From Synergistales bacterium (GTDB lineage Bacteria; Synergistota; Synergistia; Synergistales; Aminiphilaceae), in contig JAIPGA010000001.1 of assembly GCA_021736445.1 (NCBI GenBank), forward strand, positions 1 to 64,000: a DNA stretch of 64,000 bases. The letters run 5' to 3'. This document shows positions 1 to 64,000 of this stretch, piece after piece. The position numbers and the translations under genes were made by a program. Each line of letters begins with the position of its first letter. Position 1 is the first letter of the stretch. The notes beneath the pieces were generated by a model that was not told the DNA's origin, searched no databases, and saw only the letters and a list, made by a program, of their open reading frames with translations.

Positions 1-1
1 A

Positions 2-76
2 CCGGGCCGGTTCGACAATCTGACCATCGGTCCGGCGGCGGCGCCCGCCCTCTGGGCGGTGCTCAGTCTATCGTAA
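2..76 (+). CDS. Possible C-terminal end of a gene that starts outside the window
   Basis: The second plus-strand frame is open from the window edge to a TAA at 74-76 and reads like a natural protein tail (RFDNLTIG, then an Ala/Pro-rich and hydrophobic end). It would converge with the lipoprotein gene on the other strand and overlap its end by 14 bases. Only 24 residues are visible, so the family cannot be named and it could be a chance frame. Confidence 0.3.
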   Translation, partial: PGRFDNLTIGPAAAPALWAVLSLS

Positions 77-905
77 AGGAGATGCTTCCCCCGTAGTGTG
101 TGCTCGATGGCCCGCCGGGGAATGCCCCGTTAAACCGGAACCAGAACAGGAGATCCTCATCGTTGCCTTCCACGACCCTGTAGATCTTCCCTTCTTCACG
201 GTCCCAGGCATAGGGACCGGCTCCCGATGTCGGCACGCCCAGAGCGTTGAGAAACGGAAAATCCTCGCGCACGGCGCGCCCCATGGGTATCATCTCCCGG
301 ACGCGCCGCGCCAGAGGGAGGGATCCGATGGTCTCCTGCGGTCGGGGAAAGGCGGGCGGGAGGGGAAGCCGGGCCCTCTGCAGGCCGCTGTAGATCCGCC
401 GCGCCGCCTGGGGGCCCCGTCGCAGGACCAGGGAGGCCGCCGTGCTGTCCCCGGCGAGTCCCTGGAGCAGGGAGAGGGCCAGTTGGTCGGAGGCGGTCCC
501 CGGCAGGGCGAGGAGCTCCTCCGCAGCCACGATCACCCCATCCAGCGCCGCCAGGGAACGGGGGATGGCCTCAGGGCGCCAGAACCCGCCGACCTCCTTC
601 CACCGCTCCGGATTCCCTTCCGGAAGAAGCTGCTCGATCAGCGCCAGGGCGGTCCCGGCCCTGGCCCGTCCTTCCCGTTTCCAGAGTTGCTCCCACAGCT
701 GGAGCACCGGTTCCTCTCCGTAGGGAGCGGCCAGCTCTCTGTGCAGTGCTTCCATCTGCCCCTGATGCTCCCACTTCCACCTGTACTCCTCGAGGAGTGA
801 CTCGTAGTCGGCAAGCCGGCCGTCGCTCCCGGCGCAGGCGCAGAGCGCCGTACCCAGGAGAATGGACAGCCCCAGAACGGCCGGGATCCACCGCTGTTTG
901 CGCAT
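63..905 (-). CDS. Putative lipoprotein of unknown function
   Basis: A 280-residue protein starting at the ATG at 903-905, which has a good GGAGG ribosome site; the frame is open further upstream, but that stretch overlaps metH and lacks a signal. The N-terminus has two basic residues, a hydrophobic stretch and Leu-Cys-Ala-Cys near residues 22-25, which looks like a lipobox, so the protein is probably lipid-anchored outside the cytoplasm. The rest is rich in Leu, Ala and Arg and looks helical up to about residue 200. The end has short aromatic and glycine-rich segments. I do not recognise the family. It lies downstream of metH on the same strand, with 70 bases between. Confidence 0.7.
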   Translation of the reverse strand: MRKQRWIPAVLGLSILLGTALCACAGSDGRLADYESLLEEYRWKWEHQGQMEALHRELAAPYGEEPVLQLWEQLWKREGRARAGTALALIEQLLPEGNPERWKEVGGFWRPEAIPRSLAALDGVIVAAEELLALPGTASDQLALSLLQGLAGDSTAASLVLRRGPQAARRIYSGLQRARLPLPPAFPRPQETIGSLPLARRVREMIPMGRAVREDFPFLNALGVPTSGAGPYAWDREEGKIYRVVEGNDEDLLFWFRFNGAFPGGPSSTHYGGSISFTID

Positions 906-924
906 AGTGCCACCTCCTTCGTGA

Positions 925-958
925 AGGATCCTGTCTTTTTGGTATAACGCAGGATCCT
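925..958. promoter_or_regulatory. Pair of AGGATCCT palindromes upstream of the lipoprotein gene
   Basis: The 8-base palindrome AGGATCCT occurs at 925-932 and again at 951-958, in the 70-base gap between metH and the lipoprotein gene. A TTATAC stretch on the minus strand lies between them. The spacing, about two and a half helical turns between centres, would suit a dimeric repressor or a stem-loop. No protein is implied by the sequence itself. Confidence 0.25.
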
Positions 959-975
959 GACTCTGTTCCGTATGT

Positions 976-3423
976 TCAGCGTGATGCAGTGTCAAGGAGA
1001 CGCTGGACCAGGGAGACGGCCTGGATGGCGTCCCCGGCGTAGCCGTCGGCATCGGCCCGATCCGCGAAGGCCTCGTTGACAGAGGCGCCCCCGATGACCA
1101 CGGGGAGTCCGGGGAACAGCTCGTGGAGCTGTCGGATCGTCTGCTCCATGGCTTTGGTGGTGGTTGTCATGAGCGCCGAGAGGCCGACCAGTGCGGCGCC
1201 GGTCTCCCTGACGGCTTCTACAATCGTCGAGGCCGGCACATTGCGTCCGAGATCCGCCACATCAAAGCCGTGGCTGCGCAGGACCGTGGCGACGACATTC
1301 TTCCCGAGGTCGTGCAGGTCTCCTTCGACGGTAGCCAGGACGATGGTGGCCTTCCGCTGCCTCTCTCCCCGCTGTTCCAGCGAGGCCGAGCAGCATTCGC
1401 AGATGCGCTGGGCCACCTCGGCCGAGGCGACGAGCTGGGGAAGGAAGAAGTCGCCCCTTTCGTAGTATTCCCCCACCTCCTTCAGCGCAGGGAGCACACC
1501 CTCGTTGATGACCCTGAGGGGGTTGGTCCCCTGCCGGATGTGTCGGTCGGCGTCCTCCACGGCACCGTCGAGGACACCCTCCACAATGTGGGTGTGGATC
1601 GTCGCGAAGCGTGCCTCTGCCTCCTCCCCTTCCGTAGCGCCGCTCTCCGTGGCCCCTTCCCGGGGTGCTTCAAGAGCGGCCTCTGCGACCGGTGTCGTCT
1701 GCGTTCCGGACATGGAGGCAAGAAAGGTCCTTCCCCGGGGATCCCGCCCGGTCAGGAGATCTGCGGCGGCGGTGGTCTCCCCGATACCGGCGGCGACAGG
1801 GTCGGCGATCACCATATCGAGCCCGCCCGCTGCAGCCATGGCGAGAAAGACCCTGTTCAGCAACGCCCGGCCGGGCATGCCGTGGGAGATGTTGCTGAGG
1901 CCGATGATGCTGGTGAGCCCCATTCCGCTGATTCCCCGAAGGGTGGCGAGTGTCGTGCGGGGGGCCGCGAAGTCGGCACCGGCGGCGAGGACCATGGGGT
2001 CCACCACCAGCTGCCAGGCGGGAAAACCTTGCTCGCGGGCCCTCTGCAGGACAGATCGAACCACCGCGAGGCGCTCTTCCGCATGCTCCGGTATGCCTTC
2101 GCTGGTGAAGGGAAGCACCGCCAACAGGGCGCCGTAGCGGCGTGCCAGGGAGAAGCCGGTTTCCAGAGCGTGGATGTCGGCGTTGACGGAGTTGATCAGG
2201 GGAACACCCGTACAGGCCTGCAGGCCTGCTTCCAGGACCTCGGTATCATCGCTGTCCAGGGAGAGCGGCAAGGGCGCTGTCTGTTCCGTTGTCCGCACCG
2301 CTTCTTCCATGGCGCCTTGCTGATCGATGTCGGGGAGACCGAGGTTCAGATTGAGCACCGTTGCCCCCTGCTGGTGCTGCAGTTTGGCCTCCCGTCTGAG
2401 GCCGCTGTAATCGCCCGCACGGACCTCGTCAGGGAGGGTGGACTTGCGGGAGAGGTTGATCCGTTCGCCGATCAGCACAAGCGGCGCCCCATTCCCGCAG
2501 GGGACTACGGTCTCCCGGCCGGCGAGGCGGGCGCCCGGTGGTGCCGAAGGATTCCGGAGGGGGAGGCTCCCCACAGCTCGTTTCAGGGTCTCGATATAGG
2601 CCGGGGTGGTGCCGCAGCAGCCGCCGATGACGGCGGCCCCGGCTTTGACAAGCTCCACGCCGGTTCGGGCGTAGTCCTCGGGACTCCAGAAGTCCTCGTC
2701 CTCCGGGAGACCGGCGTTGGCATAGACAAGGACAGGGAGAACGGTGCCGGATGCCAGCTCTTCCACAACCGGGATATAGGCCGCGGGGCCGACACCGCAG
2801 TTGGCGCCCACTGCGGAAGCACCGACCGCCTCGGCCCACGCGGCGGCTGCCGCCGGGGTGAAGCCGGTAACGGTGCGTCCGTGGTTCTCAAAGGTGAAGC
2901 TCACCATGAAGGGCACCGCTGTGGTGATGTCCTTGAGTGCCGCCACAGCGGCCTTCGCCTCCCGCTGGTCGAGCACGGTTTCGATCTGGATCAGATCGAC
3001 GCCGCCTTCCAGCAGCCCTCTGATCTGTCTTCTGAAGGCATCCCGCGCTTCCGGAAAGGAGAGGGGGCCCAGCGGTTCAAGGAGGGTGCCCAGGGGGCCT
3101 ACGGCACCGGCCACAAGGGCACCCCGGCATCCACGCCGTGCCAACCTTGCGGCCTCCCTGTTGATCTCCTCGGTACGGCTGTCGAGATGACGATGCATCA
3201 GCTTGAGAGGGCTCCCGCCGAAGGTGTTTGTCTCGACAATCTCCGCTCCGGCCTCTGCATAGGCCCGGTGGATCTCCGCCACCGTCTCCGGGGCACGGAG
3301 ATTCATCTCCTCGGGGAGCTCCGGCGGAGCCCACCCCCGTTCGGCGAGCAGCGAGCCCATCCCTCCATCCAGCAGGACAGGGGTGTTCCGTTGCTCCAGC
3401 AGCGTATCAAAGGATATGGTCAT
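976..3423 (-). CDS. metH: Cobalamin-dependent methionine synthase lacking the reactivation domain
   Basis: An 815-residue cytoplasmic enzyme that moves a methyl group from methyltetrahydrofolate through cobalamin to homocysteine. Domains in order: homocysteine S-methyltransferase (about 1-300), with zinc ligands in GANCG near 210 and GGCCGTTP near 267; pterin-binding domain (about 315-590, IGERIN); cobalamin cap and binding domain (about 620-815), with the base-off motif DLHDLGKN near 702. It ends after the B12 domain, so the SAM-binding reactivation domain of E. coli MetH (about 1,200 residues) is missing, as in several anaerobes. The ATG at 3421-3423 with GGAGG just upstream is preferred over upstream codons. 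A separate reactivation protein is expected elsewhere. Confidence 0.95.
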   Translation of the reverse strand: MTISFDTLLEQRNTPVLLDGGMGSLLAERGWAPPELPEEMNLRAPETVAEIHRAYAEAGAEIVETNTFGGSPLKLMHRHLDSRTEEINREAARLARRGCRGALVAGAVGPLGTLLEPLGPLSFPEARDAFRRQIRGLLEGGVDLIQIETVLDQREAKAAVAALKDITTAVPFMVSFTFENHGRTVTGFTPAAAAAWAEAVGASAVGANCGVGPAAYIPVVEELASGTVLPVLVYANAGLPEDEDFWSPEDYARTGVELVKAGAAVIGGCCGTTPAYIETLKRAVGSLPLRNPSAPPGARLAGRETVVPCGNGAPLVLIGERINLSRKSTLPDEVRAGDYSGLRREAKLQHQQGATVLNLNLGLPDIDQQGAMEEAVRTTEQTAPLPLSLDSDDTEVLEAGLQACTGVPLINSVNADIHALETGFSLARRYGALLAVLPFTSEGIPEHAEERLAVVRSVLQRAREQGFPAWQLVVDPMVLAAGADFAAPRTTLATLRGISGMGLTSIIGLSNISHGMPGRALLNRVFLAMAAAGGLDMVIADPVAAGIGETTAAADLLTGRDPRGRTFLASMSGTQTTPVAEAALEAPREGATESGATEGEEAEARFATIHTHIVEGVLDGAVEDADRHIRQGTNPLRVINEGVLPALKEVGEYYERGDFFLPQLVASAEVAQRICECCSASLEQRGERQRKATIVLATVEGDLHDLGKNVVATVLRSHGFDVADLGRNVPASTIVEAVRETGAALVGLSALMTTTTKAMEQTIRQLHELFPGLPVVIGGASVNEAFADRADADGYAGDAIQAVSLVQRLLDTASR

Positions 3424-3495
3424 GGAGGAACCTCCCCGGCATTCAGGTATCGATACGCCCGGGACGGACCTCCCTGGCCTGTCCCGGGCGAGCAA

Positions 3496-3524
3496 AGTGT
3501 ACTCCCCCTCTTCAGGGAGCGCAA
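3496..3524 (-). promoter_or_regulatory. Candidate promoter of metH
   Basis: On the minus strand TTGCGC (3519-3524) and TACACT (3496-3501) are separated by 17 bases, about 70 bases before the metH start. The match to the sigma-70 consensus is moderate. It lies in the 134-base gap after the activase gene. Confidence 0.4.
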
Positions 3525-3557
3525 CAGGGGCTCGCTGCGCATCTGTGGGCGCTGCGG

Positions 3558-6500
3558 CTATGGGTGGCTCCGCACCTCCTGCGGTGTGCCGGCGCCCTGG
3601 AGCTCACAGTGCTTCAGCGCGCACTGCTCCCGGAATGCTGCGATCTCGGCGTAGAGGTTGCTGTTTGGGGTGTCGCCGAAGAAGGCATGTACCACAGGGA
3701 CAAGCATCGTCGGATGGTTCCTCCGTGCCTGCTGCAGCAGCCCCTCTATCCTCGCCGTGGCGGCTCCCTCCTGCATGCAGGTGAAGGGCCCCACGTGGAA
3801 GACGCCGCAGACCGGTGGCGTCTTCTTCCCGCCGATGTTGCCTTCCATGAACTCCAGGAAGTGCCCTATGGAAAGCGGTGACTCGCCGGTGATGGCGGTG
3901 TGGTACCGGTCCTCCCGTTCGAGCAGTTCCGTAACGTCCTTGGGGTGGGGAAGAGAGGGGCGCTGCAGTCCCAGGGAGTCGTAGAGCCGTTGGTATCGGG
4001 CGGCAAGGTGCCGCACGTACCGGTCGGCGATGGTGAGCAGGAGCCGCCGGCTGTCCCGGGTGGCGAGCCAGGTGATATAGCGGATCCACTCCGTCACGGG
4101 CCCCCTGATCATCTCCAGCCCCTGACGTTCCAGCTCCTCGATCACCGAGGCGGTGTAGGGGTCGTGCTGGCGCATGTAGATCTCTCCGATATAGAGCACC
4201 AGGGGGAATCGTCTGTCGGGCTCGGTGCACCGATCTCTGAATATCTGTGCCGTTTCCCTGGCCCACTCCTTGATGGCTCCGAAGCGTGCGCCCTTCTGCT
4301 CGATGAGATTGATCAGGGCACCCCGCCGTTTCTCGGCCGAAGCCGCAAAGGCCTCCCTGTCCGCGGCGTAGGGCCGGTAGCGGAGGAGGAGCTCGTCGTA
4401 GAGGTCCGCGGCATGCAGGGCCTGTGCCTCCTGGAACGCGATGCCGGCGCGGGCCGAAAAGCTGACGGGCACATCGACAATCTGGGATTCCAGATAGCCG
4501 TTCTGGGTCGACGGGGAGGCGATGGGGATCTCCCCGTACCCCAGCTGATCCATGAGGAAACCCAGGATCTCCACGTACTTCCCGAATCGGCAGGGACCGT
4601 TGGTGGTGGGGAGGAAGACGGTATATTCCTTGTTCACCCTCTCCTTGCCTTTCCGCTCCGATTCCCCTTCCAGATAGGCAAGGATGTCGCCGATTACCCC
4701 CTTCAGCGGGAAACAGGTCTCCATGGGGATCAGCCGGGAAGCGATCTCCCGGGCCGCCGTGGTGTTGGTAGGGAGTACGGAGGCGTCGATCCCGTGGTGT
4801 CTGAGTACGGCGGTACCGAAGGTGCTCCCGTGGCCCATATAGGGGATGAGCCAGGTTCTGCCCTTTTTCTTGTCGGTCAGCGCCCGGCGTTTGAAGTTGA
4901 AGGCCTCCAGGGGCTGTTCGCCGTAGCTGTGGGCCTGCTGGGCCACCACCCGCTGGTGGGCCTCGGCCCGCGTGACGAAGGGCGCGTTGTTGGACTGGGC
5001 GTCTGTCATCAGATGGAGGAAGGGTTTGCCTGCCCGGTTGAAGATCTCGCTTTCCATGGAGAACTTGATCGAGTCGGGACCGCAGGCAAAGTTCATCAGT
5101 CGGATCGGGAAGAGCCGCGGATGCGATGCGGTATAGATCGCCGCCTGGGTGATCCGGGCGCTCTGGATCCAGTATTCGTTTTCCACCAGGTCGTCCACAG
5201 GGACCTCCCTGTATCGATGTTCGAGAAAGATCTGGGGGATATACTCCATGCCCCGGGTCCTGGCGAACATGCGCCCCGTATTGGAGCTGGCTTCGGGGTC
5301 GGTCAATACGTAGTCCCGTCCCAGCCCCACATAACCGTAGCTGTCGCTCTCTTCGAGTTTGTGCAGGAAGGAGTCGCCAACCTTGGCGAGGGTGTCGTGG
5401 AACCCTCTCATGCGCTCGTCGGCATAGTCCATGGCTTCCCTGACGGCACGGAGCGAAGGGGTGTGCCCGTGGCGTTTCAGCTCGTCCTGCAGCTCCCGGG
5501 CGACCTGCTCCGGTTCCCCCAGGTGCCAGACCGGCCGGATCAGGCGGTTTCGGTCGATATCCGCCATGTCTTCTACGATAAAGCTCTCCGCCTTGGTGAA
5601 GATGCAGTAGGTCCGTTCCGGCTCGCCTCTGGCTTCGTCTTTCACGTCGATCAGACTGGGGGTGAAGATGTAGTCGATCTCCTCCCGCCCGGCGAGGTAG
5701 GCGGCGTGGCCGGCGGCGATCTTCATGGCGATGCAGAAATCCGTCGAGGCCTTGCTGCTCCCCAGCGAGGATATTCTGCCGTCCGTAATCGGCGAAAGCA
5801 CTGGGAGAAAGCCCAGTTTCCGGAAGAGGGCGGAGCTCCAGACCGCCAGCTCGCCGACGGTGACGCTGCTGCGCCGGATGCCGATTGTCGGGCCTTCGGG
5901 AGCGGCTCCCTCCAGCTCCCCGCAGGTGATCCCGTCGAAATGCCGTTCCAGCAGCCGATGGTAGATCTCTACGTAGTCTGTCTTCTCGTCCTGCCGTCCG
6001 CTTTCGCTGTTGCCGAGCGGACAGAACCCCCCGGAGACCACCTGTTCGTCCCCGATGGTGAAAACGGTGAGTTCGCAGTTCCGCTGTCCACAGGAGCGTT
6101 CCCCGAAGAACTCCCGGCAGGTGATGCTCTCCTGGTGGAACTCCATGTCTTTTGTTGCCCAGCCCCGGAAGGCGGAGCGCACCTCCCGGCCCTGACGTTC
6201 CGCTTCCTCGATGGCCTGCCGCAGCCAGAGTGCGGCGCCGTAGGCGCCGAAGAGCTCGCGGTGGGGATAGGCATGGATGTCCGTGCCGGTGACCTGGGCC
6301 AGGGCGGCCAGGAAGGCCTTCCCCAGTGTGGGTCCTCCCTGGGCGGAGCAGCGCTGCTGCACGTGCTGCGGCCCGCCCACAAACTTGTCGAAATAGCTTG
6401 CCGCCGTGGCCCGGACGATGGCGGCGGCGATCTCGTCGCGGGAGAAATTCTCGGCGATGAGCCGCTGTTCCTCCATCTCCATGAAGACACCGCAGGTGGC

Positions 6501-8090
6501 GTCGATCAGGGGCACCCTTTCGGCACGCAGCGCGGCCTCCTGGAGGGAATCCTCCACATCGAAGCCCAGGAAGCCGGCCATATTCTCCAGCGTCTGGCCG
6601 GCGCCGGCCTGGCAGGAGTAGTTCATTCGTGCCTCGGCCACCTCGTCGGAGGCGTTTCCCGCGACACGTCGGAAGGAGGTGAATTTCATGTCCTGGCCGC
6701 CGATCTCGAAGATGGTGTCGATATCGTTGTCCCAGTGCTTGATCCCCCTGGCGTGGCAGGTGATCTCGTCGACGGCGCAATCCAGGCTCGACATGCCTTT
6801 CTGCTCGATCTCCTGCCGCCTCCGGTTGCTGAGGAGAACCCGTTCGTAGAGCTTGCGGGCCGAACCGGTGGTGCAGATCCCTTTGACACTCCACATATCG
6901 GCGGAGGAAGAAAAGGTTTCGAGGATGCGTTGCAGCGCACCCAGAGGGTCGCCGGATGTCTTGTAGTAGCAGCTGTCGAGGAGACGGCCGGTCCGGTAGT
7001 CGATGACCGCCGCCTTGGTGGTGGTGGAACCACCGTCCACGCCGATGACCACCTCCGGGTCGCCGGAGCAGGTGGGGACGGGTTGTTCTGCCCGTTCCGT
7101 ATCGTAGGTGTGCACCTTGGGAAGAGCGGTGCGCAGAGACGGTGCGTACCGCCGCTCTCTCTTGGCGGCCTCGGTGACCCTCCAGAGTTCGTCGAGAGGG
7201 AGCAGCGCGGCATGGTTCCGGTCTCGTGCCATCAGGGCGATCCCCAGAGCCGCCAGACTGTGGAAGTACTGGGGACACCGTGCCTCCCTCCCGGTTTTGT
7301 CCGCCAGGCCCCGCCGGATCGCCGGAAAGGCGAAGAGCCCACCGGAGGCGAAGAGGGGGACATCCTGTTTGAGGGTTCGGTTGCCGATCACGTCGTTGCA
7401 CATGTTGGCCGCTACGGTGTCGAAGAGCTTGGCCATGATCGAGCCCTTGGTAGCGCCTTCGTTCTGGTCGTGGATCACGTCCGACTGGATCACCACGCCG
7501 CAGCGGGCGTTGTAGCCCGATTCCCCTTCATGGTTCTGCGCGGCTTCGGTGGCCTGCCCAAAGAGCTGCTCGTCGGCGCGTCCCTGCAGAAACCATTGCC
7601 GGGACTCGCTCTGTGCCCGTCCAGCCAACGCGGGGGTTTCAAAGAGCCGCCGTATCTGTTTCTCCAGGAGCGTCCCGGAGCCTCCGCCGCATTTGCTGTT
7701 TGTGCCCCAGTCGACCAGCAGCGGCCGGCCCTCCCGGTCGGCCACGTGGAGGAAAAAGGTATCCTTGGCCCCGCTGTGCAGAAGATAGCACTCCCCACCG
7801 GCCAGAGCGAGGATACCCCGGGGAAGGGAGAGGGGCTCCGGGGCATGCAGGATCTCGGGAAACACCTGCGGCAACAGTGCGCTGCCCGAGCCTGTGAAGG
7901 AGGTGTCGATGATTGTGCAATCGGGGTGCTGACGGGGAAGAACCTCCAGGAGTGCGGTCAGGCACCCCAGGGGATCTCCGTGATGGAGCACAGGGGCGGG
8001 AGCGATCACAATGTTTCGATCCGGTGAAACCCCGATGCAGTGGATCGCGGCGGTACCGATATCGATGCCCAGATGTATCTGAATGCCCAC
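3558..8090 (-). CDS. Giant acyl-CoA dehydratase activase-like fusion protein
   Basis: A 1,510-residue cytoplasmic protein of the family that joins two BadF/BcrA-type ATPase domains to 2-hydroxyglutaryl-CoA dehydratase-like regions. The first ASKHA domain starts at LGIDIGTAAIH (about residue 6); the second at VIGVDGGSTTTKAAV (about 345) with IGGQD further on. Conserved Cys in SCQAGAGQ and in TCGVF are candidates for the 4Fe-4S cluster of activases. From about 730 a DUF2229-type region begins (IGIRRS, ITDGRIS), then a long HgdB-like part. Known small activases drive ATP-dependent electron transfer to radical dehydratases; the reaction of these fusions is not established. The start is a GTG at 8088-8090 with AAAGGAG ten bases upstream; the frame continues upstream without homology. 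No separate dehydratase subunits lie nearby. Confidence 0.85.
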   Translation of the reverse strand: MGIQIHLGIDIGTAAIHCIGVSPDRNIVIAPAPVLHHGDPLGCLTALLEVLPRQHPDCTIIDTSFTGSGSALLPQVFPEILHAPEPLSLPRGILALAGGECYLLHSGAKDTFFLHVADREGRPLLVDWGTNSKCGGGSGTLLEKQIRRLFETPALAGRAQSESRQWFLQGRADEQLFGQATEAAQNHEGESGYNARCGVVIQSDVIHDQNEGATKGSIMAKLFDTVAANMCNDVIGNRTLKQDVPLFASGGLFAFPAIRRGLADKTGREARCPQYFHSLAALGIALMARDRNHAALLPLDELWRVTEAAKRERRYAPSLRTALPKVHTYDTERAEQPVPTCSGDPEVVIGVDGGSTTTKAAVIDYRTGRLLDSCYYKTSGDPLGALQRILETFSSSADMWSVKGICTTGSARKLYERVLLSNRRRQEIEQKGMSSLDCAVDEITCHARGIKHWDNDIDTIFEIGGQDMKFTSFRRVAGNASDEVAEARMNYSCQAGAGQTLENMAGFLGFDVEDSLQEAALRAERVPLIDATCGVFMEMEEQRLIAENFSRDEIAAAIVRATAASYFDKFVGGPQHVQQRCSAQGGPTLGKAFLAALAQVTGTDIHAYPHRELFGAYGAALWLRQAIEEAERQGREVRSAFRGWATKDMEFHQESITCREFFGERSCGQRNCELTVFTIGDEQVVSGGFCPLGNSESGRQDEKTDYVEIYHRLLERHFDGITCGELEGAAPEGPTIGIRRSSVTVGELAVWSSALFRKLGFLPVLSPITDGRISSLGSSKASTDFCIAMKIAAGHAAYLAGREEIDYIFTPSLIDVKDEARGEPERTYCIFTKAESFIVEDMADIDRNRLIRPVWHLGEPEQVARELQDELKRHGHTPSLRAVREAMDYADERMRGFHDTLAKVGDSFLHKLEESDSYGYVGLGRDYVLTDPEASSNTGRMFARTRGMEYIPQIFLEHRYREVPVDDLVENEYWIQSARITQAAIYTASHPRLFPIRLMNFACGPDSIKFSMESEIFNRAGKPFLHLMTDAQSNNAPFVTRAEAHQRVVAQQAHSYGEQPLEAFNFKRRALTDKKKGRTWLIPYMGHGSTFGTAVLRHHGIDASVLPTNTTAAREIASRLIPMETCFPLKGVIGDILAYLEGESERKGKERVNKEYTVFLPTTNGPCRFGKYVEILGFLMDQLGYGEIPIASPSTQNGYLESQIVDVPVSFSARAGIAFQEAQALHAADLYDELLLRYRPYAADREAFAASAEKRRGALINLIEQKGARFGAIKEWARETAQIFRDRCTEPDRRFPLVLYIGEIYMRQHDPYTASVIEELERQGLEMIRGPVTEWIRYITWLATRDSRRLLLTIADRYVRHLAARYQRLYDSLGLQRPSLPHPKDVTELLEREDRYHTAITGESPLSIGHFLEFMEGNIGGKKTPPVCGVFHVGPFTCMQEGAATARIEGLLQQARRNHPTMLVPVVHAFFGDTPNSNLYAEIAAFREQCALKHCELQGAGTPQEVRSHP

Positions 8091-8138
8091 AGTGGCTATG
8101 CTCCTTTTTGTTTGGTATTTGGTGCCCTCTTTGTCCCT

Positions 8139-8167
8139 ATTATATCCCTGGAGGCTCGGTATGTGTA
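8139..8167 (-). promoter_or_regulatory. Candidate promoter of the activase gene
   Basis: On the minus strand a perfect TATAAT (8139-8144) lies 17 bases from TACACA (8162-8167, four of six matches to TTGACA). The predicted leader is about 45 bases, ending at the GTG start at 8090. Confidence 0.6.
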
Positions 8168-8504
8168 GCTCCCTGGATCGGAACAGCACCGAGAATAAGA
8201 CATTGTCGTCACGACTATATGTGCAGGATAGGGGGCAGTCGATTGGTGTGACCATAGGCTGGATGGGAGTGAAGCATGGATGTCTGTATGTGGGCCGGTT
8301 TGCTGCAGCGGTATGGCTGGGGTGCCGGTATCGAGGAGTGGGTTCGACCTTTCGGCGGGGAATACCCGGGGCATCGGTCGCGGCTCTGCGTTCACCCCGA
8401 TGGCATTCTCGGGGTTCTGTCGTCTCCAGCATGTCGGGCGTTCCCCCGGTGAGGAGGAACGAGCAGGTACTCCACAAAGCAAAATGAGGAGCCTCGGAGG
8501 GTGA

Positions 8505-8536
8505 GGGGGCGGGCGAAGGATGTCCGCCCCCCTTTT
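8505..8536 (+). terminator. GC-rich hairpin with T-tract, plus-strand orientation
   Basis: GGGGGCGG (8505-8512) pairs with CCGCCCCC (8524-8531), followed by CTTTT on the plus strand. It lies just beyond the stop of the minus-strand iron dehydrogenase gene. For that gene the trailing sequence is C/T-mixed without a T-run, so the hairpin may also act as a weak terminator in that direction. Confidence 0.45.
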
Positions 8537-8544
8537 GCTGTTCT

Positions 8545-9702
8545 CTACCAGGCGTTCCTGTAGATCCCTTCGATCTCCCCGATATCCAGCTGTTTGGGAT
8601 TCCTGGAGAGCAGCCGGGTTTCGTTGACCGCAGACTGGGCCATGGAAGAGGGGGCCTCTTCCGGGACCTCCACCTCACGGAGTCTGGTGGGAAGGCCGAT
8701 GTCCGTCGCCAGAGCCAGCACGGCATCTACCGAGGTCGCCGCCGCCTCGCGGAGGGAGAGGTGTTCTGTCGCTTCACCCAGGGCTTCGGCGATGTCGGCG
8801 TACTTCTCGAGTTCGCTCATCAGGTTGGCCTCCATCACATAGGGCAGCATGAGGCTGTTGACAAGGCCGTGGGGCAGATGGTACTGGCCTCCCAGAGTGA
8901 GGCTCAGCCCGTGGACGGCCCCGAGCCCGGCGTTGGCGAAGGCCAGGCCTGCCTTGAGACTGGCCAGGGACATGTAGTACCGGCTTTCCTCATCCTCCCC
9001 GTCGGCGACAGCCTTCCGGAGATAACGGCCCACCAGCTCGATGGCCGAGAGCGACAGCTCCTCGGTGAAGTCGTTGGAACCCCGCGAAACGTAGGATTCG
9101 ATGGCGTGGACCAGGGCGTCCATGCCGGTATGGCCCGTCACCTTCGGCGGCATGGAATAGGTGAAGGAGGGGTCGATCATGGCGAGGGATGCCAGCATAT
9201 GGGGACTGACGATGCCCTTTTTGATTCCTCCCTCATCCTGAAGGCCGAAGACGCCGATTCTGGTGACCTCCGAGCCTGTTCCGGCCGTGGTGGGCAGCAT
9301 CACCGTCGGCAACCCCGGTTCGGGAACCTGATTGACGCCGACAAACCGTCTGGCCGGCGGGCCGTTGGTCGCCAGCAGCGCCGCCACCTTGGTGACGTCG
9401 ATGGAGCTGCCGCCGCCCAGTCCGACCAGCACATCCCAGGGGCCGTCGGCGATCCGGGAGGCCACCTGCTCGGTCAGTTCCAGCGCCGGCTCCGGTTCGA
9501 CACCGTCGAAGGAGCCGGGTTCCATACCTGCTTCCCGGAGTACATCGAGCACCTGTTGCAGAATCCCCGCCCTGGCGATCCCGGGATCGGTGATGACAAA
9601 AGGGCGGGAACAGCCGAGACCGGAAAGCTGTTCGGGGAGCTCCCTGTGGATGTCCCGGCCCAGAAGCAGGGCCGGAGGGGAGTAGTAGGCGATTCGTTTC
9701 AT
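8545..9702 (-). CDS. Iron-containing alcohol dehydrogenase
   Basis: A 385-residue group III alcohol dehydrogenase, the usual length. The N-terminal half binds NAD(P) (GLGGGSSIDVTK near 95-106). The helical C-terminal half carries the metal ligands: Asp and His in GMDALVHAIES and two His in HGLSL...LPHGLVNS. It is the last gene of the dctP-dctQ-dctM-kinase-pdxA run. The start ATG at 9700-9702 has GGAGG upstream; the longer frame into pdxA is rejected. It probably oxidises or reduces an alcohol or aldehyde linked to the sugar-acid pathway, or re-oxidises NADH made by PdxA. The substrate cannot be read from the sequence. Confidence 0.9.
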   Translation of the reverse strand: MKRIAYYSPPALLLGRDIHRELPEQLSGLGCSRPFVITDPGIARAGILQQVLDVLREAGMEPGSFDGVEPEPALELTEQVASRIADGPWDVLVGLGGGSSIDVTKVAALLATNGPPARRFVGVNQVPEPGLPTVMLPTTAGTGSEVTRIGVFGLQDEGGIKKGIVSPHMLASLAMIDPSFTYSMPPKVTGHTGMDALVHAIESYVSRGSNDFTEELSLSAIELVGRYLRKAVADGEDEESRYYMSLASLKAGLAFANAGLGAVHGLSLTLGGQYHLPHGLVNSLMLPYVMEANLMSELEKYADIAEALGEATEHLSLREAAATSVDAVLALATDIGLPTRLREVEVPEEAPSSMAQSAVNETRLLSRNPKQLDIGEIEGIYRNAW

Positions 9703-9721
9703 CTGCTGTGACCTCCTGACA

Positions 9722-10756
9722 TTATTCCTCGGGTTTGCCCTGCAGCACATCGGGATTGTAGCGGTCCGCCAGCGAACAGCAGGCGACAATGGCCTCTTCC
9801 ATGCTTACCGGATTGGCGACGCCCTTCCATGCGATATCGAAGGCTGTGCCGTGGTCCACGGATGTGCGGATAAAGGGGAGACCGAAGGTGACGCTCACCG
9901 TCTTGTAGAATTCGTAGGTCTTGGCGGCGATATGTCCCTGATCGTGGTAGAGGGAGATCACCGCGTCGAACTTCCCGTTCAGGGCCATGTGGAAGACGCT
10001 GTCCGCCGGGACGGGGCCGGAGACGTGGATCCCCATTTTGCGGGCCTGCTCCACAGCGGGGGCGAGGAACCGCGCCTCCTCGTCGCCGAAGAGCCCGCCG
10101 TCCGAGGCGTGCGGGTTGAGCGCCGCCAGGGCGAGCCTGCGTTCTTCGATACTGAGTGACGCCAGGCAGCGGTCGGCGAGCTGGATGGAGTGGAGGACCC
10201 CCTCTACGGAGAGCCCTTCGATCATCGCCTTGAGCGACATGTGCCGGCTGTGGAAGAAGATCTTCATGCTGTCCACCAGGAACATGGTGACGCTGTCGCT
10301 GCTCTCCGAGAGTTCGGCGAGCATCTCCGTATGGCCGATGTAGTGGTACCCTGCCTTCTTGAGGGCTTCCTTGTTGATCGGCGTGGTGGCGATCCCCTTG
10401 ACGAGGCCCCGCCGCGCCAGGTCAACGCCTGTGCTGATGCATTCCACGGCTGTCCGGCCCGCAAGGGCCGATACCTGGCCTACCTTGAGTTCCCCCACAT
10501 CGGTGACGATCCCGAGATCCATCACCGGGATGCGGGAAGGATCCCCGTCGATGTTCTCCCGATAGGGGTCGACCGGCTGGAGGCCAACATCGAGTCCCAG
10601 CCGGTCCCTGACCGCCTTCAGAACCTTCAGGTCGCCCACCAGAAGGTACCGGCCGCATTCCCAGACCCGTTCCTCCCGGAGGCTCTGCAGGGCGATCTCC
10701 GGGCCGACACCGGCCGGGTCCCCCATGGTGACCGCTATAGGTTGCCTGTTGTTCAT
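9722..10756 (-). CDS. pdxA: PdxA-family dehydrogenase (probably a catabolic PdxA2)
   Basis: A 344-residue NAD-dependent dehydrogenase and decarboxylase of the 4-hydroxythreonine-4-phosphate dehydrogenase family. Visible motifs are TMGDPAGVGPE near the start, TTPINKEAL with GHTE, and SVDHGTAFDIAWKG near the end; conserved His residues bind the divalent metal. Because it overlaps the four-carbon acid sugar kinase by four bases (ATGA) and lies in a TRAP operon, it likely belongs to the PdxA2 branch, which turns 4-phospho-threonate or -erythronate into dihydroxyacetone phosphate, CO2 and NADH, rather than to vitamin B6 synthesis. Start ATG at 10754-10756 with AGGAGG upstream. Confidence 0.9.
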   Translation of the reverse strand: MNNRQPIAVTMGDPAGVGPEIALQSLREERVWECGRYLLVGDLKVLKAVRDRLGLDVGLQPVDPYRENIDGDPSRIPVMDLGIVTDVGELKVGQVSALAGRTAVECISTGVDLARRGLVKGIATTPINKEALKKAGYHYIGHTEMLAELSESSDSVTMFLVDSMKIFFHSRHMSLKAMIEGLSVEGVLHSIQLADRCLASLSIEERRLALAALNPHASDGGLFGDEEARFLAPAVEQARKMGIHVSGPVPADSVFHMALNGKFDAVISLYHDQGHIAAKTYEFYKTVSVTFGLPFIRTSVDHGTAFDIAWKGVANPVSMEEAIVACCSLADRYNPDVLQGKPEE

Positions 10757-11982
10757 TCCGAATCCTCCTGTCGTATCCATTGTAAGGCCCTGTAGAGACC
10801 GTCCTCACCGCCCACCAGACCGCCCTTGGTGACCACCTTCAGGGTGTTGTATTCCGTGCCCTTGATCCGTCCTCCCATCATCAGCGGCGCCAGCTCCGTC
10901 ACAGGTGCGATGAAGTCGGCGCCGAGCTGGGAGAAGACGCCCATGGCGGTATCCCCGCCGGAGAGGATCACTCCGGCCAGATCCCGGCGCAGGGTTTCCA
11001 TCGCCGACACCCCTGCTTGAGAGAGCCGGCGCACCGTGGCTTCTTCGCGGCCCCGGACCACAGGGCCCTCCGGCTGGATGACGAGAAGGTCCGCGGCGTT
11101 TCTGTCGAGGTCCTCTACAAACCGCCGGCACTCTTCCCGGGACGTTTCCACCGGCAGGTCGGTGGAGAACCGGTAGAACAGGACATTGAGCCTGCCGGCG
11201 AGATAATCCAGCTGATTGCGGGTCACCGCGGAGGTGCTGCCGACCACGGCCAGAGCTGTCTTCGCCCGTCGGGGTGAAGACATGCGGGAGATATACGCCG
11301 CGGTGAACGGTCCGGGATCCACGGGGATGAATGCAGTCCGGAGGGAAGCGGCCGCCCCGGCGATCGCCTCGATGTCCGCGTCGTTCTGGGCGTCGGCGAT
11401 GATGATCCTGTGTGTACCAGCCATGCCGGAGAGCGCTTTGGCGATCCCCCCCGTGCCGGTTCTGACAACCTCCATGGGCAGCATGGAAAGGGGGTAGCGT
11501 CCCTGAAAGTAGTGCGGCACATAGCTGGTGGAGATGGGCCAGAGTGGGTCGGCGGCCACCTCCGTGCGTTCGAGGAGTGAACCGTTGAGCAGCTGGTAGC
11601 CGCCGATGGTGGTCCGTCCGGACGCCGGGTAGGCGGGGACCACCAGGGCCACCGAGCGGGGGTAGGCTTCCAGAAGGGCGGCGGTCTCCCTGTAGAGGTG
11701 TCCCCGCAGGGTGGTGTCAATGCGTTTGGCGCATCGGCGATGTGGCGGCAGGGCCCGCAGGAGGGCCTGGAAACGGTTCTCCACAGTGGCCTGGTCGCTG
11801 CCCCGGGTGTGCGCGTTCACCACCAGAAGCGACGGGGTACGCTGCGCTCCGGCGCCCTGCAGGCACTCCGGGTGTACCTGGAGTGTCGGCGAGAGCCCCT
11901 TCGCTTTCAGCAGGATCGACTGGACCGAGGTTCCGGTGAGGTCATCGCAGAATACGGTGAATTCCGAACTGTGCCTGTCCAT
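10753..11982 (-). CDS. Four-carbon acid sugar kinase (DUF1537 family)
   Basis: A 409-residue ATP-dependent kinase that would phosphorylate threonate, erythronate or a similar acid at C4. The N-terminal substrate domain shows FCDDLTG near residue 11 and KRIDTTLRGH near 92. The C-terminal nucleotide-binding domain shows SGGDTAMGVF near 350. It ends four bases inside pdxA, so translation is probably coupled. Known DtnK/OtnK kinases work with PdxA2-type dehydrogenases or with class II aldolases; the PdxA partner here favours the PdxA2 route. Stereochemistry cannot be deduced. Confidence 0.88.
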   Translation of the reverse strand: MDRHSSEFTVFCDDLTGTSVQSILLKAKGLSPTLQVHPECLQGAGAQRTPSLLVVNAHTRGSDQATVENRFQALLRALPPHRRCAKRIDTTLRGHLYRETAALLEAYPRSVALVVPAYPASGRTTIGGYQLLNGSLLERTEVAADPLWPISTSYVPHYFQGRYPLSMLPMEVVRTGTGGIAKALSGMAGTHRIIIADAQNDADIEAIAGAAASLRTAFIPVDPGPFTAAYISRMSSPRRAKTALAVVGSTSAVTRNQLDYLAGRLNVLFYRFSTDLPVETSREECRRFVEDLDRNAADLLVIQPEGPVVRGREEATVRRLSQAGVSAMETLRRDLAGVILSGGDTAMGVFSQLGADFIAPVTELAPLMMGGRIKGTEYNTLKVVTKGGLVGGEDGLYRALQWIRQEDSE

Positions 11983-12002
11983 TGCACCACCTGATGTCCC
12001 TG

Positions 12003-13289
12003 TCAGTTAAAGAAGCGCAGGATTCCCACGGAGAGCGCCGGGATATTGCTGATCAGAAGGATGTCCACGATCTCGGCCAGGAGAAAGATGATGACATGCC
12101 GGGAGATCTTTTCGATGGTCACCCCGTACTCTTCAACCAGCGAGGAGGCCACAAAGAGGTTGACGGCCATGGGCGGCGTGATCATCCCGATGGATGTGTT
12201 CACCACCATGATGACGCCGAGCATGATCGGATCCATCCCGAAGACCGCCACGATGGGAATGAGGATCGGCGCGACCAGCAGGATGATCGCCTGGGTTTCC
12301 AGAAAGATCCCCAGGAAAAGCAGGATCCCGTTGATCATGGTGATAATGGCGACGGGGTTCTCCGAGATCGCCAGCATGGCGTCGGTGATCTGCTGGGAGA
12401 CCTGGCCGACGGTGATGAGCCAGGAGAAAGACTGTGAGGTGGCGATGACGAAAAAGACCACGGAGCTCGCGATTCCCGCCTTGACGATGATGGTGTGCAT
12501 CTGCTGCAGTCCCAGCTCCCGATAGATGAAGATGCTGACCAGCAGGCTGTAGACCACGGCCACGGCGCCCGCCTCGGTGGGGGTGAAGATCCCGCCGTAG
12601 ATCCCGCCGAGAATGATGATGGGCATGAAGAGCGCCAGAATGGAATCCCTGAAGGCCGAGAAGAATTCTCCAAGGCCGAGGTTCTCCTCTTTGGGGATAT
12701 TGAGTTTCTTGGACATCACCACAATGACGATGCTCAGGGTCAGTGCGAGCAAAACGCCCGGTCCGAAACCCGCCAGAAAGAGGTCGCCGATGGAGACACC
12801 CGCCACAACCCCATAGGTGATCATGGGGATTGAAGGCGGGATGACCACACCCAGCGTTCCGCCCGCTGCGGCGACGGCCGCCGCAAAGGCCGGCGGGTAT
12901 CCCTTCTTGATCATGGACGGCACCATGATCCCCCCGATGGCGGCGACCGTGGCGGGGTTGGAGCCGCTGATAGCGCCGAAGAAGGCCGAAGCGAGGACGG
13001 TGATGAGCCCCAGACCGCCGGGAAGACTGCCCACCATGGAGGAGGCGAGGCGGACCAGACGTTTGGAGATCCCCCCATGCTCCATGATGCCCCCGGCGAG
13101 CATAAAGAAGGGAATGGCCATGAAGGGGAAGGAATCCACGGCGGTGAACATCCGCTGGGCGATCACCACGGGGTTGAGAGGGAGATTGCTGAACAGCATC
13201 CCCGCCATGGAGGCGAGGCCGATACTGACGGCGACGGGGATGTTGAAGAAGATGAGTCCGATGAGCAAACCAAACATGATAAGTGCCAT
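12003..13289 (-). CDS. dctM: TRAP transporter large permease subunit (DctM family)
   Basis: A 428-residue inner-membrane protein with about a dozen hydrophobic segments and typical DctM stretches (GGIMEHGGISKR; PPSIPMITYGVV; a late ITPPMAVNLFVA). With DctQ and DctP it imports an organic acid using a sodium gradient. It starts 12 bases after the dctQ stop and precedes the kinase gene by 20 bases, so it is inside the operon. The kinase and PdxA downstream suggest the cargo is a four-carbon sugar acid. Confidence 0.95.
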   Translation of the reverse strand: MALIMFGLLIGLIFFNIPVAVSIGLASMAGMLFSNLPLNPVVIAQRMFTAVDSFPFMAIPFFMLAGGIMEHGGISKRLVRLASSMVGSLPGGLGLITVLASAFFGAISGSNPATVAAIGGIMVPSMIKKGYPPAFAAAVAAAGGTLGVVIPPSIPMITYGVVAGVSIGDLFLAGFGPGVLLALTLSIVIVVMSKKLNIPKEENLGLGEFFSAFRDSILALFMPIIILGGIYGGIFTPTEAGAVAVVYSLLVSIFIYRELGLQQMHTIIVKAGIASSVVFFVIATSQSFSWLITVGQVSQQITDAMLAISENPVAIITMINGILLFLGIFLETQAIILLVAPILIPIVAVFGMDPIMLGVIMVVNTSIGMITPPMAVNLFVASSLVEEYGVTIEKISRHVIIFLLAEIVDILLISNIPALSVGILRFFN

Positions 13290-13301
13290 TGCCTTCGCCC
13301 C

Positions 13302-13793
13302 CTAGCTTTCCCGTGTCTCTTCCAGCGCCGACATCTCTCTGCTGGTGATGAAAAAGGCCTGGATCGCCCTGATCCCGATCAATACCATACCGAAGGGAAC
13401 AGCTGCGTAGGGGATCCACATGGGAATGAAGAGAGCCGGGGTGGTCTGTCCCATGTTGACCTGGCTGCCGATGATCCGTTTCATGAAGAGGATGATCACC
13501 GAGCAGAAAAAGAGGATGACCAGAAGCCGAATAAAGTGGAAACACTTTCTGACGGCCGGACTCTTGAACCGGGTGACGATAAAACTGACCCCGATGTGGG
13601 CCCCCCGTTTCATGCCCAGGCCGGCTCCGATATAGGCCATATAGACCATGATGTACCGGGCCAGCTCCTCGCCCCAGAACATCTGGAAGAGGTTGAGATA
13701 GCGCGCCAGGGTGGCCGTAAAGACAACGGCAACCATGGCGGGAAAGAGAACCAGCAGTGCGTATTCCTCGAAATGGTCGAAAAAGGCTTTCAT
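13302..13793 (-). CDS. dctQ: TRAP transporter small permease subunit (DctQ family)
   Basis: A 163-residue protein with four predicted membrane helices, the usual DctQ size, with an aromatic-rich first helix and LARYIMVYMAYIGAGLGMKRGAHIGV, the typical middle of the family. It pairs with DctM. A GC hairpin at 13825-13846 separates it from dctP upstream and may lower its expression relative to the binding protein. Confidence 0.9.
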   Translation of the reverse strand: MKAFFDHFEEYALLVLFPAMVAVVFTATLARYLNLFQMFWGEELARYIMVYMAYIGAGLGMKRGAHIGVSFIVTRFKSPAVRKCFHFIRLLVILFFCSVIILFMKRIIGSQVNMGQTTPALFIPMWIPYAAVPFGMVLIGIRAIQAFFITSREMSALEETRES

Positions 13794-13824
13794 CGGTACA
13801 TGCCCCCAGTGTGTATCATGAAGT

Positions 13825-13846
13825 GGTCCCGCACGGATGCGGGACC
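13825..13846 (-). terminator. Hairpin between dctP and dctQ
   Basis: GGTCCCGC (13825-13832) and GCGGGACC (13839-13846) form an 8-base-pair stem with a 6-base loop in the 108-base gap between dctP and dctQ. There is no T-run, so it is more likely a stabilising or partly terminating hairpin that raises binding protein over permease. Confidence 0.45.
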
Positions 13847-13901
13847 CTTCACTATACTCGGTTCACAGTTATGTTGACATCAGCAAAGCGGAGTGGTGCT
13901 T

Positions 13902-14888
13902 TTATTTCTGGGCGTCCACAAAGCTCTGGATCAGCTCTTTCCCGATCTGGTCCTGGAACTGCTGGTACACGGGCTGGACAGCCTCGACGAAGGGAGCCTT
14001 GTCGGGGGTATTGATCTTCATGCCCTCTTCCTTCAGCTTCGCAGCGAGCTCCTTCTCGGTCTTCATGCTGTACTGGCGTTCCCAGTCGCGGGCCTTCTTC
14101 TCGCATTCCAGAAAGACTTCGCGCTGCTCTTCTGTGAAGGTGTTGTCCCAGAAGTTCTTGTTGATCAGGAGGACGGCGGGGGCGTAGAAGTGCCCTGTCA
14201 TGCTGACGTAATCCTGCACCTCGTAGAACTTGGAGGTGTAGATGATGATGAGCGGGTTTTCCTGGCCGTCGACGGTCTTCTGCTGGAGCGCCGTAAAGAG
14301 CTCGCCGAAGGGCATGGGGACGGGGTAGGCCCCGAGGGTCTTGAAGGTGGCCACATGGATGGGATTCTCCATGAGACGGATCTTCAGGCCGTCGAGATCC
14401 TCCGGCTTCTGGATGGGGCGCGCGGAGTTCGTGATATTACGGAACCCGTTTTCCCAGATTCCCAGAGCCTTGATGCCGCTTCCCTGCATGGAATCGAGGA
14501 TCTTCTGCCCGTCGGGACCGTCCATCCACTCGTAGGCCTTCTGCCGGTCACGGACGATGAAGGGAAGGTTGAAGATCATGAATTTGTCTGTGAAGTTGGC
14601 GAGCGGGGCGGAGGAGACCAGCGTCATCTCCAGGGTGCCCATGGCGACACCCTCGATGGCGTCACGCTCGGAGCCGAGCTGGGCGGAGTGGAAGATCTGC
14701 AGCTGAATCTGGCCGTCTGTCTTTTCTTTGAGGAGTTTGTCGAGGTGTTCGAGACCTTTCTGATAGTGGGAATCCGGGGCGATGGTGTGGGCCACCCGGA
14801 GCACTGTCGGTTCGTCGGCGGCAAAGGCGATTCCGGCGAAACTGAAGGAAAGGACCGCGGCCAAAAGAATCAAAAGCGTCTTTCTCAT
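13902..14888 (-). CDS. dctP: TRAP transporter solute-binding protein (DctP family)
   Basis: A 328-residue periplasmic binding protein. The N-terminus is a clear signal peptide (MRKTLLILL..., ending FAGIAFA before ADEP). Family features include HTIAPDSHYQKGL near the mature start, the conserved Arg in GLKIRLMENP, and TVDGQENP. The ATG at 14886-14888 was chosen because AAGGAGGT lies 10 bases before it; the two upstream ATGs are too close to or before that site. It is the first gene of the operon. Cargo is unknown but probably a sugar acid judging from the downstream enzymes. Confidence 0.93.
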   Translation of the reverse strand: MRKTLLILLAAVLSFSFAGIAFAADEPTVLRVAHTIAPDSHYQKGLEHLDKLLKEKTDGQIQLQIFHSAQLGSERDAIEGVAMGTLEMTLVSSAPLANFTDKFMIFNLPFIVRDRQKAYEWMDGPDGQKILDSMQGSGIKALGIWENGFRNITNSARPIQKPEDLDGLKIRLMENPIHVATFKTLGAYPVPMPFGELFTALQQKTVDGQENPLIIIYTSKFYEVQDYVSMTGHFYAPAVLLINKNFWDNTFTEEQREVFLECEKKARDWERQYSMKTEKELAAKLKEEGMKINTPDKAPFVEAVQPVYQQFQDQIGKELIQSFVDAQK

Positions 14889-15020
14889 TTCAGACATACC
14901 TCCTTGTGTCATAGGGCTGCGTCGTGTGCTGCCTCCTGTTGGTGCTCATTCTCTCTACCCACTGCTGTCTGTCGGCATACACCACCTCCCCCTCCTGGTT
15001 GTTGTACAATCATTTGAGTT

Positions 15021-15050
15021 ATTTTAGCACGCACCCCCTGACGGGGGCAA
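15021..15050 (-). promoter_or_regulatory. Candidate TRAP operon promoter with overlapping inverted repeat
   Basis: On the minus strand TTGCCC (15045-15050) and TAAAAT (15021-15026) are 18 bases apart. The inverted repeat CCCCC-TGAC-GGGGG (15034-15047) sits in the spacer and -35 region, where a bound regulator would block or reposition polymerase. The divergent two-component system is an obvious candidate regulator. Confidence 0.4.
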
Positions 15051-15132
15051 CTGTGTTTCAAAACAAAAGCAGGAACAATACCTTAATGGGTAAATCTGCT
15101 CGGCAATCAGAGGAATTCGATTTGCTTCTCAG

Positions 15133-15141
15133 TGATACAAT
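15133..15141 (+). promoter_or_regulatory. Possible extended -10 element for the histidine kinase gene
   Basis: TGATACAAT has the extended -10 form (TG, one base, then a hexamer with five of six matches), about 70 bases before the kinase start. No good -35 is seen. Confidence 0.35.
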
Positions 15142-15209
15142 ATCTGCGGTGAAGCTGTTGCGCCACCGGGAGTCTTCATTGCAGCCCACGCCGAGGGGGG
15201 TGGTGAGCC

Positions 15210-16301
15210 GTGCAAACTGGTTACGACACCCTGTACCGAAAGGTCTTCGAGAGGATGGCCGAACCCTTTGCACTCTATGGTGTGCAACGTGAAGAGCCGA
15301 CGAAGGACTGGAACAGGGTCTTCCTGGATATCAACAACGCCTACGAGGAGATCATGAATGTCTCCCGGCAGCAGGTGATGGGGAGAACCTTTGCGGAGAT
15401 CTGGCCGGAGACCGAATCCCTCTGGACGGAGGTGATCGACCTGGCGGCGGAGACGGGGGACCCGGCCCGGCGGGAGGGCTGGAACCGCGAGACGGGACGC
15501 TATCTCCGCGCCCTCTCCTTTGTTCCGGCGCCGGGAAAGGTGGCTGTGATTTTTCTCGATTCCACAGCAAGACAAAGGGCCGAAGAGGCGCTCCGCGAAG
15601 GGGAGCAACGACTCCGCTCCTACCGGGAGACCCTGCGCCAGCTGGCCACGGAGCTCTCCCTCACCGAAGAAAAGACCCGACGGGGGATAGCCGTGGAACT
15701 CCACGACCGAATCGGCTATTCCCTGGCCAGGGTGCTGGAAGGGGTACGGGGTCTCCAGGCCCTTTCGGCAGACCCGGTGTTGCAACGCCGCGGCAACGAA
15801 CTTGGAGGGGATATCCAGAGGATCATCCGGGATACCAGGACGATGACCTTCGAGATCAGTTCCCCGCTGCTCTACGAAGTGGGTCTCGGAGCGGCGGTGG
15901 AATCGCTGGCGGAGCACCTTCTTGAAGGCAATGGCCTTGATTTCTCCTTCAGCGAAGAGGGGATGGACGTAGCGGAAACCATGGATGTCCGGGTTCTGCT
16001 CTACCAGATGGTGCGTGAGGTCTTTGTCAATGTCGTGAAGCATGCCGGAGCGACCAAGGTCCGCATAGTGATCCAGAAGGGCCGGGACAGGATTCAAATT
16101 CTTGTGGAGGACAATGGGCGCGGCTTTTCGCCGGAAAAGCATATGGAGCAGGCGGCGAAACGGAAATCCTTTGGGCTCTTCAGTATCAGGGAGCGCCTGC
16201 GCGCGTTAGGAGGGGCCCTTCAGATCGATGCCGGGCAGGGGAAAGGCACATCGGTGCTTCTCCAGGCACCGTTTACCGCTCAGGGAAGAGAGGATACCTG
16301 A
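15210..16301 (+). CDS. PAS-containing sensor histidine kinase, NarX/DesK type
   Basis: A 363-residue kinase without membrane segments, so probably cytoplasmic. A PAS-like domain spans about 10-125 (FLDINNAYEEIMN). A dimerisation region follows with the phospho-acceptor His in RRGIAVELHDRIGYSLARV near 165, and the ATPase domain has VFVNVVKHAG near 270, EDNGRGF near 304 and FGLFSIRERL near 333. The start is a GTG at 15210 with a GGGGGTGG-type ribosome site. It is followed after two bases by a NarL-type regulator and diverges from the sugar-acid TRAP operon, which it may control through a cytoplasmic ligand. Confidence 0.88.
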   Translation: MQTGYDTLYRKVFERMAEPFALYGVQREEPTKDWNRVFLDINNAYEEIMNVSRQQVMGRTFAEIWPETESLWTEVIDLAAETGDPARREGWNRETGRYLRALSFVPAPGKVAVIFLDSTARQRAEEALREGEQRLRSYRETLRQLATELSLTEEKTRRGIAVELHDRIGYSLARVLEGVRGLQALSADPVLQRRGNELGGDIQRIIRDTRTMTFEISSPLLYEVGLGAAVESLAEHLLEGNGLDFSFSEEGMDVAETMDVRVLLYQMVREVFVNVVKHAGATKVRIVIQKGRDRIQILVEDNGRGFSPEKHMEQAAKRKSFGLFSIRERLRALGGALQIDAGQGKGTSVLLQAPFTAQGREDT

Positions 16302-16303
16302 TA

Positions 16304-16966
16304 TTGGCTATCCGGATTATACTCGTGGACGATCATGCCATTGTGCTTGACGGTTTGCAGAACAACCTTGAAGGAGCGGGGGATTTCGAGGTGGTGGCGA
16401 CGGCCCGCAGCGGTGCGGAAGCCCTGACAGCGGTAAAGCGCCATACCCCGGACGTGGTCATCGCCGATCTCTCGCTGGGCGACATGAATGGGATCGAACT
16501 GACCATGGAGCTGCAGCAGCTGGAGGAAGCCCCCTACGTCATCGCCTTCAGCATGCACCTCAACAAACGGATGGTCGCGGAGATGCTCGGGGCCGGGGCC
16601 GTTGGGTATGTATTGAAGGAGGCCCCTTCGGAGGAGATCCTCACGGCCATTCATTCGGTGATGGATGGCGGCATGTTCCTCAGTCCGCCTGTGACCAGGC
16701 TGGTGGTCAAGCAGTACCTCAAAATCCTGGGTTCCGCCGGTGGACGTCGGGAATCCGCACTGACGGTCAGGGAGGAGGAGGTGCTCCGGTTGCTCGCCGC
16801 GGGATACCAGCCCAAGGGGATCGCCGACACCCTCCACATCAGCCGAAACACCGTGGACAGCCACCGGAAGAACATCATGGAAAAACTGCACTGCCGCAAC
16901 TTCGCAGAGCTTGTCTGCCAGGCCATGCGGCTCGGTTTTGTGGAGCCGCCCGAAAGGGAGGGATAG
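16304..16966 (+). CDS. NarL/LuxR-family response regulator
   Basis: A 220-residue DNA-binding regulator. The receiver domain (about 1-120) has the acidic pair VDDH near 9 and the phosphorylation Asp in VVIADLSLGDMNG near 53. The C-terminal helix-turn-helix is of LuxR type (LTVREEEVLRLLAAG, then ISRNTVDSHRKNI). The start is a TTG two bases after the kinase stop; no ATG exists before the receiver core. It is the cognate partner of the upstream kinase and a likely regulator of the divergent TRAP operon. Confidence 0.9.
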   Translation: MAIRIILVDDHAIVLDGLQNNLEGAGDFEVVATARSGAEALTAVKRHTPDVVIADLSLGDMNGIELTMELQQLEEAPYVIAFSMHLNKRMVAEMLGAGAVGYVLKEAPSEEILTAIHSVMDGGMFLSPPVTRLVVKQYLKILGSAGGRRESALTVREEEVLRLLAAGYQPKGIADTLHISRNTVDSHRKNIMEKLHCRNFAELVCQAMRLGFVEPPEREG

Positions 16967-17020
16967 GCCGCCGGTCCCTCCCGCGGGTGGCTCCGGAGTT
17001 TCCGCGGTGTGTGCGGACGG

Positions 17021-18016
17021 TCAGATGGAGACCACCGTGCCGACACCCTTTTCGGCCGCTCTCTGCAGAACGATGTTCCCTGTGAGGATATCCTGGAGCG
17101 CCATCCCGGTAGCGTCAAAGATGGTGATGTCCTCATCGTCGGTGCGCCCCGCCCGTGTCCCGGCGATGACCTCGCCGATCTCGGCAACGCTTTCTTCGGT
17201 GATCCACCCGTTGTTGCAGGCATACTGGCTTTCACCGTGGTCCAGGGCGTTGAGTCGGGAATCGACGACCACCGACGCCTTCCGGAAGAGCTCCGGGTCC
17301 AGTTCCTGTTTGCCCTTCATGTCGGTGCCGATGGCCGTGATGTGGGTTCCCGGGCGTATCCAGTCGCTCTGGAGTAAGGCGGAGCGTGCGGAGGTGCCTG
17401 TGACGATGACATCGGCGGTGCCCGCTATGTCGGGAAGGTCCGCCGGCGGAGCGGTCTTCATGTGATAGGCGGGGTGATCGGGGGCGACGGCCTCAACAAA
17501 GCGTTTGGCCCGATCGTAGGTCCTGTTGACCACCGTGACGTCGGTGAGGGCAGGAAGCACCCTGGACACCCCTTCCAGCTGGGCATGTCCCTGGGCGCCG
17601 GCTCCAATGAGCAGAAGATGCCGGGAGTCCTTCCTCGCCAGATTCCGGGCCCCCACCGCACCGGCAGCGCCGGTACGGGTGTTGGTGATCCCCGTCCCGT
17701 CGAGGAGGCCCAGGGGTGTCCCCGTTTCGATGGAAAAGACCGCCACCAGGCCTGACAGCTCAGGCATATCCCTCCTGGCGGGATTGTCCGCAACGGTGCT
17801 CATCACCTTGAGGCCGTAGAGCCCCGCTCCATCCATGTACCCGGCTTTGAGGTCCATATCGTTCCGTCCGGGGTCGAATTCGTGGATAATGGAGGGGAAG
17901 ATACCCGCCTGACCGGTCGAAAAAAGCCGGTAGGCCTCCGAAACGGCCTCGATGGCGTCCTCCATGGTGAGGAGCTCCTGCAATTCATCGCGGTTGATGA
18001 TACGAAGCGAATACAT
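17021..18016 (-). CDS. Ornithine cyclodeaminase / mu-crystallin family protein
   Basis: A 331-residue NAD(P)-binding enzyme of usual family length. The early DAIEAVSEAYRLFSTG, the DMDLKAGYMDG region, GITNTRTGAAGAVGARNLAR near 125 and the dinucleotide site LLIGAGAQGHAQ near 150 are characteristic. Members include ornithine cyclodeaminase, alanine dehydrogenase and ketimine reductases; the sequence alone does not separate these. It lies downstream of an aminotransferase gene on the same strand (36 bases apart), which points to amino-acid breakdown or imine reduction. Start ATG at 18014-18016 has GGGAGG upstream. Confidence 0.88.
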   Translation of the reverse strand: MYSLRIINRDELQELLTMEDAIEAVSEAYRLFSTGQAGIFPSIIHEFDPGRNDMDLKAGYMDGAGLYGLKVMSTVADNPARRDMPELSGLVAVFSIETGTPLGLLDGTGITNTRTGAAGAVGARNLARKDSRHLLLIGAGAQGHAQLEGVSRVLPALTDVTVVNRTYDRAKRFVEAVAPDHPAYHMKTAPPADLPDIAGTADVIVTGTSARSALLQSDWIRPGTHITAIGTDMKGKQELDPELFRKASVVVDSRLNALDHGESQYACNNGWITEESVAEIGEVIAGTRAGRTDDEDITIFDATGMALQDILTGNIVLQRAAEKGVGTVVSI

Positions 18017-18052
18017 TGTGAGATCCCTCCTTTGTCGTCTCTGTTCCTGTTG

Positions 18053-19165
18053 TTACGGGGTCGCGGCATCAAGGGAGCGGGAGATGGACTCCAGTCCCCG
18101 GCCAAGCTCCTCCGGAGTGGGCCAGGCGTATCCGACACGCATGAAGCGGCGGGGCATGGAGAACCAGTGTCCGGGCCCCACATAGGTCCCGTGGGTGGTG
18201 TTGAGTTCCCTGTAGAACCGGTCGACGGAGATGCCCAGGCCTTCCCTGATTCCCGGGAAGCAGACCACACCTCCTTCCGGTTCCACCCACTCCATCCTGG
18301 GTTCCTTCTGCATCCAGTCGCGCACCCTGTCGAGGGCCTGCCGGTTATAGTCCCGGATGGCCGGGAGCAGTGATCCCCTCCTTGCAAACGCCTGGTAGGC
18401 GATCTCCTCGTCGAGCACGCTGGAGGCGATGCCGATCTGTTCCTTGGCGGCAAGAAAGGTATTGAAGAGTTCGGGATTCGCCGTCATGAGCCACCCTATC
18501 CGTATACCTGGAATGCCGAAGCTTTTGGACATGGAGGAGACACTGATGACCCTGTCGCTGAGGCTCGCCGCGACGGGAAGGGGGGTGCCGCAGGTGAGCT
18601 CCCGGTAGGTTTCGTCGAACAGGAGATAGCATCCCTGCGATTCGGCGATGCCAACGATCGCCTCCAGCTTTTCCCTGCTCAGCATGGTCCCCGTGGGATT
18701 GTGGGGATAGGTGAGGCTGATGTACTGTGTCTCCGGTCGGACCATGCTGTTGAGACGTTCGATATCGAGTGCGAAGCCTTCCTCGAAATCGAGGTCCAGG
18801 TAGCTGATATCCGCCCCGATGGTTTCGGGAGTGGAGATGTTCGTGGCGTAATTGGGTCTGGCCACCACCATATGTTCGCCCTTTTCCAGGAGACTGGTGG
18901 CAACGATGAACAGAGCGGTGGCGGCCCCGGCGGTGATGAGTACCTGTCCGGCCGAGAGCGGGGGGCCCACATCGGCGGCAATCGCCTCGCGGAGCTCGGG
19001 TTTGCCCAGATGGTCCCCGTAGGGGAGGAGCATATCATCGATGGTGACCCCCAGTTCGCCGAGACTGCGGTCGCGGACGGAGCTTTCGGTGAGGTTGTTG
19101 CGGATTGTGTTATACCCAAGCTGTTCCGGCGATTCCTCTTCCATGGCCATACGCTGATATTTCAT
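18053..19165 (-). CDS. Pyridoxal-phosphate aminotransferase, class I/II
   Basis: A 370-residue fold-type I aminotransferase. The PLP lysine is in SSMSKSFGIPGIRIGW near 232, with NPTGTMLSREKL near 160 and the cofactor-phosphate site ITAGAATALF near 90. The ATG at 19163-19165 with GGAGG upstream is chosen; the longer frame crosses the divergent promoter region. Its pairing with the ornithine cyclodeaminase-like gene suggests joint work on one amino acid. The substrate is not predictable. Confidence 0.88.
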   Translation of the reverse strand: MKYQRMAMEEESPEQLGYNTIRNNLTESSVRDRSLGELGVTIDDMLLPYGDHLGKPELREAIAADVGPPLSAGQVLITAGAATALFIVATSLLEKGEHMVVARPNYATNISTPETIGADISYLDLDFEEGFALDIERLNSMVRPETQYISLTYPHNPTGTMLSREKLEAIVGIAESQGCYLLFDETYRELTCGTPLPVAASLSDRVISVSSMSKSFGIPGIRIGWLMTANPELFNTFLAAKEQIGIASSVLDEEIAYQAFARRGSLLPAIRDYNRQALDRVRDWMQKEPRMEWVEPEGGVVCFPGIREGLGISVDRFYRELNTTHGTYVGPGHWFSMPRRFMRVGYAWPTPEELGRGLESISRSLDAATP

Positions 19166-19301
19166 GGTTCGTGACACCTCCCTGAGGTGTGCAGGATATG
19201 TTGAGACAAGTATACAATACAGGCGTTGGGAATGCCGCACAACCGCAGGGCCCGCATAATACCTGGGATTGCTGCATCCGACGATGAAAAGAGGTGACGT
19301 G

Positions 19302-20150
19302 ATGCGCATTGTGTCCCTGCTCCCCTCTGCCACGGAACTGGTCTACGCACTGGGAATTGAGGGAGACCTGGCTGCGGTCTCCCGGTTTTGCGACTGGCCG
19401 CTGCAGTGCCGGAGTCTTCCTGCCGTCGGAGACATGCTCCATGTAGATACCGAAGCGATCCGGAGGATCCGCCCGGATATCGTGCTCTATTCCCCCTTCT
19501 TTCATGACCGCTGGTTGCCGCCGAAGGATTGGGGCGGCACGGTGCGAATCCCCTGCGACTGCCACTCTGTCGCCGATATCCTGCAGCTTGTCGCTGCCCT
19601 GGGCGAGTCCGCCCACTGTGCGGATCGTGCCGCCCGCTTGCAACATTGGATAAAGGAACAGCGCAGAACAATCCAGACAAAAGCAGAGGGAATCCAGAGG
19701 CGCCCCCGTGTGCTCCGCGTCCTCGACTGCGTCGATGACCCGGAAGAACCCTCGCTGATTGTGGCGGGACCCCGGAGTCTCCAGGGCCGATGTATCCAGG
19801 AAGCTGGAGGCGAGGTGCCCTTCGGCGAACGGGAGGAGCATTATTTCCGCACCCCCTTTTCCGAGGTGTCGCGTCGGGTCGTGGACGCGCTGCTTCTCTG
19901 CACCTACCGTTCAGAGGGGGGTACAATGGAGACTGCGGCGGAACGGTGCCTTGAAAACCATGGATTCGGAAGGTCCGGTAGGTTACTGCGGCTTCCCTGT
20001 GCATTGGTGTGCCGGAACTCCCACAGGGTGGTCTACCTGCTCGCCGCGCTGTGCGGGCTCTTTGGAGGAGCACCTGTCGCCGTGGTTCCCTGGGACCGGG
20101 ACAGGGGCCGCAGCGAGGGGTCGGGAATGGAATGGAGGTGTTCGAGATGA
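19302..20150 (+). CDS. BtuF-like helical-backbone metal/corrinoid-binding protein without signal peptide
   Basis: A 282-residue protein with the BtuF/FecB-type N-terminus MRIVSLLPSATELVYALG and conserved RIRPDIVLYSPFF. Family members bind cobalamin or metal chelates and usually sit in the periplasm next to an ABC transporter. Here the start (ATG at 19302, with GAGGTGA upstream) runs straight into the first beta strand: no signal peptide or lipobox, and no ABC genes nearby. It may be a cytosolic cobalamin-binding protein. Its stop overlaps the next gene by four bases. Confidence 0.8.
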   Translation: MRIVSLLPSATELVYALGIEGDLAAVSRFCDWPLQCRSLPAVGDMLHVDTEAIRRIRPDIVLYSPFFHDRWLPPKDWGGTVRIPCDCHSVADILQLVAALGESAHCADRAARLQHWIKEQRRTIQTKAEGIQRRPRVLRVLDCVDDPEEPSLIVAGPRSLQGRCIQEAGGEVPFGEREEHYFRTPFSEVSRRVVDALLLCTYRSEGGTMETAAERCLENHGFGRSGRLLRLPCALVCRNSHRVVYLLAALCGLFGGAPVAVVPWDRDRGRSEGSGMEWRCSR

Positions 20151-20500
20151 TCGAATCGACGCGTTTCGGTTCCATCACCATCGACGGAAGGAGCTACGAG
20201 AAGGATGTTCTGATCCGGCTGTCGGGGGCTGTGAAAAAACGCAAGAAGAAGCTTTCCAAAGCGCACTACGGGACATCCCACATCATCTCCCGCGATGAGG
20301 CGGAGCATGTCTATGAAGAGGGCTGCGAACAGCTGGTGGTGGGCACGGGACAGAACGATCTGGTGCGGCTCTCCGGAGAGGCGGAGACCTTCTTCCGGGA
20401 GCACCATGTGGACGTTGTGCTGCTGCCGACGCCCCGGGCCATCCAGTTTTTCAACGAGTCGGAGGGAAAGAAGGTCGGTCTCTTCCACATCACCTGTTGA
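20147..20500 (+). CDS. Mth938-like domain protein
   Basis: A 117-residue small protein resembling the MTH938/NDUFAF3-like fold: STRFGSITIDGRSYEKDVLI at the start, an EEGCEQLVVGTGQNDLVRLS core, and a VDVVLLPTPRAIQFFNE end. The biochemical role of the bacterial family is unclear. It starts inside the stop of the BtuF-like gene (ATGA), with GGAGGTG upstream, so the two are translationally coupled. Confidence 0.8.
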   Translation: MIESTRFGSITIDGRSYEKDVLIRLSGAVKKRKKKLSKAHYGTSHIISRDEAEHVYEEGCEQLVVGTGQNDLVRLSGEAETFFREHHVDVVLLPTPRAIQFFNESEGKKVGLFHITC

Positions 20501-20531
20501 CGAGCCAGACCAGAACCCTCTCTGTCTTCAA

Positions 20532-20571
20532 CCGCCGGATGCAGCTTTGTTACCCAACCTCCATCCGGCGG
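20532..20571 (+). repeat. 10-base inverted repeat downstream of the Mth938-like gene
   Basis: CCGCCGGATG (20532-20541) and CATCCGGCGG (20562-20571) are perfect inverted copies with a 20-base loop. No T-run follows. It lies 30 bases after the Mth938-like stop and about 90 before the phosphatase start, so it may end the upstream transcript or form part of the phosphatase control region. Confidence 0.45.
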
Positions 20572-20662
20572 TAACCCTCCCGTTACGTCCTGTTGCTACA
20601 GTAGATCCGCGTTGTGCGGGATTCTTTGCACAGCAGCACACTATCGGGAAGGGTGAAGCAGT

Positions 20663-22165
20663 ATGCAGTGGAACAGGAATTGGACCAAGCGCGTTGGTTG
20701 GATTGTGGCGGTGGCCTCGCTTGCCGTTTTTCTCCTGGCCGGTTTCGGCCAGACCCAGGCGTCGGCCCAGGCGAAGTATGTCTTTCTGATGCTCGGTGAC
20801 GGAATGGGGCTCCCCCAGAGGAACGCCGCCGAGATCTACATGGCGGCCCAGCAGGGCAAGGAACTGCGCCCGGGGATCGTGAAGCTCGAGATGGACACCA
20901 TGCCGGCCCAGGGGATGTGCACCACCTACTCCACAAACTCCATCATCACCGACTCGGCGGCTGCCGGCACGGCGATCGCCACCGGCAGAAAGACCAAGTC
21001 CGGCGTTGTCTGCATGGATCCCTCCGGCAAGGAGAGCTACAAGACCATCGCCGAGATGGCCCACGAGCAGGGGATGAAGGTCGGCATCGTCTCCACGGTC
21101 TCCATCGAGCACGCCACCCCGGCCACCTTCTACGGCCACACACCCGACAGGGGCACCTACTACGACCTGGCCAGGCAGCTCGGCAAAAGCGGCTTCGAGT
21201 ACTTCGGCGGCGGCGGGTTCCGCTATCCCAGGGGCCGCGACGGCGACAGGCCCGATGCCATCGAGTTCGTCAAGGAGCAGGGATACACCGTCACCGATAC
21301 CACCGAGGACTTCAACAAGCTCAACGCCAAAGACAACCCCAAGGTGCTCGCCTTCAACCCCACCATCGTTGGCGGCGCCTCCATGCCCTACGTGATCGAC
21401 AATGTGCAGGACACGATTTCCATCGCCGACTACACGAAGAAGGGCGTCGAACTGCTGGACAACCCCAGGGGCTTTTTCATGATGGTCGAGGGCGGCAAGA
21501 TCGACTGGGCCTGCCACGCCAACGACGCCGTCTCGGCCATCCAGAACACCATCGCCTTCGACGAGGCGGTCAAGGTGGCCATGGATTTCTACAACGACCA
21601 CAAGGACGAGACCCTGGTCATCGTCACCGGTGACCACGAGTGCGGCGGGCTGACCATCGGTTTCGCCGGCACCAAGTACGACACCTTCTTCGGTGTCCTG
21701 GGCCAACAGAAATCCTCCTACGAGGGCTTCAACGCCGACTTCGCCGCCTACCGCAACGAGCATGAGCTCAGCGGGGCCGGCTTCGAGGATATTCTGCCTC
21801 TGATCAAGGAGCACTTCGGCCTCCATGTCGCCGGGGACAGCCCGAGCTCCGACAGTGAGGAGCCTGCCCTGGCTCTCGACGAGTTCGAGTACCAGAAGCT
21901 TGAGGACGCCTTCGTCCGCAGCATGAAGGGCGAAGAGGTCAAAGCCGGCAACGAGGAGACCTACCTCCTCTACGGCGGGTACGAACCCCTTACGGTGACC
22001 ATCACCCACATCCTGGACAACAAGGCCGGCATGGCCTGGACCTCCTACTCCCACACCGGAGTGCCCGTGCCGGTTTCCGCCCTCGGCGTGAACCAGGAGA
22101 GCTTCAACGGCTTCTACGACAACACGGACATCTTCACCAAGATGGTCCAGGCCATGGAGCTGTAG
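20663..22165 (+). CDS. Secreted alkaline phosphatase
   Basis: A 500-residue alkaline-phosphatase superfamily enzyme that hydrolyses phosphate monoesters outside the cytoplasm. A signal peptide spans about residues 1-36 (hydrophobic core, then AQASAQ-type end). The metal site begins with MLGDGMG, the catalytic Ser is in TDSAAAGTAIATG near 95, and later metal ligands lie in EGGKIDWACHAND and VTGDHECGG. The start ATG at 20663 has a GAAGGGTG site. It appears monocistronic, followed by a strong hairpin. Phosphate limitation is a likely signal, but I found no convincing Pho box. Confidence 0.92.
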   Translation: MQWNRNWTKRVGWIVAVASLAVFLLAGFGQTQASAQAKYVFLMLGDGMGLPQRNAAEIYMAAQQGKELRPGIVKLEMDTMPAQGMCTTYSTNSIITDSAAAGTAIATGRKTKSGVVCMDPSGKESYKTIAEMAHEQGMKVGIVSTVSIEHATPATFYGHTPDRGTYYDLARQLGKSGFEYFGGGGFRYPRGRDGDRPDAIEFVKEQGYTVTDTTEDFNKLNAKDNPKVLAFNPTIVGGASMPYVIDNVQDTISIADYTKKGVELLDNPRGFFMMVEGGKIDWACHANDAVSAIQNTIAFDEAVKVAMDFYNDHKDETLVIVTGDHECGGLTIGFAGTKYDTFFGVLGQQKSSYEGFNADFAAYRNEHELSGAGFEDILPLIKEHFGLHVAGDSPSSDSEEPALALDEFEYQKLEDAFVRSMKGEEVKAGNEETYLLYGGYEPLTVTITHILDNKAGMAWTSYSHTGVPVPVSALGVNQESFNGFYDNTDIFTKMVQAMEL

Positions 22166-22222
22166 GCAAGCGCGGCGCCTCTGATACCTACAGCCCGCAG
22201 CATCCCCCAGAGCCACGATACA

Positions 22223-22256
22223 GAGCGGTAGGGCAGGGTAACCTGCCCTGCCGCTT
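22223..22256 (+). terminator. Strong stem-loop after the alkaline phosphatase gene
   Basis: A 12-14 base-pair stem (22225-22237 with 22242-22254, one GU pair) and a 4-base loop lie 58 bases after the phosphatase stop. Only two T residues follow, so termination may be partial and the YibE/F-like gene could still be read through. Confidence 0.5.
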
Positions 22257-22273
22257 CCTGAAGGAGGTCACCC

Positions 22274-23416
22274 ATGCTCGACAGAATACGGGAATGGTTT
22301 TTCTACGATACCGGCCGGAAGGATCTCATTTTCACCGCTTTGGTACTCCTCGCCTGTGTCGCGCTGTTTTCCATGGAAACCGGTTTCGAAAGCCAGGTAG
22401 ACCAGGAAGCCGAACATGTCCGCGGGGAGGTGCTGGCTACCGACGACAGCGACGTCCAGCAATTCGGAATCGTGAAGTCGGGGACCCAGATCCTCCAGGT
22501 TGAGGTCCTCGAAGGGGCCCACAGCGGCGAGACACACCGGGCGCTGAACAATCTGGTGGGGAAGATGGAGCTGGATACGGTGTTCTCCAAGGGGGACACG
22601 GTACTGCTGGATCTGACCATCGACGACGGTGATGTTCGGAATGTCCACGCATCCTCGCACTACAGGCTGGGGACCGAGGCCTTTCTGCTGGTACTCTTCG
22701 CCGGCGCGCTGGTGCTCTTCGCCGGGTTTACGGGATGCAAGGCGCTGCTCTCCTTCCTCTTTGCGGCGCTGGCGATCTGGAAGGTGGTGCTCCCTTCCTT
22801 CCTCAAGGGCTACGACCCCATTCTTGTCTCACTCGGACTGGTGGCGGCGCTCACCTTTATCGTGATCTTTCTCGTGGCCGGGTTCGACAAGAAGGGACTG
22901 GCCGCATTCCTCGGTTCCTTCCTGGGCCTTGGCCTGACCTGTGTCCTTGCCCTGATCTTCGCCGATCCCTTCCACCTGCAGGGCGTGGTGCGGCCCTTCT
23001 CCGAAACCTTGCTCTATTCCGGATACGCCCATCTCGATCTCACCCGCATCTTTCTGGCGGGGGTCTTCTTCGCCTCCTCCGGGGCGGTGATGGACCTGGG
23101 GATGGACATCGCCGCTTCCTGCCGGGAGATCGTCCACCATCATCCCAGGATTTCCCCGGGGCAGCTGCTGAAATCGGGGCTCATGGTGGGCCGTGCGGTG
23201 ATCGGAACCATGACCACCACGCTGCTTCTGGCCTATTCCGGCAGCTATATCACCATGCTGATGGTCTTCATGGCCCGGGGAATCCCCATGGAGAATATCC
23301 TGAACATCAACTACGTAGCCGCCGAGCTCCTGCACACCCTGGTGGGCAGCTTCGGGCTCGTCACGGTCGCGCCCTTCACCGCGCTGGTGGCGGCGTTTGT
23401 CTATACGCGCCATTGA
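22274..23416 (+). CDS. YibE/F-like membrane protein
   Basis: A 380-residue integral membrane protein. One N-terminal helix (about 20-36) is followed by an extracytoplasmic, beta-rich domain (about 40-130) and six to seven helices, with conserved-looking FASSGAVMDLGMDIAASCREI and MLMVFMARGIPM stretches typical of YibE/F proteins. Function is not established; transport has been suggested for the family. AAGGAGG lies upstream of the ATG at 22274. It is convergent with the MntP-like gene, only 15 bases apart. Confidence 0.8.
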   Translation: MLDRIREWFFYDTGRKDLIFTALVLLACVALFSMETGFESQVDQEAEHVRGEVLATDDSDVQQFGIVKSGTQILQVEVLEGAHSGETHRALNNLVGKMELDTVFSKGDTVLLDLTIDDGDVRNVHASSHYRLGTEAFLLVLFAGALVLFAGFTGCKALLSFLFAALAIWKVVLPSFLKGYDPILVSLGLVAALTFIVIFLVAGFDKKGLAAFLGSFLGLGLTCVLALIFADPFHLQGVVRPFSETLLYSGYAHLDLTRIFLAGVFFASSGAVMDLGMDIAASCREIVHHHPRISPGQLLKSGLMVGRAVIGTMTTTLLLAYSGSYITMLMVFMARGIPMENILNINYVAAELLHTLVGSFGLVTVAPFTALVAAFVYTRH

Positions 23417-23431
23417 AGCTCCGCATTTGCT

Positions 23432-23983
23432 TCACATCGGGAGGCTGGTCCAGAGCAACCGGAAGCCCAGATACCCCAGGTACCCGGCCGCCAGGAATTC
23501 CGCCGTGGTCCCGAGCTGTTCCCGGCTCTTGCGCCCCAGGTACACCCCTGCGTAGGAGAGCAAGGCCGTGAAGATCCCCGTCAGGGGCGCAAGAAGCGCT
23601 ACATTGGTATCCAGCGCGGTTGCCCCTATCCCGACGGCGAAGGCATCCAGCGATGTGGCCAGGGCTCCCAGCAGGAGCGGGAGCCCTGAGGTCAGGTCCT
23701 TTCCGACACATCGGTGGGGATGGGTCGCCTCCCAGAGCATGTGGAGGGCAACGGCGATAATGAACAGCGAGAGGACGGCTTCCCCACCCTGCCAGATTCT
23801 GGTATGCAGAAGGAAACCGGCGCGCACACCGAGAAGGGGCATGAGGAACTGGAAGAGTCCGCAGGCGGCGGCCATGCGGAAGGCGTTGGTCCAGTGGATC
23901 GCCGGGAGGCAGGCCCCGGCGCTCAGTGAAAGCGCAAAGGCGTCGCCGGCGAGGGCCAGTGCCGTACAGAGAAGTGTGATCAT
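23432..23983 (-). CDS. mntP: MntP-like manganese efflux pump
   Basis: A 183-residue membrane protein with six predicted helices and the internal duplication of the family: GDAFALSLSAG in the first half and ATSLDAFAVGIG in the second, whose acidic residues line the ion path. It probably exports manganese, but substrate specificity within the family is not certain. Its start overlaps the tRNA nucleotidyltransferase stop by four bases; AAGGAG lies upstream. Confidence 0.82.
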   Translation of the reverse strand: MITLLCTALALAGDAFALSLSAGACLPAIHWTNAFRMAAACGLFQFLMPLLGVRAGFLLHTRIWQGGEAVLSLFIIAVALHMLWEATHPHRCVGKDLTSGLPLLLGALATSLDAFAVGIGATALDTNVALLAPLTGIFTALLSYAGVYLGRKSREQLGTTAEFLAAGYLGYLGFRLLWTSLPM

Positions 23984-25260
23984 CGTTGTGAGGGCTCCTT
24001 CCGCCGTCTCCCCGGGCTGTCGGGGGAGACCCGGCCCTTCCGCGAACGCAACCACCGCAGCGCGTCCTCCCTTGTGGAGATCGCCCCCTCCAGCGCGAGC
24101 CGCTCCAGGGTCCGGAGGACCCGTCCCACCGCCGGCCCCCCGGAAATCTGCAGCTCCCCTTTGACATCCTCGCCGGTGACCCCCAGGGGAAGCACCTGTT
24201 TCGCCCGCAGAAGAAGACGGACAAGATGTCGGCGGTTTGCCATCCATTGCCTCCTGCTCGTGTCCGCAGCGGAACGGACACACCAGGAGAGCAGAAAGAG
24301 TTCCTCCAGCCAGTCCGCTCCCTTTGCCGAGAGCAGAATCTGCAGACGTCGGGGCGACACCGTTCCGCCTGGCAGACGGTGCCAGGCGATCAGCTCCCTT
24401 GTTCCCTCAAGAAGATCCCTGCCGATGCAGAGAGCGGCCAGGGAGGCCCCTGCTCTCTCTGCGACGCTGCGGACACACTGCTGCGTCGCCCAGGGTTCTC
24501 CTCTGTCCAGGAACAAAGCGGCGAGCCGCAGTTTCCGGGAGTCATGGCAAGCACAGATTGATTCCAGCACGGAGAAGGACGTCGACTGACCGGAAGGTTT
24601 GATTCCCGGGGAGGTCCCCCCTGCCGTGAAAAGAGGAGTCAGGAGACCAGCGGTCTGCAGATCGCGGCACCAGGAAGCGAAGTGGCCGTCCACCGCACGG
24701 AGGAGCTCCAGGCCCAGGCGTTCTCCGGCGATGGTACCCAGCCTGTTCCGCAGGGAAGAACAGTGTTGCCTTGAACAGGCGTCGGCGCCGAATCCGGGGA
24801 GGGTGTGGAGAAAACGGAAAAACCGGACCGCCCGCAGTGGATCCTCCCCGAGACGTTGCGCGGGGTTCCCGTGAAACCGGAGGGTGCGTTGTGCCATATC
24901 CTCCCAGCACTGAGGGTCCGCGAGAAAGGTCCCATCGCTGAACATGGCGATGGCGTTCACCGTGAGATCACGGCGCTGCCGTTCCCGTTCCAGGGTGGTT
25001 CCGTTGGAAGAGGTGATCTGCGCCGAGCGGTCGGTGCCAGGCAGGAGCCAGGATCGGGCGCACCGCTGTCCCACCGGTTTTGCCTGCGGCAGCAGTTGGG
25101 GAAGCGTTTCGTCGTGGGCTTCGGTGACGATGTCGATATCGTGGGGTTCGATCCCGAGAAGGAGATCCCGGACGGTGCCGCCGACGAGAGCCGACCGCGC
25201 CCCCCGGGCTTCGAGATGTTCCAGCAGCGGGATCGCCTGTTCGAGGATGGATGACCGCAT
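23980..25260 (-). CDS. tRNA nucleotidyltransferase / poly(A) polymerase family protein
   Basis: A 426-residue class II nucleotidyltransferase. The catalytic head has ALVGGTVRDLLLGIEPHDIDIV near 24-45 with the two metal-binding Asp, and RDLTVNAIAMFSDGTFLADP near 115. The remaining part is helical (neck, body, tail) without an obvious HD phosphohydrolase motif. It either adds CCA to tRNA ends or does one of the split A- or CC-adding reactions. Start ATG at 25258-25260 with AGGAGG upstream; the longer frame is rejected. Confidence 0.88.
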   Translation of the reverse strand: MRSSILEQAIPLLEHLEARGARSALVGGTVRDLLLGIEPHDIDIVTEAHDETLPQLLPQAKPVGQRCARSWLLPGTDRSAQITSSNGTTLERERQRRDLTVNAIAMFSDGTFLADPQCWEDMAQRTLRFHGNPAQRLGEDPLRAVRFFRFLHTLPGFGADACSRQHCSSLRNRLGTIAGERLGLELLRAVDGHFASWCRDLQTAGLLTPLFTAGGTSPGIKPSGQSTSFSVLESICACHDSRKLRLAALFLDRGEPWATQQCVRSVAERAGASLAALCIGRDLLEGTRELIAWHRLPGGTVSPRRLQILLSAKGADWLEELFLLSWCVRSAADTSRRQWMANRRHLVRLLLRAKQVLPLGVTGEDVKGELQISGGPAVGRVLRTLERLALEGAISTREDALRWLRSRKGRVSPDSPGRRRKEPSQR

Positions 25261-25440
25261 GGATTGTCCTCCTGACTGGGTCGGTATGCCGGCTCTGTTG
25301 CGGAGTTGTGATCTCGTTGAGGTATGCCTGTTACGACCGGACTGTACGATAGTACGCTGGAAGGGGTAATGCAAGGCCGGACAGGCTCTCAAAAGCGGCA
25401 TAGCGTGATTGCGCTCTCTACCACGGTACCCCCTGCTGTG

Positions 25441-25476
25441 CCCGGCCATCCGTTCCCGCGGATGGCCGGGCTGTTT
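25441..25476 (+). terminator. 12-base-pair terminator-like hairpin without an upstream gene
   Basis: CCCGGCCATCCG (25441-25452) and CGGATGGCCGGG (25459-25470) pair perfectly, followed by CTGTTT. The orientation fits plus-strand transcription starting somewhere in 25270-25430. Confidence 0.5.
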
Positions 25477-25489
25477 CCGTTGACGCCCC

Positions 25490-25519
25490 TTGCCAACCGC
25501 TGTCCTCCTCCGCTACAGT
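25490..25519 (+). promoter_or_regulatory. Candidate promoter of the Rossmann-headed chemoreceptor
   Basis: TTGCCA (25490-25495) and TACAGT (25514-25519) are 18 bases apart, about 170 bases before the start codon. Matches are five and four of six. Confidence 0.4.
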
Positions 25520-25690
25520 TAGGTGCGGTAGGTTTTGCAACGTGACGCCTGTAAGGGAATGGGGAGAAAGAGGAGCCTGGCACAGTGCCGACAACGGCGT
25601 CCTCGTCCCCCGGAACGGCTGGAAGCGCGGTTGGGTCCGCCCCGAAACCAAGGCGATTGCGTAACATTGCAGTGGAAGGGGTTGTGGTGC

Positions 25691-26560
25691 ATGGCTGAGT
25701 TTAGCATCGCCTTCATTGGCGGAGGCCAGGCGGCGGTGACACTGATGCGGGGATTCGAAAAACTCGGGTTTCCCGTTGCCGGAGTGATGGATATCGATCC
25801 GAACGCACCGGCAATCAAGGCGGCGGAGCGTGACGGTGTGCCGACAACACAGGATCTGGATCAGCTCCTCGCCGTTGATGCCGATCTTTTCATCGAGGTA
25901 ACGGGGAAACCAGAGGTGGTCAGCGAGGTCCAGGAGAAGAAGAAGGAGTCCGCCGGTTTCCTCAGTGCCGAACAGGCCCGCTTTATTTATGAGATTATGG
26001 AACGGGAGCAGGAATCACAGCGGGTCATCCATGAGCAGATCCACAACCTCTCCAGGCTCCAGCAGGAGGTGCGTGCGGTGATCGATCCCTTCCGCAACAG
26101 TGTGAAGGGGCTCACGGAGGGGAACAGCAAGGTGGAGCAGCTTCTCCTGCCGCTGCCGGACAAGATGCAGGAGATGGCCAGTCGTACGGAGCAGATGGAC
26201 GATATCGTCAATTCGATCCAGGGGTTCGCGAAGCACACGAAGGTGCTGGGGTTGAACGCATCCATCGAGGCCTCCCGAGCCGGTGAGGCGGGGAAGGGGT
26301 TCTCTGTCGTGGCGGAGCAGGTGCGGCAGCTCGCCGATGATATCGCACGATCGACGCTGCATATCAGCGAAACACTCACCGGATTCGGCGTGATGCTCCC
26401 CGAGCTGAAAGAACCTGTTCAGGAGATCACGACACTGGCCAAGGGCCGCGTGGACCAGATCGCCGGCCTGGATGACTTCATCGATTCGCTTGTTCACTCG
26501 CTCGAAGAGATGCTGCAGGTGGAGCGGAACCTCTCCGCCCTGGCTGACGGGGAGGAGTGA
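25691..26560 (+). CDS. Cytoplasmic chemoreceptor with N-terminal Rossmann-like domain
   Basis: A 289-residue soluble protein without membrane segments. Residues 3-80 look like a dinucleotide-binding domain: FSIAFIGGGQAAVTL (glycine-rich turn), an acidic end to strand two in VAGVMDIDP, then DADLFIEVTGKPEV, similar to the NAD-binding domains of homoserine or aspartate dehydrogenases. A linker (FLSAEQARFIYEIMEREQ) leads to a short methyl-accepting signalling hairpin with the tip-like LNASIEASRAGEAGKGFSVVAEQVRQLAD near 187-216. It probably reports NAD(H), CoA or a metabolite to CheA/CheW. No enzyme domain follows, so the head is likely a sensor. Start ATG at 25691 with AAGGGG upstream. Confidence 0.8.
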   Translation: MAEFSIAFIGGGQAAVTLMRGFEKLGFPVAGVMDIDPNAPAIKAAERDGVPTTQDLDQLLAVDADLFIEVTGKPEVVSEVQEKKKESAGFLSAEQARFIYEIMEREQESQRVIHEQIHNLSRLQQEVRAVIDPFRNSVKGLTEGNSKVEQLLLPLPDKMQEMASRTEQMDDIVNSIQGFAKHTKVLGLNASIEASRAGEAGKGFSVVAEQVRQLADDIARSTLHISETLTGFGVMLPELKEPVQEITTLAKGRVDQIAGLDDFIDSLVHSLEEMLQVERNLSALADGEE

Positions 26561-26575
26561 GAGGACAGTGCGCAG

Positions 26576-26603
26576 AAGCGGTAGGGAACATTCCCTACCG
26601 CTT
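26576..26603. terminator. Bidirectional terminator containing the ftsZ stop codon
   Basis: A perfect 13-base-pair inverted repeat (26576-26588 and 26591-26603, loop CA) lies between the convergent chemoreceptor and ftsZ genes. The ftsZ stop codon (26595-26597) is inside the stem. T-rich sequence follows on the plus strand. Confidence 0.65.
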
Positions 26604-27779
26604 GTAGTAGTTGGTTTGTTTCGGAACAGGCCGCCTCCGGATAGTGGAAGACCCGTCTTCCGAAACCTCCACGGGCCGTTGATCGCTCTGTTCGTCGTCT
26701 TTCTGCCGTTTGCGGCGGACAGGCCCCTGGGGGGAGGAGGATTGCGGCTGCCCCCGCGATCCCAGGATGCTTTCGATCTTTCGGCCCTCGGGGTGCGCAT
26801 CGCCTGCCGGAAAGCCGGTGGCGATGACCGTGATCTCCACGGCGTCCTCGAGCTGCTCGTTCATATTGTGTCCCCAGATGATGGTTGCCTCTTCATCTGC
26901 CGCTTCCGTGATCAGGGAGGCGGCTTCGTTGACCTCGTTGAGTTTCATGTCCTGGGAACCGGATATGGTGAACAGGACCCCCTTGGCCCCACGGAGGCTT
27001 GTTTCCAGAAGCGGACAGGAGATGGCACGGCGGGAGGCGATACTGACCCGTTCCTCCCCCCGGGCTTTGCCCGTACCGAAAAAGGCCGTTCCCGCGTCGG
27101 AGAGCACGGTTCTGACATCGGCAAAATCCACATTGATCAGCCCCGGGCTGACGATCAGATCGATCACGCCCGCCACAGCCTTGCTGAGGATGTCGTCGAC
27201 CATGGAAAAGGCGTCCAGCAGGGATGTGTTGGAGTGGACGATGTCGAGAAGCCTGTCGTTGGGGATCACGACCAGTGCGTCCACGGCATCGCGGAGCTCC
27301 TGGAGCCCCTCCTGTGCCTGTTTCATTCTCCGTTGGCCCTCGAAGGTAAAGGGGCGCGTAACGATCCCGACGGTCAATGCGCCTACGTCACGTGCGGCCT
27401 TGGCGACCACGGGGGCAGCCCCGGTTCCCGTCCCGCCGCCCAGCCCGGCGGTGAGAAAGACCATATCGGCTCCCTCCAGGGAGCCCTTGATCTCCTTGGC
27501 GGACTCCATCGCTGCCTTGCAGCCGATTTCCGGATTGGCCCCAGCTCCAAGCCCCTTTGTCAGCTCCAGTCCCACCGGAATCTTCGTGTCTGCCGATGAC
27601 TGCTCGAGATGGGCCATATCGGTGTTGATCGCCAAATAATTGACGTCGCGCCGCTGGGTGGTGATCATGTGGTTCAGCGCATTCCCTCCACCGCCCCCTA
27701 TGCCGACAACCCGCAGATCTTCCTTTCCGGGCTCCTTGGGCGCGGCGGCAAAGCTTCCAAACTGATTGCGGCCTCTCAT
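26595..27779 (-). CDS. ftsZ: Cell division protein FtsZ with atypical C-terminus
   Basis: A 394-residue tubulin-like GTPase that forms the division ring. Present are VVGIGGGGGNALN near 25, the GTP signature GGGTGTGAAPV near 117, and the T7 loop NVDFADV near 220 that completes the partner's catalytic site. After about residue 330 comes a charged linker rich in Gln, Ser and Arg. The usual terminal peptide that binds FtsA or ZipA (D-I-P-x-F-L-R-R type) is not visible; the protein ends RRRPVPKQTNYYKR. It is not beside ftsA or mur genes, which is unusual. GGAGG lies 10 bases before the start. Confidence 0.93.
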   Translation of the reverse strand: MRGRNQFGSFAAAPKEPGKEDLRVVGIGGGGGNALNHMITTQRRDVNYLAINTDMAHLEQSSADTKIPVGLELTKGLGAGANPEIGCKAAMESAKEIKGSLEGADMVFLTAGLGGGTGTGAAPVVAKAARDVGALTVGIVTRPFTFEGQRRMKQAQEGLQELRDAVDALVVIPNDRLLDIVHSNTSLLDAFSMVDDILSKAVAGVIDLIVSPGLINVDFADVRTVLSDAGTAFFGTGKARGEERVSIASRRAISCPLLETSLRGAKGVLFTISGSQDMKLNEVNEAASLITEAADEEATIIWGHNMNEQLEDAVEITVIATGFPAGDAHPEGRKIESILGSRGQPQSSSPQGPVRRKRQKDDEQSDQRPVEVSEDGSSTIRRRPVPKQTNYYKR

Positions 27780-27844
27780 GGGGTCGGAATCCTCCCCTTC
27801 ACTTGTCTTGGGTTCTGTTGTTCGGCGTCCTGCCTACGCCATGC

Positions 27845-27853
27845 ATTCTAGCA
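27845..27853 (-). promoter_or_regulatory. Extended -10 promoter candidate for ftsZ
   Basis: On the minus strand TGCTAGAAT gives an extended -10 with five of six matches, about 65 bases upstream of the ftsZ start. No clear -35 is seen. Confidence 0.45.
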
Positions 27854-27863
27854 CTTCTTTCTC

Positions 27864-27890
27864 TTTGACGAGAACCGCCCATGCTATAAT
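27864..27890 (+). promoter_or_regulatory. Extended -10 promoter for the radical SAM gene
   Basis: TGCTATAAT (27882-27890) is a full extended -10. TTTGAC (27864-27869) lies 15 bases before the hexamer. The start codon is 58 bases downstream. It diverges from the ftsZ promoter candidate. Confidence 0.6.
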
Positions 27891-27947
27891 ACGCAACATC
27901 TGCATCGCTGGTACCGCCAGACCTCGCCGATAGGTGGCGTTTGCTTC

Positions 27948-29216
27948 GTGGACTACTGGAACATTCTCTCCCGCCTGCAGGGAAAGCGTATCCTCGGCAT
28001 CAATCCCCCGGTACGGGATTTTGCCTTTTTCGATCTCTGGGCGAAACCGGTTGGATTGCTGTCACTCCTGTTCCAGTTGCGGAACCAGGGAAACGCTGTG
28101 GAACTTGTTGACGCTGTCCATGAAGCGAGGACAAAGCCCATCAGCTATGGGCGGTGGAAGACAGGGCGGGAAGAGATCGCCAAACCCGCTCCATACAGGG
28201 GGACGACGCGCCGGTACTTTCATTTCGGTCTTACCGAGGATGCCCTCACCAAACGGCTGCAGGGGGTGGAACCCCCGGACCTGATACTGCTCACCTCCAT
28301 GATGACCTACTGGTATCCCGGTGTCTTCTGGTGTGTCCGCGTACTTCGGAGGGTCTTCCCCGAAATTCCCATTCTCCTCGGAGGTGTCTATGCGCGGCTC
28401 TGCCCCGAGCATGCGGCCGCCTCGGGCGCCGACATGATACAGAGCGCCCCTCTGCCGGTTCAGGAAGATCCGGAGGCCTTCACGCTCTACGAGCGACCGG
28501 GATATGTGGCGGTCCGGAGTTCGAGCGGCTGTCCCTATCGTTGCTCCTACTGCGCCTCCCGGGTGCTCGACGGTTCCTACCGCCACTATCCTGTCGAGGA
28601 ACTGGTTGCCGGCGTGCGTCGCGTCATCGACCGGTTCGGGTGCGCCGATCTCGCCTTTCTGGACGATGCGCTCCTGGTCGGTAAAGAGGAGCACTTCTAC
28701 CCTCTCTGCGACGCGCTCCGCGCCGGCCACAGCAACCTGCGGCTGCACACACCCAACGGGCTGCACCTGCGGGAGATCGACAGCACCTGCGCAGACGTCC
28801 TCTACGGAACGGGATTCCGGACGATCCGCCTGAGCCTGGAGGGAACCGATGCATGGACCATGTCGCAGAGCTCTGCGAAAATGGAGAAGGCCCACTACTG
28901 TCGTGCGGTGGACGCCCTCCGCAGGGCGGGTTACAGGAATAGAGACCTGGAAACCTATATTCTTGTCGGGATGCCGGGGCAGAGTGTCCGGGCTATCGAG
29001 GACAGTATCGCCTTCGCGAAGGACTGCGGAGGAAGGGTGAAGCTCGCCCAGTATTCACCGATTCCGGGAACGTCGTTTTTCAGGGAAATCGCAAAGCAGG
29101 TTCCCGCCATCCGGGAGGAGCCGCTTTTGCAGAACAACACCGTCTTCGCGACCCAAGTGGGGAAGATCTTTTCGGCGGAGACCTTGCAGCGACTCAAGGA
29201 TATTGCCCATGCCTGA
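27948..29216 (+). CDS. Radical SAM protein with N-terminal B12-like domain
   Basis: A 422-residue enzyme. Residues about 15-150 resemble the cobalamin-binding fold seen before radical SAM domains (NPPVRDFAFFDLWAKPVGLLSLL; ILLTSMMTYWYPG) but lack a DxHxxG motif, so B12 need not bind. The radical SAM core has the cluster motif CPYRCSYC near 194-201 and a later ILVGMPGQS. The substrate is unknown; modification of a small molecule, lipid or RNA is possible. The start is a GTG at 27948 with AGGTGG upstream. It is followed after 13 bases by a small membrane protein gene. Confidence 0.82.
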   Translation: MDYWNILSRLQGKRILGINPPVRDFAFFDLWAKPVGLLSLLFQLRNQGNAVELVDAVHEARTKPISYGRWKTGREEIAKPAPYRGTTRRYFHFGLTEDALTKRLQGVEPPDLILLTSMMTYWYPGVFWCVRVLRRVFPEIPILLGGVYARLCPEHAAASGADMIQSAPLPVQEDPEAFTLYERPGYVAVRSSSGCPYRCSYCASRVLDGSYRHYPVEELVAGVRRVIDRFGCADLAFLDDALLVGKEEHFYPLCDALRAGHSNLRLHTPNGLHLREIDSTCADVLYGTGFRTIRLSLEGTDAWTMSQSSAKMEKAHYCRAVDALRRAGYRNRDLETYILVGMPGQSVRAIEDSIAFAKDCGGRVKLAQYSPIPGTSFFREIAKQVPAIREEPLLQNNTVFATQVGKIFSAETLQRLKDIAHA

Positions 29217-29229
29217 GGAGGGTCTGCAG

Positions 29230-29496
29230 ATGGAAAAGGAACAGGAACAGGGGCACCAGCGGTACACAGGTGACCAGAAGGGGCCTGTGCAGATGCACAT
29301 CGCCACGGAGGTGCTCCATGATCTGATCGAGCTGCCCCGGAAACGCAGACTGCGCACCAAGGTGTTGTATTCCGTCAGCGTGTTCACCGGAACGGTGCTG
29401 ATATGGTCGGGGCTATGGTCCATTGTCTCCACGATCCCGGTCCTGCGGATTCCTGTTGTATCGCTCCTGGTGACAGGGTACTTCTTCCACCGATAA
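29230..29496 (+). CDS. Small membrane protein of unknown function
   Basis: An 88-residue protein with a charged N-terminal half (about 1-45) and one or two hydrophobic segments (about 48-86) separated by a short turn. Start ATG at 29230 fits the GAGGAGGG site seven bases upstream; an earlier ATG overlapping the radical SAM stop is less well placed. Probably co-transcribed with the radical SAM gene. Not recognised. Confidence 0.6.
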   Translation: MEKEQEQGHQRYTGDQKGPVQMHIATEVLHDLIELPRKRRLRTKVLYSVSVFTGTVLIWSGLWSIVSTIPVLRIPVVSLLVTGYFFHR

Positions 29497-29550
29497 GAGA
29501 AGGGTTGTTGACGGTGGTGCTACGGCACCGCGAGTACAGATATTGGGGTG

Positions 29551-29979
29551 ATGGAATTGGCCCGGAAATACGCGAAGCGACTGCTCGTATTGCGCGAGGA
29601 AGTGCTGCAGTTCAAAGAGGCGGCAGAAAAGATCCAACAGCGGGAGTCCTCGTTAAGCAAGGAAGAGAACCGCTTCCTGTCGGCCCTGTCGGCGCTGGTG
29701 TCCATCAGCGGCGCAAAGGTGACCTTTCCCTATGGCTGCATGCGTTTTGTCGTCCAGATGGGTACCAAGGGGAAGTATATGACCAGCTATACACTTGAGA
29801 CTCCGGACGCCGAAATGGAGGAGTATATCAACGAATTTGGGCTCTCCCAGACGACAGCGAAGAGTCTCTATATTCTGGAACATTCCGATGCCATCGTGGA
29901 TGCGTGTATCGAAGCCCTGAAAGAGAGGAATGAGGATCTCAACCAGTCGATCTCCCGCCTGGACCAGACCCTCGCTTAG
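29551..29979 (+). CDS. Hypothetical protein, coiled-coil type
   Basis: A 142-residue soluble protein. The first 40 residues and the last 25 are heptad-like helices; a compact middle contains VTFPYGCMRFVVQMG. The ATG at 29551 or the GTG just before it may start translation, but the ribosome site is weak. It ends 40 bases before a very strong hairpin. No family recognised. Confidence 0.55.
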   Translation: MELARKYAKRLLVLREEVLQFKEAAEKIQQRESSLSKEENRFLSALSALVSISGAKVTFPYGCMRFVVQMGTKGKYMTSYTLETPDAEMEEYINEFGLSQTTAKSLYILEHSDAIVDACIEALKERNEDLNQSISRLDQTLA

Positions 29980-30019
29980 GAGTCTGCCGGACACCCTGGT
30001 TCCGTGATGTGTGATATGA

Positions 30020-30068
30020 ACACAACACTGTCGGGGCGGCCACAGTGGCCGCCCCGACAGTGTTGTGT
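30020..30068. terminator. Very strong bidirectional terminator (22-base-pair stem)
   Basis: Perfect arms at 30020-30041 and 30047-30068 with a 5-base loop lie between the convergent hypothetical gene and the mechanosensitive channel gene. The plus strand continues with a pyrimidine-rich stretch. Confidence 0.75.
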
Positions 30069-30089
30069 CTGTCTCCCTTTGGTTGGTGC

Positions 30090-32435
30090 TTATTCTTCCT
30101 TTTCGGGGAAACGTGGTGTGCTGCCCCCGGATGATGACGCGGCAGAGGGGGGCGTGTCCAGATGGACATCCATCTGGGGGTACGCGATGGTGATGTGGTG
30201 CCGGCGGAAGAGACGTGTAATGGCAAAACGCATCTCGCTCTGCACCTTGAACCCGAAGGCGGTATTCATGTCCACCCAGAAGTAGAGGTCGAAGATCAGC
30301 GCGCTGTCGCCGAAGTCCCTGAAGATGACAAAGGGCGCCGGATCCTTGAGCACCTTGATATTGCTGTTCGCCACCTGCAGGAGGAGTTCGCGTACCAGCT
30401 CGACGTCGTCATCGTAGGAGACGCCCACGGTGAGGGTGTTGCGCATGCGTTTGTCGGAGTGGGTCCAGTTGATGATCTTGTGGTCCAGCATGTAGCTGTT
30501 GGGGATCAGGACATCGATATTGTTGAAATCCCTGATCCGGGTATATCGGGAGTCCACGTCCTGCACCGAGGCCAGTGTGCCGTCGATCTCCACAATGTCG
30601 TTGATGCGGAACGGACGCTGCAGCATGATCAGCACACCGCTGATGAGATTGCTCAGCAGCTTCTGGGCGCCGAAACCAAGACCGAGGGCGAAGGCACCGC
30701 CGAGGAAGGCGAAGGCTGTGAGCGGAATGTTGACGGTCCTCAGTGCGGCGAGGGTGAAGGAGAGAACCAGGACGAAAAAGAGCCCCCGCTGGATCGCCTG
30801 CGCCGCGTCCAGCTCCACGTCGAACTTGACGAGCAATCTCCGTTGCACAAGTCTGGAAAACATCCTGCTGAACATGAATCCCAGGATGATCAGAACGAGC
30901 GCAATGAACAGCTTCCCCACGGTCACGGCGTGGTCGCCGGCGGTCCACAGCTCGTAGTACCAGATACCCAGAAGCTTTTCCTTGGAGAAGGCGGAGACCT
31001 TCTGTGCGATCTGTACGGAACCGAGTCTTGATTCTACTTCTTTGAGCAGGCGCTGATTCAGGCTCTTGACAGACCGCATCATGGCGATCAGGTTGAGGTT
31101 GTGCTGGATCGTCTCCTTCAACGCCGCCACTTCGCTCTGGATATGCGGAACAAAGGGTTTGGGCAGATTCTCCTCCTGGAGAGTGTTCTGCGCGGTGGCC
31201 ATCTGTGATTGCACGGAGGACTGGAACTTCTCCTGGGAAAGGAGGCTTTCGTCGAGGCGTTTGTCGCGTTCCGCCGCATTGTCACGCAAGCTCCGCAGCT
31301 CGCCGGCGGAGTGCTTTTTCTGCAACAATGCGTAACGCTGGGTCCAGATATGCTTCCTGGTGTTGAGAAGATCCAGCATCATGTGCTTCTGCTCGAGAGC
31401 GCGCTGGTAGTAGTCCCTCCAGGCCCTCCGTTCACCAAGCTCCACCTCGGCGGCACGTTTCTCCTGTTCCTGGACCGCCTGGTCAACCTTTGTCTGTGCC
31501 CGCAGATAGGCCTTCTCCACCTTTTGCAGGTTCTCCTTGAGCCCTTCTATGCCCTTCTGGACATCCTGTATCTCCTCGTCGATGTGCTGGGTCTGCTTGT
31601 TCAGGTCCTCTTCGCTGTAGTGGAGATGCTCCTTGATCCAGGCGCTTGCCTGTTTGGTGATCTCCATTTTGTTGTCGAGAATGCTCTGTTCCGTTTCGAG
31701 GTTTGCGACGTGCCGGGTCTGGAAGGCGATCATCGCCTCTTCCACTTCTTCATTCAAAAGGGCGGAGTTGAGGTCCCAGGTGAGTTTCGGCGCAGCCTGG
31801 TCGGCGGCGACGGCGGCGACCTGTTCTTTCAGTCGCCTGATGCTCTGCTGTGTCTGGCCGAGCTGCTCCTTTGCCTTCTGGAGGCTTGTCTCGGCAAGCG
31901 TCAGGGCTGAGCTGGTGGAATCCTTCTGCTGCTGCAGGGTCTGGATGGTATCGAGATAGCTGTCGTAGAAGGAGAGCGCAAAGGGCGGCTCCTTTTCGAT
32001 CCCGTAGGCCTGCTCGGCTTTTGCATCCTGAAGCCGCTGCAGCTCCTTGGCGAGGGTCTCGCTCTTATCCAGCGCGGTGAGAAGGCGTTTGTAGAGGGTC
32101 TGCAGCGTACTGAGCGTGGTCGCCCGCTGTTGCAGCTCTTCCGCAGGCACCTCCGGCGGAGGCGGCGATTCGCCGGCGGCCTGGAGATTGGCGCGTTCAA
32201 TGCGTGTGTCGAGGTTCTCTATCAACGTTTCCAGCGTCTCTGGATCGGTAAGTTCCTGTTCCTTTTGTTCCGACAGCTTCACTGCCTCGGTTTTCGTTTC
32301 CTCTCCCGGCGACGGCGTTGCCTGCTGCGCGGGGATGGAGGACGCGGTACCGAACAAGAGGCACAGCATGATGGAGAGCATGCAGATTCCTGTATTGATT
32401 TGCCGGAGATTCACTGTATTTGGTGCACGCTTCAT
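30090..32435 (-). CDS. MscS-family mechanosensitive channel with long periplasmic coiled coil
   Basis: A 781-residue protein. A signal peptide (about 1-37) precedes roughly 440 residues of coiled-coil helices rich in Gln, Glu and Leu. Then come several membrane helices (about 500-620) and an MscS core: the pore-lining helix AFLGGAFALGLGFGAQKLLSNLISG, then FRINDIVEIDGTLASVQDVDSRYTRI and a cytoplasmic vestibule. This resembles the large MscK/YbiO/MscM members that release solutes on osmotic down-shock; the coiled coil may contact peptidoglycan or gate the channel. GGGAG lies before the ATG at 32433-32435. Confidence 0.9.
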   Translation of the reverse strand: MKRAPNTVNLRQINTGICMLSIMLCLLFGTASSIPAQQATPSPGEETKTEAVKLSEQKEQELTDPETLETLIENLDTRIERANLQAAGESPPPPEVPAEELQQRATTLSTLQTLYKRLLTALDKSETLAKELQRLQDAKAEQAYGIEKEPPFALSFYDSYLDTIQTLQQQKDSTSSALTLAETSLQKAKEQLGQTQQSIRRLKEQVAAVAADQAAPKLTWDLNSALLNEEVEEAMIAFQTRHVANLETEQSILDNKMEITKQASAWIKEHLHYSEEDLNKQTQHIDEEIQDVQKGIEGLKENLQKVEKAYLRAQTKVDQAVQEQEKRAAEVELGERRAWRDYYQRALEQKHMMLDLLNTRKHIWTQRYALLQKKHSAGELRSLRDNAAERDKRLDESLLSQEKFQSSVQSQMATAQNTLQEENLPKPFVPHIQSEVAALKETIQHNLNLIAMMRSVKSLNQRLLKEVESRLGSVQIAQKVSAFSKEKLLGIWYYELWTAGDHAVTVGKLFIALVLIILGFMFSRMFSRLVQRRLLVKFDVELDAAQAIQRGLFFVLVLSFTLAALRTVNIPLTAFAFLGGAFALGLGFGAQKLLSNLISGVLIMLQRPFRINDIVEIDGTLASVQDVDSRYTRIRDFNNIDVLIPNSYMLDHKIINWTHSDKRMRNTLTVGVSYDDDVELVRELLLQVANSNIKVLKDPAPFVIFRDFGDSALIFDLYFWVDMNTAFGFKVQSEMRFAITRLFRRHHITIAYPQMDVHLDTPPSAASSSGGSTPRFPEKEE

Positions 32436-32564
32436 GGGTCCACTCCCTCTTCAGTTTGCAGATACGCCATCAAGGTGGCCTCAGCCCATATCGGAGGCGA
32501 CAGCGATGTGTGGCTTTCCTAAAATGGCTATCGACTTTCCCGTGCTGATGAACTCCCCTTGCTT

Positions 32565-32596
32565 TTCCCCGGGAGAAGAAACCGGATCCCGGGGAA
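32565..32596. repeat. 10-base perfect inverted repeat upstream of the channel gene
   Basis: TTCCCCGGGA (32565-32574) and TCCCGGGGAA (32587-32596) are 12 bases apart, 130 bases before the channel start. It could be an operator or a transcript hairpin. Confidence 0.4.
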
Positions 32597-32818
32597 CCAG
32601 TGTACAGCTGGTGCACCCGCAATAGAGCCGGGGTGCGCTGTTGCGGAACTGCCGGAGGGTACTCCCTGCTCTGCGGCGTTGACAGTGTCGATGCGCTCCG
32701 GGACATCATTGCTCCGCACCGCTGGGGCTGGGTGGAGATACAGGGGTTCTCGCGGGGTCCAAAGAAACCCGACTCCGGGTGCTGCGGAGCGCGGTATCAC
32801 TATATTGTACTACAGAGC

Positions 32819-32861
32819 ACGACAGGGGAAGAAGGCCCGCCGGGCCCTCTTCCCCTGTCGT
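32819..32861 (-). terminator. Hairpin terminator after thioredoxin gene
   Basis: Arms at 32819-32838 and 32842-32861 pair over 19 of 20 positions (one A-C mismatch), loop GCC. It is 24 bases after the trxA stop; no strong T-run follows on the minus strand. Confidence 0.6.
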
Positions 32862-32885
32862 TGAGTTTGCGGGGCGGGAACGGGT

Positions 32886-33209
32886 TTAGCCGTTCAGGAG
32901 ACTGTCGGCCTTCTCCCTGATCGCTTTTTCGGTAACCTCTCCGCCGGTGATCCTCTCCTGGAGTTCGCCGTTTTTGTAGAAGAGGAAGGTGGGCACACCC
33001 ATAACGCGAAGGGAGATAACCAGACGACGGTTTTCGGCCACATTGAGCTTGCAGAACTTGACCTTGCCTTCGTACTCCTTGGCCATCTCTTCGACCTTCG
33101 GCATGATCTCCAGGCAGGGGCCGCACTTCGGGCCCCAGAGGTCCACGACAACAGGGATGTCGCTTTGCTGTACCTCTTCTTCGAAATTGTCCTTCGTTAC
33201 TTCAATCAA
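32886..33209 (-). CDS. trxA: Thioredoxin
   Basis: A 107-residue cytoplasmic dithiol protein. The active site reads WGPKCGPC near 30: CGPC is intact but the Trp usually just before it is Lys. The cis-proline is in MGVPTF. Two starts are possible. ATG at 33222-33224 would add five residues, but the bases ATGGAGGTG there look like the ribosome site for the TTG at 33207-33209, which gives the normal thioredoxin N-terminus (IEVTKDNFEEEV). I prefer the TTG. A long leader of nearly 190 bases precedes the gene. Confidence 0.9.
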   Translation of the reverse strand: MIEVTKDNFEEEVQQSDIPVVVDLWGPKCGPCLEIMPKVEEMAKEYEGKVKFCKLNVAENRRLVISLRVMGVPTFLFYKNGELQERITGGEVTEKAIREKADSLLNG

Positions 33210-33404
33210 AATGGTCACCTCCATAGTGATTCCGGCCTTCAGCCGGTTCCGGCGGGGGGCGATCCCCCGAAAAAAACAAATCCACAAAACAACCAAACGA
33301 TACCAATCTTTCCGTGCCGGTGCCTTGTGCGTAACCACAAAAGAAGGCTCGCAAGGACAAATAAATTGTGCAGCAGCACAAGCTGTTGCCCTCCGGCAGA
33401 CGAA

Positions 33405-33445
33405 AGGATAGCACTGCCGTCAGGATCTCTCAAGTTCTTGAGAGA
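33405..33445 (-). promoter_or_regulatory. Thioredoxin promoter with palindrome over the -35
   Basis: On the minus strand TTGAGA (33428-33433) and TATCCT (33405-33410, preceded by TG) are 17 bases apart. The -35 lies inside a 9-base-pair palindrome (33426-33445, two-base centre), a likely operator. The palindrome is also just past the TPR gene stop and could act as a weak terminator. Confidence 0.5.
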
Positions 33446-33451
33446 GGGAGA

Positions 33452-33952
33452 TCACCTCTCGAAGAGCAAATCCAGGATCTCCGCTCTGCTGTCCTTGAAT
33501 TCCCGCAGCTGACTGGCGCAAACCCGCGTTGTCGCCCTGTCGCCCACCCGGAAGCTCAGCAGCCCCAGCTGGTAGAGGGCGTTCCGATTGTCAGGGGCCT
33601 GCTCCAGAACGCGGCGGAATGCCGCGATGGCCTTGTCGGTTTCCTTGAGGGTGCCGTAGGCGAGCCCAAGCTTGTAAGAGATATCCGGGCTGGTCGGCGC
33701 GATGACCTGGGCCTTGCGGTAGTGCTCGATAGCCAGCTCGTACTCGAAGAGCCGATAGTAGAGGTCGCCCACCGTGACCTGGACAGGGGCGCTTCCGGGA
33801 CAGCGCGCGGCCTCCTGGAGCGCTTGGTCGAGCTGTGCCTCCTCCTTGATCGTAGCCTGGGCCTCCCGGGCCGGTGGCGCGCCCGCTGCCAGGAGTGCCG
33901 CGAGGATGACCAGGATGCACCCCCAGGTGGGAATGTCTGAACATCCGTTCAT
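33452..33952 (-). CDS. TPR-repeat protein, probably exported
   Basis: A 166-residue protein. A hydrophobic N-terminal segment (about 10-30, CILVILAALLAAG) acts as a signal or anchor. Two to three tetratricopeptide repeats follow (LYYRLFEYELAIEHYRKA; YKLGLAYGTLKETDKAIAAFRRVL; YQLGLLSFRVGD). These mediate protein contacts; partner unknown. The ATG at 33950-33952 has GAAAGGAGG upstream. Confidence 0.75.
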   Translation of the reverse strand: MNGCSDIPTWGCILVILAALLAAGAPPAREAQATIKEEAQLDQALQEAARCPGSAPVQVTVGDLYYRLFEYELAIEHYRKAQVIAPTSPDISYKLGLAYGTLKETDKAIAAFRRVLEQAPDNRNALYQLGLLSFRVGDRATTRVCASQLREFKDSRAEILDLLFER

Positions 33953-34313
33953 GTGAATCCTCCTTTCGGTGCAGGAAACCTTGTACCGGGCACTATCGCA
34001 GCGCCGGCATCTCACCGGCCACGGCGTCGACTTCAAGGATGTCCAGCCTCTTCCTTCTGCGCGGTGCTGCCTCAAGGCCGAACCGTTATTTTGCCCAGAT
34101 AGAGGACATCACTATACAACACCTGAGCGTCGTAGGCCGATCCCCGGTTTCCGTACCGGTCTCGAGACTCCTGTTTCCGGGAATTCCCTGTGCTTTGCAA
34201 CGAATGTAGCATGAAGCGATGCCGCGGACAACAGGGGAGTTGGGCGAAGGGAGGCGGTGGCGTACAATGGACCACGCTTTGCAAGAAACGAAAACGGCCG
34301 GGGAGGAACCGCC
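33953..34313. other. 361-base divergent intergenic region
   Basis: It separates the TPR gene from the symporter operon. A plus-strand promoter candidate (34240-34268) is seen. On the minus strand a TATAGT without a good -35 might serve the TPR gene. No gene or RNA recognised. Confidence 0.35.
34240..34268 (+). promoter_or_regulatory. Candidate promoter of the symporter/sigma-54 operon
   Basis: TTGGGC (34240-34245) and TACAAT (34263-34268) are 17 bases apart, about 45 bases before the small peptide gene. Confidence 0.45.
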
Positions 34314-34412
34314 ATGTTTGTCTGTGTAACGCTTGCGCTCTTTGTGCTATTGGTCTGCGCTCCCTTTTTGCTGATCACCTTCTGGATAACCCGCCGGAGA
34401 GGCGTCAAATGA
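34314..34412 (+). CDS. 32-residue membrane peptide, symporter small accessory protein
   Basis: A 32-residue protein made almost entirely of one hydrophobic helix (VTLALFVLLVCAPFLLITFW) and ending in a basic TRRRGVK tail. GGAGG lies six bases before the ATG. Its TGA overlaps the ATG of the sodium:solute symporter (ATGA), so the two are translationally coupled. Tiny one-helix proteins encoded directly before this kind of symporter are known as small accessory proteins. It is shorter than most automatic gene calls allow. Confidence 0.75.
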   Translation: MFVCVTLALFVLLVCAPFLLITFWITRRRGVK

Positions 34413-35788
34413 GCCCCGTGGCCCTGGTTGCTCCGATACTGGCCTTCGGATGCTATACCCTGGCGATCATTGTCTTGACGGGGCGGGGGTACAGGTGGAA
34501 CGAGGATCGGTATCATTTCTACCTTGCCCGGCGCAATGTCGGGCTGTTTGCTTCCATCTGCACCTTCGGCGCCACCTGGATGAGCGCCGCCTCGTTACTG
34601 GGTTTCACCATGGGATTCTATAGAGAGGGCTGGATCACCTTTTTCAGCTCGGTCAACGGTTGGCTACTCGGGCTCGTTCCCATGTGCTTTGTCGTCTTCC
34701 GACTGCGGGCCACGCAGGCGCTCTCTCTACCGGAATGGGTGGAGCGCCGTTACGGTGACAGGCGGCTCCGCCCTCTCACCGGCGCGGCGCTGGTGGTGGC
34801 CTATATCTTCTATATCGTGATCCAGTTCAAGGTCTTCGGCAACATCGTCTCCCGCATGCTGGAGATAGAGCATGTCTTCGTGGCTTCCTCTCTGGTCTAC
34901 CTCTTTGTTCTCTATACCACCTTTGGTGGGCTTCCTTCGGTGGTACGGAGCGATATCCTCAACTTTGCCCTGATCATAGGCGGTGTCACCGTGGCGGCCG
35001 TGGCGTTGATGGCACAGGTCGGGACCAGCGCGAATCTGCCGGCGCTGGTCCAGCCGGAGCAGGCGGTGGTGAGCCACAGCCCTCCCACCTCGCTGGTGAC
35101 GGCTGTGCTGATCATCTTCGGGTGGGGGCTCGGTGTGGCGGCGAACCCCCAGTATGCGATCCGGATCGTCTCCGCCAGGAACACCGGCACGGCCCTCAAC
35201 ATGCTGAAAAGCGTCCCCTTTCTGGTGGGATGGATCTATCTCTGCCTCACAGCTATCGCTCTGGGCGGGAAACGTCTGCTTCCGGCTCTGGCGGGGACGC
35301 CGGAAGAGACCTTTACCGCCCTTTCCCAGACCGCCCTCCCGCTGTACGCATGGATTCTGCTTTTCCTGGCGGTGATCGCTGCGGCGGTAAGTACCGCCAA
35401 TTCGCAGCTTCTTCTCGCTGCGTCGTCGTGGTGCCACGACATCTTTGCCGGTTGGGCAACCAGGGGGGGAGAAGAGCTTTTTCTCCTCCGGAACAGGGTG
35501 GTGATTGCCGTGATCGCCTCGGTGGCACTGGTCCTCAGTTTTTTCCCGTTACCGGGGATCATGATTCTCGGACGGTACAGCTGGGCCGTTGTGGCCCTCT
35601 GCTTCCTCATCCCCCTCTACAGTCCGAAGCCGCACGCGCCGAAAGCGCTCTTCCCTGTGGTCTGTCTGGGATTGGCCGTACACGCGGCCACCATTGCCGT
35701 GTTCCGCGTGATGCCTGAGGTGGCCCTGGTCCCCGCCCTGGTAGCCGAAGTGGTGCTGTATGTGGTTCTCGCAAGGAGGTCTGCCTGA
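34409..35788 (+). CDS. Sodium:solute symporter family protein
   Basis: A 459-residue inner-membrane transporter with about 12-13 helices. Family features include RNVGLFASICTFGATWMSAASLLGF near 35-60, SLPEWVERRYGDRRLRPL near 105, and GWGLGVAANPQYAIRIVSARN near 240. It uses the sodium gradient to import an organic solute; which one is not visible, but the downstream regulators and the 5-oxoproline TRAP operon make an organic or amino acid likely. A histidine kinase follows after four bases, so the symporter may also take part in signalling. Confidence 0.9.
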   Translation: MSPVALVAPILAFGCYTLAIIVLTGRGYRWNEDRYHFYLARRNVGLFASICTFGATWMSAASLLGFTMGFYREGWITFFSSVNGWLLGLVPMCFVVFRLRATQALSLPEWVERRYGDRRLRPLTGAALVVAYIFYIVIQFKVFGNIVSRMLEIEHVFVASSLVYLFVLYTTFGGLPSVVRSDILNFALIIGGVTVAAVALMAQVGTSANLPALVQPEQAVVSHSPPTSLVTAVLIIFGWGLGVAANPQYAIRIVSARNTGTALNMLKSVPFLVGWIYLCLTAIALGGKRLLPALAGTPEETFTALSQTALPLYAWILLFLAVIAAAVSTANSQLLLAASSWCHDIFAGWATRGGEELFLLRNRVVIAVIASVALVLSFFPLPGIMILGRYSWAVVALCFLIPLYSPKPHAPKALFPVVCLGLAVHAATIAVFRVMPEVALVPALVAEVVLYVVLARRSA

Positions 35789-35792
35789 CTCG

Positions 35793-37067
35793 ATGCTTGG
35801 AAACAACGTAGAGACCCAGCTCAAACGGATTGTCATCGGGATTGTGCTGACCCTGGTGACCGTGCTGCTGGGAACAGGCCTGTACCAGGGGTACAGGCAG
35901 CGTAACCAGGAGGCGGCGGCGGTGCTGCAGCGCATCAGACCCGTGGTGCAGGCGCTTTCGGGAGAAGCAGCGGCACCGCTGCTTTCGACGCTTGAGCCGT
36001 GGTGGAACATCGACCGTATCCAGAGTGTCTCTCCCGAGCTCTACGGTGGGGAACTGCTCTTTACGGCCGACGGCAAGGGGTGGCTGTTGACGCTGGACCG
36101 GAAGAAGATATGGATGCATCTTCTGGAGCGGAACCGTCCACTGCTTGTCGTGGCGGTGATCGCCGTTCTCTTTTCTCTGGAGATTGTCATATTCTGGGCC
36201 TATGGCATCACCAGACCGCTCAAGCGCCTCGCCTGGGGGCTTGACGAGGTAAGCCGGGGAAACTGGGTGGCGATCAACACGGGAAAGCGGACACCCGCGG
36301 AGATCCGTCAGCTGTCGCGGGGCTTCAATACAATGGTCGAAGAGCTCCGCGAATGGCAGCAGGTGCAGCGGAATATCGCCAGAATGGAGCGCCTGGCAGC
36401 CCTGGGAAAGCTTGTGGCGGGCGTTTCCCACGAGATCAAGAACCCTCTGGCATCGCTGCGCATCCATATCGAGCTGCTCCGGGAGTATGTCCATGACGAG
36501 GGGCGGGAGCACTTTTCCATCGTAGAAAAGGAGCTGGATCGCCTCAACAAGATCGTACTGCAGCTGCTTCGATTCTCTACAAACCGATCTCCAGCCATGC
36601 AGGAGCTTCCCCTGGCTCCCCTGTTCGAGTGGTGTCGTGAGATACTGTTGGTCCGGCTGGAAGAGAAGCGTGTCAGCTGGAATGTGGATGTCCCTGGATC
36701 CCTGACGGTCTGCGGCGAGGAGGCCCAATTGCAGCAGGCCTTTCTCAATCTCTCGATCAATGCGATTGAGGCGATGGATGAAGGGGGAACGCTTTCGATC
36801 AGGGCCGGACGCGGGGAGGGTGGGGTGGCGGTTTCCTTTGTCGATACAGGGCCTGGTGTCCCGCTGTCGGTGCGCGAACGCATCTTTGATCCCTTCTTTT
36901 CCACCAAGCAGTACGGGACTGGCCTGGGGTTGAGTGTCACCCACCAGATCGTGGTGGACAGCCACGGCGGCACGATCGAATTGGTTCCCCGGGAGCGGGG
37001 AGCGGAGTTCCGCCTTACATTGCCGAGAGGAGGTGCCCCCTGCGGTGCAGGTATGGATCGTGGATGA
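35793..37067 (+). CDS. Membrane sensor histidine kinase (NtrB/DctB type)
   Basis: A 424-residue kinase. Two membrane helices (about 12-33 and 115-140) enclose a short extracytoplasmic sensor region of some 80 residues. A HAMP-like linker (ITRPLKRLAWGLDEVSRGNW) follows. The phospho-acceptor His is in VSHEIKNPLASL near 213; ATPase boxes are LSINAIEAM, DTGPGVP and YGTGLGLSV. The ATG at 35793 has AAGGAGG about 12 bases before it. It overlaps the NtrC-type regulator gene by 23 bases, its evident partner. Confidence 0.9.
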   Translation: MLGNNVETQLKRIVIGIVLTLVTVLLGTGLYQGYRQRNQEAAAVLQRIRPVVQALSGEAAAPLLSTLEPWWNIDRIQSVSPELYGGELLFTADGKGWLLTLDRKKIWMHLLERNRPLLVVAVIAVLFSLEIVIFWAYGITRPLKRLAWGLDEVSRGNWVAINTGKRTPAEIRQLSRGFNTMVEELREWQQVQRNIARMERLAALGKLVAGVSHEIKNPLASLRIHIELLREYVHDEGREHFSIVEKELDRLNKIVLQLLRFSTNRSPAMQELPLAPLFEWCREILLVRLEEKRVSWNVDVPGSLTVCGEEAQLQQAFLNLSINAIEAMDEGGTLSIRAGRGEGGVAVSFVDTGPGVPLSVRERIFDPFFSTKQYGTGLGLSVTHQIVVDSHGGTIELVPRERGAEFRLTLPRGGAPCGAGMDRG

Positions 37068-38397
37068 CGAGGAACACTTGGTACGGGGATTGCGTGTGGC
37101 CCTTGAACGGGAAGGCCACGATGTCACCGCATTCCATTCTCTCAGCGCCCTTCGGGCTGGGCTGTCCGAGCAGATGCCCCCCCATGTGACACTGCTGGAT
37201 GTGCGACTGCCCGACGGTGACGGTCTGGACGCACTGCCCCATATCCTGCAGGCGGCACCCTGGGTCCGGGTGATTGTGATGACCGCCTTCGGGGATTCCT
37301 CCACGGTGGTCCGTTCGATCCGGGAGGGAGCCTGGAATTTTCTGGACAAGCCCTTCCCTCTGGAAGCAGTCAAGAATATGGTGCGCCGGGCCGGAGAAGC
37401 GCTGCATCTCTCCAGAAGGGTCGAGAGTCTCTCCAGGGAACAGACGCAGCAGTTGATCGGATCCTCTGCGGCGCTGGAACGGGTGTGGTCTTTCCTCCAC
37501 AAGGTGGCGCCGCATCAGGATGTCAATGTGCTGCTCCAGGGTGAGAGCGGCGCAGGCAAGGAGGTCGTCGCCCGCCTGCTGCACGATATGGCGGGCTGTT
37601 CCGGCGAGTTTGTGGCTATCAATTGCACGGCCATCCCGGAATCTCTGCTTGAGGCGGAGCTCTTCGGGCACAAACGGGGCGCCTATACGGGTGCCGAACA
37701 GGATAAGGAAGGGCTGATCTCCCTTGCCGGAAAGGGGACCCTCTTCCTCGACGAGATTGCCGATATCCCCATGGAACTGCAGGGGAAACTGCTCCGTTTT
37801 CTTGATTCCCGGACCTACCGTCCGCTGGGTGGCATGAAGGAAAGCCGTGTGGCCCTCCGTGTCGTGTGCGCCACCGCCGGTTCGCTGGAACAGCGGGTAC
37901 AGAAGGGGGCTTTCAGAGAGGATCTCTACTACCGGATCTCCCTGTTGCCGCTCACGATCCCGCCCTTGCGGGAACGTGGACGGGATGTCCTCGAGCTGGC
38001 GCGCTACTTCCGGGATTTCTTCTGTGATAAAAGGGGCCGCAAGCCCTTCGCCTTCACGCCCGAAGTGGAGGATGTGCTTCTGTCGCACCCCTGGCCGGGG
38101 AACGTCAGAGAGATGCGCAATCTCATCGAACGCATCGCCATACTAAAGGATGTGGAGGACCAGTTTGTCCGTCTCTCCGACCTGCCCCCCGATATGCTTG
38201 AAGGGCTTCCCGATACCCGGAATCCGGGGAAGGAGGACAGGGACGTCTCGCTGGTAGATCGTGTGGACAGGTACGAACGGGATTTGATCGAGGGAGCCCT
38301 CAACGGAAGCGGGGGGAATCGAACCCAGGCCGCGAAGAAACTCGGCATATCGAGGTACGCGCTGTTACGGAGGTTGCAGAAGTATGGCTTCGCCTGA
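37045..38397 (+). CDS. Sigma-54-dependent response regulator (NtrC family)
   Basis: A 450-residue activator. The receiver domain (about 1-120) has the phosphorylation Asp in VTLLDVRLPDGDG near 52. The AAA+ domain (about 140-370) has Walker A GESGAGKE near 168, the sigma-54 contact loop GAYTGA near 212 (Tyr for the usual Phe, a known variant), and Walker B LFLDEI. A Fis-type helix-turn-helix ends the protein (NRTQAAKKLGISRYALLRRL). The start is a GTG at 37045, 11 bases after AGGAGG. It is encoded between its kinase and rpoN and lies near a -24/-12 promoter it probably drives. Confidence 0.93.
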   Translation: MQVWIVDDEEHLVRGLRVALEREGHDVTAFHSLSALRAGLSEQMPPHVTLLDVRLPDGDGLDALPHILQAAPWVRVIVMTAFGDSSTVVRSIREGAWNFLDKPFPLEAVKNMVRRAGEALHLSRRVESLSREQTQQLIGSSAALERVWSFLHKVAPHQDVNVLLQGESGAGKEVVARLLHDMAGCSGEFVAINCTAIPESLLEAELFGHKRGAYTGAEQDKEGLISLAGKGTLFLDEIADIPMELQGKLLRFLDSRTYRPLGGMKESRVALRVVCATAGSLEQRVQKGAFREDLYYRISLLPLTIPPLRERGRDVLELARYFRDFFCDKRGRKPFAFTPEVEDVLLSHPWPGNVREMRNLIERIAILKDVEDQFVRLSDLPPDMLEGLPDTRNPGKEDRDVSLVDRVDRYERDLIEGALNGSGGNRTQAAKKLGISRYALLRRLQKYGFA

Positions 38398-39583
38398 TTG
38401 GAGGCCCCACCTTCGTGCGGAGCTGCAGGTCCGGCCGGTTCCTCTCCCCCTACTTCTGAGCCGGCTGCGCATCCTCTACGTCCGCGGAGCCGCGTTGACG
38501 GAAACCCTCTCCGAGGCGCTCGGGGATGACCCCTTTATCGAACTCGTCCCTCCGCCGGGACTGCAGAGGGGTTCCCAGGATCAATCCCTGGAGCGTGTCG
38601 CCGGTGCCGTTTCCATGGAAGAGGAGCTCTACAGGCAGCTCAGCACGTGCCCGGCTTTGCGGCGGCTGCCTTCATCGGCAATCGCCACACTGCTGTCTGC
38701 CCTCGATCGCAGGGGATACCTCAGGACCCCCCTTGCGGCCCTGTCGCGGGAACTGCATCTCTCTGCAGATCAGACAGAAGAGCTGCTCCACGCCGTGCAG
38801 AGCTGGGTCGACCCACCGGGTCTCTTCGGCCGTGGGTTGGCCGAGGTGCTCCTGCTGCAGCTCCAGCGTGCCGGTTCGGCGGAGAGCGATGCCGCATTCC
38901 TGCTCAGGGAGTACGTGCCTCAGATCGAGCAACAGGACGTAGACGCTGTCCAGGAGGCCACGGGGTGGCCCAAGGAGCGCATACATCACGCCCTCGAGGA
39001 ATTGGCGCGGCTCACGCCCTTTCCCGCGCAGGATATGGAAGGTCCCCGGGATTCTCCACCCATGCCGGAGATCGCGATCTCCTTTGCCCAAAAACAAGTG
39101 CGGGTTCGACTGGTCCGGGAAAACCTGCCGACGCTGCGTTTTGAGGGCACCATAGCCTCGAGGAGGGGAGCATGGCCTTTTCTGGAACGGGAATCCAGGG
39201 CCCTGTTGCTCGCGCTGGCCGGGAGGTACCGAATGATGGTGCGGATCGCCTGTTATGCAGGCCAGCGCCAGCAACGCTACCTGGAGGAACAGAGCCATGC
39301 TCCGGGACCGTGCACCATGCGCCAAACCGCTGCAGCGCTGGGGGTGCATCCCTCCACAGTGCACCGGGCCGTAGCCGGGACCTGGGCGACGTCTCCCCGG
39401 GGGATCGTCCCGCTGGAACACCTCTTTTCGCGCCCGCTGCGCGCGCGTCCGGATCTCTCCGTAGATGAGGTCAGGCAATATATCGCCCAGGGACGAAGGA
39501 TGGGGAAGCGGGACAGGAGGATCGCCCGCGAGCTTTCCCTTCCTGTACGGACGGTGAGCTACCATCGCCGCTGTTGCCGATAG
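38384..39583 (+). CDS. rpoN: Divergent RNA polymerase sigma-54 factor
   Basis: A 399-residue sigma-54, shorter than the usual 430-500. The activator-interacting region I (about 10-55) is present but lacks most of its Gln residues. The core-binding domain spans about 75-230. The helix-turn-helix block (TAAALGVHPSTVHRAVAG, then SPRGIVPLEHLFSR) is well conserved. The RpoN box near the end reads PVRTVSYHRR against ARRTVAKYRE, so half of the positions differ. The start ATG has GGAGG upstream and overlaps the NtrC-type gene by 14 bases, so factor and activator are made together. Confidence 0.85.
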   Translation: MASPDWRPHLRAELQVRPVPLPLLLSRLRILYVRGAALTETLSEALGDDPFIELVPPPGLQRGSQDQSLERVAGAVSMEEELYRQLSTCPALRRLPSSAIATLLSALDRRGYLRTPLAALSRELHLSADQTEELLHAVQSWVDPPGLFGRGLAEVLLLQLQRAGSAESDAAFLLREYVPQIEQQDVDAVQEATGWPKERIHHALEELARLTPFPAQDMEGPRDSPPMPEIAISFAQKQVRVRLVRENLPTLRFEGTIASRRGAWPFLERESRALLLALAGRYRMMVRIACYAGQRQQRYLEEQSHAPGPCTMRQTAAALGVHPSTVHRAVAGTWATSPRGIVPLEHLFSRPLRARPDLSVDEVRQYIAQGRRMGKRDRRIARELSLPVRTVSYHRRCCR

Positions 39584-39629
39584 TGGAGCCTGTCGCTGGA
39601 GAGCAGACCGTGCGCCTGCAGTGGTGTCC

Positions 39630-39644
39630 GTGCGGAATCCGCAC
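39630..39644. promoter_or_regulatory. Upstream activator site candidate (GTGCGGA-A-TCCGCAC)
   Basis: A perfect palindrome with 7-base arms lies 65 bases before the -24 element, the usual position for an NtrC-type activator. A further half-site-like CCGTGCG occurs at 39608-39614. Confidence 0.5.
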
Positions 39645-39707
39645 AGCAGGTTGGCCCCCTGGGTTCGGTGGGTGGCTGCAGTTGCAGGGTTTTCGGGATT
39701 TTTCATT

Positions 39708-39723
39708 TTGGCAACTTTGTTGC
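39708..39723 (+). promoter_or_regulatory. Sigma-54 promoter of the 5-oxoproline TRAP operon
   Basis: TTGGCAACTTTGTTGC carries GG and GC with the exact 10-base spacing of -24/-12 promoters, close to the consensus TGGCAC-N5-TTGC. It lies 130 bases before dctP and right after rpoN and an NtrC-type gene. Confidence 0.8.
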
Positions 39724-39854
39724 TTGTAAAGGGGTGGAGGTGCTGCATGCGTCAAGTGCGATCATCGTTTGCGGGAAGGGGGTGACGATGGCGTCTCGCG
39801 GCAGCTGGTTGTACAGTGGAATAGGTGGATGAAACAAAAAGGAGGAATATGCGA

Positions 39855-40853
39855 ATGAAACGGTTTTTTGCACTCTGCGCGGTTTCCCTTCTGGTAGTCG
39901 GTCTTCTTGCCGGTTCCGCATTTGCGGCGACCCGGTGGAACGTCAACTCGGTATGGCCGACCAATAACCATCACACCCAGGGACTGGAGCAGTACGCTTC
40001 TATGGTGGAAGAGGCGACGGACGGTGAACTGGAACTGGTTGTCCAGGCCGGCGGCGCCCTTGGATTCAAAGGCCCCGAGCTGCTCAAGGTGGTCCGCGAC
40101 GGCATCGTTCCCATGTCGGATATGCTGGTCAGCGGTGTGCAGGGCGACGAGCGGATCTTCGGCATCGTCACCCTCCCCTTCCTGGTCCACAGCTTCGAGG
40201 AAGGCCGGCTGCTCAACGAGATCGCCCGTCCCTACTTCGACAAAGCCTGTGAGGAGAAATGGAACCAGAAGATCCTCTACATCGCTCCCTGGCCGGCTGC
40301 GGGGCTCTGGACAAAGGAGAAGGTCACCTCCCTGGAAGATATGGAGGGGCTCAAAACCAGGACCTACGACAAAAACGGCGCCCTTGTCATGGAAGCCGTC
40401 GGGGCGACCCCCCATCCGCTGCCCTTCAGCGAGGTCTACTCCTCCCTGGCAACGGGGCTGATCGACTCGGTTCTGACCTCCACACCCACCGCAGTGGACG
40501 CCAAGTTCTGGGAAGTGCTCAAATACTTCGACCGTATCAATGTGACCATGGCTACCGATATGGTGACCGTCAATCTCCGGGCGTTCAACAACCTTGACCC
40601 GGAACTGCAGGAGGTTCTTGTCGAGAAGGGCAAGGAGATGGAAGAGATTATGTGGAGCAAGGTCGCCGAACTGGACAAAGAAAAGGAAGCGATCTGCAAC
40701 GAGCACGGTATCGTCAGTGTGCCCATCTCCGAGGAATTCATGAACAACCTTACCGATGTGACCGCGGATATCCGCGACGAGTGGCTCGCCAAGTCCCCCG
40801 AAGAGGCGAAGGAGATCTACAACGCCTTCCTCGAGGAGGTTGGCAGGAAGTAA
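39855..40853 (+). CDS. dctP: TRAP transporter solute-binding protein (DctP family), 5-oxoproline operon
   Basis: A 332-residue periplasmic binding protein with signal peptide (MKRFFAL..., ending AGSAFA before ATRWN). Features include GLKTRTYDKNGALVMEAVGA with the conserved Arg near 160. The ATG at 39855 is nine bases after GGAGG; an ATG six bases earlier is too close. It heads the operon read from the sigma-54 promoter. Because 5-oxoprolinase genes follow, its ligand may be 5-oxoproline (pyroglutamate) or a related acid. Confidence 0.92.
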   Translation: MKRFFALCAVSLLVVGLLAGSAFAATRWNVNSVWPTNNHHTQGLEQYASMVEEATDGELELVVQAGGALGFKGPELLKVVRDGIVPMSDMLVSGVQGDERIFGIVTLPFLVHSFEEGRLLNEIARPYFDKACEEKWNQKILYIAPWPAAGLWTKEKVTSLEDMEGLKTRTYDKNGALVMEAVGATPHPLPFSEVYSSLATGLIDSVLTSTPTAVDAKFWEVLKYFDRINVTMATDMVTVNLRAFNNLDPELQEVLVEKGKEMEEIMWSKVAELDKEKEAICNEHGIVSVPISEEFMNNLTDVTADIRDEWLAKSPEEAKEIYNAFLEEVGRK

Positions 40854-40862
40854 CGGCACAGG

Positions 40863-40902
40863 GCATACCGGTCGACCTCTGTGCCGACCGGTATGCTTTT
40901 TT
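40863..40902 (+). terminator. Rho-independent terminator inside the TRAP operon, between dctP and dctQ
   Basis: GCATACCGGTCG (40863-40874) and CGACCGGTATGC (40885-40896) form a perfect 12-base-pair stem followed by six T (40897-40902). It lies 10 bases after the dctP stop and 24 before dctQ, so most transcripts should end after dctP, giving much binding protein and little permease and enzyme. Confidence 0.85.
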
Positions 40903-40925
40903 GTTTCCGGTAAGGAGGAGAGATT

Positions 40926-41456
40926 GTGAACGCGATCATTCGCTGTATCGACAGGATTTCCAGGCTTGGCGGCGTGCTGTCAGGCATTTTGATTGTGTTG
41001 GGGACATTGCTGGTGTCTTCCGAGATTGTGGCGCGGACCTTTCTGGGGACCACGCTCTATATCTCGGCCGAGTACGCAGGCTACTGTATGGCTGCGCTCA
41101 CCGCACTGGCCCTCGCCTATACGCTGCAGGAGAAAGGCCATATCCGTATGACCTTTCTTCATACAGCCCTTCACGGGAGGAAGCGGCTCATTCTTGATCT
41201 GATCTGTTATGGAGTGGGGTTTGTCTTCTGCATCCTTCTGACATACGCAACCTGGAATTTCTTCTGGGATTCCGTGGTGAGCGGGACCAAATCCATGGGT
41301 ATCACCGAGACCTATCTGGCGATTCCCCAGTCCTTCCTTTTCATCGGCGCGGTGATGCTGATGCTGCAGTTTGTGGCCGAGTTTTTCCGTGATCTTCAGA
41401 AGCTCCGCAGAGGCGAGACGGAGAACGTGGGTGAGGCTGTCCAGCTGGGGCGGTAG
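40926..41456 (+). CDS. dctQ: TRAP transporter small permease subunit (DctQ family)
   Basis: A 176-residue protein with four predicted membrane helices and the family-like ISAEYAGYCMAALTALALAYTLQEKGHIRM region. The start is a GTG at 40926 with AAGGAGG upstream. It partners with the next gene. Confidence 0.9.
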   Translation: MNAIIRCIDRISRLGGVLSGILIVLGTLLVSSEIVARTFLGTTLYISAEYAGYCMAALTALALAYTLQEKGHIRMTFLHTALHGRKRLILDLICYGVGFVFCILLTYATWNFFWDSVVSGTKSMGITETYLAIPQSFLFIGAVMLMLQFVAEFFRDLQKLRRGETENVGEAVQLGR

Positions 41457-41528
41457 GGAGCGCAGTCCCCGTTGTCTATGCAACGCATGGAGCGGTACGC
41501 ACACTGATCTTGAAAGGACGTCGGTACC

Positions 41529-42845
41529 ATGGATCTCTTTACGGTTTCAATGACCCTCCTGGGGCTGCTGGTGCTTTTCCTGGGCAGTTCCGTATGGATC
41601 GGAATCTCTCTTTTTTTTGTAGGTCTGGGCGGTCTTTTTCTCTTTATGAGCATCCCCGACCACGTGATCATCAATATCATGGGGAACGTGATGTGGAACA
41701 ATACCAGCGGTTCCACAATGCTGGCTCTGCCCCTCTTCATCTTTATGGGAGAAATCCTCTTCCGGAGCGAGATATCGGGCAATCTGTTCAAGGGGCTCTC
41801 GCCATGGATGGACGCAATCCCCGGGCGTCTGATCCACGTGAATATCTTCGCCAGCGCCCTCTTTGCCGCGGTGAGCGGTTCTTCGGCGGCCACCACCGCC
41901 ACGGTGGGTAAGATCACGCTGCCGGAACTGTCGAAACGCAACTACAGCAGAGGATTGTGTCTCGGCTCCCTTGCCGGTTCCGGAACCCTCGGTTTCCTGA
42001 TCCCACCCAGCATGATGATGCTGGTCTATGGGATCATGGCCGATGTCAGTATTGGGAAACTCTTTGTCGGCGGCCTTATCCCGGGACTTATGATAGCCTT
42101 TCTGTTCAGCGGGTATGTGATGGCCCGAAGCCTTATGCATCCGGAGTTCGCACCGGCAGGCACGACTGCTCCCACCTGGGGACAGCGGATCCGCTCTCTG
42201 CCGCTGCTTGCGCCTGTTGTGATACTGGTGGGCTTTGTGCTGGGGAGTATCTACGCCGGCTGGGCCACCCCCACTGAAGCCGCAGCGGTGGGGGTGCTGG
42301 GATCGCTCTTCTTTGCGGCCCTGAGCAGAAGCCTGACCTTCGATGTCTTCAGGCAGGCGTTGATGGGCGCCGTCAAGACGAGCTGCATGATCATGTGGAT
42401 TGTCTGCGGGGCTGCCTTTCTCTCCGTTTCGGTGGGGTACCTCGGGCTCCCCAGGGCGCTCACGGAGTATATCGGTTCGCTGAACCTCTCGCCCTATCTG
42501 TTGATTGTGATCCTCTCTGTCATGTACCTCTTTATGGGATGTCTGCTTGACGGCTTCTCCATGATCGTCATGAGTCTCCCCATCGCCCTTCCTCTGGTGA
42601 ATCTGGCGGGGTTCGACCCCCTCTGGTTCGGGATCTACCTCGTCATCATGATCCAGCTCGCCCAGATCACACCGCCGGTGGGGTTCAATCTCTTTGTCAT
42701 CAATGGGCTCGTGGACGAGAGCATCGGGAAGATCGCCATCTCGGCCCTGCCCTTTTTCATCATGCTGCTGGTCATCACTGTTGTCCTGACGCTCTTCCCG
42801 GGTATCGTACTCTACCTGCCCAGCCTTATGGTGGGGGGAGGCTAG
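41529..42845 (+). CDS. dctM: TRAP transporter large permease subunit (DctM family)
   Basis: A 438-residue membrane protein with around a dozen helices. Typical are FVFMGEILFRSEIS-like helix ends, SGSSAATTATVGKITLPEL near 115, LIPPSMMMLVYGIMADVSIGKLF near 155, and ITPPVGFNLFVI near the end. It forms the sodium-driven translocation unit with DctQ. Only three bases separate it from pxpB, which ties uptake to 5-oxoproline hydrolysis. Confidence 0.95.
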   Translation: MDLFTVSMTLLGLLVLFLGSSVWIGISLFFVGLGGLFLFMSIPDHVIINIMGNVMWNNTSGSTMLALPLFIFMGEILFRSEISGNLFKGLSPWMDAIPGRLIHVNIFASALFAAVSGSSAATTATVGKITLPELSKRNYSRGLCLGSLAGSGTLGFLIPPSMMMLVYGIMADVSIGKLFVGGLIPGLMIAFLFSGYVMARSLMHPEFAPAGTTAPTWGQRIRSLPLLAPVVILVGFVLGSIYAGWATPTEAAAVGVLGSLFFAALSRSLTFDVFRQALMGAVKTSCMIMWIVCGAAFLSVSVGYLGLPRALTEYIGSLNLSPYLLIVILSVMYLFMGCLLDGFSMIVMSLPIALPLVNLAGFDPLWFGIYLVIMIQLAQITPPVGFNLFVINGLVDESIGKIAISALPFFIMLLVITVVLTLFPGIVLYLPSLMVGGG

Positions 42846-42848
42846 GGG

Positions 42849-43589
42849 ATGTCCTTCCGGATCACCCAGGCTGGAGACAGCTGTCTCCTCGTCGAATTCG
42901 AAGAGCGTATCGCGCCGGAGACCAACGCCAGGGTCCATGCCCTCCGCGAAGCCGTGACCCGTCGGGGCCTCACCGCCGTTGAAGAACTCGTCCCGGCCTA
43001 CCGTTCCCTGGCGGTCTACGTGGATCCCCTGCAGATGCGTTCCTGGGAGTCTCTGCGAAACGTCCTGGAAGAGATTGCTTCCACTGTTTCCGACTCCACC
43101 CCTGGAAAGCGGGAGGGGCTTGTCCTGCCGGTCCTCTATGGCGGGGAGGCCGGGCCCGATCTTGACAGCGTAGCCGAAAACGCCGCGCTCTCCCCTGACG
43201 AGGTCGTAGAGCGGCACAGCGCTGCAACCTACTACTGCTACATGCTGGGGTTCACCCCGGGGTTCCCCTATCTCGGCGGGATGGATGCCTCCATCGCCAC
43301 CCCCCGACTGGACTCGCCCCGCACAAGGATACCGGCGGGCAGTGTGGGGATCGCCGGAGCCCAGACGGGCGTGTATCCTGTGGAGAGCCCCGGCGGGTGG
43401 CGGCTGATCGGGCGGACTCCGCTGGCGCTCTTCGACCCCGACCAGTCCCCGCCCACACTGGTACAGGCGGGGATGTGGATCCGTTTTCGTCCGGTGACCC
43501 GGGAGGAGTGGGAACACATCGATGCCTCTGTGAGGCAGGGTGTCTATCAGCCCGATCGGTTTACGGGTACCGAGGAGGAAGAGCGATGA
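42849..43589 (+). CDS. pxpB: 5-oxoprolinase subunit PxpB (KipI-like)
   Basis: A 246-residue protein of the carboxyltransferase subdomain C/D family. FRITQAGDSCLLVEFEERI opens the protein and YYCYMLGFTPGFPYLGGMD with TPRLDSPRTRIPAGSVGIAG is the conserved active-site stretch. With PxpC and PxpA it forms the prokaryotic ATP-dependent 5-oxoprolinase, which opens 5-oxoproline to glutamate. Stop and pxpC start overlap (ATGA). Confidence 0.92.
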   Translation: MSFRITQAGDSCLLVEFEERIAPETNARVHALREAVTRRGLTAVEELVPAYRSLAVYVDPLQMRSWESLRNVLEEIASTVSDSTPGKREGLVLPVLYGGEAGPDLDSVAENAALSPDEVVERHSAATYYCYMLGFTPGFPYLGGMDASIATPRLDSPRTRIPAGSVGIAGAQTGVYPVESPGGWRLIGRTPLALFDPDQSPPTLVQAGMWIRFRPVTREEWEHIDASVRQGVYQPDRFTGTEEEER

Positions 43590-44653
43590 GGTTCCATGTT
43601 GTTTCCCCGGGCTTGCTCACCACTGTTCAGGACCTGGGGCGGAAGGGCTACCAGGCCATCGGCATGCCTGTCGCCGGTGCCATGGACGCCTGGAGCTTCC
43701 GGGCGGGGAACATCCTGGCGGGCAATCCCGAGAACAGTCCGGCGCTGGAGGTGACGGTACTGGGGCCGACCCTGGAGGTGGAGGGGGACGGCCTGGCCGT
43801 TCTGGCAGGCGCCGACCTGGGACTCTGCCGGAACGGGACCCCCATTCCACCCTGGACCGCCTTCGCACTGCAGGAGGGGGACCGGCTCTCCTTCCGCGGT
43901 CCCCAGGGACAGGGCGCCCGTGCCTACCTCTGTCCGGCCGGCGGTATCGCGGTGGAATCGGTCATGGGGAGTGCCGCAACCTACCTGCGAGCCTCCTTCG
44001 GCGGCTACAACGGACGCACCCTTGCCAGGGGCGACGCCGTGGAGTGCGGATGCCCCTTTCCTCTCTGGCAGCGTTCGCTGGGGTTCTGCTGCCCCGAGGG
44101 GCTACGGCCCCGCTTTGGGGAAAGCGCCGAGCTGCGGGTCCTGCAGGGCCCCCAGTACGAGGCCTTTACGGAAGCGGGAAAAGTGACCTTCTTCGACAGT
44201 GTGTTTACCGTGGCCGAAGAGTCTGACAGAATGGGCTACAGACTGACAGGGCCCGAGATCGAACACAGGGAAGGGGCCGATGTCATCTCCGACCCCATTC
44301 CCCTCGGTGCCGTGCAGGTGCCCGGCCACGGCAACCCTATCGTCATGCTTTCGGACCGTCAGACCACAGGGGGGTACACCAAGATCGCCGTGGTCTGTAC
44401 CGCCGATATCCCTGTGGTGACCCAGCAGCTTCCCGGGGGAGAGGTGCGGTTTCGGGAAACCACGCTGGAGGAGGCGATCGAGGCTCTGCAGGAGCAGGAA
44501 GAGGCGCTTGAAGACCTCCGCCGGGCCAGGGCGGCCTTCCGTTCGGCTCCGCAGCCCGTCGGAACGGGCCGGACTGCCGCCACCTGGAAGCTTACCGTCG
44601 ACGGCAGAAGCTATCATGTGCAATGGGAGGAGACAGAAGATGCCCAGGATTGA
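43586..44653 (+). CDS. pxpC: 5-oxoprolinase subunit PxpC (KipA-like)
   Basis: A 355-residue carboxyltransferase subdomain A/B protein. Characteristic are VVSPGLLTTVQDLGRKGYQAIGMPVAGAMD at the start, a GGYNGRTLARGD middle and ILLSDRQTTGGYTK-like sequence (IVMLSDRQTTGGYTKIA) near 255. It partners with PxpB. A 50-residue Glu/Gln/Arg-rich tail follows the domain. It overlaps pxpA by 14 bases. Confidence 0.92.
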   Translation: MRFHVVSPGLLTTVQDLGRKGYQAIGMPVAGAMDAWSFRAGNILAGNPENSPALEVTVLGPTLEVEGDGLAVLAGADLGLCRNGTPIPPWTAFALQEGDRLSFRGPQGQGARAYLCPAGGIAVESVMGSAATYLRASFGGYNGRTLARGDAVECGCPFPLWQRSLGFCCPEGLRPRFGESAELRVLQGPQYEAFTEAGKVTFFDSVFTVAEESDRMGYRLTGPEIEHREGADVISDPIPLGAVQVPGHGNPIVMLSDRQTTGGYTKIAVVCTADIPVVTQQLPGGEVRFRETTLEEAIEALQEQEEALEDLRRARAAFRSAPQPVGTGRTAATWKLTVDGRSYHVQWEETEDAQD

Positions 44654-45416
44654 TTTCAACAGTGACCTTGGAGAGGATTTCGGCGTCTATTCCATCGGGA
44701 TGGACAGCCAGATCATGGAGCAGATCACCTCGGCCAACGTCGCCTGCGGATTCCACGCCGGCGACCCGTCGGTGATGCGGAAAACGGTGGCGACGGCGAA
44801 GGAGAAGGGGGTCGCCGTAGGCGCCCACCCGGGGTATCCCGATCTGCTTGGCTTCGGCCGCCGCTCCATGAAATGCAAACCTGAAGAGGTCTATGACTAC
44901 TGCCTCTATCAGATAGGGGCGCTGATGGCCTTTGCGGCCCTGGAGGGCGTGGCCGTACAGCATGTGAAGGCCCACGGCGCGCTCTACAACGACTCGGCGA
45001 AATCGCCGGAACACGCCGAGGCCATCGCCCAAGCCACCAGGGATGCGGGCAGGGGAGAGATCATCCTGATGGGGCTTGCGAATACCGCCTTCGGACCCGC
45101 AGCCGAGAAGGTGAAGGTGCCCTTTGCGGCGGAAGCCTTCGCTGACCGCGCCTATCAGTCCAACGGCCATCTCGTGCCGAGGGGAACCCCCGGAGCGGTG
45201 CTGCACGATCCAGCTGTGGCTGCACAGCGGGTGCTCGGCATGATCACCGATGGGACTGTAGAAAGTATCGACGGAGAGCAGATCGCACTCCGGCCAACCT
45301 CCATCTGCCTGCATGGCGATACCGGGGAGGCCGTGGAGATGTCGGCCTCGATCCGGCGTCATCTGGAGGAGGCCGGTGTCTCGGTGGTCCCGATGAAGGA
45401 GCTGGTTGGCAGATGA
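44640..45416 (+). CDS. pxpA: 5-oxoprolinase subunit PxpA (LamB/YcsF family)
   Basis: A 258-residue protein of usual length. [12 protein letters not shown] near 3, [13 protein letters not shown] near 30 and [16 protein letters not shown] near 57 are the family hallmarks, and [10 protein letters not shown] and [10 protein letters not shown] follow. It completes the PxpABC enzyme. GGGAGG lies upstream of the ATG at 44640. It overlaps the DUF1445 gene by four bases. Confidence 0.94.
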
Positions 45417-46207
45417 CCGATCGAACGCAGTACGCCACGCCGGAGAAGGCCCGCAGAGCAATACGGGACGGAGAGTGGACAGGCCCCACCTCGGGCCTGG
45501 TGCCGGGAGCAGCGCAGGCGAATCTCGTGATGCTGCCCAGAGAGTGGGCCTACGATTTCCTGCTGTTCGCCCAGCGGAATCCAAAACCCTGCCCCGTGCT
45601 CGACGTGACGGAGATGGGCGACCCCGAACCCCGGGGGGTCGCTCCCGGTGCGGATATACGGACCGACCTGCCCCGGTACCGGGTTTGGCGGAAGGGCGAA
45701 CTGGCGGAGGAGCGGGAGGAGGTGGCTTCCCTGTGGGACGACAGTATGGTCGGCTTCCTCCTTGGATGCTCCTTCACCTTTGAATGGGCCATGCTGCAGG
45801 CCCACATCCCGGTGCGTCATATCGAACTGGGGCGGAACGTGCCGATGTACAGAACGACGGTTCCCTGCAGAGAGGCCGGGCGACTGAGCGGTACCATGGT
45901 GGTCAGCATGCGCCCCATTCCGGAACAGCTGGTCACGAAAACAGTCATCATCACCAGTCACTATCCTTCGGTGCACGGAGCACCGGTGCAGATCGGACAT
46001 CCCGAAGGAATCGGCATCACCGATCTGGATGCTCCCGACTTTGGGGATCCCGTTCCGGTGAGGGAGGGGGAGGTGCCCGTTTTCTGGGCCTGCGGGGTGA
46101 CACCACAGAGTATCCTTATGTCCTCCCGCCCACCCTTTGCCATCACCCATGCGCCGGGACATATGTTCATCTGCTCGGTCAGGGATTCCGAATACGCCAT
46201 CTGTTAG
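45413..46207 (+). CDS. DUF1445 family putative hydro-lyase / D-glutamate cyclase-like protein
   Basis: A 264-residue cytoplasmic protein of usual family length. Recognisable parts are [41 protein letters not shown] and [15 protein letters not shown], ending [13 protein letters not shown]. It is annotated elsewhere as a putative hydro-lyase; the related domain in the vertebrate D-glutamate cyclase makes 5-oxo-D-proline from D-glutamate. Its overlap with pxpA supports a reaction linking D-glutamate, 5-oxoproline or an isomer. Last gene of the operon. Confidence 0.85.
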
Positions 46208-46269
46208 GTATCCCCAGGCGGGGTCGGTGCGGATCTCCGGTGCCGGCGCACGCCGCAACCCCAACGAGC

Positions 46270-46298
46270 TTGACAAGACACCCCGCGGGTGGTATACA
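46270..46298 (+). promoter_or_regulatory. Promoter of the Tyr-leader/arylacetate-CoA ligase unit
   Basis: A perfect TTGACA (46270-46275), a 17-base spacer and TATACA (46293-46298). Transcription would start near 46305, about 33 bases before the leader peptide. Confidence 0.75.
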
Positions 46299-46337
46299 GT
46301 TTACCAAGTCAGAATTATGACAGCGAGGTTTTGGTCC

Positions 46338-46439
46338 ATGACCCCTTTAGATTGTAAACAGTTTGCAACCACAGCGGCATATTACTATTATTACGCCTAC
46401 CGTAACGCGGGAGCCAGTGGAAGGCAGTCCGGCGTCTAG
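46338..46439 (+). CDS. Tyrosine-rich attenuation leader peptide
   Basis: A 33-residue peptide starting at ATG 46338 (GCGAGG about 10 bases upstream) and ending at TAG 46437-46439. It contains five consecutive Tyr codons (46380-46394), then Ala and a sixth Tyr (46398-46400): YYYYYAY. It ends 23 bases before a Rho-independent terminator. The layout matches classical leader peptides of amino-acid attenuators, with tyrosine as the sensed amino acid. The peptide itself is not expected to have a function. It is too short for most gene callers. Confidence 0.85.
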   Translation: MTPLDCKQFATTAAYYYYYAYRNAGASGRQSGV

Positions 46440-46470
46440 GCGTCTTTGGACTGAGTCTACCGGCCCCCGC
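46407..46470 (+). promoter_or_regulatory. Antiterminator pairing of the Tyr attenuator
   Basis: GCGGGAGCC (46407-46415), just downstream of the Tyr codons, is complementary at eight of nine positions to GGCCCCCGC (46462-46470), the 5' arm of the terminator. A ribosome stalled on early Tyr codons leaves this segment free to pair and blocks the terminator; a ribosome that reaches the stop covers or passes it and the terminator forms. Confidence 0.7.
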
Positions 46471-46493
46471 CACGCGCGGGGGCTTTTTTTTTT
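46463..46493 (+). terminator. Attenuator terminator before the arylacetate-CoA ligase gene
   Basis: GCCCCCGC (46463-46470) pairs with GCGGGGGC (46476-46483), loop CACGC, followed by ten T (46484-46493). It stands between the Tyr leader and the ligase gene on the same strand. Confidence 0.9.
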
Positions 46494-46519
46494 ATCCCCA
46501 CCGGGGCCCGGCGGGGATA
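46493..46519 (+). promoter_or_regulatory. Hairpin at the ligase ribosome-binding region
   Basis: TATCCCC (46493-46499) and GGGGATA (46513-46519) pair, with an inner CCGG stem. The GGGGAT that could serve an ATG at 46522 is buried, so translation more likely starts downstream at 46543 or 46552. Confidence 0.45.
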
Positions 46520-46551
46520 CCATGAGGCAGCCTACAGAAGGGATGATCGTG

Positions 46552-47811
46552 ATGGTTGGAAAAGCAGAGACAGGCGACAGAAGGCCGATGGATAGACTGA
46601 GGGGAACGCTCCAGCGCATCTGGGAGGAGCGGACACCCTACAGCGAAACAATGAAGCAGGCAGGTGTACAGCCGGCGGACATCAGAAACCGCGAGGATGT
46701 CGCGCTGCTCCCCTTTATGAAAAAGAGCGACCTCAGGGACCACTATCCCCTTGGCCTGATCGCCTGCCCGAAAGAGGATCTTGTCCGGGTGCATGCATCC
46801 TCCGGGACCACCGGGAAACCGACGGTGGTCGCCTATACGGAGCGGGATATCGCGACCTGGACGGAGATCATGGCGCACCGGCTCCGGGTGGCGGGTGTGA
46901 CACCGGGGGATGTCTTCCAGGTTGCCCTGGGGTACGGGCTCTTTACCGGGGCTCTCGGGTTCCACTGGGGCGCCGAGGCATTGGGGGCCATGGTGGTTCC
47001 CTCCGGCGGGGGGTTTACGGAACGGCAGATCATGCTCATGGAGGATCTCGGTACGACGGTCTTTACCAGCACCCCCTCCTACGCTCTCCATCTGGCCGAG
47101 CGGATCCGCGATATGGAGGGCGTAGGGGAGCTCTCGCTTCGGATCGGCATCTTCGGCGCCGAGGCATGGTCTGAAGGAATGCGTTCCCGTATAGAGAAGG
47201 ATCTGGGGATCACCGCGCTGGACTCCTACGGTCTCTCCGAGGTGATCGGCCCCGGGGTGGGGATGGAGTGCCCGGAAAAGCAGGGCTGCCACATCTCCGA
47301 CGAGCATTTCCTTATCGAGGTGATCAACCCGGAGACAGAAGAGGTGCTTCCGAAGGGAGAGATGGGCGAATTGGTCATCACCACCCTTACCAAGGAAGCG
47401 CTGCCCGTGGTCCGCTACCGCACCGGGGATATCACCCGCATCCTTCCGGGCTCCTGTCCCTGCGGTTCCACCGAACCGCGTATCGACAGGATTCAGGGGA
47501 GGAGCGACGATATGCTGATCATCCGAGGGGTCAACGTCTTCCCCTCCCAGGTCGAGGTCGCCCTGAGCCGCGTCGAGGAGCTCGCACTCCAGTACTGCCT
47601 CGAGGTAACGGAGAAGGACTACATGAAGGAACTCGCCGTCCACTGCGAGACCATCGAACCCCTTTCGGAGGAGCGGACCGGCCAGATCGCCAGGAGGGCC
47701 CTGAAGGCCATCCACGAGGTAACGGGCATCCGCACCTCCGTGAACCTGCTTCCCCCCGGAAGTCTGGAACGTTCCGCCGGGAAGGCGAAGCGTATTGTGC
47801 AGCCCGTATAG
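46552..47811 (+). CDS. paaK: Phenylacetate-CoA ligase family protein (arylacetate-CoA ligase)
   Basis: A 419-residue AMP-forming ligase of PaaK size. The ATP/AMP motif is VHASSGTTGKPTVVAYT near 85; later come GIFGAEAWSE, DSYGLSEVIGPG near 225, VVRYRTGDITR and the C-terminal IQGRSDDMLIIRGVNVFPSQVE. It activates an arylacetate to its CoA thioester. The Tyr-codon attenuator in front implies induction when charged Tyr-tRNA is scarce, which fits a salvage route: 4-hydroxyphenylacetate to its CoA ester, then reductive carboxylation by a ferredoxin-dependent 2-oxoacid oxidoreductase and transamination to tyrosine. ATGs at 46522 and 46543 are alternative starts. Confidence 0.88.
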   Translation: MVGKAETGDRRPMDRLRGTLQRIWEERTPYSETMKQAGVQPADIRNREDVALLPFMKKSDLRDHYPLGLIACPKEDLVRVHASSGTTGKPTVVAYTERDIATWTEIMAHRLRVAGVTPGDVFQVALGYGLFTGALGFHWGAEALGAMVVPSGGGFTERQIMLMEDLGTTVFTSTPSYALHLAERIRDMEGVGELSLRIGIFGAEAWSEGMRSRIEKDLGITALDSYGLSEVIGPGVGMECPEKQGCHISDEHFLIEVINPETEEVLPKGEMGELVITTLTKEALPVVRYRTGDITRILPGSCPCGSTEPRIDRIQGRSDDMLIIRGVNVFPSQVEVALSRVEELALQYCLEVTEKDYMKELAVHCETIEPLSEERTGQIARRALKAIHEVTGIRTSVNLLPPGSLERSAGKAKRIVQPV

Positions 47812-47843
47812 ACAGGGGCCTGCATCATTGCTGGAAAAAGATA

Positions 47844-47852
47844 TGCTATACT
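47844..47852 (+). promoter_or_regulatory. Extended -10 promoter candidate for the dipeptidase gene
   Basis: TGCTATACT has an extended -10 form with five of six hexamer matches, 40 bases before the start. No good -35. Confidence 0.45.
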
Positions 47853-47891
47853 CAATCCATTGGCACATTTTATATGGAAGGGGTGTCTGTA

Positions 47892-49361
47892 GTGGGTAGA
47901 GAACTGCGGTGTGTCCTGGCATTGGTAATCGCTGTTTTCGTGGTCACAGGGGTAGCCGGAGGCGCGGCGGCCTGTACCGCGGTCTACGCCGGATCGGATG
48001 TCACGGCTGACGGGTCTGTGTTGATCGCCCGTAACGAGGACTACGGTTCGGCAAACTGGCCCAAGCACATGGTGGTCCGTCCGCGGGAGGAGCACAAAGC
48101 GGGTGCAATGCAGGAGTTCGTGACGGGGCTCGCTGTTCCCTGGCCGTCTGTTGGCTACAGGTACACAGCCGTCCCGGACTGGGATCCCTCCTGGGGGCCC
48201 TTTGAGGAAGCGGGCGTCAACGAAAAGGGGGTCGCGGTGAGCGCCACCCTGAGTGCGGAGTCCAATGAAGCCGTTCAGGCTGCCGATCCCTTTATCGAGA
48301 ACGCGGGAATCGAGGAAGCGGTCATTCCCTCACTCATCCTTCCCAGAGCCGATACGGCACGGGAAGGTGTGGAACTGCTGGGGACCTTCGTTGAGAAATA
48401 CGGGGCCATGGCCGGCAATGGGCTTGCCATCGCCGACAAACAGGAAATCTGGCAGATGGAGATCGGTTCCGGCCATCAGTGGGTGGCGGTGCGAGTGCCC
48501 GACGACCGGTGTGTGGTGGCTGCCAACGCCTTCCGTCTCAAGCATGTGGACCTCACCGACAGCGACAACGTGATGGCCTCCGGGAAGGTCTTCTCGCTGG
48601 CAAAGGAAGAGGGGTTTCTGGCAGAGGGCTCCACTCGGGATGACTTCGACTTCGCCGGAACCTATGGAGTGATGGGTGATCCCTACAATACCTACCGCAT
48701 CTGGCTTGGCCAGAAGCTGCTGACCCCCTCTGTCCAACAGAATCCGGAATCCGAGCGGTTCCCCCTCTACATGACCCCGGACGAACCGATCAAACCGCGT
48801 GATGTCATGGATGTGCTGCGCGCCGACTATTCCGGCACCGTGCTGGAGGGCAAGGCGGAGCGCCCCATCGGCTACCACGGGACGCTGGAAAGCCATATCA
48901 TCCAGCTGCGGCCGGATCTCCCCGAACTGATTTCCCCTCTGATCTGGCAGTGTTTCGGCACGGCCCCGTACAGTGTCTATCTTCCTTTCTACGGGAGCAT
49001 CACCGAAACCCCGGAACTCTTCCGGCGCGGCAACGACCAGTACAGCCCCAACTCGGCATGGTGGATCTTCAGAAGCGTAGCGGCGCTGGCGAAGACCGAT
49101 GAACAGCGGCTGGGAAGCCAGTTGCAGGAGCTGTGGCGGAGCTACGAAGAGGGGCTGCTCTCCCGCCAGCCCTACGTGGACGAGATGATCGCTTCCATGC
49201 TCGCCGACGGGAAGGGCCGGCAGGCCCAGCAATTGGTGGACGACTATTCCAGCAACACCGCCATCGCTGCCGTCGAACAGGCAAGGGCGTACGGAAGGCA
49301 ACTGGTCACGCTGTTGACCAAAGCCGGCGAGAAGGACTACGACCCGAAACTCTGCCGGTAG
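47892..49361 (+). CDS. C69-family dipeptidase, secreted
   Basis: A 489-residue Ntn-hydrolase. A signal peptide (about 1-28) ends in AGGAAA directly before CTAVYAG, so cleavage would expose the catalytic N-terminal Cys, as expected for family C69. Supporting motifs are DGSVLIARNEDYG, PFEEAGVNEKGVAVSAT and NGLAIADKQEIWQMEIGSGHQWVAVRVPD. It probably cleaves dipeptides in the periplasm, useful for a peptide fermenter. The start is a GTG at 47892 with AAGGGGTG upstream; an ATG 18 bases earlier is possible. Confidence 0.9.
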   Translation: MGRELRCVLALVIAVFVVTGVAGGAAACTAVYAGSDVTADGSVLIARNEDYGSANWPKHMVVRPREEHKAGAMQEFVTGLAVPWPSVGYRYTAVPDWDPSWGPFEEAGVNEKGVAVSATLSAESNEAVQAADPFIENAGIEEAVIPSLILPRADTAREGVELLGTFVEKYGAMAGNGLAIADKQEIWQMEIGSGHQWVAVRVPDDRCVVAANAFRLKHVDLTDSDNVMASGKVFSLAKEEGFLAEGSTRDDFDFAGTYGVMGDPYNTYRIWLGQKLLTPSVQQNPESERFPLYMTPDEPIKPRDVMDVLRADYSGTVLEGKAERPIGYHGTLESHIIQLRPDLPELISPLIWQCFGTAPYSVYLPFYGSITETPELFRRGNDQYSPNSAWWIFRSVAALAKTDEQRLGSQLQELWRSYEEGLLSRQPYVDEMIASMLADGKGRQAQQLVDDYSSNTAIAAVEQARAYGRQLVTLLTKAGEKDYDPKLCR

Positions 49362-49392
49362 CCTGCCTGTCAGGGAATTCTCCGGCAACTGT

Positions 49393-49428
49393 GACGCCCC
49401 GGCCTCCTGTACGAAGGGCCGGGGCGTC
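49393..49428. terminator. Bidirectional hairpin between dipeptidase and glutaredoxin-like genes
   Basis: Perfect 12-base-pair arms at 49393-49404 and 49417-49428 with a 12-base loop, in the gap between convergent genes. Confidence 0.6.
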
Positions 49429-49469
49429 TGGCGTTTCCCTGTGAGGACAGTACGGCGGGTTGTGTGCGG

Positions 49470-49712
49470 TTAGAGCAGCCCCTGCTCCTGCAGTGCTTTA
49501 TCGATAGCCGGCTTATCGAAACCGACAATGAAGTTCTCTCCGATTTCGACGACAGGCACCCCCATTTGCTGGGTTTTGCGAACCATTTCCATAGCGGCTG
49601 CCCTGTCCGCACCGACGTCGATGGCTTCGAAATCCACACCCTGCTGCTGGAGATATCCCTTTGCCTTGTCACACCAGGGGCAGCTACTCGTGGAGTAAAC
49701 TTTTACCGACAT
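49470..49712 (-). CDS. Glutaredoxin/NrdH-like redox protein
   Basis: An 80-residue thioredoxin-fold protein with CPWC at residues 11-14, a cis-proline in MGVPVVEIG and the terminal IVGFDKPAIDKAL. It reduces disulfides; the partner may be thioredoxin reductase or glutathione. The Cys-Pro-Trp-Cys centre resembles small redoxins of anaerobes. It appears monocistronic. Confidence 0.88.
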   Translation of the reverse strand: MSVKVYSTSSCPWCDKAKGYLQQQGVDFEAIDVGADRAAAMEMVRKTQQMGVPVVEIGENFIVGFDKPAIDKALQEQGLL

Positions 49713-49842
49713 GCGTCATCATCCTTTCTTATACCTATGAGGGGTATCTGCGGAGATTATGACACAGATGCACCTGGAGCGCAAGTGTACTTGTTAATGA
49801 AAAGACAGGCGATACCGAAACTCTGAATGGAGGTGGGCTGCC

Positions 49843-50082
49843 TTGGAGGATAAGAACCTTGTCTATCAACAGTTCGAGAAGATCAGAGAGGCCCTGAACG
49901 AGAGCGGATATACCGTCCTGTTGTGCATCCAGCCGGGGAATTCCGAAAAGGGAGACCCCCCAACCATCGCCGGAACGGTGACCTTCCGTGGCCCCCCGGA
50001 GGATCCACAGGATGTGGAATTCCGTACTGTCGAGCAGATGGCCCACGATGCAGGGGTGACGGCAGCCGGGGGCAGGGCGTAG
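49843..50082 (+). CDS. Small hypothetical protein
   Basis: A 79-residue soluble protein, acidic, with LVYQQFEKIREALNESGYTVLLCIQPG at the start and a short beta-like core. The start is a TTG with GGAGGTG upstream. It lies alone between two terminators. No family recognised. Confidence 0.55.
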   Translation: MEDKNLVYQQFEKIREALNESGYTVLLCIQPGNSEKGDPPTIAGTVTFRGPPEDPQDVEFRTVEQMAHDAGVTAAGGRA

Positions 50083-50116
50083 GGAGCATTGCAAAGGAAA
50101 GAGAATTGCAAGGTGC

Positions 50117-50159
50117 AGAGGAAGGCGGGGAGACAAGGGTTGTCTCTTCGCCTTCCTCT
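50117..50159. terminator. Two-tier hairpin between convergent genes
   Basis: An outer 11-base-pair stem (50117-50127 with 50149-50159) and an inner 6-base-pair stem (50131-50136 with 50140-50145) lie between the small hypothetical gene and the EamA gene. Confidence 0.6.
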
Positions 50160-50166
50160 TGTTGTG

Positions 50167-51105
50167 TCAGACCTTTGGAGAGGTCCTGGGGAAGAATCCA
50201 ATGGCCCTCCTGAACAGAACACTCCGGATATCCCTGAGGCGGGTCGCCGCAGGGAACGGCACCCTGGCGATCATGACCCCCAGGAGGATCAGTGCGCCTC
50301 CCTGGATCAGGTAGAGGCTCACCGCCTCGCCGAGGAGGAGTATGCCCCCCAGGGCTCCAAAAAGCGATTCCGTGCTCAGTATCAGTGACGCATGTGTGGA
50401 AGGGGTGTACCGTTGGGCCAGATTCTGGACCAGCACGGTGAACGCTGTTGCGAAGACAGTCAGATAGGCGAGGTTCCACAGTGCATTCATAGAGATATGA
50501 TCCGGCAGCGGTGCGGAAAACGGTGTCATCATGAGGCTCAAGCCGCCGGTGATGCCGATCTGAAAGACCGCAAGCCGGACAGCATCGTGCCGTTTGCTGA
50601 AGACCCCCACCAGCAGCATATGGAGCGCAAACAGCAGGGCGGCGGCAATGCTCAGCGCATCCCCCGATCCCAGAGCAAACTGCCCCTGGAGCGAAAGCAG
50701 CGCCACCCCGGTCAGACAGAATGCCGATGCGGTCACAATGCGGATTCCGGGGAAGACCCGGGTGACGAGCCATTGCAGCATGGGGACAAAGACCACATAG
50801 GAGGCGATGATGAACGCCTGCTTGCCGGCAGCGGTGGACTCCAAGCCAAAAACCTGTGTGGTGAACGCTCCGAACAGAACGAGGCCCACCGCCATAGCAG
50901 CGGCGATCTCCGATTTAGTGGTCCCACGCAGCCGTTTTCGAAAGCAAACGGCAAGAATCAGGAATGCGGCACTGAATTTCAGCGCATTCAGCCAGAGCGC
51001 CGGGAAGACAGCCAGGGCATCCTTGCTTGCCACATAGCCGAAGCCCCAGCAGAAGGAAGCCACAAAGAGCCACATGTCAGCAGCGAGAACCTTGTGTCCG
51101 GACAT
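50167..51105 (-). CDS. EamA/DMT-family transporter
   Basis: A 312-residue membrane protein with ten predicted helices in two EamA repeats (WGFGYVASKDAL...; HASLILSTESLFGALGGILLLGE near the end). Such proteins export amino acids or other metabolites. The start ATG at 51103-51105 has AAAGGAGGG upstream. A consensus promoter lies some 230 bases before it, leaving a long leader that contains a small open frame. Confidence 0.88.
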   Translation of the reverse strand: MSGHKVLAADMWLFVASFCWGFGYVASKDALAVFPALWLNALKFSAAFLILAVCFRKRLRGTTKSEIAAAMAVGLVLFGAFTTQVFGLESTAAGKQAFIIASYVVFVPMLQWLVTRVFPGIRIVTASAFCLTGVALLSLQGQFALGSGDALSIAAALLFALHMLLVGVFSKRHDAVRLAVFQIGITGGLSLMMTPFSAPLPDHISMNALWNLAYLTVFATAFTVLVQNLAQRYTPSTHASLILSTESLFGALGGILLLGEAVSLYLIQGGALILLGVMIARVPFPAATRLRDIRSVLFRRAIGFFPRTSPKV

Positions 51106-51178
51106 GGGACACCCTCCTTTCCAGTGGTAGTGGTACCTGAACCCCTGGAAAAGAGTGCCCGGCATGCTCAGTGGAGCA

Positions 51179-51271
51179 TTAGCAAACCACCCGAGGGGTC
51201 CAGGGTGCACCTATGGATGTGGAACAAAGCAGCTGTAGAGCAGGTTGTTGCGGTACATCGGTGGTACCCAT
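51179..51271 (-). CDS. Possible 30-residue upstream peptide in the EamA transporter leader
   Basis: A frame from ATG (51269-51271) to TAA (51179-51181), with AAGGAGGG six bases upstream, inside the leader between the promoter and the transporter gene. The sequence (MGTTDVPQQPALQLL...) has no run of one amino acid. It may be a regulatory leader peptide or a chance frame with a good ribosome site. Confidence 0.35.
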   Translation of the reverse strand: MGTTDVPQQPALQLLCSTSIGAPWTPRVVC

Positions 51272-51336
51272 GGACTCCCTCCTTCTGAGACAGTTCGAGC
51301 TGAGGTGCAATTGGCAGAGTTTATCTGGCCTCAGCG

Positions 51337-51365
51337 ATTCTAGGCCCCCTATTATCCCCTGTCAA
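51337..51365 (-). promoter_or_regulatory. Consensus promoter of the EamA transporter
   Basis: On the minus strand TTGACA (51360-51365), a 17-base spacer and TAGAAT (51337-51342), one mismatch in twelve. The resulting leader is about 225 bases. Confidence 0.7.
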
Positions 51366-51443
51366 GTCCGAAATACTATAGATTGGCCCGATTTTCTTTC
51401 TATCCGAAAAAACGTAAAAGTCGTTACTGGTATAACATATAAT

Positions 51444-51477
51444 GGGAGGCTCCGTTACAAACGTAACGGAGCCTCCC
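51444..51477 (-). terminator. Terminator after the soluble chemoreceptor gene
   Basis: Perfect 15-base-pair arms at 51444-51458 and 51463-51477, loop of four, then an AT-rich stretch on the minus strand. Confidence 0.7.
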
Positions 51478-51521
51478 GCAGAGCGCCTGCACAGAGGGTT
51501 GTTTGCAGTAAGTTCTTTCCT

Positions 51522-52364
51522 CTAAAGCTCGAGCTCCTTGAGATTCTTCTGTGCGGAGACAATGGCGGTGATGGTTGCGGTGAGTGCATCAAACTGCTGC
51601 GATGTGGACTGCAGGACGGAACTGGCGTCGGCGATCCGGTTGTTGCCCTGCTGGACCTCCTTGCCTGCATCACCCATCATCTCATCCATTTCCTGCAAAT
51701 ATGTCCTGTTCTCAGCTAAAAAGTCCATAAACTGAGAGAGGGAAGAACGGATCATCTCAAACATCTCACCGATTTGCCGGATGTCGTTCATCGACTGGTG
51801 GACCGCCCTGGAGAGCTCTTCCACCTTCTGGGTTACCGAAGCGGTGGCGGTACCTGCTTCCTCGGAGAGCTTCTGGACATCCGAGGCGACAACGGCGAAC
51901 CCCTTTCCCGCTTCTCCGGCATGGGCCGCCTCGATCGCAGCGTTGATGGCCAGCATGTTGGTCTGGCGGGCGATCTTCTGGATCCCCCGCGACATTTCTT
52001 CGACCTCGGAGAAAGACTCCAGCGTCGAATAGGTGTTCTCGATGGTCTGATTGACGGTATCGCTGATGCCGTCGAGATCGGTGCCCGAACGCTCCAGCTC
52101 CGATGAAAGGTTGGCGTTCATCTCGCTGATCCGGGCGATGTTGTTCTGGCTCTGCTGTCTGTTTTCTTCGAAATTCTGAAGCAGCTTGGAAAAGGCTTCG
52201 CTGAGTTCCGAGAAGTTTTCGGCAACCTCGCGGATCTGGGATTGGCTCCCCTGCACCCGTCGCACGAGGATCGTGTCCAGCTGAGCCATAAAGGAGTTCA
52301 GCAGATTGTTGGCATAGTAGGACGCTGAGAGCTTGTGGAGTATGTCGTCGGAAATATAGGTCAT
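51522..52364 (-). CDS. Soluble methyl-accepting chemotaxis protein
   Basis: A 280-residue protein without membrane helices. An N-terminal helical part of about 40 residues precedes a long coiled coil with the receptor tip (MLAINAAIEAAHAGEAGKGFAVVASDVQKLSEE near 133-165). It must sense through a partner. The gene upstream encodes an ODP-type diiron protein, 46 bases away on the same strand, which is the known arrangement for an oxygen- or iron-sensing cytoplasmic receptor. It ends in LKELEL with no CheR-binding pentapeptide. Confidence 0.88.
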   Translation of the reverse strand: MTYISDDILHKLSASYYANNLLNSFMAQLDTILVRRVQGSQSQIREVAENFSELSEAFSKLLQNFEENRQQSQNNIARISEMNANLSSELERSGTDLDGISDTVNQTIENTYSTLESFSEVEEMSRGIQKIARQTNMLAINAAIEAAHAGEAGKGFAVVASDVQKLSEEAGTATASVTQKVEELSRAVHQSMNDIRQIGEMFEMIRSSLSQFMDFLAENRTYLQEMDEMMGDAGKEVQQGNNRIADASSVLQSTSQQFDALTATITAIVSAQKNLKELEL

Positions 52365-52410
52365 AGCATCACCTCCACGGTGGGTAGTGCTGCATGTGCA
52401 TATCGGTTAT

Positions 52411-53160
52411 CTACATCAGATCAATGCCGCATTTGAGATTATCGAACCAGTTGAGAAAGGCGGCGACATGCTCTCCCTGCATGACCGCCCCGTGCTGGGG
52501 TGCGATCATCTCGACATCAAGCTGACGGACATGACGTACCCAGGCCTGGCAGGCCTTCGATGAAGCCATGTAGCGTTTGTGGAATCCCTCCATGAACTGG
52601 AGATGCCTGGAGAAATCCCGAACTATCTGATAGCGTTGCCCTTCCGGGAAGACCGCTGCACCGATGTCCCCGGAAAAGAGGATCCTGGAAACAGGGTCGT
52701 AGAGCGAGAACTGTCCTGTGGAGTGGAGGTAGTGAGCCGGGATGCACTGGAGCCGGGCACCTCCCATGTCGATGGTTCCGCCCTTGTCGGGGATCGGTTT
52801 GATTCGTTTCTGGTCGTAGACACCGAAATGCGGGAGAAAGCGTGTCCAGAGACCGGAGATATGGACTGTGGCCGACTCGGCCATGGAAAGCCAGAGGGTG
52901 ATGCCCGAGGAGACATCCGGATCCTGGTGGGAATAGAAGATATGTTGTACGCTCTTGATGGGGAAGAGTTCGGCCACGTTGGCCAGCACCCGGGGGAAGA
53001 CATGGGCGCCGCCCGGATCAAGAAGCATCGTGGTATTATTCTGGGCGATGATGTATTGGTTTGTCTGAACGGCCGCGGTCTCTTCCTGTTCTTCCCATCC
53101 GAGCAGGAAGAATTGGTGTTTGCCATCGGAATAGAGTTTCTGCGCCTCCGAGATAGACAT
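52411..53160 (-). CDS. ODP-type diiron metallo-beta-lactamase-fold sensor protein
   Basis: A 249-residue protein of the flavodiiron-like lactamase fold without a flavodoxin domain. Metal ligands visible: HQDPD near 78-82 (in place of the HxExDH of enzymes; the following His is Val), a His in IPAHYLHSTG, Asp in LFSGDIGA and His in IAPQHGAVMQG. Such stand-alone domains bind oxygen at a diiron site and signal to chemoreceptors in Treponema. The adjacent soluble receptor supports this role. Start ATG at 53158-53160; the longer frame is rejected. Confidence 0.85.
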   Translation of the reverse strand: MSISEAQKLYSDGKHQFFLLGWEEQEETAAVQTNQYIIAQNNTTMLLDPGGAHVFPRVLANVAELFPIKSVQHIFYSHQDPDVSSGITLWLSMAESATVHISGLWTRFLPHFGVYDQKRIKPIPDKGGTIDMGGARLQCIPAHYLHSTGQFSLYDPVSRILFSGDIGAAVFPEGQRYQIVRDFSRHLQFMEGFHKRYMASSKACQAWVRHVRQLDVEMIAPQHGAVMQGEHVAAFLNWFDNLKCGIDLM

Positions 53161-53206
53161 GGTACCAGCCCCTCTCTGGTTCTGCTTGGTCTGTTCCGTA
53201 TGGCCC

Positions 53207-53235
53207 ATTATGTACATACTTCAATGAAATTGCAA
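53207..53235 (-). promoter_or_regulatory. Candidate promoter of the diiron sensor-chemoreceptor pair
   Basis: On the minus strand TTGCAA (53230-53235) and CATAAT (53207-53212) are 17 bases apart, about 45 bases before the diiron gene. Confidence 0.5.
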
Positions 53236-53272
53236 TGCTCCAACAGGGAGTCTACAGGAAGGAATGGTCCTG

Positions 53273-54169
53273 ATGCCCTATCGAATTCATCCGTGCAGAG
53301 CGGTCGAACAGGAGACACGACGTATCCTGCGTTCAGAGACGGACAAGGCTGTCTCTGATCTTGATCAGCAGAACGAGGCGCTGCTGGAGGGTATCCACGA
53401 AGCCCGAAAGCGTTTCAAGAAGTGCAGGGCGGTGCTGCGCCTGGTCCGTCAGGAGATCCCCGCCTGGTACGGATATCTGAACACCCTGTTCCGGGACATC
53501 GGACGGGAACTGGCTGGATTCCGGCAGACAGGGGCCCTGCTGGAGTGCGCCGACACACTTCGGAAGGTCTTCCCGGAAGAGGAGACCCTGCTCCGTGAAC
53601 TCCGCGGATTCCTGGAGGAACGGAAAAACCGGTATGCCCTGGACACGGGGGAGATGGAGCGTGCCGCCGGGCGCGCCCGGCACTGTCTGACCTCCGAAAA
53701 GGGAAACCTGGACAGTCTGGAGATCCGGCGCAGTGGGTTCGAGGCCCTCGCTCCGGGACTGATCCGGATCTACCGGCAGGGGCAGTCGCGCAGGAAAACG
53801 GCGGAGACCGAGGGGACCGCCACGGCGTACCACGAGTGGCGGAAGAGCGTGAAATACCACTGGTACCATCTGCAGCTGCTCGAACCGCTGTGGCCGGAGA
53901 TGATGAAAGGCCATGCCAAAGGGACCAAGGTGCTCTCCGACCTTCTCGGCGAAGAACACGATCTCGCCGATCTCCACAGACTCCTGGCTGCCCAGCCGGC
54001 GGATTCTTCCAGCTTCACCTTCACAGAGATGCTGGAGAATCTCATCAGGAAGCGCCAGACAGATCTCCGGTCGCGGGCACACCTTAGCGGGGCACGGGTC
54101 TATGCCGAGAAAAAGAGCAGTCTCAGCACGCGCTTCCATGCCTACTGGAGGATCGCCGAGAAGACGTGA
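53273..54169 (+). CDS. CHAD domain protein
   Basis: A 298-residue helical protein rich in conserved His, Arg and Lys: IHEARKRFKKCRAVLRLVR near 42, YHEWRKSVKYHWYHLQLL near 184 and LGEEHDLADLH near 225. CHAD domains bind inorganic polyphosphate and related polyanions; no CYTH domain is attached. Start at the second ATG (53273), which is properly spaced from AGGAAGG. Confidence 0.88.
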   Translation: MPYRIHPCRAVEQETRRILRSETDKAVSDLDQQNEALLEGIHEARKRFKKCRAVLRLVRQEIPAWYGYLNTLFRDIGRELAGFRQTGALLECADTLRKVFPEEETLLRELRGFLEERKNRYALDTGEMERAAGRARHCLTSEKGNLDSLEIRRSGFEALAPGLIRIYRQGQSRRKTAETEGTATAYHEWRKSVKYHWYHLQLLEPLWPEMMKGHAKGTKVLSDLLGEEHDLADLHRLLAAQPADSSSFTFTEMLENLIRKRQTDLRSRAHLSGARVYAEKKSSLSTRFHAYWRIAEKT

Positions 54170-54325
54170 GGGCACTCCGGAAGGGGATTGCCGTTCCCAT
54201 TGCCTTACCCGCGCATGACGGTCCGGCAAGAAGCACAAGACCATGAAGTATGGCCTGCCCCCATCCTTGCCCTGACTGAGTTCTGCAACCCCCTGGCGGC
54301 AAGCGGTGACCACAATGAGGTATCT

Positions 54326-55282
54326 CTATAGATCCCGGCTTCTTCCCTTTCTGTAGGCTCCCTTGAAATACATGTCAAGGATAACGGCTCCCACAAAGAC
54401 CGTCCCCTTGACCATCTGCTGGAGATAGCTGGAGATCTCCAGCAGACGGAGCCCGTTGTCGAGAAAACCCATGATCAGAACACCGGTCAGCGTTCCCTGC
54501 ACCGTTCCGAGGCCCCCGAAGAGGCTTGTCCCGCCGAGGACAACCGCAGCGATGACATCCAGTTCGAGGCCCATTCCGATACTGGGCTGGGCGCTCCACA
54601 GCCTGCCCACCATCAGCAGACCCGCCAGGCCCGCCGTGGCCCCGCTGATCGCGTAGACAGCCACGGTGATACGGCCGGTTGGTATCCCGGCGAGGTGCGC
54701 CGTTTCCCTGTTGTCACCCACCGCATAGACCCCTGTGCCGAAGGGGGTCAGCCGGAGGAGCATCCATCCTCCCAGAACAAGGATCAGCATGATGGCCCCC
54801 GCAACAGGGAACCCGAAGAGACTCTCCCACCCCGGGGCGTTGAAAGCCTCCGAAGTGCCTGAAATCGGATACCCCTCAGTCAGCAGAAGCGTCAGGCCGC
54901 GGGCTGCCGCCATCATGGCCAGTGTCGCCATAAAGGGGGGGACATTGCCCCACTGAACCAGCAGTCCCGAAACGGCCCCGCAGGAGGCGCCGGCGAGGAT
55001 GGCGATCCCCCAGGCAACGGGCCACGGGAGGCCCGCATGGACGTTCAGCCATGCGCCCACCGCCCCGGCAAGGGCAACGACACTGCCCACGGAAAGGTCG
55101 ATACCGGCGGTGAGGATGACGAATGTCATCCCCACCGCGCAGACCCCGATCACAGCGGACTGGCCGATGACATTGGTGATGTTCGACGGTTCCAGCACCC
55201 TGGGATAGCTTGCCCCGAGGAGGGCCAGCAACGCACCGAGGACGAAGAAGCTGCCGTAGCGTTGCCACTTAGTCCCCCGCAT
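54326..55282 (-). CDS. rbsC: Ribose-type ABC transporter permease (minus-strand copy)
   Basis: A 318-residue membrane protein of the RbsC family with 8-10 helices. VILTAGIDLSVGSVVALAG near 60, GNVPPFMATLAMMAAARGL near 112 and AAVVLGGTSLFGGLGTVQGTL near 250 are typical. It overlaps the end of rbsA by 14 bases. A second permease gene of the same family lies on the plus strand at 58.3 kb. Together with RbsA and RbsB it imports ribose or a related sugar. Confidence 0.92.
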   Translation of the reverse strand: MRGTKWQRYGSFFVLGALLALLGASYPRVLEPSNITNVIGQSAVIGVCAVGMTFVILTAGIDLSVGSVVALAGAVGAWLNVHAGLPWPVAWGIAILAGASCGAVSGLLVQWGNVPPFMATLAMMAAARGLTLLLTEGYPISGTSEAFNAPGWESLFGFPVAGAIMLILVLGGWMLLRLTPFGTGVYAVGDNRETAHLAGIPTGRITVAVYAISGATAGLAGLLMVGRLWSAQPSIGMGLELDVIAAVVLGGTSLFGGLGTVQGTLTGVLIMGFLDNGLRLLEISSYLQQMVKGTVFVGAVILDMYFKGAYRKGRSRDL

Positions 55283-56783
55283 TGGTTTCACCCCCTGCCG
55301 CCACCCACATGACAGACTCGCCTGCGGTTTCCTCGCCGGCGAACTCGCCGGCGACAGTGCCCTGCCGCATGACAACGATCCTGTCGCTCATCCCCAGGAT
55401 TTCGGGAAGCTCCGAGGAGATCATGATGATCGCCATGCCCCGATGGGTCAATCGGTTCATCAACTCGTGGATCTCCGCTTTCGCCCCGATATCGATGCCT
55501 CTGGTCGGTTCGTCGAGAATCAGTATGGTCGGCGTCACACTCAGTCCCTTGGCGATCACCACCTTTTGCTGATTGCCTCCGGAGAGACTGGAGATCTCCT
55601 GGGATAGGTCGGCATACCGCACATTGAGCCTGTCCGCCAATTGCTCCGCTTCTTGTCGTTGCGCGGATCGATTGATGAAAAAACCGCCGAAACGGCGTTC
55701 GATGAGCTGGAGGAGCGTGATGTTGGTGTCCACGGCCCGGTTCAGGAAGAGCCCCTGACGTTTTCGGTCTTCGGGGATGAGGACCAGACCGTGATGGAGG
55801 GCGTCGGCGGGTTTGCGGATGGCTACCTGCCGGCCCTGTACGGAGATACGGCCCTCCTGAAAGGGATCCAGACCGAAGAGACAGCGGGCCGTTTCGCTCC
55901 TCCCGCTGCCGACCAGGCCCGACAGGCCGAGGATCTCGCCCGTCCTGACCTGGAAGGAGACGTCGTGGAGCGCCCCCTCCCGGCTGAGACCGCTGACCTT
56001 GAGAGCCACCGGACCCGGAGGCGGGGCTTCCCGGGGAAAGATGGTGTCCACGTTCCGGCCAACCATGAGACGTACAATACGTTTCCGATCGAATTCCCGA
56101 AGGGGTCCGCCGCCGACAAAGGCGCCATCCCGCAGGATGCTCACCGTATCGGCCACCCGGAACACCTCCTCAAGCCGATGGGAGATATAGATGACGCCCA
56201 CCCCGTGATCACGCAGATCTTCGATCAGCCGAAAGAGGACCTCCGTTTCCCCTGTGGAGAGACTCGAGGTCGGTTCATCCATGGCCAGCACCCTGACGTC
56301 GCGGGCAAGGGACTTCGCTATTTCCACCAACTGCTGTTCGCCGGTGGTCAGCGTCGCTACCTGTCGCTCCACGTCAATCGATGTGTGCAGACTCTCAAGG
56401 ATGCGCTTCGCTTCGGCACGCATTGCTTTCCGCTGGAGGAAGGGCCCCCGTGTGGGTTCGTGGCCGAGGAATATGTTTTCCGCCACCGAGAGATGGGGGG
56501 CGAGGCTGAGCTCCTGATGGATGACGGCGATCCCCGCATTCTGGGCTTCCCGGGGTGCGTGCCAGCTGATATGTTCTCCCATAAAGCGGAGCTCGCCCTC
56601 GTCCGGTGCGTGGACCCCCGACAGGATCTTGATGAGCGTTGATTTCCCGGCACCGTTTTCTCCCACAAGAGCGTGGACCTCCCCTTCCTGCACAGAGAAG
56701 CCTACCCCCTTGAGGGCGTGAACACCTGGGAATGATTTGTGTATCCCCCGGACATCCAGAAGTGTGTCCAAATCCTTCACCAC
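55269..56783 (-). CDS. rbsA: Ribose-type ABC transporter ATPase with two ATP-binding cassettes
   Basis: A 504-residue cytoplasmic protein, normal RbsA length. Cassette one: Walker A GENGAGKST near 42, Walker B VLAMDEPTSSLS near 163. Cassette two: a degenerate Walker A-like LVGSGRSET near 285, signature LSGGNQQK near 405 and Walker B LILDEPTRGID near 425, as in sugar ATPases of this class. The start is a GTG at 56781-56783, without a strong ribosome site; the next GTG codon would also do. It diverges from rbsK. Confidence 0.94.
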   Translation of the reverse strand: MVKDLDTLLDVRGIHKSFPGVHALKGVGFSVQEGEVHALVGENGAGKSTLIKILSGVHAPDEGELRFMGEHISWHAPREAQNAGIAVIHQELSLAPHLSVAENIFLGHEPTRGPFLQRKAMRAEAKRILESLHTSIDVERQVATLTTGEQQLVEIAKSLARDVRVLAMDEPTSSLSTGETEVLFRLIEDLRDHGVGVIYISHRLEEVFRVADTVSILRDGAFVGGGPLREFDRKRIVRLMVGRNVDTIFPREAPPPGPVALKVSGLSREGALHDVSFQVRTGEILGLSGLVGSGRSETARCLFGLDPFQEGRISVQGRQVAIRKPADALHHGLVLIPEDRKRQGLFLNRAVDTNITLLQLIERRFGGFFINRSAQRQEAEQLADRLNVRYADLSQEISSLSGGNQQKVVIAKGLSVTPTILILDEPTRGIDIGAKAEIHELMNRLTHRGMAIIMISSELPEILGMSDRIVVMRQGTVAGEFAGEETAGESVMWVAAGGETNAGD

Positions 56784-56807
56784 CTATTTGAACTTGGGGC
56801 GAAACGT

Positions 56808-56859
56808 GGCATACTTTAACGTACCTGTGTAGTATACCCTGCCTTTCAGGTGGAAACAA
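56808..56859. promoter_or_regulatory. Divergent promoter-operator region of the ribose locus
   Basis: For rbsA the minus strand shows TTGTTT (56854-56859), 17 bases, TATACT (56831-56836). For rbsK the plus strand shows TGGCAT (56807-56812), 17 bases, TAGTAT (56830-56835). Imperfect inverted arms GGCATACT (56808-56815) and AGTATACC (56831-56838) cover both and may bind one regulator. Confidence 0.45.
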
Positions 56860-56928
56860 AGCCTGTGCGGCCCGTCTCAGCCCGGGGAAGCGATGGGTTC
56901 CCTATCTTGCTGTCTGGAGGCGACCCCT

Positions 56929-57855
56929 GTGGTACGAACAGCTGTAGTAGGTTCGGTGAATATGGATTTGATAATCGAAGCGGAACGTCTGCCTCAGCCT
57001 GGTGAAACACTCACAGGAGGCGTGTTCCGGACAGCCGGCGGCGGCAAGGGAGCCAATCAAGCCGTGGGAACAGCCCGGATGGGTGCACAGACCTCGCTGA
57101 TAGGTGCGGTTGGCGACGACCGATTTGGTCATGCCATGCAGGCTGCTCTAACAGCCGAAGGCATCGACTGCAGCGCCTTACTGCAGCGGGAAGACACCGC
57201 CACCGGGGTGGCCTGCATCAGCCTCCTTCCCGGGGGGGAGAATGCTATCCTTGTTGCTCCCGGCGCCAACGGAACGGTGACCGAGGCGGATGCCAGAAGG
57301 TGCAGGGCATCCATCAGCAGGACGGATGTCATGCTGACCCAGCTTGAGCTCCCTGTTCCCACCGTGGTTGAGGCCTTGCGTGTTGCCAGGGAAACGGGTG
57401 TGCCCACCCTTTTCGACCCGGCTCCAGCCGAAAGACTGCCGGACGAGATCTGGCGTTTCGTCTCCATAGCTGTTCCCAACAGGCTTGAACTTGCAACGTA
57501 TACCGGTTTCGACGACCCCGAGAGGGGTGCGCGCACGCTGCGGCAAAAGGGGGCGGGAACCGTTATCGTAACCCTCGGGGCTGATGGAGCGCTCTATTGC
57601 AGTGGGGAAACCCTTCGTCATTTCCAGGCATTCCATATCGATCCTGTCGATTCCACCGCTGCAGGCGATGCCTTTTCCGCTGCCCTCGCCGTGTCGATTG
57701 CAGAAGGAGCGGCCCATGACGATGCTATCCGGTATGCCCAGGCTGCGGGGGCCCTGACCTGCCGGCGCTTCGGGGCGCAGCCCAGCCTCCCCGGCCGTGC
57801 ACAAATTGAGGCATTCCTCGGAAAACAAAAAGGGAGAACCACAAAAAGGGGATAG
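56929..57855 (+). CDS. rbsK: Ribokinase
   Basis: A 308-residue PfkB-family kinase phosphorylating ribose. VVGSVNMDLI near 5, the substrate site TAGGGKGANQAV near 37, the NxxE-type PNRLELA near 185, and the catalytic base with anion hole in DSTAAGDAFSAALA near 245. The start is a GTG at 56929, eight bases after GGAGG; an ATG 36 bases earlier lacks such a site. First plus-strand gene of the locus. Confidence 0.94.
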   Translation: MVRTAVVGSVNMDLIIEAERLPQPGETLTGGVFRTAGGGKGANQAVGTARMGAQTSLIGAVGDDRFGHAMQAALTAEGIDCSALLQREDTATGVACISLLPGGENAILVAPGANGTVTEADARRCRASISRTDVMLTQLELPVPTVVEALRVARETGVPTLFDPAPAERLPDEIWRFVSIAVPNRLELATYTGFDDPERGARTLRQKGAGTVIVTLGADGALYCSGETLRHFQAFHIDPVDSTAAGDAFSAALAVSIAEGAAHDDAIRYAQAAGALTCRRFGAQPSLPGRAQIEAFLGKQKGRTTKRG

Positions 57856-57911
57856 AGAATGGCTTGTCGTTACACTGTTTCTGCGCTAGACTTTTATCCG
57901 GGAGGGTTTGG

Positions 57912-58301
57912 ATGAAACGAGACGGGGTACTCCATCCGGCGTTGAGCTATCAGATCGCTTCCCTTGGCCACGGAGACGGATTCGCGATTGTCGATGCGGG
58001 GATGCCTGTTCCTTTAGGCGTTTATAGGGTCGATCTGGGGTACGCACATGGGCGCCCTCCCTTCTTTGATGTGCTGGATGTGCTGCTTTCCAGCACGGTT
58101 GTCGAAAAGGCCTTCTGGGCGGAGGAAGCCCCCTTCGGAACGGATGAGATGATACGTGGAAAGCTCGCCGCCTCATGTGCGGTGTCGGTGGTTCCCCATG
58201 AAGAACTGAAAGGGATGCTCGGTTCCCTTCGTTTTGTGGTGCGGACCGGCGAATGCACCCCCTATTCCAACATCGTCTTGCAGTCAGGGGTCTCTTTCTG
58301 A
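57912..58301 (+). CDS. rbsD: D-ribose pyranase
   Basis: A 129-residue protein that interconverts ribose ring forms so that ribokinase gets its substrate. HPALSYQIASLGHGDGFAIVDAGMPVP at the start with the catalytic His, and RTGECTPYSNIVLQSGV at the end, are family marks. GGAGGG precedes the ATG. Two bases separate it from the permease. Confidence 0.95.
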   Translation: MKRDGVLHPALSYQIASLGHGDGFAIVDAGMPVPLGVYRVDLGYAHGRPPFFDVLDVLLSSTVVEKAFWAEEAPFGTDEMIRGKLAASCAVSVVPHEELKGMLGSLRFVVRTGECTPYSNIVLQSGVSF

Positions 58302-58302
58302 G

Positions 58303-59274
58303 ATGGCTGGAGCAAAAGACAGAAGGCACGCTGGCCTGCCGCGTGCCTATGTGATCCTGGTAACCGTCATCATGGGGCTCTGTGGACTGCTCACGGTTCT
58401 TGAGCCCCGTTTCCTCACCGGGGAGAACCTGATCAACATCCTGCGGCAATCCTCGATCATCGGAGTGGTCGCGCTGGGGATGACCTGCGTGATCCTCGTG
58501 CGTGGAATCGATCTCTCCGTTGGGAGTACGCTTGCTCTCTCTTCGCTCATCGCCGCTTCGGCCGTTCAGGCCGGTGTCCCCTGGATAGGGGGGTGGTTCC
58601 TTGCGCTGGCTGTCGGTGCGATCTGCGGGGGAATCAGCGGAGGCGTCGTCGCCTGGCTTGGCGTCCCCCCTTTTATCGTAACGCTTGGAATGATGGGGAC
58701 CGCCCGGGGCGCCGCTTTATTGTATACGGGAGGAGCGCCGATCAGCGGTTTCCCCGCTTCCTTCCGGGTTCTCGGTACCGGATGGATCGCGGCGATTCCG
58801 GTCCCTATCGTGGTTTTCCTGTGTGTGTACGCCGTGCTGCATATCCTGCTCGAGCACTCTCTGTGGGGTGAACAGATCCGGTCGATAGGTTCCAATCCCG
58901 TTGCCGCATGGGGAACGGGGATGAACGTCCCCCTGTACACAACCTCGGTGTTTGCGCTTAGCGGCATGCTCTCGGCTCTGGCCGGTCTTGTCCTGCTGGG
59001 ACGTCTTGACGCGGCACAGCCGACAGCAGGAGCAGGCTACGAATTCGGAGCCATTGCCGCGGTTGTCCTGGGAGGAACCCAGTTTTCCGGGGGGAAGGGT
59101 ACGCTTCTCGGTACGGTGATGGGAGTCCTGATCATGGGTATTGTCTCGAACGGAATCAATATTTTGAATATCAACCCCTTTTATGAGCAGGTGGTCAGGG
59201 GGATGGTGATCGCACTGGCCCTGATCGCCTACGGACGCCTCGGAGGAAGCCCGGCGGGGAACTCCCCCTACTGA
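58303..59274 (+). CDS. rbsC: Ribose-type ABC transporter permease (plus-strand copy)
   Basis: A 323-residue RbsC-family membrane protein. VILVRGIDLSVGSTLALSS near 62, GVPPFIVTLGMMGTARGAALL near 118 and AAVVLGGTQFSGGKGTLLGT near 258. It resembles, but is clearly distinct from, the minus-strand permease, so the transporter may use two different permease chains or two alternative complexes with the single RbsA. Confidence 0.92.
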   Translation: MAGAKDRRHAGLPRAYVILVTVIMGLCGLLTVLEPRFLTGENLINILRQSSIIGVVALGMTCVILVRGIDLSVGSTLALSSLIAASAVQAGVPWIGGWFLALAVGAICGGISGGVVAWLGVPPFIVTLGMMGTARGAALLYTGGAPISGFPASFRVLGTGWIAAIPVPIVVFLCVYAVLHILLEHSLWGEQIRSIGSNPVAAWGTGMNVPLYTTSVFALSGMLSALAGLVLLGRLDAAQPTAGAGYEFGAIAAVVLGGTQFSGGKGTLLGTVMGVLIMGIVSNGINILNINPFYEQVVRGMVIALALIAYGRLGGSPAGNSPY

Positions 59275-59311
59275 ATACAGTAGGGGAAACCATACATGGA
59301 GGTGTTATGCC

Positions 59312-60202
59312 GTGAAATGGAAAGGGTTGTTACTTGCGGTTGTGACAGCTGTGGCGCTTGTTGCGGCACCGATTCTGGTCGAAGCGTCACAGACATTGGG
59401 GTTGGTGGTTTCCACGCTGAACAATCCCTTTTTCGTTACGCTCAAGGAAGGAGCGGTACAGGCGTCCGAGGGGCATGATGCAGAGCTTGTGGTATACGAT
59501 GCTCAGGACGACTCGGCCAAGATGGCCTCGGCCATGGAGGATCTGATCCAGAAGGACGTCGATGCAATCCTGGTGAATCCCACCGATGCAAACGCTGTGG
59601 TGCCCTCTATCCTCAAGGCCAACAGAGCCGGCATCCCTGTCTTTACGATTGACCGGGGCGCCGAAGGCGGCAAGGTGGTCTGCCACATCGCCAGCGACAA
59701 CGGTGCCGGCGGAAAGATGGCCGGAAAGTACCTGGCCGAGCAGATCGGCGGAAGCGGCAAGGTGGTGGAGCTGGTCGGCATTCCGGGCACCTCGGCGGCA
59801 CGGGACCGCGGTAAAGGGTTTCACGACGCCATGGACCAGTATCCCGACATCGAGCTCGTGGCCTCCCAGGCGGGTGACTTCAACCGCGACAAGGGAATGA
59901 CGGTCTTCGAAAATATCCTTCAGGCCCAGCCGGAGATCGATGGTGTTTTCGCCCACAACGACGAAATGGTGCTTGGCGCCATCGCCGCCGCCGAAGCGGC
60001 GGGAAGAGAGGGGATCGTCTTTGTCGGCTTCGATGCCGTCGATGATGCGGTTGAGGCGGTCGAGGCGGGGAAGCTGGCCGCCACTGTGGCACAGCAACCT
60101 GCGAAGATGGGCTCCATGGGTGTCGACAATGCCGTGAAGTATCTCAAAGGACAGGATATCCCAGGGAATATACCCGTTCCTCTGAAGTTGATCACCCAGT
60201 AA
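59312..60202 (+). CDS. rbsB: Ribose-type periplasmic sugar-binding protein
   Basis: A 296-residue binding protein with a signal peptide (about 1-25). STLNNPFFVTLKEGA near 34, DAILVNPTDANAV near 85, FTIDRGAEGG near 110 and FAHNDEMVLGA near 212 fit RbsB. The start is a GTG with GGAGGTG seven bases upstream. It is the last gene of the plus-strand run and is followed by a strong hairpin. Confidence 0.93.
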   Translation: MKWKGLLLAVVTAVALVAAPILVEASQTLGLVVSTLNNPFFVTLKEGAVQASEGHDAELVVYDAQDDSAKMASAMEDLIQKDVDAILVNPTDANAVVPSILKANRAGIPVFTIDRGAEGGKVVCHIASDNGAGGKMAGKYLAEQIGGSGKVVELVGIPGTSAARDRGKGFHDAMDQYPDIELVASQAGDFNRDKGMTVFENILQAQPEIDGVFAHNDEMVLGAIAAAEAAGREGIVFVGFDAVDDAVEAVEAGKLAATVAQQPAKMGSMGVDNAVKYLKGQDIPGNIPVPLKLITQ

Positions 60203-60220
60203 CGGTGGGCACACAGCGGT

Positions 60221-60255
60221 CCGAGGGAGGGACCTTCCTGAGGTCCCTCCCTCGG
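60221..60255 (+). terminator. Hairpin after rbsB
   Basis: Perfect 15-base-pair arms at 60221-60235 and 60241-60255 with a 5-base loop, 18 bases after the rbsB stop. T content after it is low. Confidence 0.65.
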
Positions 60256-60357
60256 CCGTCGTCATTCTGAGTTCCACGCCCGTCGTGGTACACTGTACGA
60301 AAGTGTTTGGACCCGGGTGTGATCACGTCTTCCTTCTTGGTCACGCTGCGGCATGCA

Positions 60358-60392
60358 ATGTGCCGCCCAGGGTACGGCACATGCAGTATAAT
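60358..60392 (+). promoter_or_regulatory. Promoter of the diguanylate cyclase with overlapping inverted repeat
   Basis: A perfect TATAAT (60387-60392) lacks a recognisable -35. Instead ATGTGCCG (60358-60365) and CGGCACAT (60375-60382) form an 8-base inverted repeat over the -35 region, as expected for an activator-dependent or repressed promoter. The start codon is about 48 bases downstream. Confidence 0.55.
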
Positions 60393-60439
60393 GTCCGTGG
60401 CTTCCCGTAGAATTCCGGAGAGAAAATCGAGGTGGGACA

Positions 60440-61393
60440 ATGCAGGTGCTCATTGCCGAAGACGAGGCGATCTCCCGACTGATGCTGGAACGCCTTCTCC
60501 GCAAGGAGGGGTACGAGATTGCCTCCGCCGTTGATGGAGAGGAAGCGTGGGAGGTGATGTCCTCCCCGTCTGCTCCGCCCATTGCGATACTCGATTGGGT
60601 GATGCCCGGGATAGACGGCCTTGAGGTATGCAGGCGGGTCAGGGCTTCCGAGAGGGCGGATCAGGTCCATCCCTATATCATCATCGTAACCGGCCAGGGG
60701 ACGAGGGAGGACGTGGTGACCGGTATAGGAGCCGGGGCCGACGACTACATTCTGAAGCCCTACGAGCCCGGTGAGCTCAAGATACGACTGCAGGTGGGCA
60801 CCCGAACGGTGAAGCTCCAGAGGGAACTTCTCGACTCGCGGGAAAAACTCAAATATCTTGCGGCCAGGGACGCCTTGACGGGGTTGTTGAACCGACGGGC
60901 CATCATGGAGCGTTTGAACGAGGAGCGTGACCGGGCCATTCGTCAACAGAGCCCTCTTGGCTTGGCGTGGATAGACCTGGATAATTTCAAGGCGGTAAAC
61001 GACAGGTATGGTCATCAGAGAGGGGATGACTTCCTCTGTGAGATCTCGCAGCTCTTCCGCCAATCCATACGCAGCTACGACATACTCGGTCGCTTTGGAG
61101 GCGACGAGTTTTTGGCCATCTTCCCCACGGCCACTGAAAAGGAAACACGGAAAATCTGTTCCCGTCTTCGTGATAACGTGTCGAAACATGCATTTCTGGC
61201 CGATTGCATCAGTCTTTCGATGTCGGTGAGTGTGGGTTATATCAGCACTGTGTGCACAGAGGATGTGGACGCCGATACGCTGCTCGGTTCGGCTGATCGC
61301 TATCTCTACAGGGCGAAACGGGGAGGCCGTAACCGCATCGAGGGCTCCTCGGAGCTGATCGATCCCGAAGAAAACGGTGCCGACAGCTCGTGA
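60440..61393 (+). CDS. Response regulator diguanylate cyclase (receiver-GGDEF)
   Basis: A 317-residue cytoplasmic protein. The receiver domain (about 1-125) has AEDE near 6, the phosphorylation Asp in AILDWVMPGIDG near 51 and Lys in ILKPYEPGE near 111. The GGDEF domain (about 145-300) has IDLDNFKAVNDRYGHQRGDDFL and an intact GGDEF near 218; RSYD five residues before it is a product-inhibition site. It makes cyclic di-GMP in response to phosphorylation. The cognate kinase is not adjacent. Confidence 0.93.
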   Translation: MQVLIAEDEAISRLMLERLLRKEGYEIASAVDGEEAWEVMSSPSAPPIAILDWVMPGIDGLEVCRRVRASERADQVHPYIIIVTGQGTREDVVTGIGAGADDYILKPYEPGELKIRLQVGTRTVKLQRELLDSREKLKYLAARDALTGLLNRRAIMERLNEERDRAIRQQSPLGLAWIDLDNFKAVNDRYGHQRGDDFLCEISQLFRQSIRSYDILGRFGGDEFLAIFPTATEKETRKICSRLRDNVSKHAFLADCISLSMSVSVGYISTVCTEDVDADTLLGSADRYLYRAKRGGRNRIEGSSELIDPEENGADSS

Positions 61394-61438
61394 CGGAACA
61401 GACATCCCTGCCTGGATAGACCCCTTTCGGTGGGGATG

Positions 61439-62380
61439 CTATCCCGGCAATGTGCCTTCCTCCTGGATTCCAACCCTTTTTTCCCCTTTGAGTGAAACAA
61501 TCAAAATAGAGCCGATGATCAGCGCCGCCCCCGCACACTCGCTGGGAACCGGGGCAGTGCCCTGCAGCACTGCCGCAAGGACGACAGCGACAACCACCTC
61601 CACTGTCCCCACGACACCGGCCGATGAGGCCGAGATACGGTGGAGCCCAAGAAAGAAGAGCGCATAGCCGAGCAGCGACCCCACAAGGCACGTAAACAGG
61701 AGCCACCCCCACTGGGGTGCCGAAAAACCCGTCATGACATCCTGCCATCCCATGCTCAGGGTCTTCCCGATTCCGAGAGAGATGGTGCCGAACAGCAGGC
61801 CGTAGAGAAAGAGAGAGGGCATTGTCAGGCTCGTCGAGTGGGCCGACCGGCGTCCGAAAAGAACGTAGAGCGCCGAACCCACTGCCGCAGAGAACGCCCA
61901 GGCAATCCCCCTCCAGGAACCGCCGACCCCGCCGCTTCCGTTCAAATGCGGCGAAACCGCCAGCGCCACACCGCTCAGGGTGAGGAACGCAGCCAGAAGA
62001 TGATACCGGTTGGGGCGTTCAAGCGTAACGAGGATCGATCCAAAGATCACCATGAGCGGGTAGGTGTAGAAGACAATCTCCGTCAACGCCACGGAGATGG
62101 TGTTTAATGCCATGAAGAAACCGCCGTAGGTGATCGCCATTGCGATGCCGCCGTAGAAGGCGAGAAAGGGGATATCCTTCAAGGATATGCGAAAGACCCG
62201 GGGGTTGGTGTACAGAAAGAAGGCCGCCGTACCGACAAATCCGATGAAAGCACGGAAGAAGACCACCGTTTCCATAGCAACACCGAGCTCGCCGAGGGCT
62301 TTCCCGCTCGGGCCGAGGGTTCCCCACAGCGACCCCCCCGCGAGTGCGAGAATAAGACCGATTATGGTATGTTTGTCCAA
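61439..62380 (-). CDS. EamA/DMT-family transporter
   Basis: A 313-residue membrane protein with ten predicted helices and two EamA repeats (GGSLWGTLGPSGKAL near 16; the second begins near 150). Probably exports a metabolite such as an amino acid. The start is a TTG at 62378-62380 with GGGAGG upstream. The C-terminal tail is short and charged. It is not closely similar to the EamA protein at 50.2 kb. Confidence 0.87.
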   Translation of the reverse strand: MDKHTIIGLILALAGGSLWGTLGPSGKALGELGVAMETVVFFRAFIGFVGTAAFFLYTNPRVFRISLKDIPFLAFYGGIAMAITYGGFFMALNTISVALTEIVFYTYPLMVIFGSILVTLERPNRYHLLAAFLTLSGVALAVSPHLNGSGGVGGSWRGIAWAFSAAVGSALYVLFGRRSAHSTSLTMPSLFLYGLLFGTISLGIGKTLSMGWQDVMTGFSAPQWGWLLFTCLVGSLLGYALFFLGLHRISASSAGVVGTVEVVVAVVLAAVLQGTAPVPSECAGAALIIGSILIVSLKGEKRVGIQEEGTLPG

Positions 62381-62777
62381 AGAGTGTTGCCTCCCTTACC
62401 ATGCGTGACGGCACGCACTGTGGCCATTGCATGCAGTGCCTTTGCCGGAGACATTGTACAGGAAAAGCAACTGCCCTGCGATGCTAGAAATGGTTTGAAC
62501 CAAAAAATCTCCTCATTTGTAATTTGCTCTGCCTTCCGGGGACACCCAGCCTGTCCTGTGCGTCAGTCTCGTTTTCCAGAAGGCTGGCCGACAGACTGCA
62601 GTATACCGGTGTCCCGCACCACTCCCGGGGTGAAGGCATTGGCGTGACGGGATCTTGGCAACGGGGGCGTCTTTTGCTATATTCTAAAACGAATTTAAGA
62701 TAGGTCGGTTCCTCGGTCTCCTGTGTTCAGGACAGCGAAAAAGACGGGAGTTTCGTAGGCCATCAGGAGGGAGCGCC
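62381..62777. other. 397-base divergent intergenic region
   Basis: It lies between the EamA gene (minus) and the PAS-GAF sensor (plus). A good plus-strand promoter is at 62655-62683. I see no gene or RNA. Confidence 0.4.
62655..62683 (+). promoter_or_regulatory. Promoter of the PAS-PAS-GAF sensor gene
   Basis: TTGGCA (62655-62660), 17 bases, TATATT (62678-62683), with TG one base before the -10 (extended form). The leader is about 90 bases. Confidence 0.65.
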
Positions 62778-64000
62778 ATGTGTCAGAGACAGGCTGGAGC
62801 GATCCCGGGCGTTGACGATACGGAGCGCCAGGGGGACATGGTCATGGAAAGTATTGATAATGCGATCATAGAAGAAGCACCTGTCGGATACTTCCAATCC
62901 ACGGTTGACGGGAAACTCTTGAAGGCCAACTGTGCACTGGCCCGCATGTTCGGTTTCGATTCTCCGGAAGAAATGGTGGCGGTGACACAGAAACGGCCCG
63001 TGCAGGAGCTTCTGTACCAGGCTCCCGATTCGAGACAGGAGCTTGTCGGCGAGGCCCTGGACAGCTCTGGCGAGTGGCTGAAAGTCGAGAACGACTATGT
63101 GACCAAGCAGGGGGAACCCTTTGCCGCGAGGTTGAGTCTGCGTGCGCTCGCGAAACCGCAGAAGGGGGGGTTCCGGCTCGAGGGTTTTATCGAGGACATC
63201 TCCCGGCAGAAGGATGTAGAAACGGTGCTGGAGCGGACACGTTATCTGCAGAGCGCCGTATTCGAAAGCCTCGCCACAGCCCTCTGTGTGGTGCGGGCGG
63301 ACGGCGTGATCGAGAATGTCAACCCTGAATTTGCCCGGCTGACTGGATATCGGCGCAGCGATATAGAGCAGAACCTCCGGGTCGAGCAGATCCTCCCCAC
63401 CTGGACCGAGGGACAGGCCCAGGGGGAGCAAAGCGGGGAAGAGTCCTTTTCGAGCGTTTCGGAGCATTCACTGATGACACGGCGGGGGGACCAGCGGACC
63501 GTCACCATCAAGACGGCTCCTGTCCGGCAGAGCACAAGCACCGTCCTCTCTCTCAGCGACGTGACACCCCTTCGGGAGCGGGAGCAGCGGATTCTGCAGC
63601 TCAACCGAATGCTTCAGGCGGTGCGGGGCGTGAACGAACTGATCGTCCGGGAGCGGGACCAAAAACGGCTTCTGGAGCAGGTATGCGCCATTCTTGTGGA
63701 AAGCAGGGGATTCACCAGCGCCTGGGCGGTGCATGTGGACGACAGCGGTAAGGTGCTCCATTTTGGACACGCCGGTTTCAGCCACTCCTTTGAAGCGATG
63801 CGTCAGAGGCTGGAAACCGGTTTGTTCCCCAACTGTTTTCACGAAACGCTGAAAAGCAGGGGAATCCTGGTGATTGACAGCCTGGACGATCATTGCCGGG
63901 AGTGTCCCGTCCGGCACCTCCACGGCAACGTGAAATTGATGACAATGGCAATCAGGCACAAGGAAAGGCTTTTTGGGGTGATCAACGTAGCTCTGCCGGG
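62778..64000 (+). CDS. PAS-PAS-GAF sensor protein, cut by the window end
   Basis: At least 407 residues, open at the window edge. After a 25-residue lead there is a PAS domain (about 30-140; APVGYFQSTVDGKLLKANCALARMFGF), a second PAS (about 155-265; SLATALCVVRADGVIENVNPEFARLTGY) and the start of a GAF domain (about 290 on; GFTSAWAVHVDDSG). The output domain is outside the window; a histidine kinase, GGDEF or phosphohydrolase is possible. The ATG at 62778 has AGGAGGG upstream. No membrane segment is seen. Confidence 0.85.
   Translation, partial: MCQRQAGAIPGVDDTERQGDMVMESIDNAIIEEAPVGYFQSTVDGKLLKANCALARMFGFDSPEEMVAVTQKRPVQELLYQAPDSRQELVGEALDSSGEWLKVENDYVTKQGEPFAARLSLRALAKPQKGGFRLEGFIEDISRQKDVETVLERTRYLQSAVFESLATALCVVRADGVIENVNPEFARLTGYRRSDIEQNLRVEQILPTWTEGQAQGEQSGEESFSSVSEHSLMTRRGDQRTVTIKTAPVRQSTSTVLSLSDVTPLREREQRILQLNRMLQAVRGVNELIVRERDQKRLLEQVCAILVESRGFTSAWAVHVDDSGKVLHFGHAGFSHSFEAMRQRLETGLFPNCFHETLKSRGILVIDSLDDHCRECPVRHLHGNVKLMTMAIRHKERLFGVINVALP

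Follow-up and report, generated by a model that had tools for sequence, protein, structure and literature searches.

A soluble chemoreceptor with a predicted Rossmann-type sensor head in Synergistota

Cytoplasmic chemoreceptors, such as HemAT, YfmS, TlpD and T. maritima 3g67, are soluble proteins in which an N-terminal sensor or extension precedes the hairpin of the methyl-accepting chemotaxis proteins (MCPs). The sensor parts of the known representatives are a globin, a zinc-binding CZB domain, a PAS domain or none. Energy taxis is known mainly via PAS-bound FAD or heme, or indirectly via electron transport; the sensors of Aer and Aer2 are PAS-FAD or PAS-heme, with Aer being anchored in the membrane. 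A Rossmann domain that senses NADH with a non-enzymatic output is known from the Rex repressor, where the output is DNA binding. Finally, the arrays of Treponema denticola contain CheWS, a SAM sensor in which a CheR-like SAM domain is fused to CheW (PMC10653840).

The receptor described here is encoded on the forward strand at positions 25691..26560 of the window, by which we mean the whole stretch of 64,000 nucleotides that was analysed. It resembles the known cytoplasmic receptors in being soluble and in carrying an N-terminal sensor or extension ahead of an MCP hairpin, whereas its sensor part is a predicted Rossmann domain. With Aer and Aer2 it would share a role in which a bound cofactor reports the cell's redox or energy state and steers swimming accordingly, but a Pfam search of the receptor yielded no PAS match at E<=1. 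As in CheWS, an enzyme-derived cofactor-binding domain would be reused as an intracellular metabolite sensor on a chemotaxis array, although here it is the Rossmann domain that is fused, and the partner is a receptor hairpin. The fold, the glycine loop and the acid after strand 2 are those of the NAD(P)-binding domains of homoserine and aspartate dehydrogenase, DapB, Gfo/Idh/MocA and PYCR; the catalytic and dimerisation domains of these enzymes are, however, missing, and the signalling helix takes their place behind the Rossmann domain. Rex should be considered a comparison in terms of how it works, as profile matches to it are weak and the output of the receptor would be chemotaxis signalling instead. 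No description of a Rossmann- or NAD-headed chemoreceptor was found in the open-licence literature searched. We therefore regard the Rossmann sensor head as what is new, with cytoplasmic chemoreceptors being an already known kind and the present receptor not a new category.

The gene, its head and its hairpin

The open reading frame is complete, with an ATG at 25691, a stop codon that ends at 26560 and 289 codons (289 amino acids plus stop). Upstream of it are a terminator-like stem-loop of 14 pairs (25440..25471, +) and a sigma-70-like promoter match (TTGCCA, 18, TACAGT; 25490..25519, +), both being consensus matches alone, with 1 stem-loop found vs 1.1 expected by chance and 1 promoter match found vs 0.2 expected. 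Since these elements lie just upstream and the two flanking genes, one of poly(A)-polymerase/tRNA-nucleotidyltransferase type and one of FtsZ type, are on the opposite strand, the receptor gene is probably transcribed alone.

Residues 1-92 (25691..25966, +) form the head. In the AlphaFold2 model, strands at residues 6-9, 29-33, 66-69 and 89-91 and a two-residue bridge near residue 52 alternate with helices, and the isolated head was predicted with a pLDDT of 92.8 and a pTM of 0.85. When the head was compared with the PDB by Foldseek, NAD(P)-binding domains topped the list, mostly with TM values of 0.72-0.79. These include the NAD(P)-binding domain of pyrroline-5-carboxylate reductase PYCR1 (E=1.1e-4, TM 0.74) and acetaldehyde dehydrogenases such as DmpF-type 1nvm (TM 0.79); WlbA with NADH (3q2i) was matched with a TM of 0.61. 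The original prediction, which had proposed a Rossmann-like N-terminus and suggested structure prediction and comparison with dehydrogenase domains as a check, is thus borne out, as the predicted structure is Rossmann-like and matches NAD(P)-dependent dehydrogenases. At the profile level, Pfam places NAD_binding_3 on the head below threshold, at 20.8-22.4 bits vs a cut-off of 24 (E-values of 6.6e-4 with the whole protein and 2.2e-4 with the head alone), followed by weaker matches to F420_oxidored, GFO_IDH_MocA and a pre-ATP-grasp domain. On the basis of the model, we consider the head to be a minimal Rossmann domain.

The motifs that would line a cofactor site are present. The glycine-rich loop GGGQAA (residues 10-15; 25718..25735, +) follows strand 1, and its G10, G11, G12 and A15 are invariant; Asp34 (25790..25792, +) ends strand 2 and is invariant both in the family and in its Clostridia and Oligoflexia relatives; EVTG (residues 69-72; 25895..25906, +) stands at the end of strand 66-69 and is invariant within Synergistota. 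The GxGxxG/A loop and the acid that closes strand 2 are accordingly both found, with G10, G12, A15 and D34 invariant in the family alignment. All motifs named at the outset, namely GGGQAA, Asp34 and EVTGKPE at residues 69-75, could be located, but the KPE of the last is not invariant in the Synergistota family. The remaining invariant head residues are L25, G31, A39, P40, A41, A45, T52, L59, L60, D65 and L66, in addition to E69, V70, T71 and G72 of the EVTG motif. In Rossmann domains, cofactors sit at the C-terminal ends of strands. Invariant residues make up 12/20 positions at these strand ends vs 8/69 at its other positions (Fisher p=2.9e-5), a test that should be read as descriptive, as the position set was drawn after the invariant list had been seen and the sequences are related.

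The signalling helical hairpin comprises residues 93-289 (25967..26557, +), with predicted helices at 93-152, 155-196 and 198-286. Within it lie the MCPsignal domain (PF00015, E=1.1e-21; residues 157-281; 26159..26533, +) and the intact tip KVLGLNASIEASRAGEAGKGFSV (residues 184-206; 26240..26308, +), the region through which chemoreceptors contact CheA/CheW and one another in trimers; it contains the conserved Glu193. The whole receptor, modelled from the 13-member family alignment, shows the strand-helix pattern of the head and then three long helices, with a pLDDT of 89 and a pTM of 0.53, a value that can be expected of a long hinged hairpin. The signalling helix begins at residue 93, immediately behind the head's last strand; Pfam found no enzyme or catalytic domain after the head, where the helix 93-152 follows directly, and no membrane segment separates head and hairpin in this soluble protein. 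The claim that a soluble receptor hairpin is joined to the head with no catalytic domain between them therefore holds. With the whole receptor as Foldseek query, chemoreceptor hairpins came first (YfmS 9a72 and the T. maritima soluble receptor 3g67), and lower matches were to coiled-coil proteins and to the same dehydrogenases as for the head alone.

A search with the receptor protein revealed ten MCPs in the genome of the window. Compared with the nine others, 24-29 of 55 tip residues are identical. After the tip, 96 residues follow in the Rossmann-headed receptor vs 166-201 in eight other MCPs and 135 in the ODP-linked MCP, which makes it a receptor with a short hairpin, about 28 heptads overall. 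No CheR/CheB consensus methylation site was found in the window protein, and none is conserved in the family. Such sites are also absent from some cytoplasmic receptors, and their absence does not exclude membership of the MCP superfamily.

Distribution, conservation and surroundings of the family

When 188 Synergistota genomes were searched with the head only, 13 were found to carry the gene, the window's genome included, in 4 families. Among the carriers are strain L-13, a Synergistales MAG and a Synergistaceae MAG, while the gene is absent from three other genomes examined of the window's own host family. The family is sharply delimited, as its heads score 143-166 bits, whereas the matches that come next in the phylum do not exceed about 24 bits. 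Those weak head matches, which are ordinary full-length dehydrogenases and similar proteins (aspartate dehydrogenases, Gfo/Idh/MocA proteins, acetaldehyde dehydrogenase, DUF2520 proteins and a CofD), were rejected as family members. A scan of genome contigs with the head alignment yielded six loci, one of them outside Synergistota; the same kind of scan with the single window protein gave no match.

The family proteins are 284-289 amino acids long, align almost without gaps over their full length (n=13) and have open reading frames throughout, and PF00015 is present in every one (13/13). With mean pairwise identities of 53% and 68%, respectively, head and tip are the conserved parts of the family, whereas the linkers drift, identity being 38% in one helical arm and 31% in the other. 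In 13/13 proteins, 124 residues lie between EVTG and the tip glutamate. In the gene tree, sequences cluster by host family, and the sequence from the window forms a long branch whose placement is unsure. Only the tree of the Synergistota sequences was used, as a tree including both distant relatives had long branches and no resolved order. The tree is consistent with old vertical inheritance combined with repeated loss.

The original prediction had proposed a search for the same fusion in other genomes, and besides the 12 further Synergistota genomes it occurs in Acetoanaerobium and, in a reduced form, in an Oligoflexia genome. Acetoanaerobium noterae (Clostridia) has the same fusion in a protein of 260 amino acids (L057:3995-4774), with a head that exceeds the DapB_N and GFO_IDH_MocA cut-offs. 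Its distance from the EVTG position to the tip is 117, exactly one heptad below 124, which is the indel rule expected where a coiled coil transmits a signal in register. The Oligoflexia genome contains a shortened form of 220 amino acids (L029:5968-6627), whose tip, LNMSVEAARLGSQAAGF, is degenerate and whose gene adjoins one of nitrate-reductase delta type; its head-to-tip distance of 86 is not a heptad step, and this reduced form may no longer contact CheA. The Acetoanaerobium relative was found with the Oligoflexia protein in a plasmid collection, on a 2.6-Mb record listed as a plasmid. The plasmid collection gave no match when searched with the window head, and no Rossmann-headed receptor was found in the viral contigs searched. 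In deltaproteobacteria, some sensor histidine kinases may carry a head of this kind.

The genomes with the gene have the apparatus that a chemoreceptor would act on. CheA is found in 13/13 carrier genomes vs 130/188 across the phylum, flagellin also in all 13 carriers, and CheR in 12 of them, the exception being a genome that is 77% complete. The genome of the window has two CheA-type loci, one of which lies about 67 kb away on the same contig, in a second chemosensory cluster (about 87.6-94 kb, L071) that contains CheR, CheD, CheB, a receiver-histidine kinase and CheA.

Gene neighbourhoods differ. When roughly 15 kb around the gene were compared between the window and seven relatives, no neighbour proved to be conserved across families, and the neighbourhood was therefore rejected as a clue to the ligand. 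In two genera (G123 and G175), a BtuR/CobA corrinoid adenosyltransferase gene is divergent from the receptor (L064:6960-7565 and L065:6417-6932), with gaps of 43 and 102 bp, respectively. In the f11 family, the second gene upstream of the receptor is a B12-dependent methionine-synthase-like one. We consider these neighbours a lead only. In a further genome (G003), a soluble protein in which a PocR sensory domain is fused to a partial MCP domain (L067:6395-7195) is encoded by the gene that directly precedes the Rossmann-headed receptor in tandem.

Proposed mechanism, alternative ligands and a second sensing input

In the reading that we prefer, the protein is a cytoplasmic chemoreceptor for a dinucleotide-type metabolite inside the cell, with NAD(H) as the likeliest candidate, and we judge this reading to be evenly poised between right and wrong. 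The head, a minimal Rossmann domain that lacks a substrate or catalytic domain, would keep the cofactor pocket of a dehydrogenase. At its C-terminal strand ends, the head would change with ligand occupancy or redox state, this change would pass into the hairpin via the helix that starts directly after the last strand, and altered CheA activity at the tip would bias flagellar rotation, giving taxis toward a metabolic state. As a rule, Rossmann domains in which strand 2 ends with an acidic residue prefer NAD(H) to NADP(H). Given the invariant acid at this position, NAD(H) is thus the most likely predicted ligand, if a dinucleotide is bound. More tentatively, and with slightly poorer prospects than an even balance, direct binding of NAD+/NADH by the dehydrogenase-derived head may provide anaerobes with redox (energy) taxis from the cytoplasm that uses neither PAS nor flavin. 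If true, fermenting anaerobes, in which respiratory signals are weak, would have their swimming tied directly to the NAD(H) pool by a cofactor site of the dehydrogenase type. The sub-cut-off Pfam match of the head, the lack of a conserved metabolic neighbour that points to NAD(H), the patchy occurrence (13/188) and the lack of a conserved methylation site count against this explanation. As the head is small, soluble and confidently folded, the question can be addressed with one purified protein.

It should also be considered that Rossmann heads can bind CoA, UDP-sugars or SAM, or can only dimerise. The receptor might accordingly steer by another ligand, such as CoA or acyl-CoA, a UDP-sugar, SAM, or a corrinoid-related or amino-acid metabolite. 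Several family heads indeed match YvcK/CofD-type (UDP-GlcNAc) and purine ATP-grasp families weakly in profile searches, and the BtuR and methionine-synthase-like genes could be taken to point to corrinoids, although neighbours are not conserved across families. A repurposed enzyme domain that senses SAM on chemotaxis arrays is likewise known from CheWS (PMC10653840). Nonetheless, the structural matches are to NAD(P)-dependent dehydrogenases and the invariant acid of strand 2 is a signature of NAD(H), and we consider a different ligand unlikely.

Still less probable, in our estimate, is that the head binds no small ligand and is a structural or protein-protein module, serving dimerisation or the docking of a metabolic enzyme, with a partner protein supplying the signal. 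Receptors of the ODP type do rely on a sensor that is a protein of its own (PMC7666581), and the same window contains a pair of this kind. However, no partner gene is conserved beside the Rossmann-headed receptor, and a mere scaffold would not need the glycine loop, Asp34 and EVTG to be invariant at the cofactor site. That the receptor is now without function, or is an artefact in which fragments of a dehydrogenase and of a receptor were fused by chance, could be argued from the patchy spread and from the window's genome being the single carrier in its own host family among the genomes examined. We regard this as highly improbable, as the almost gap-free fusion recurs in 13 genomes of 4 families and in relatives from two other phyla, both of its parts have invariant motifs, the spacing is fixed and all reading frames are open.

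The pair in the window consists of an ODP-family protein with a metallo-beta-lactamase fold (51522-53217, -; PF19583, E=1.3e-77) and, directly downstream of its gene, a second soluble MCP of 280 amino acids. The ODP oxygen sensor and the receptor TDE2496 of Treponema denticola form the same kind of pair (PMC7666581). Together with the Rossmann-headed receptor, this pair would bring at least two cytoplasmic sensing inputs into one 64-kb window.
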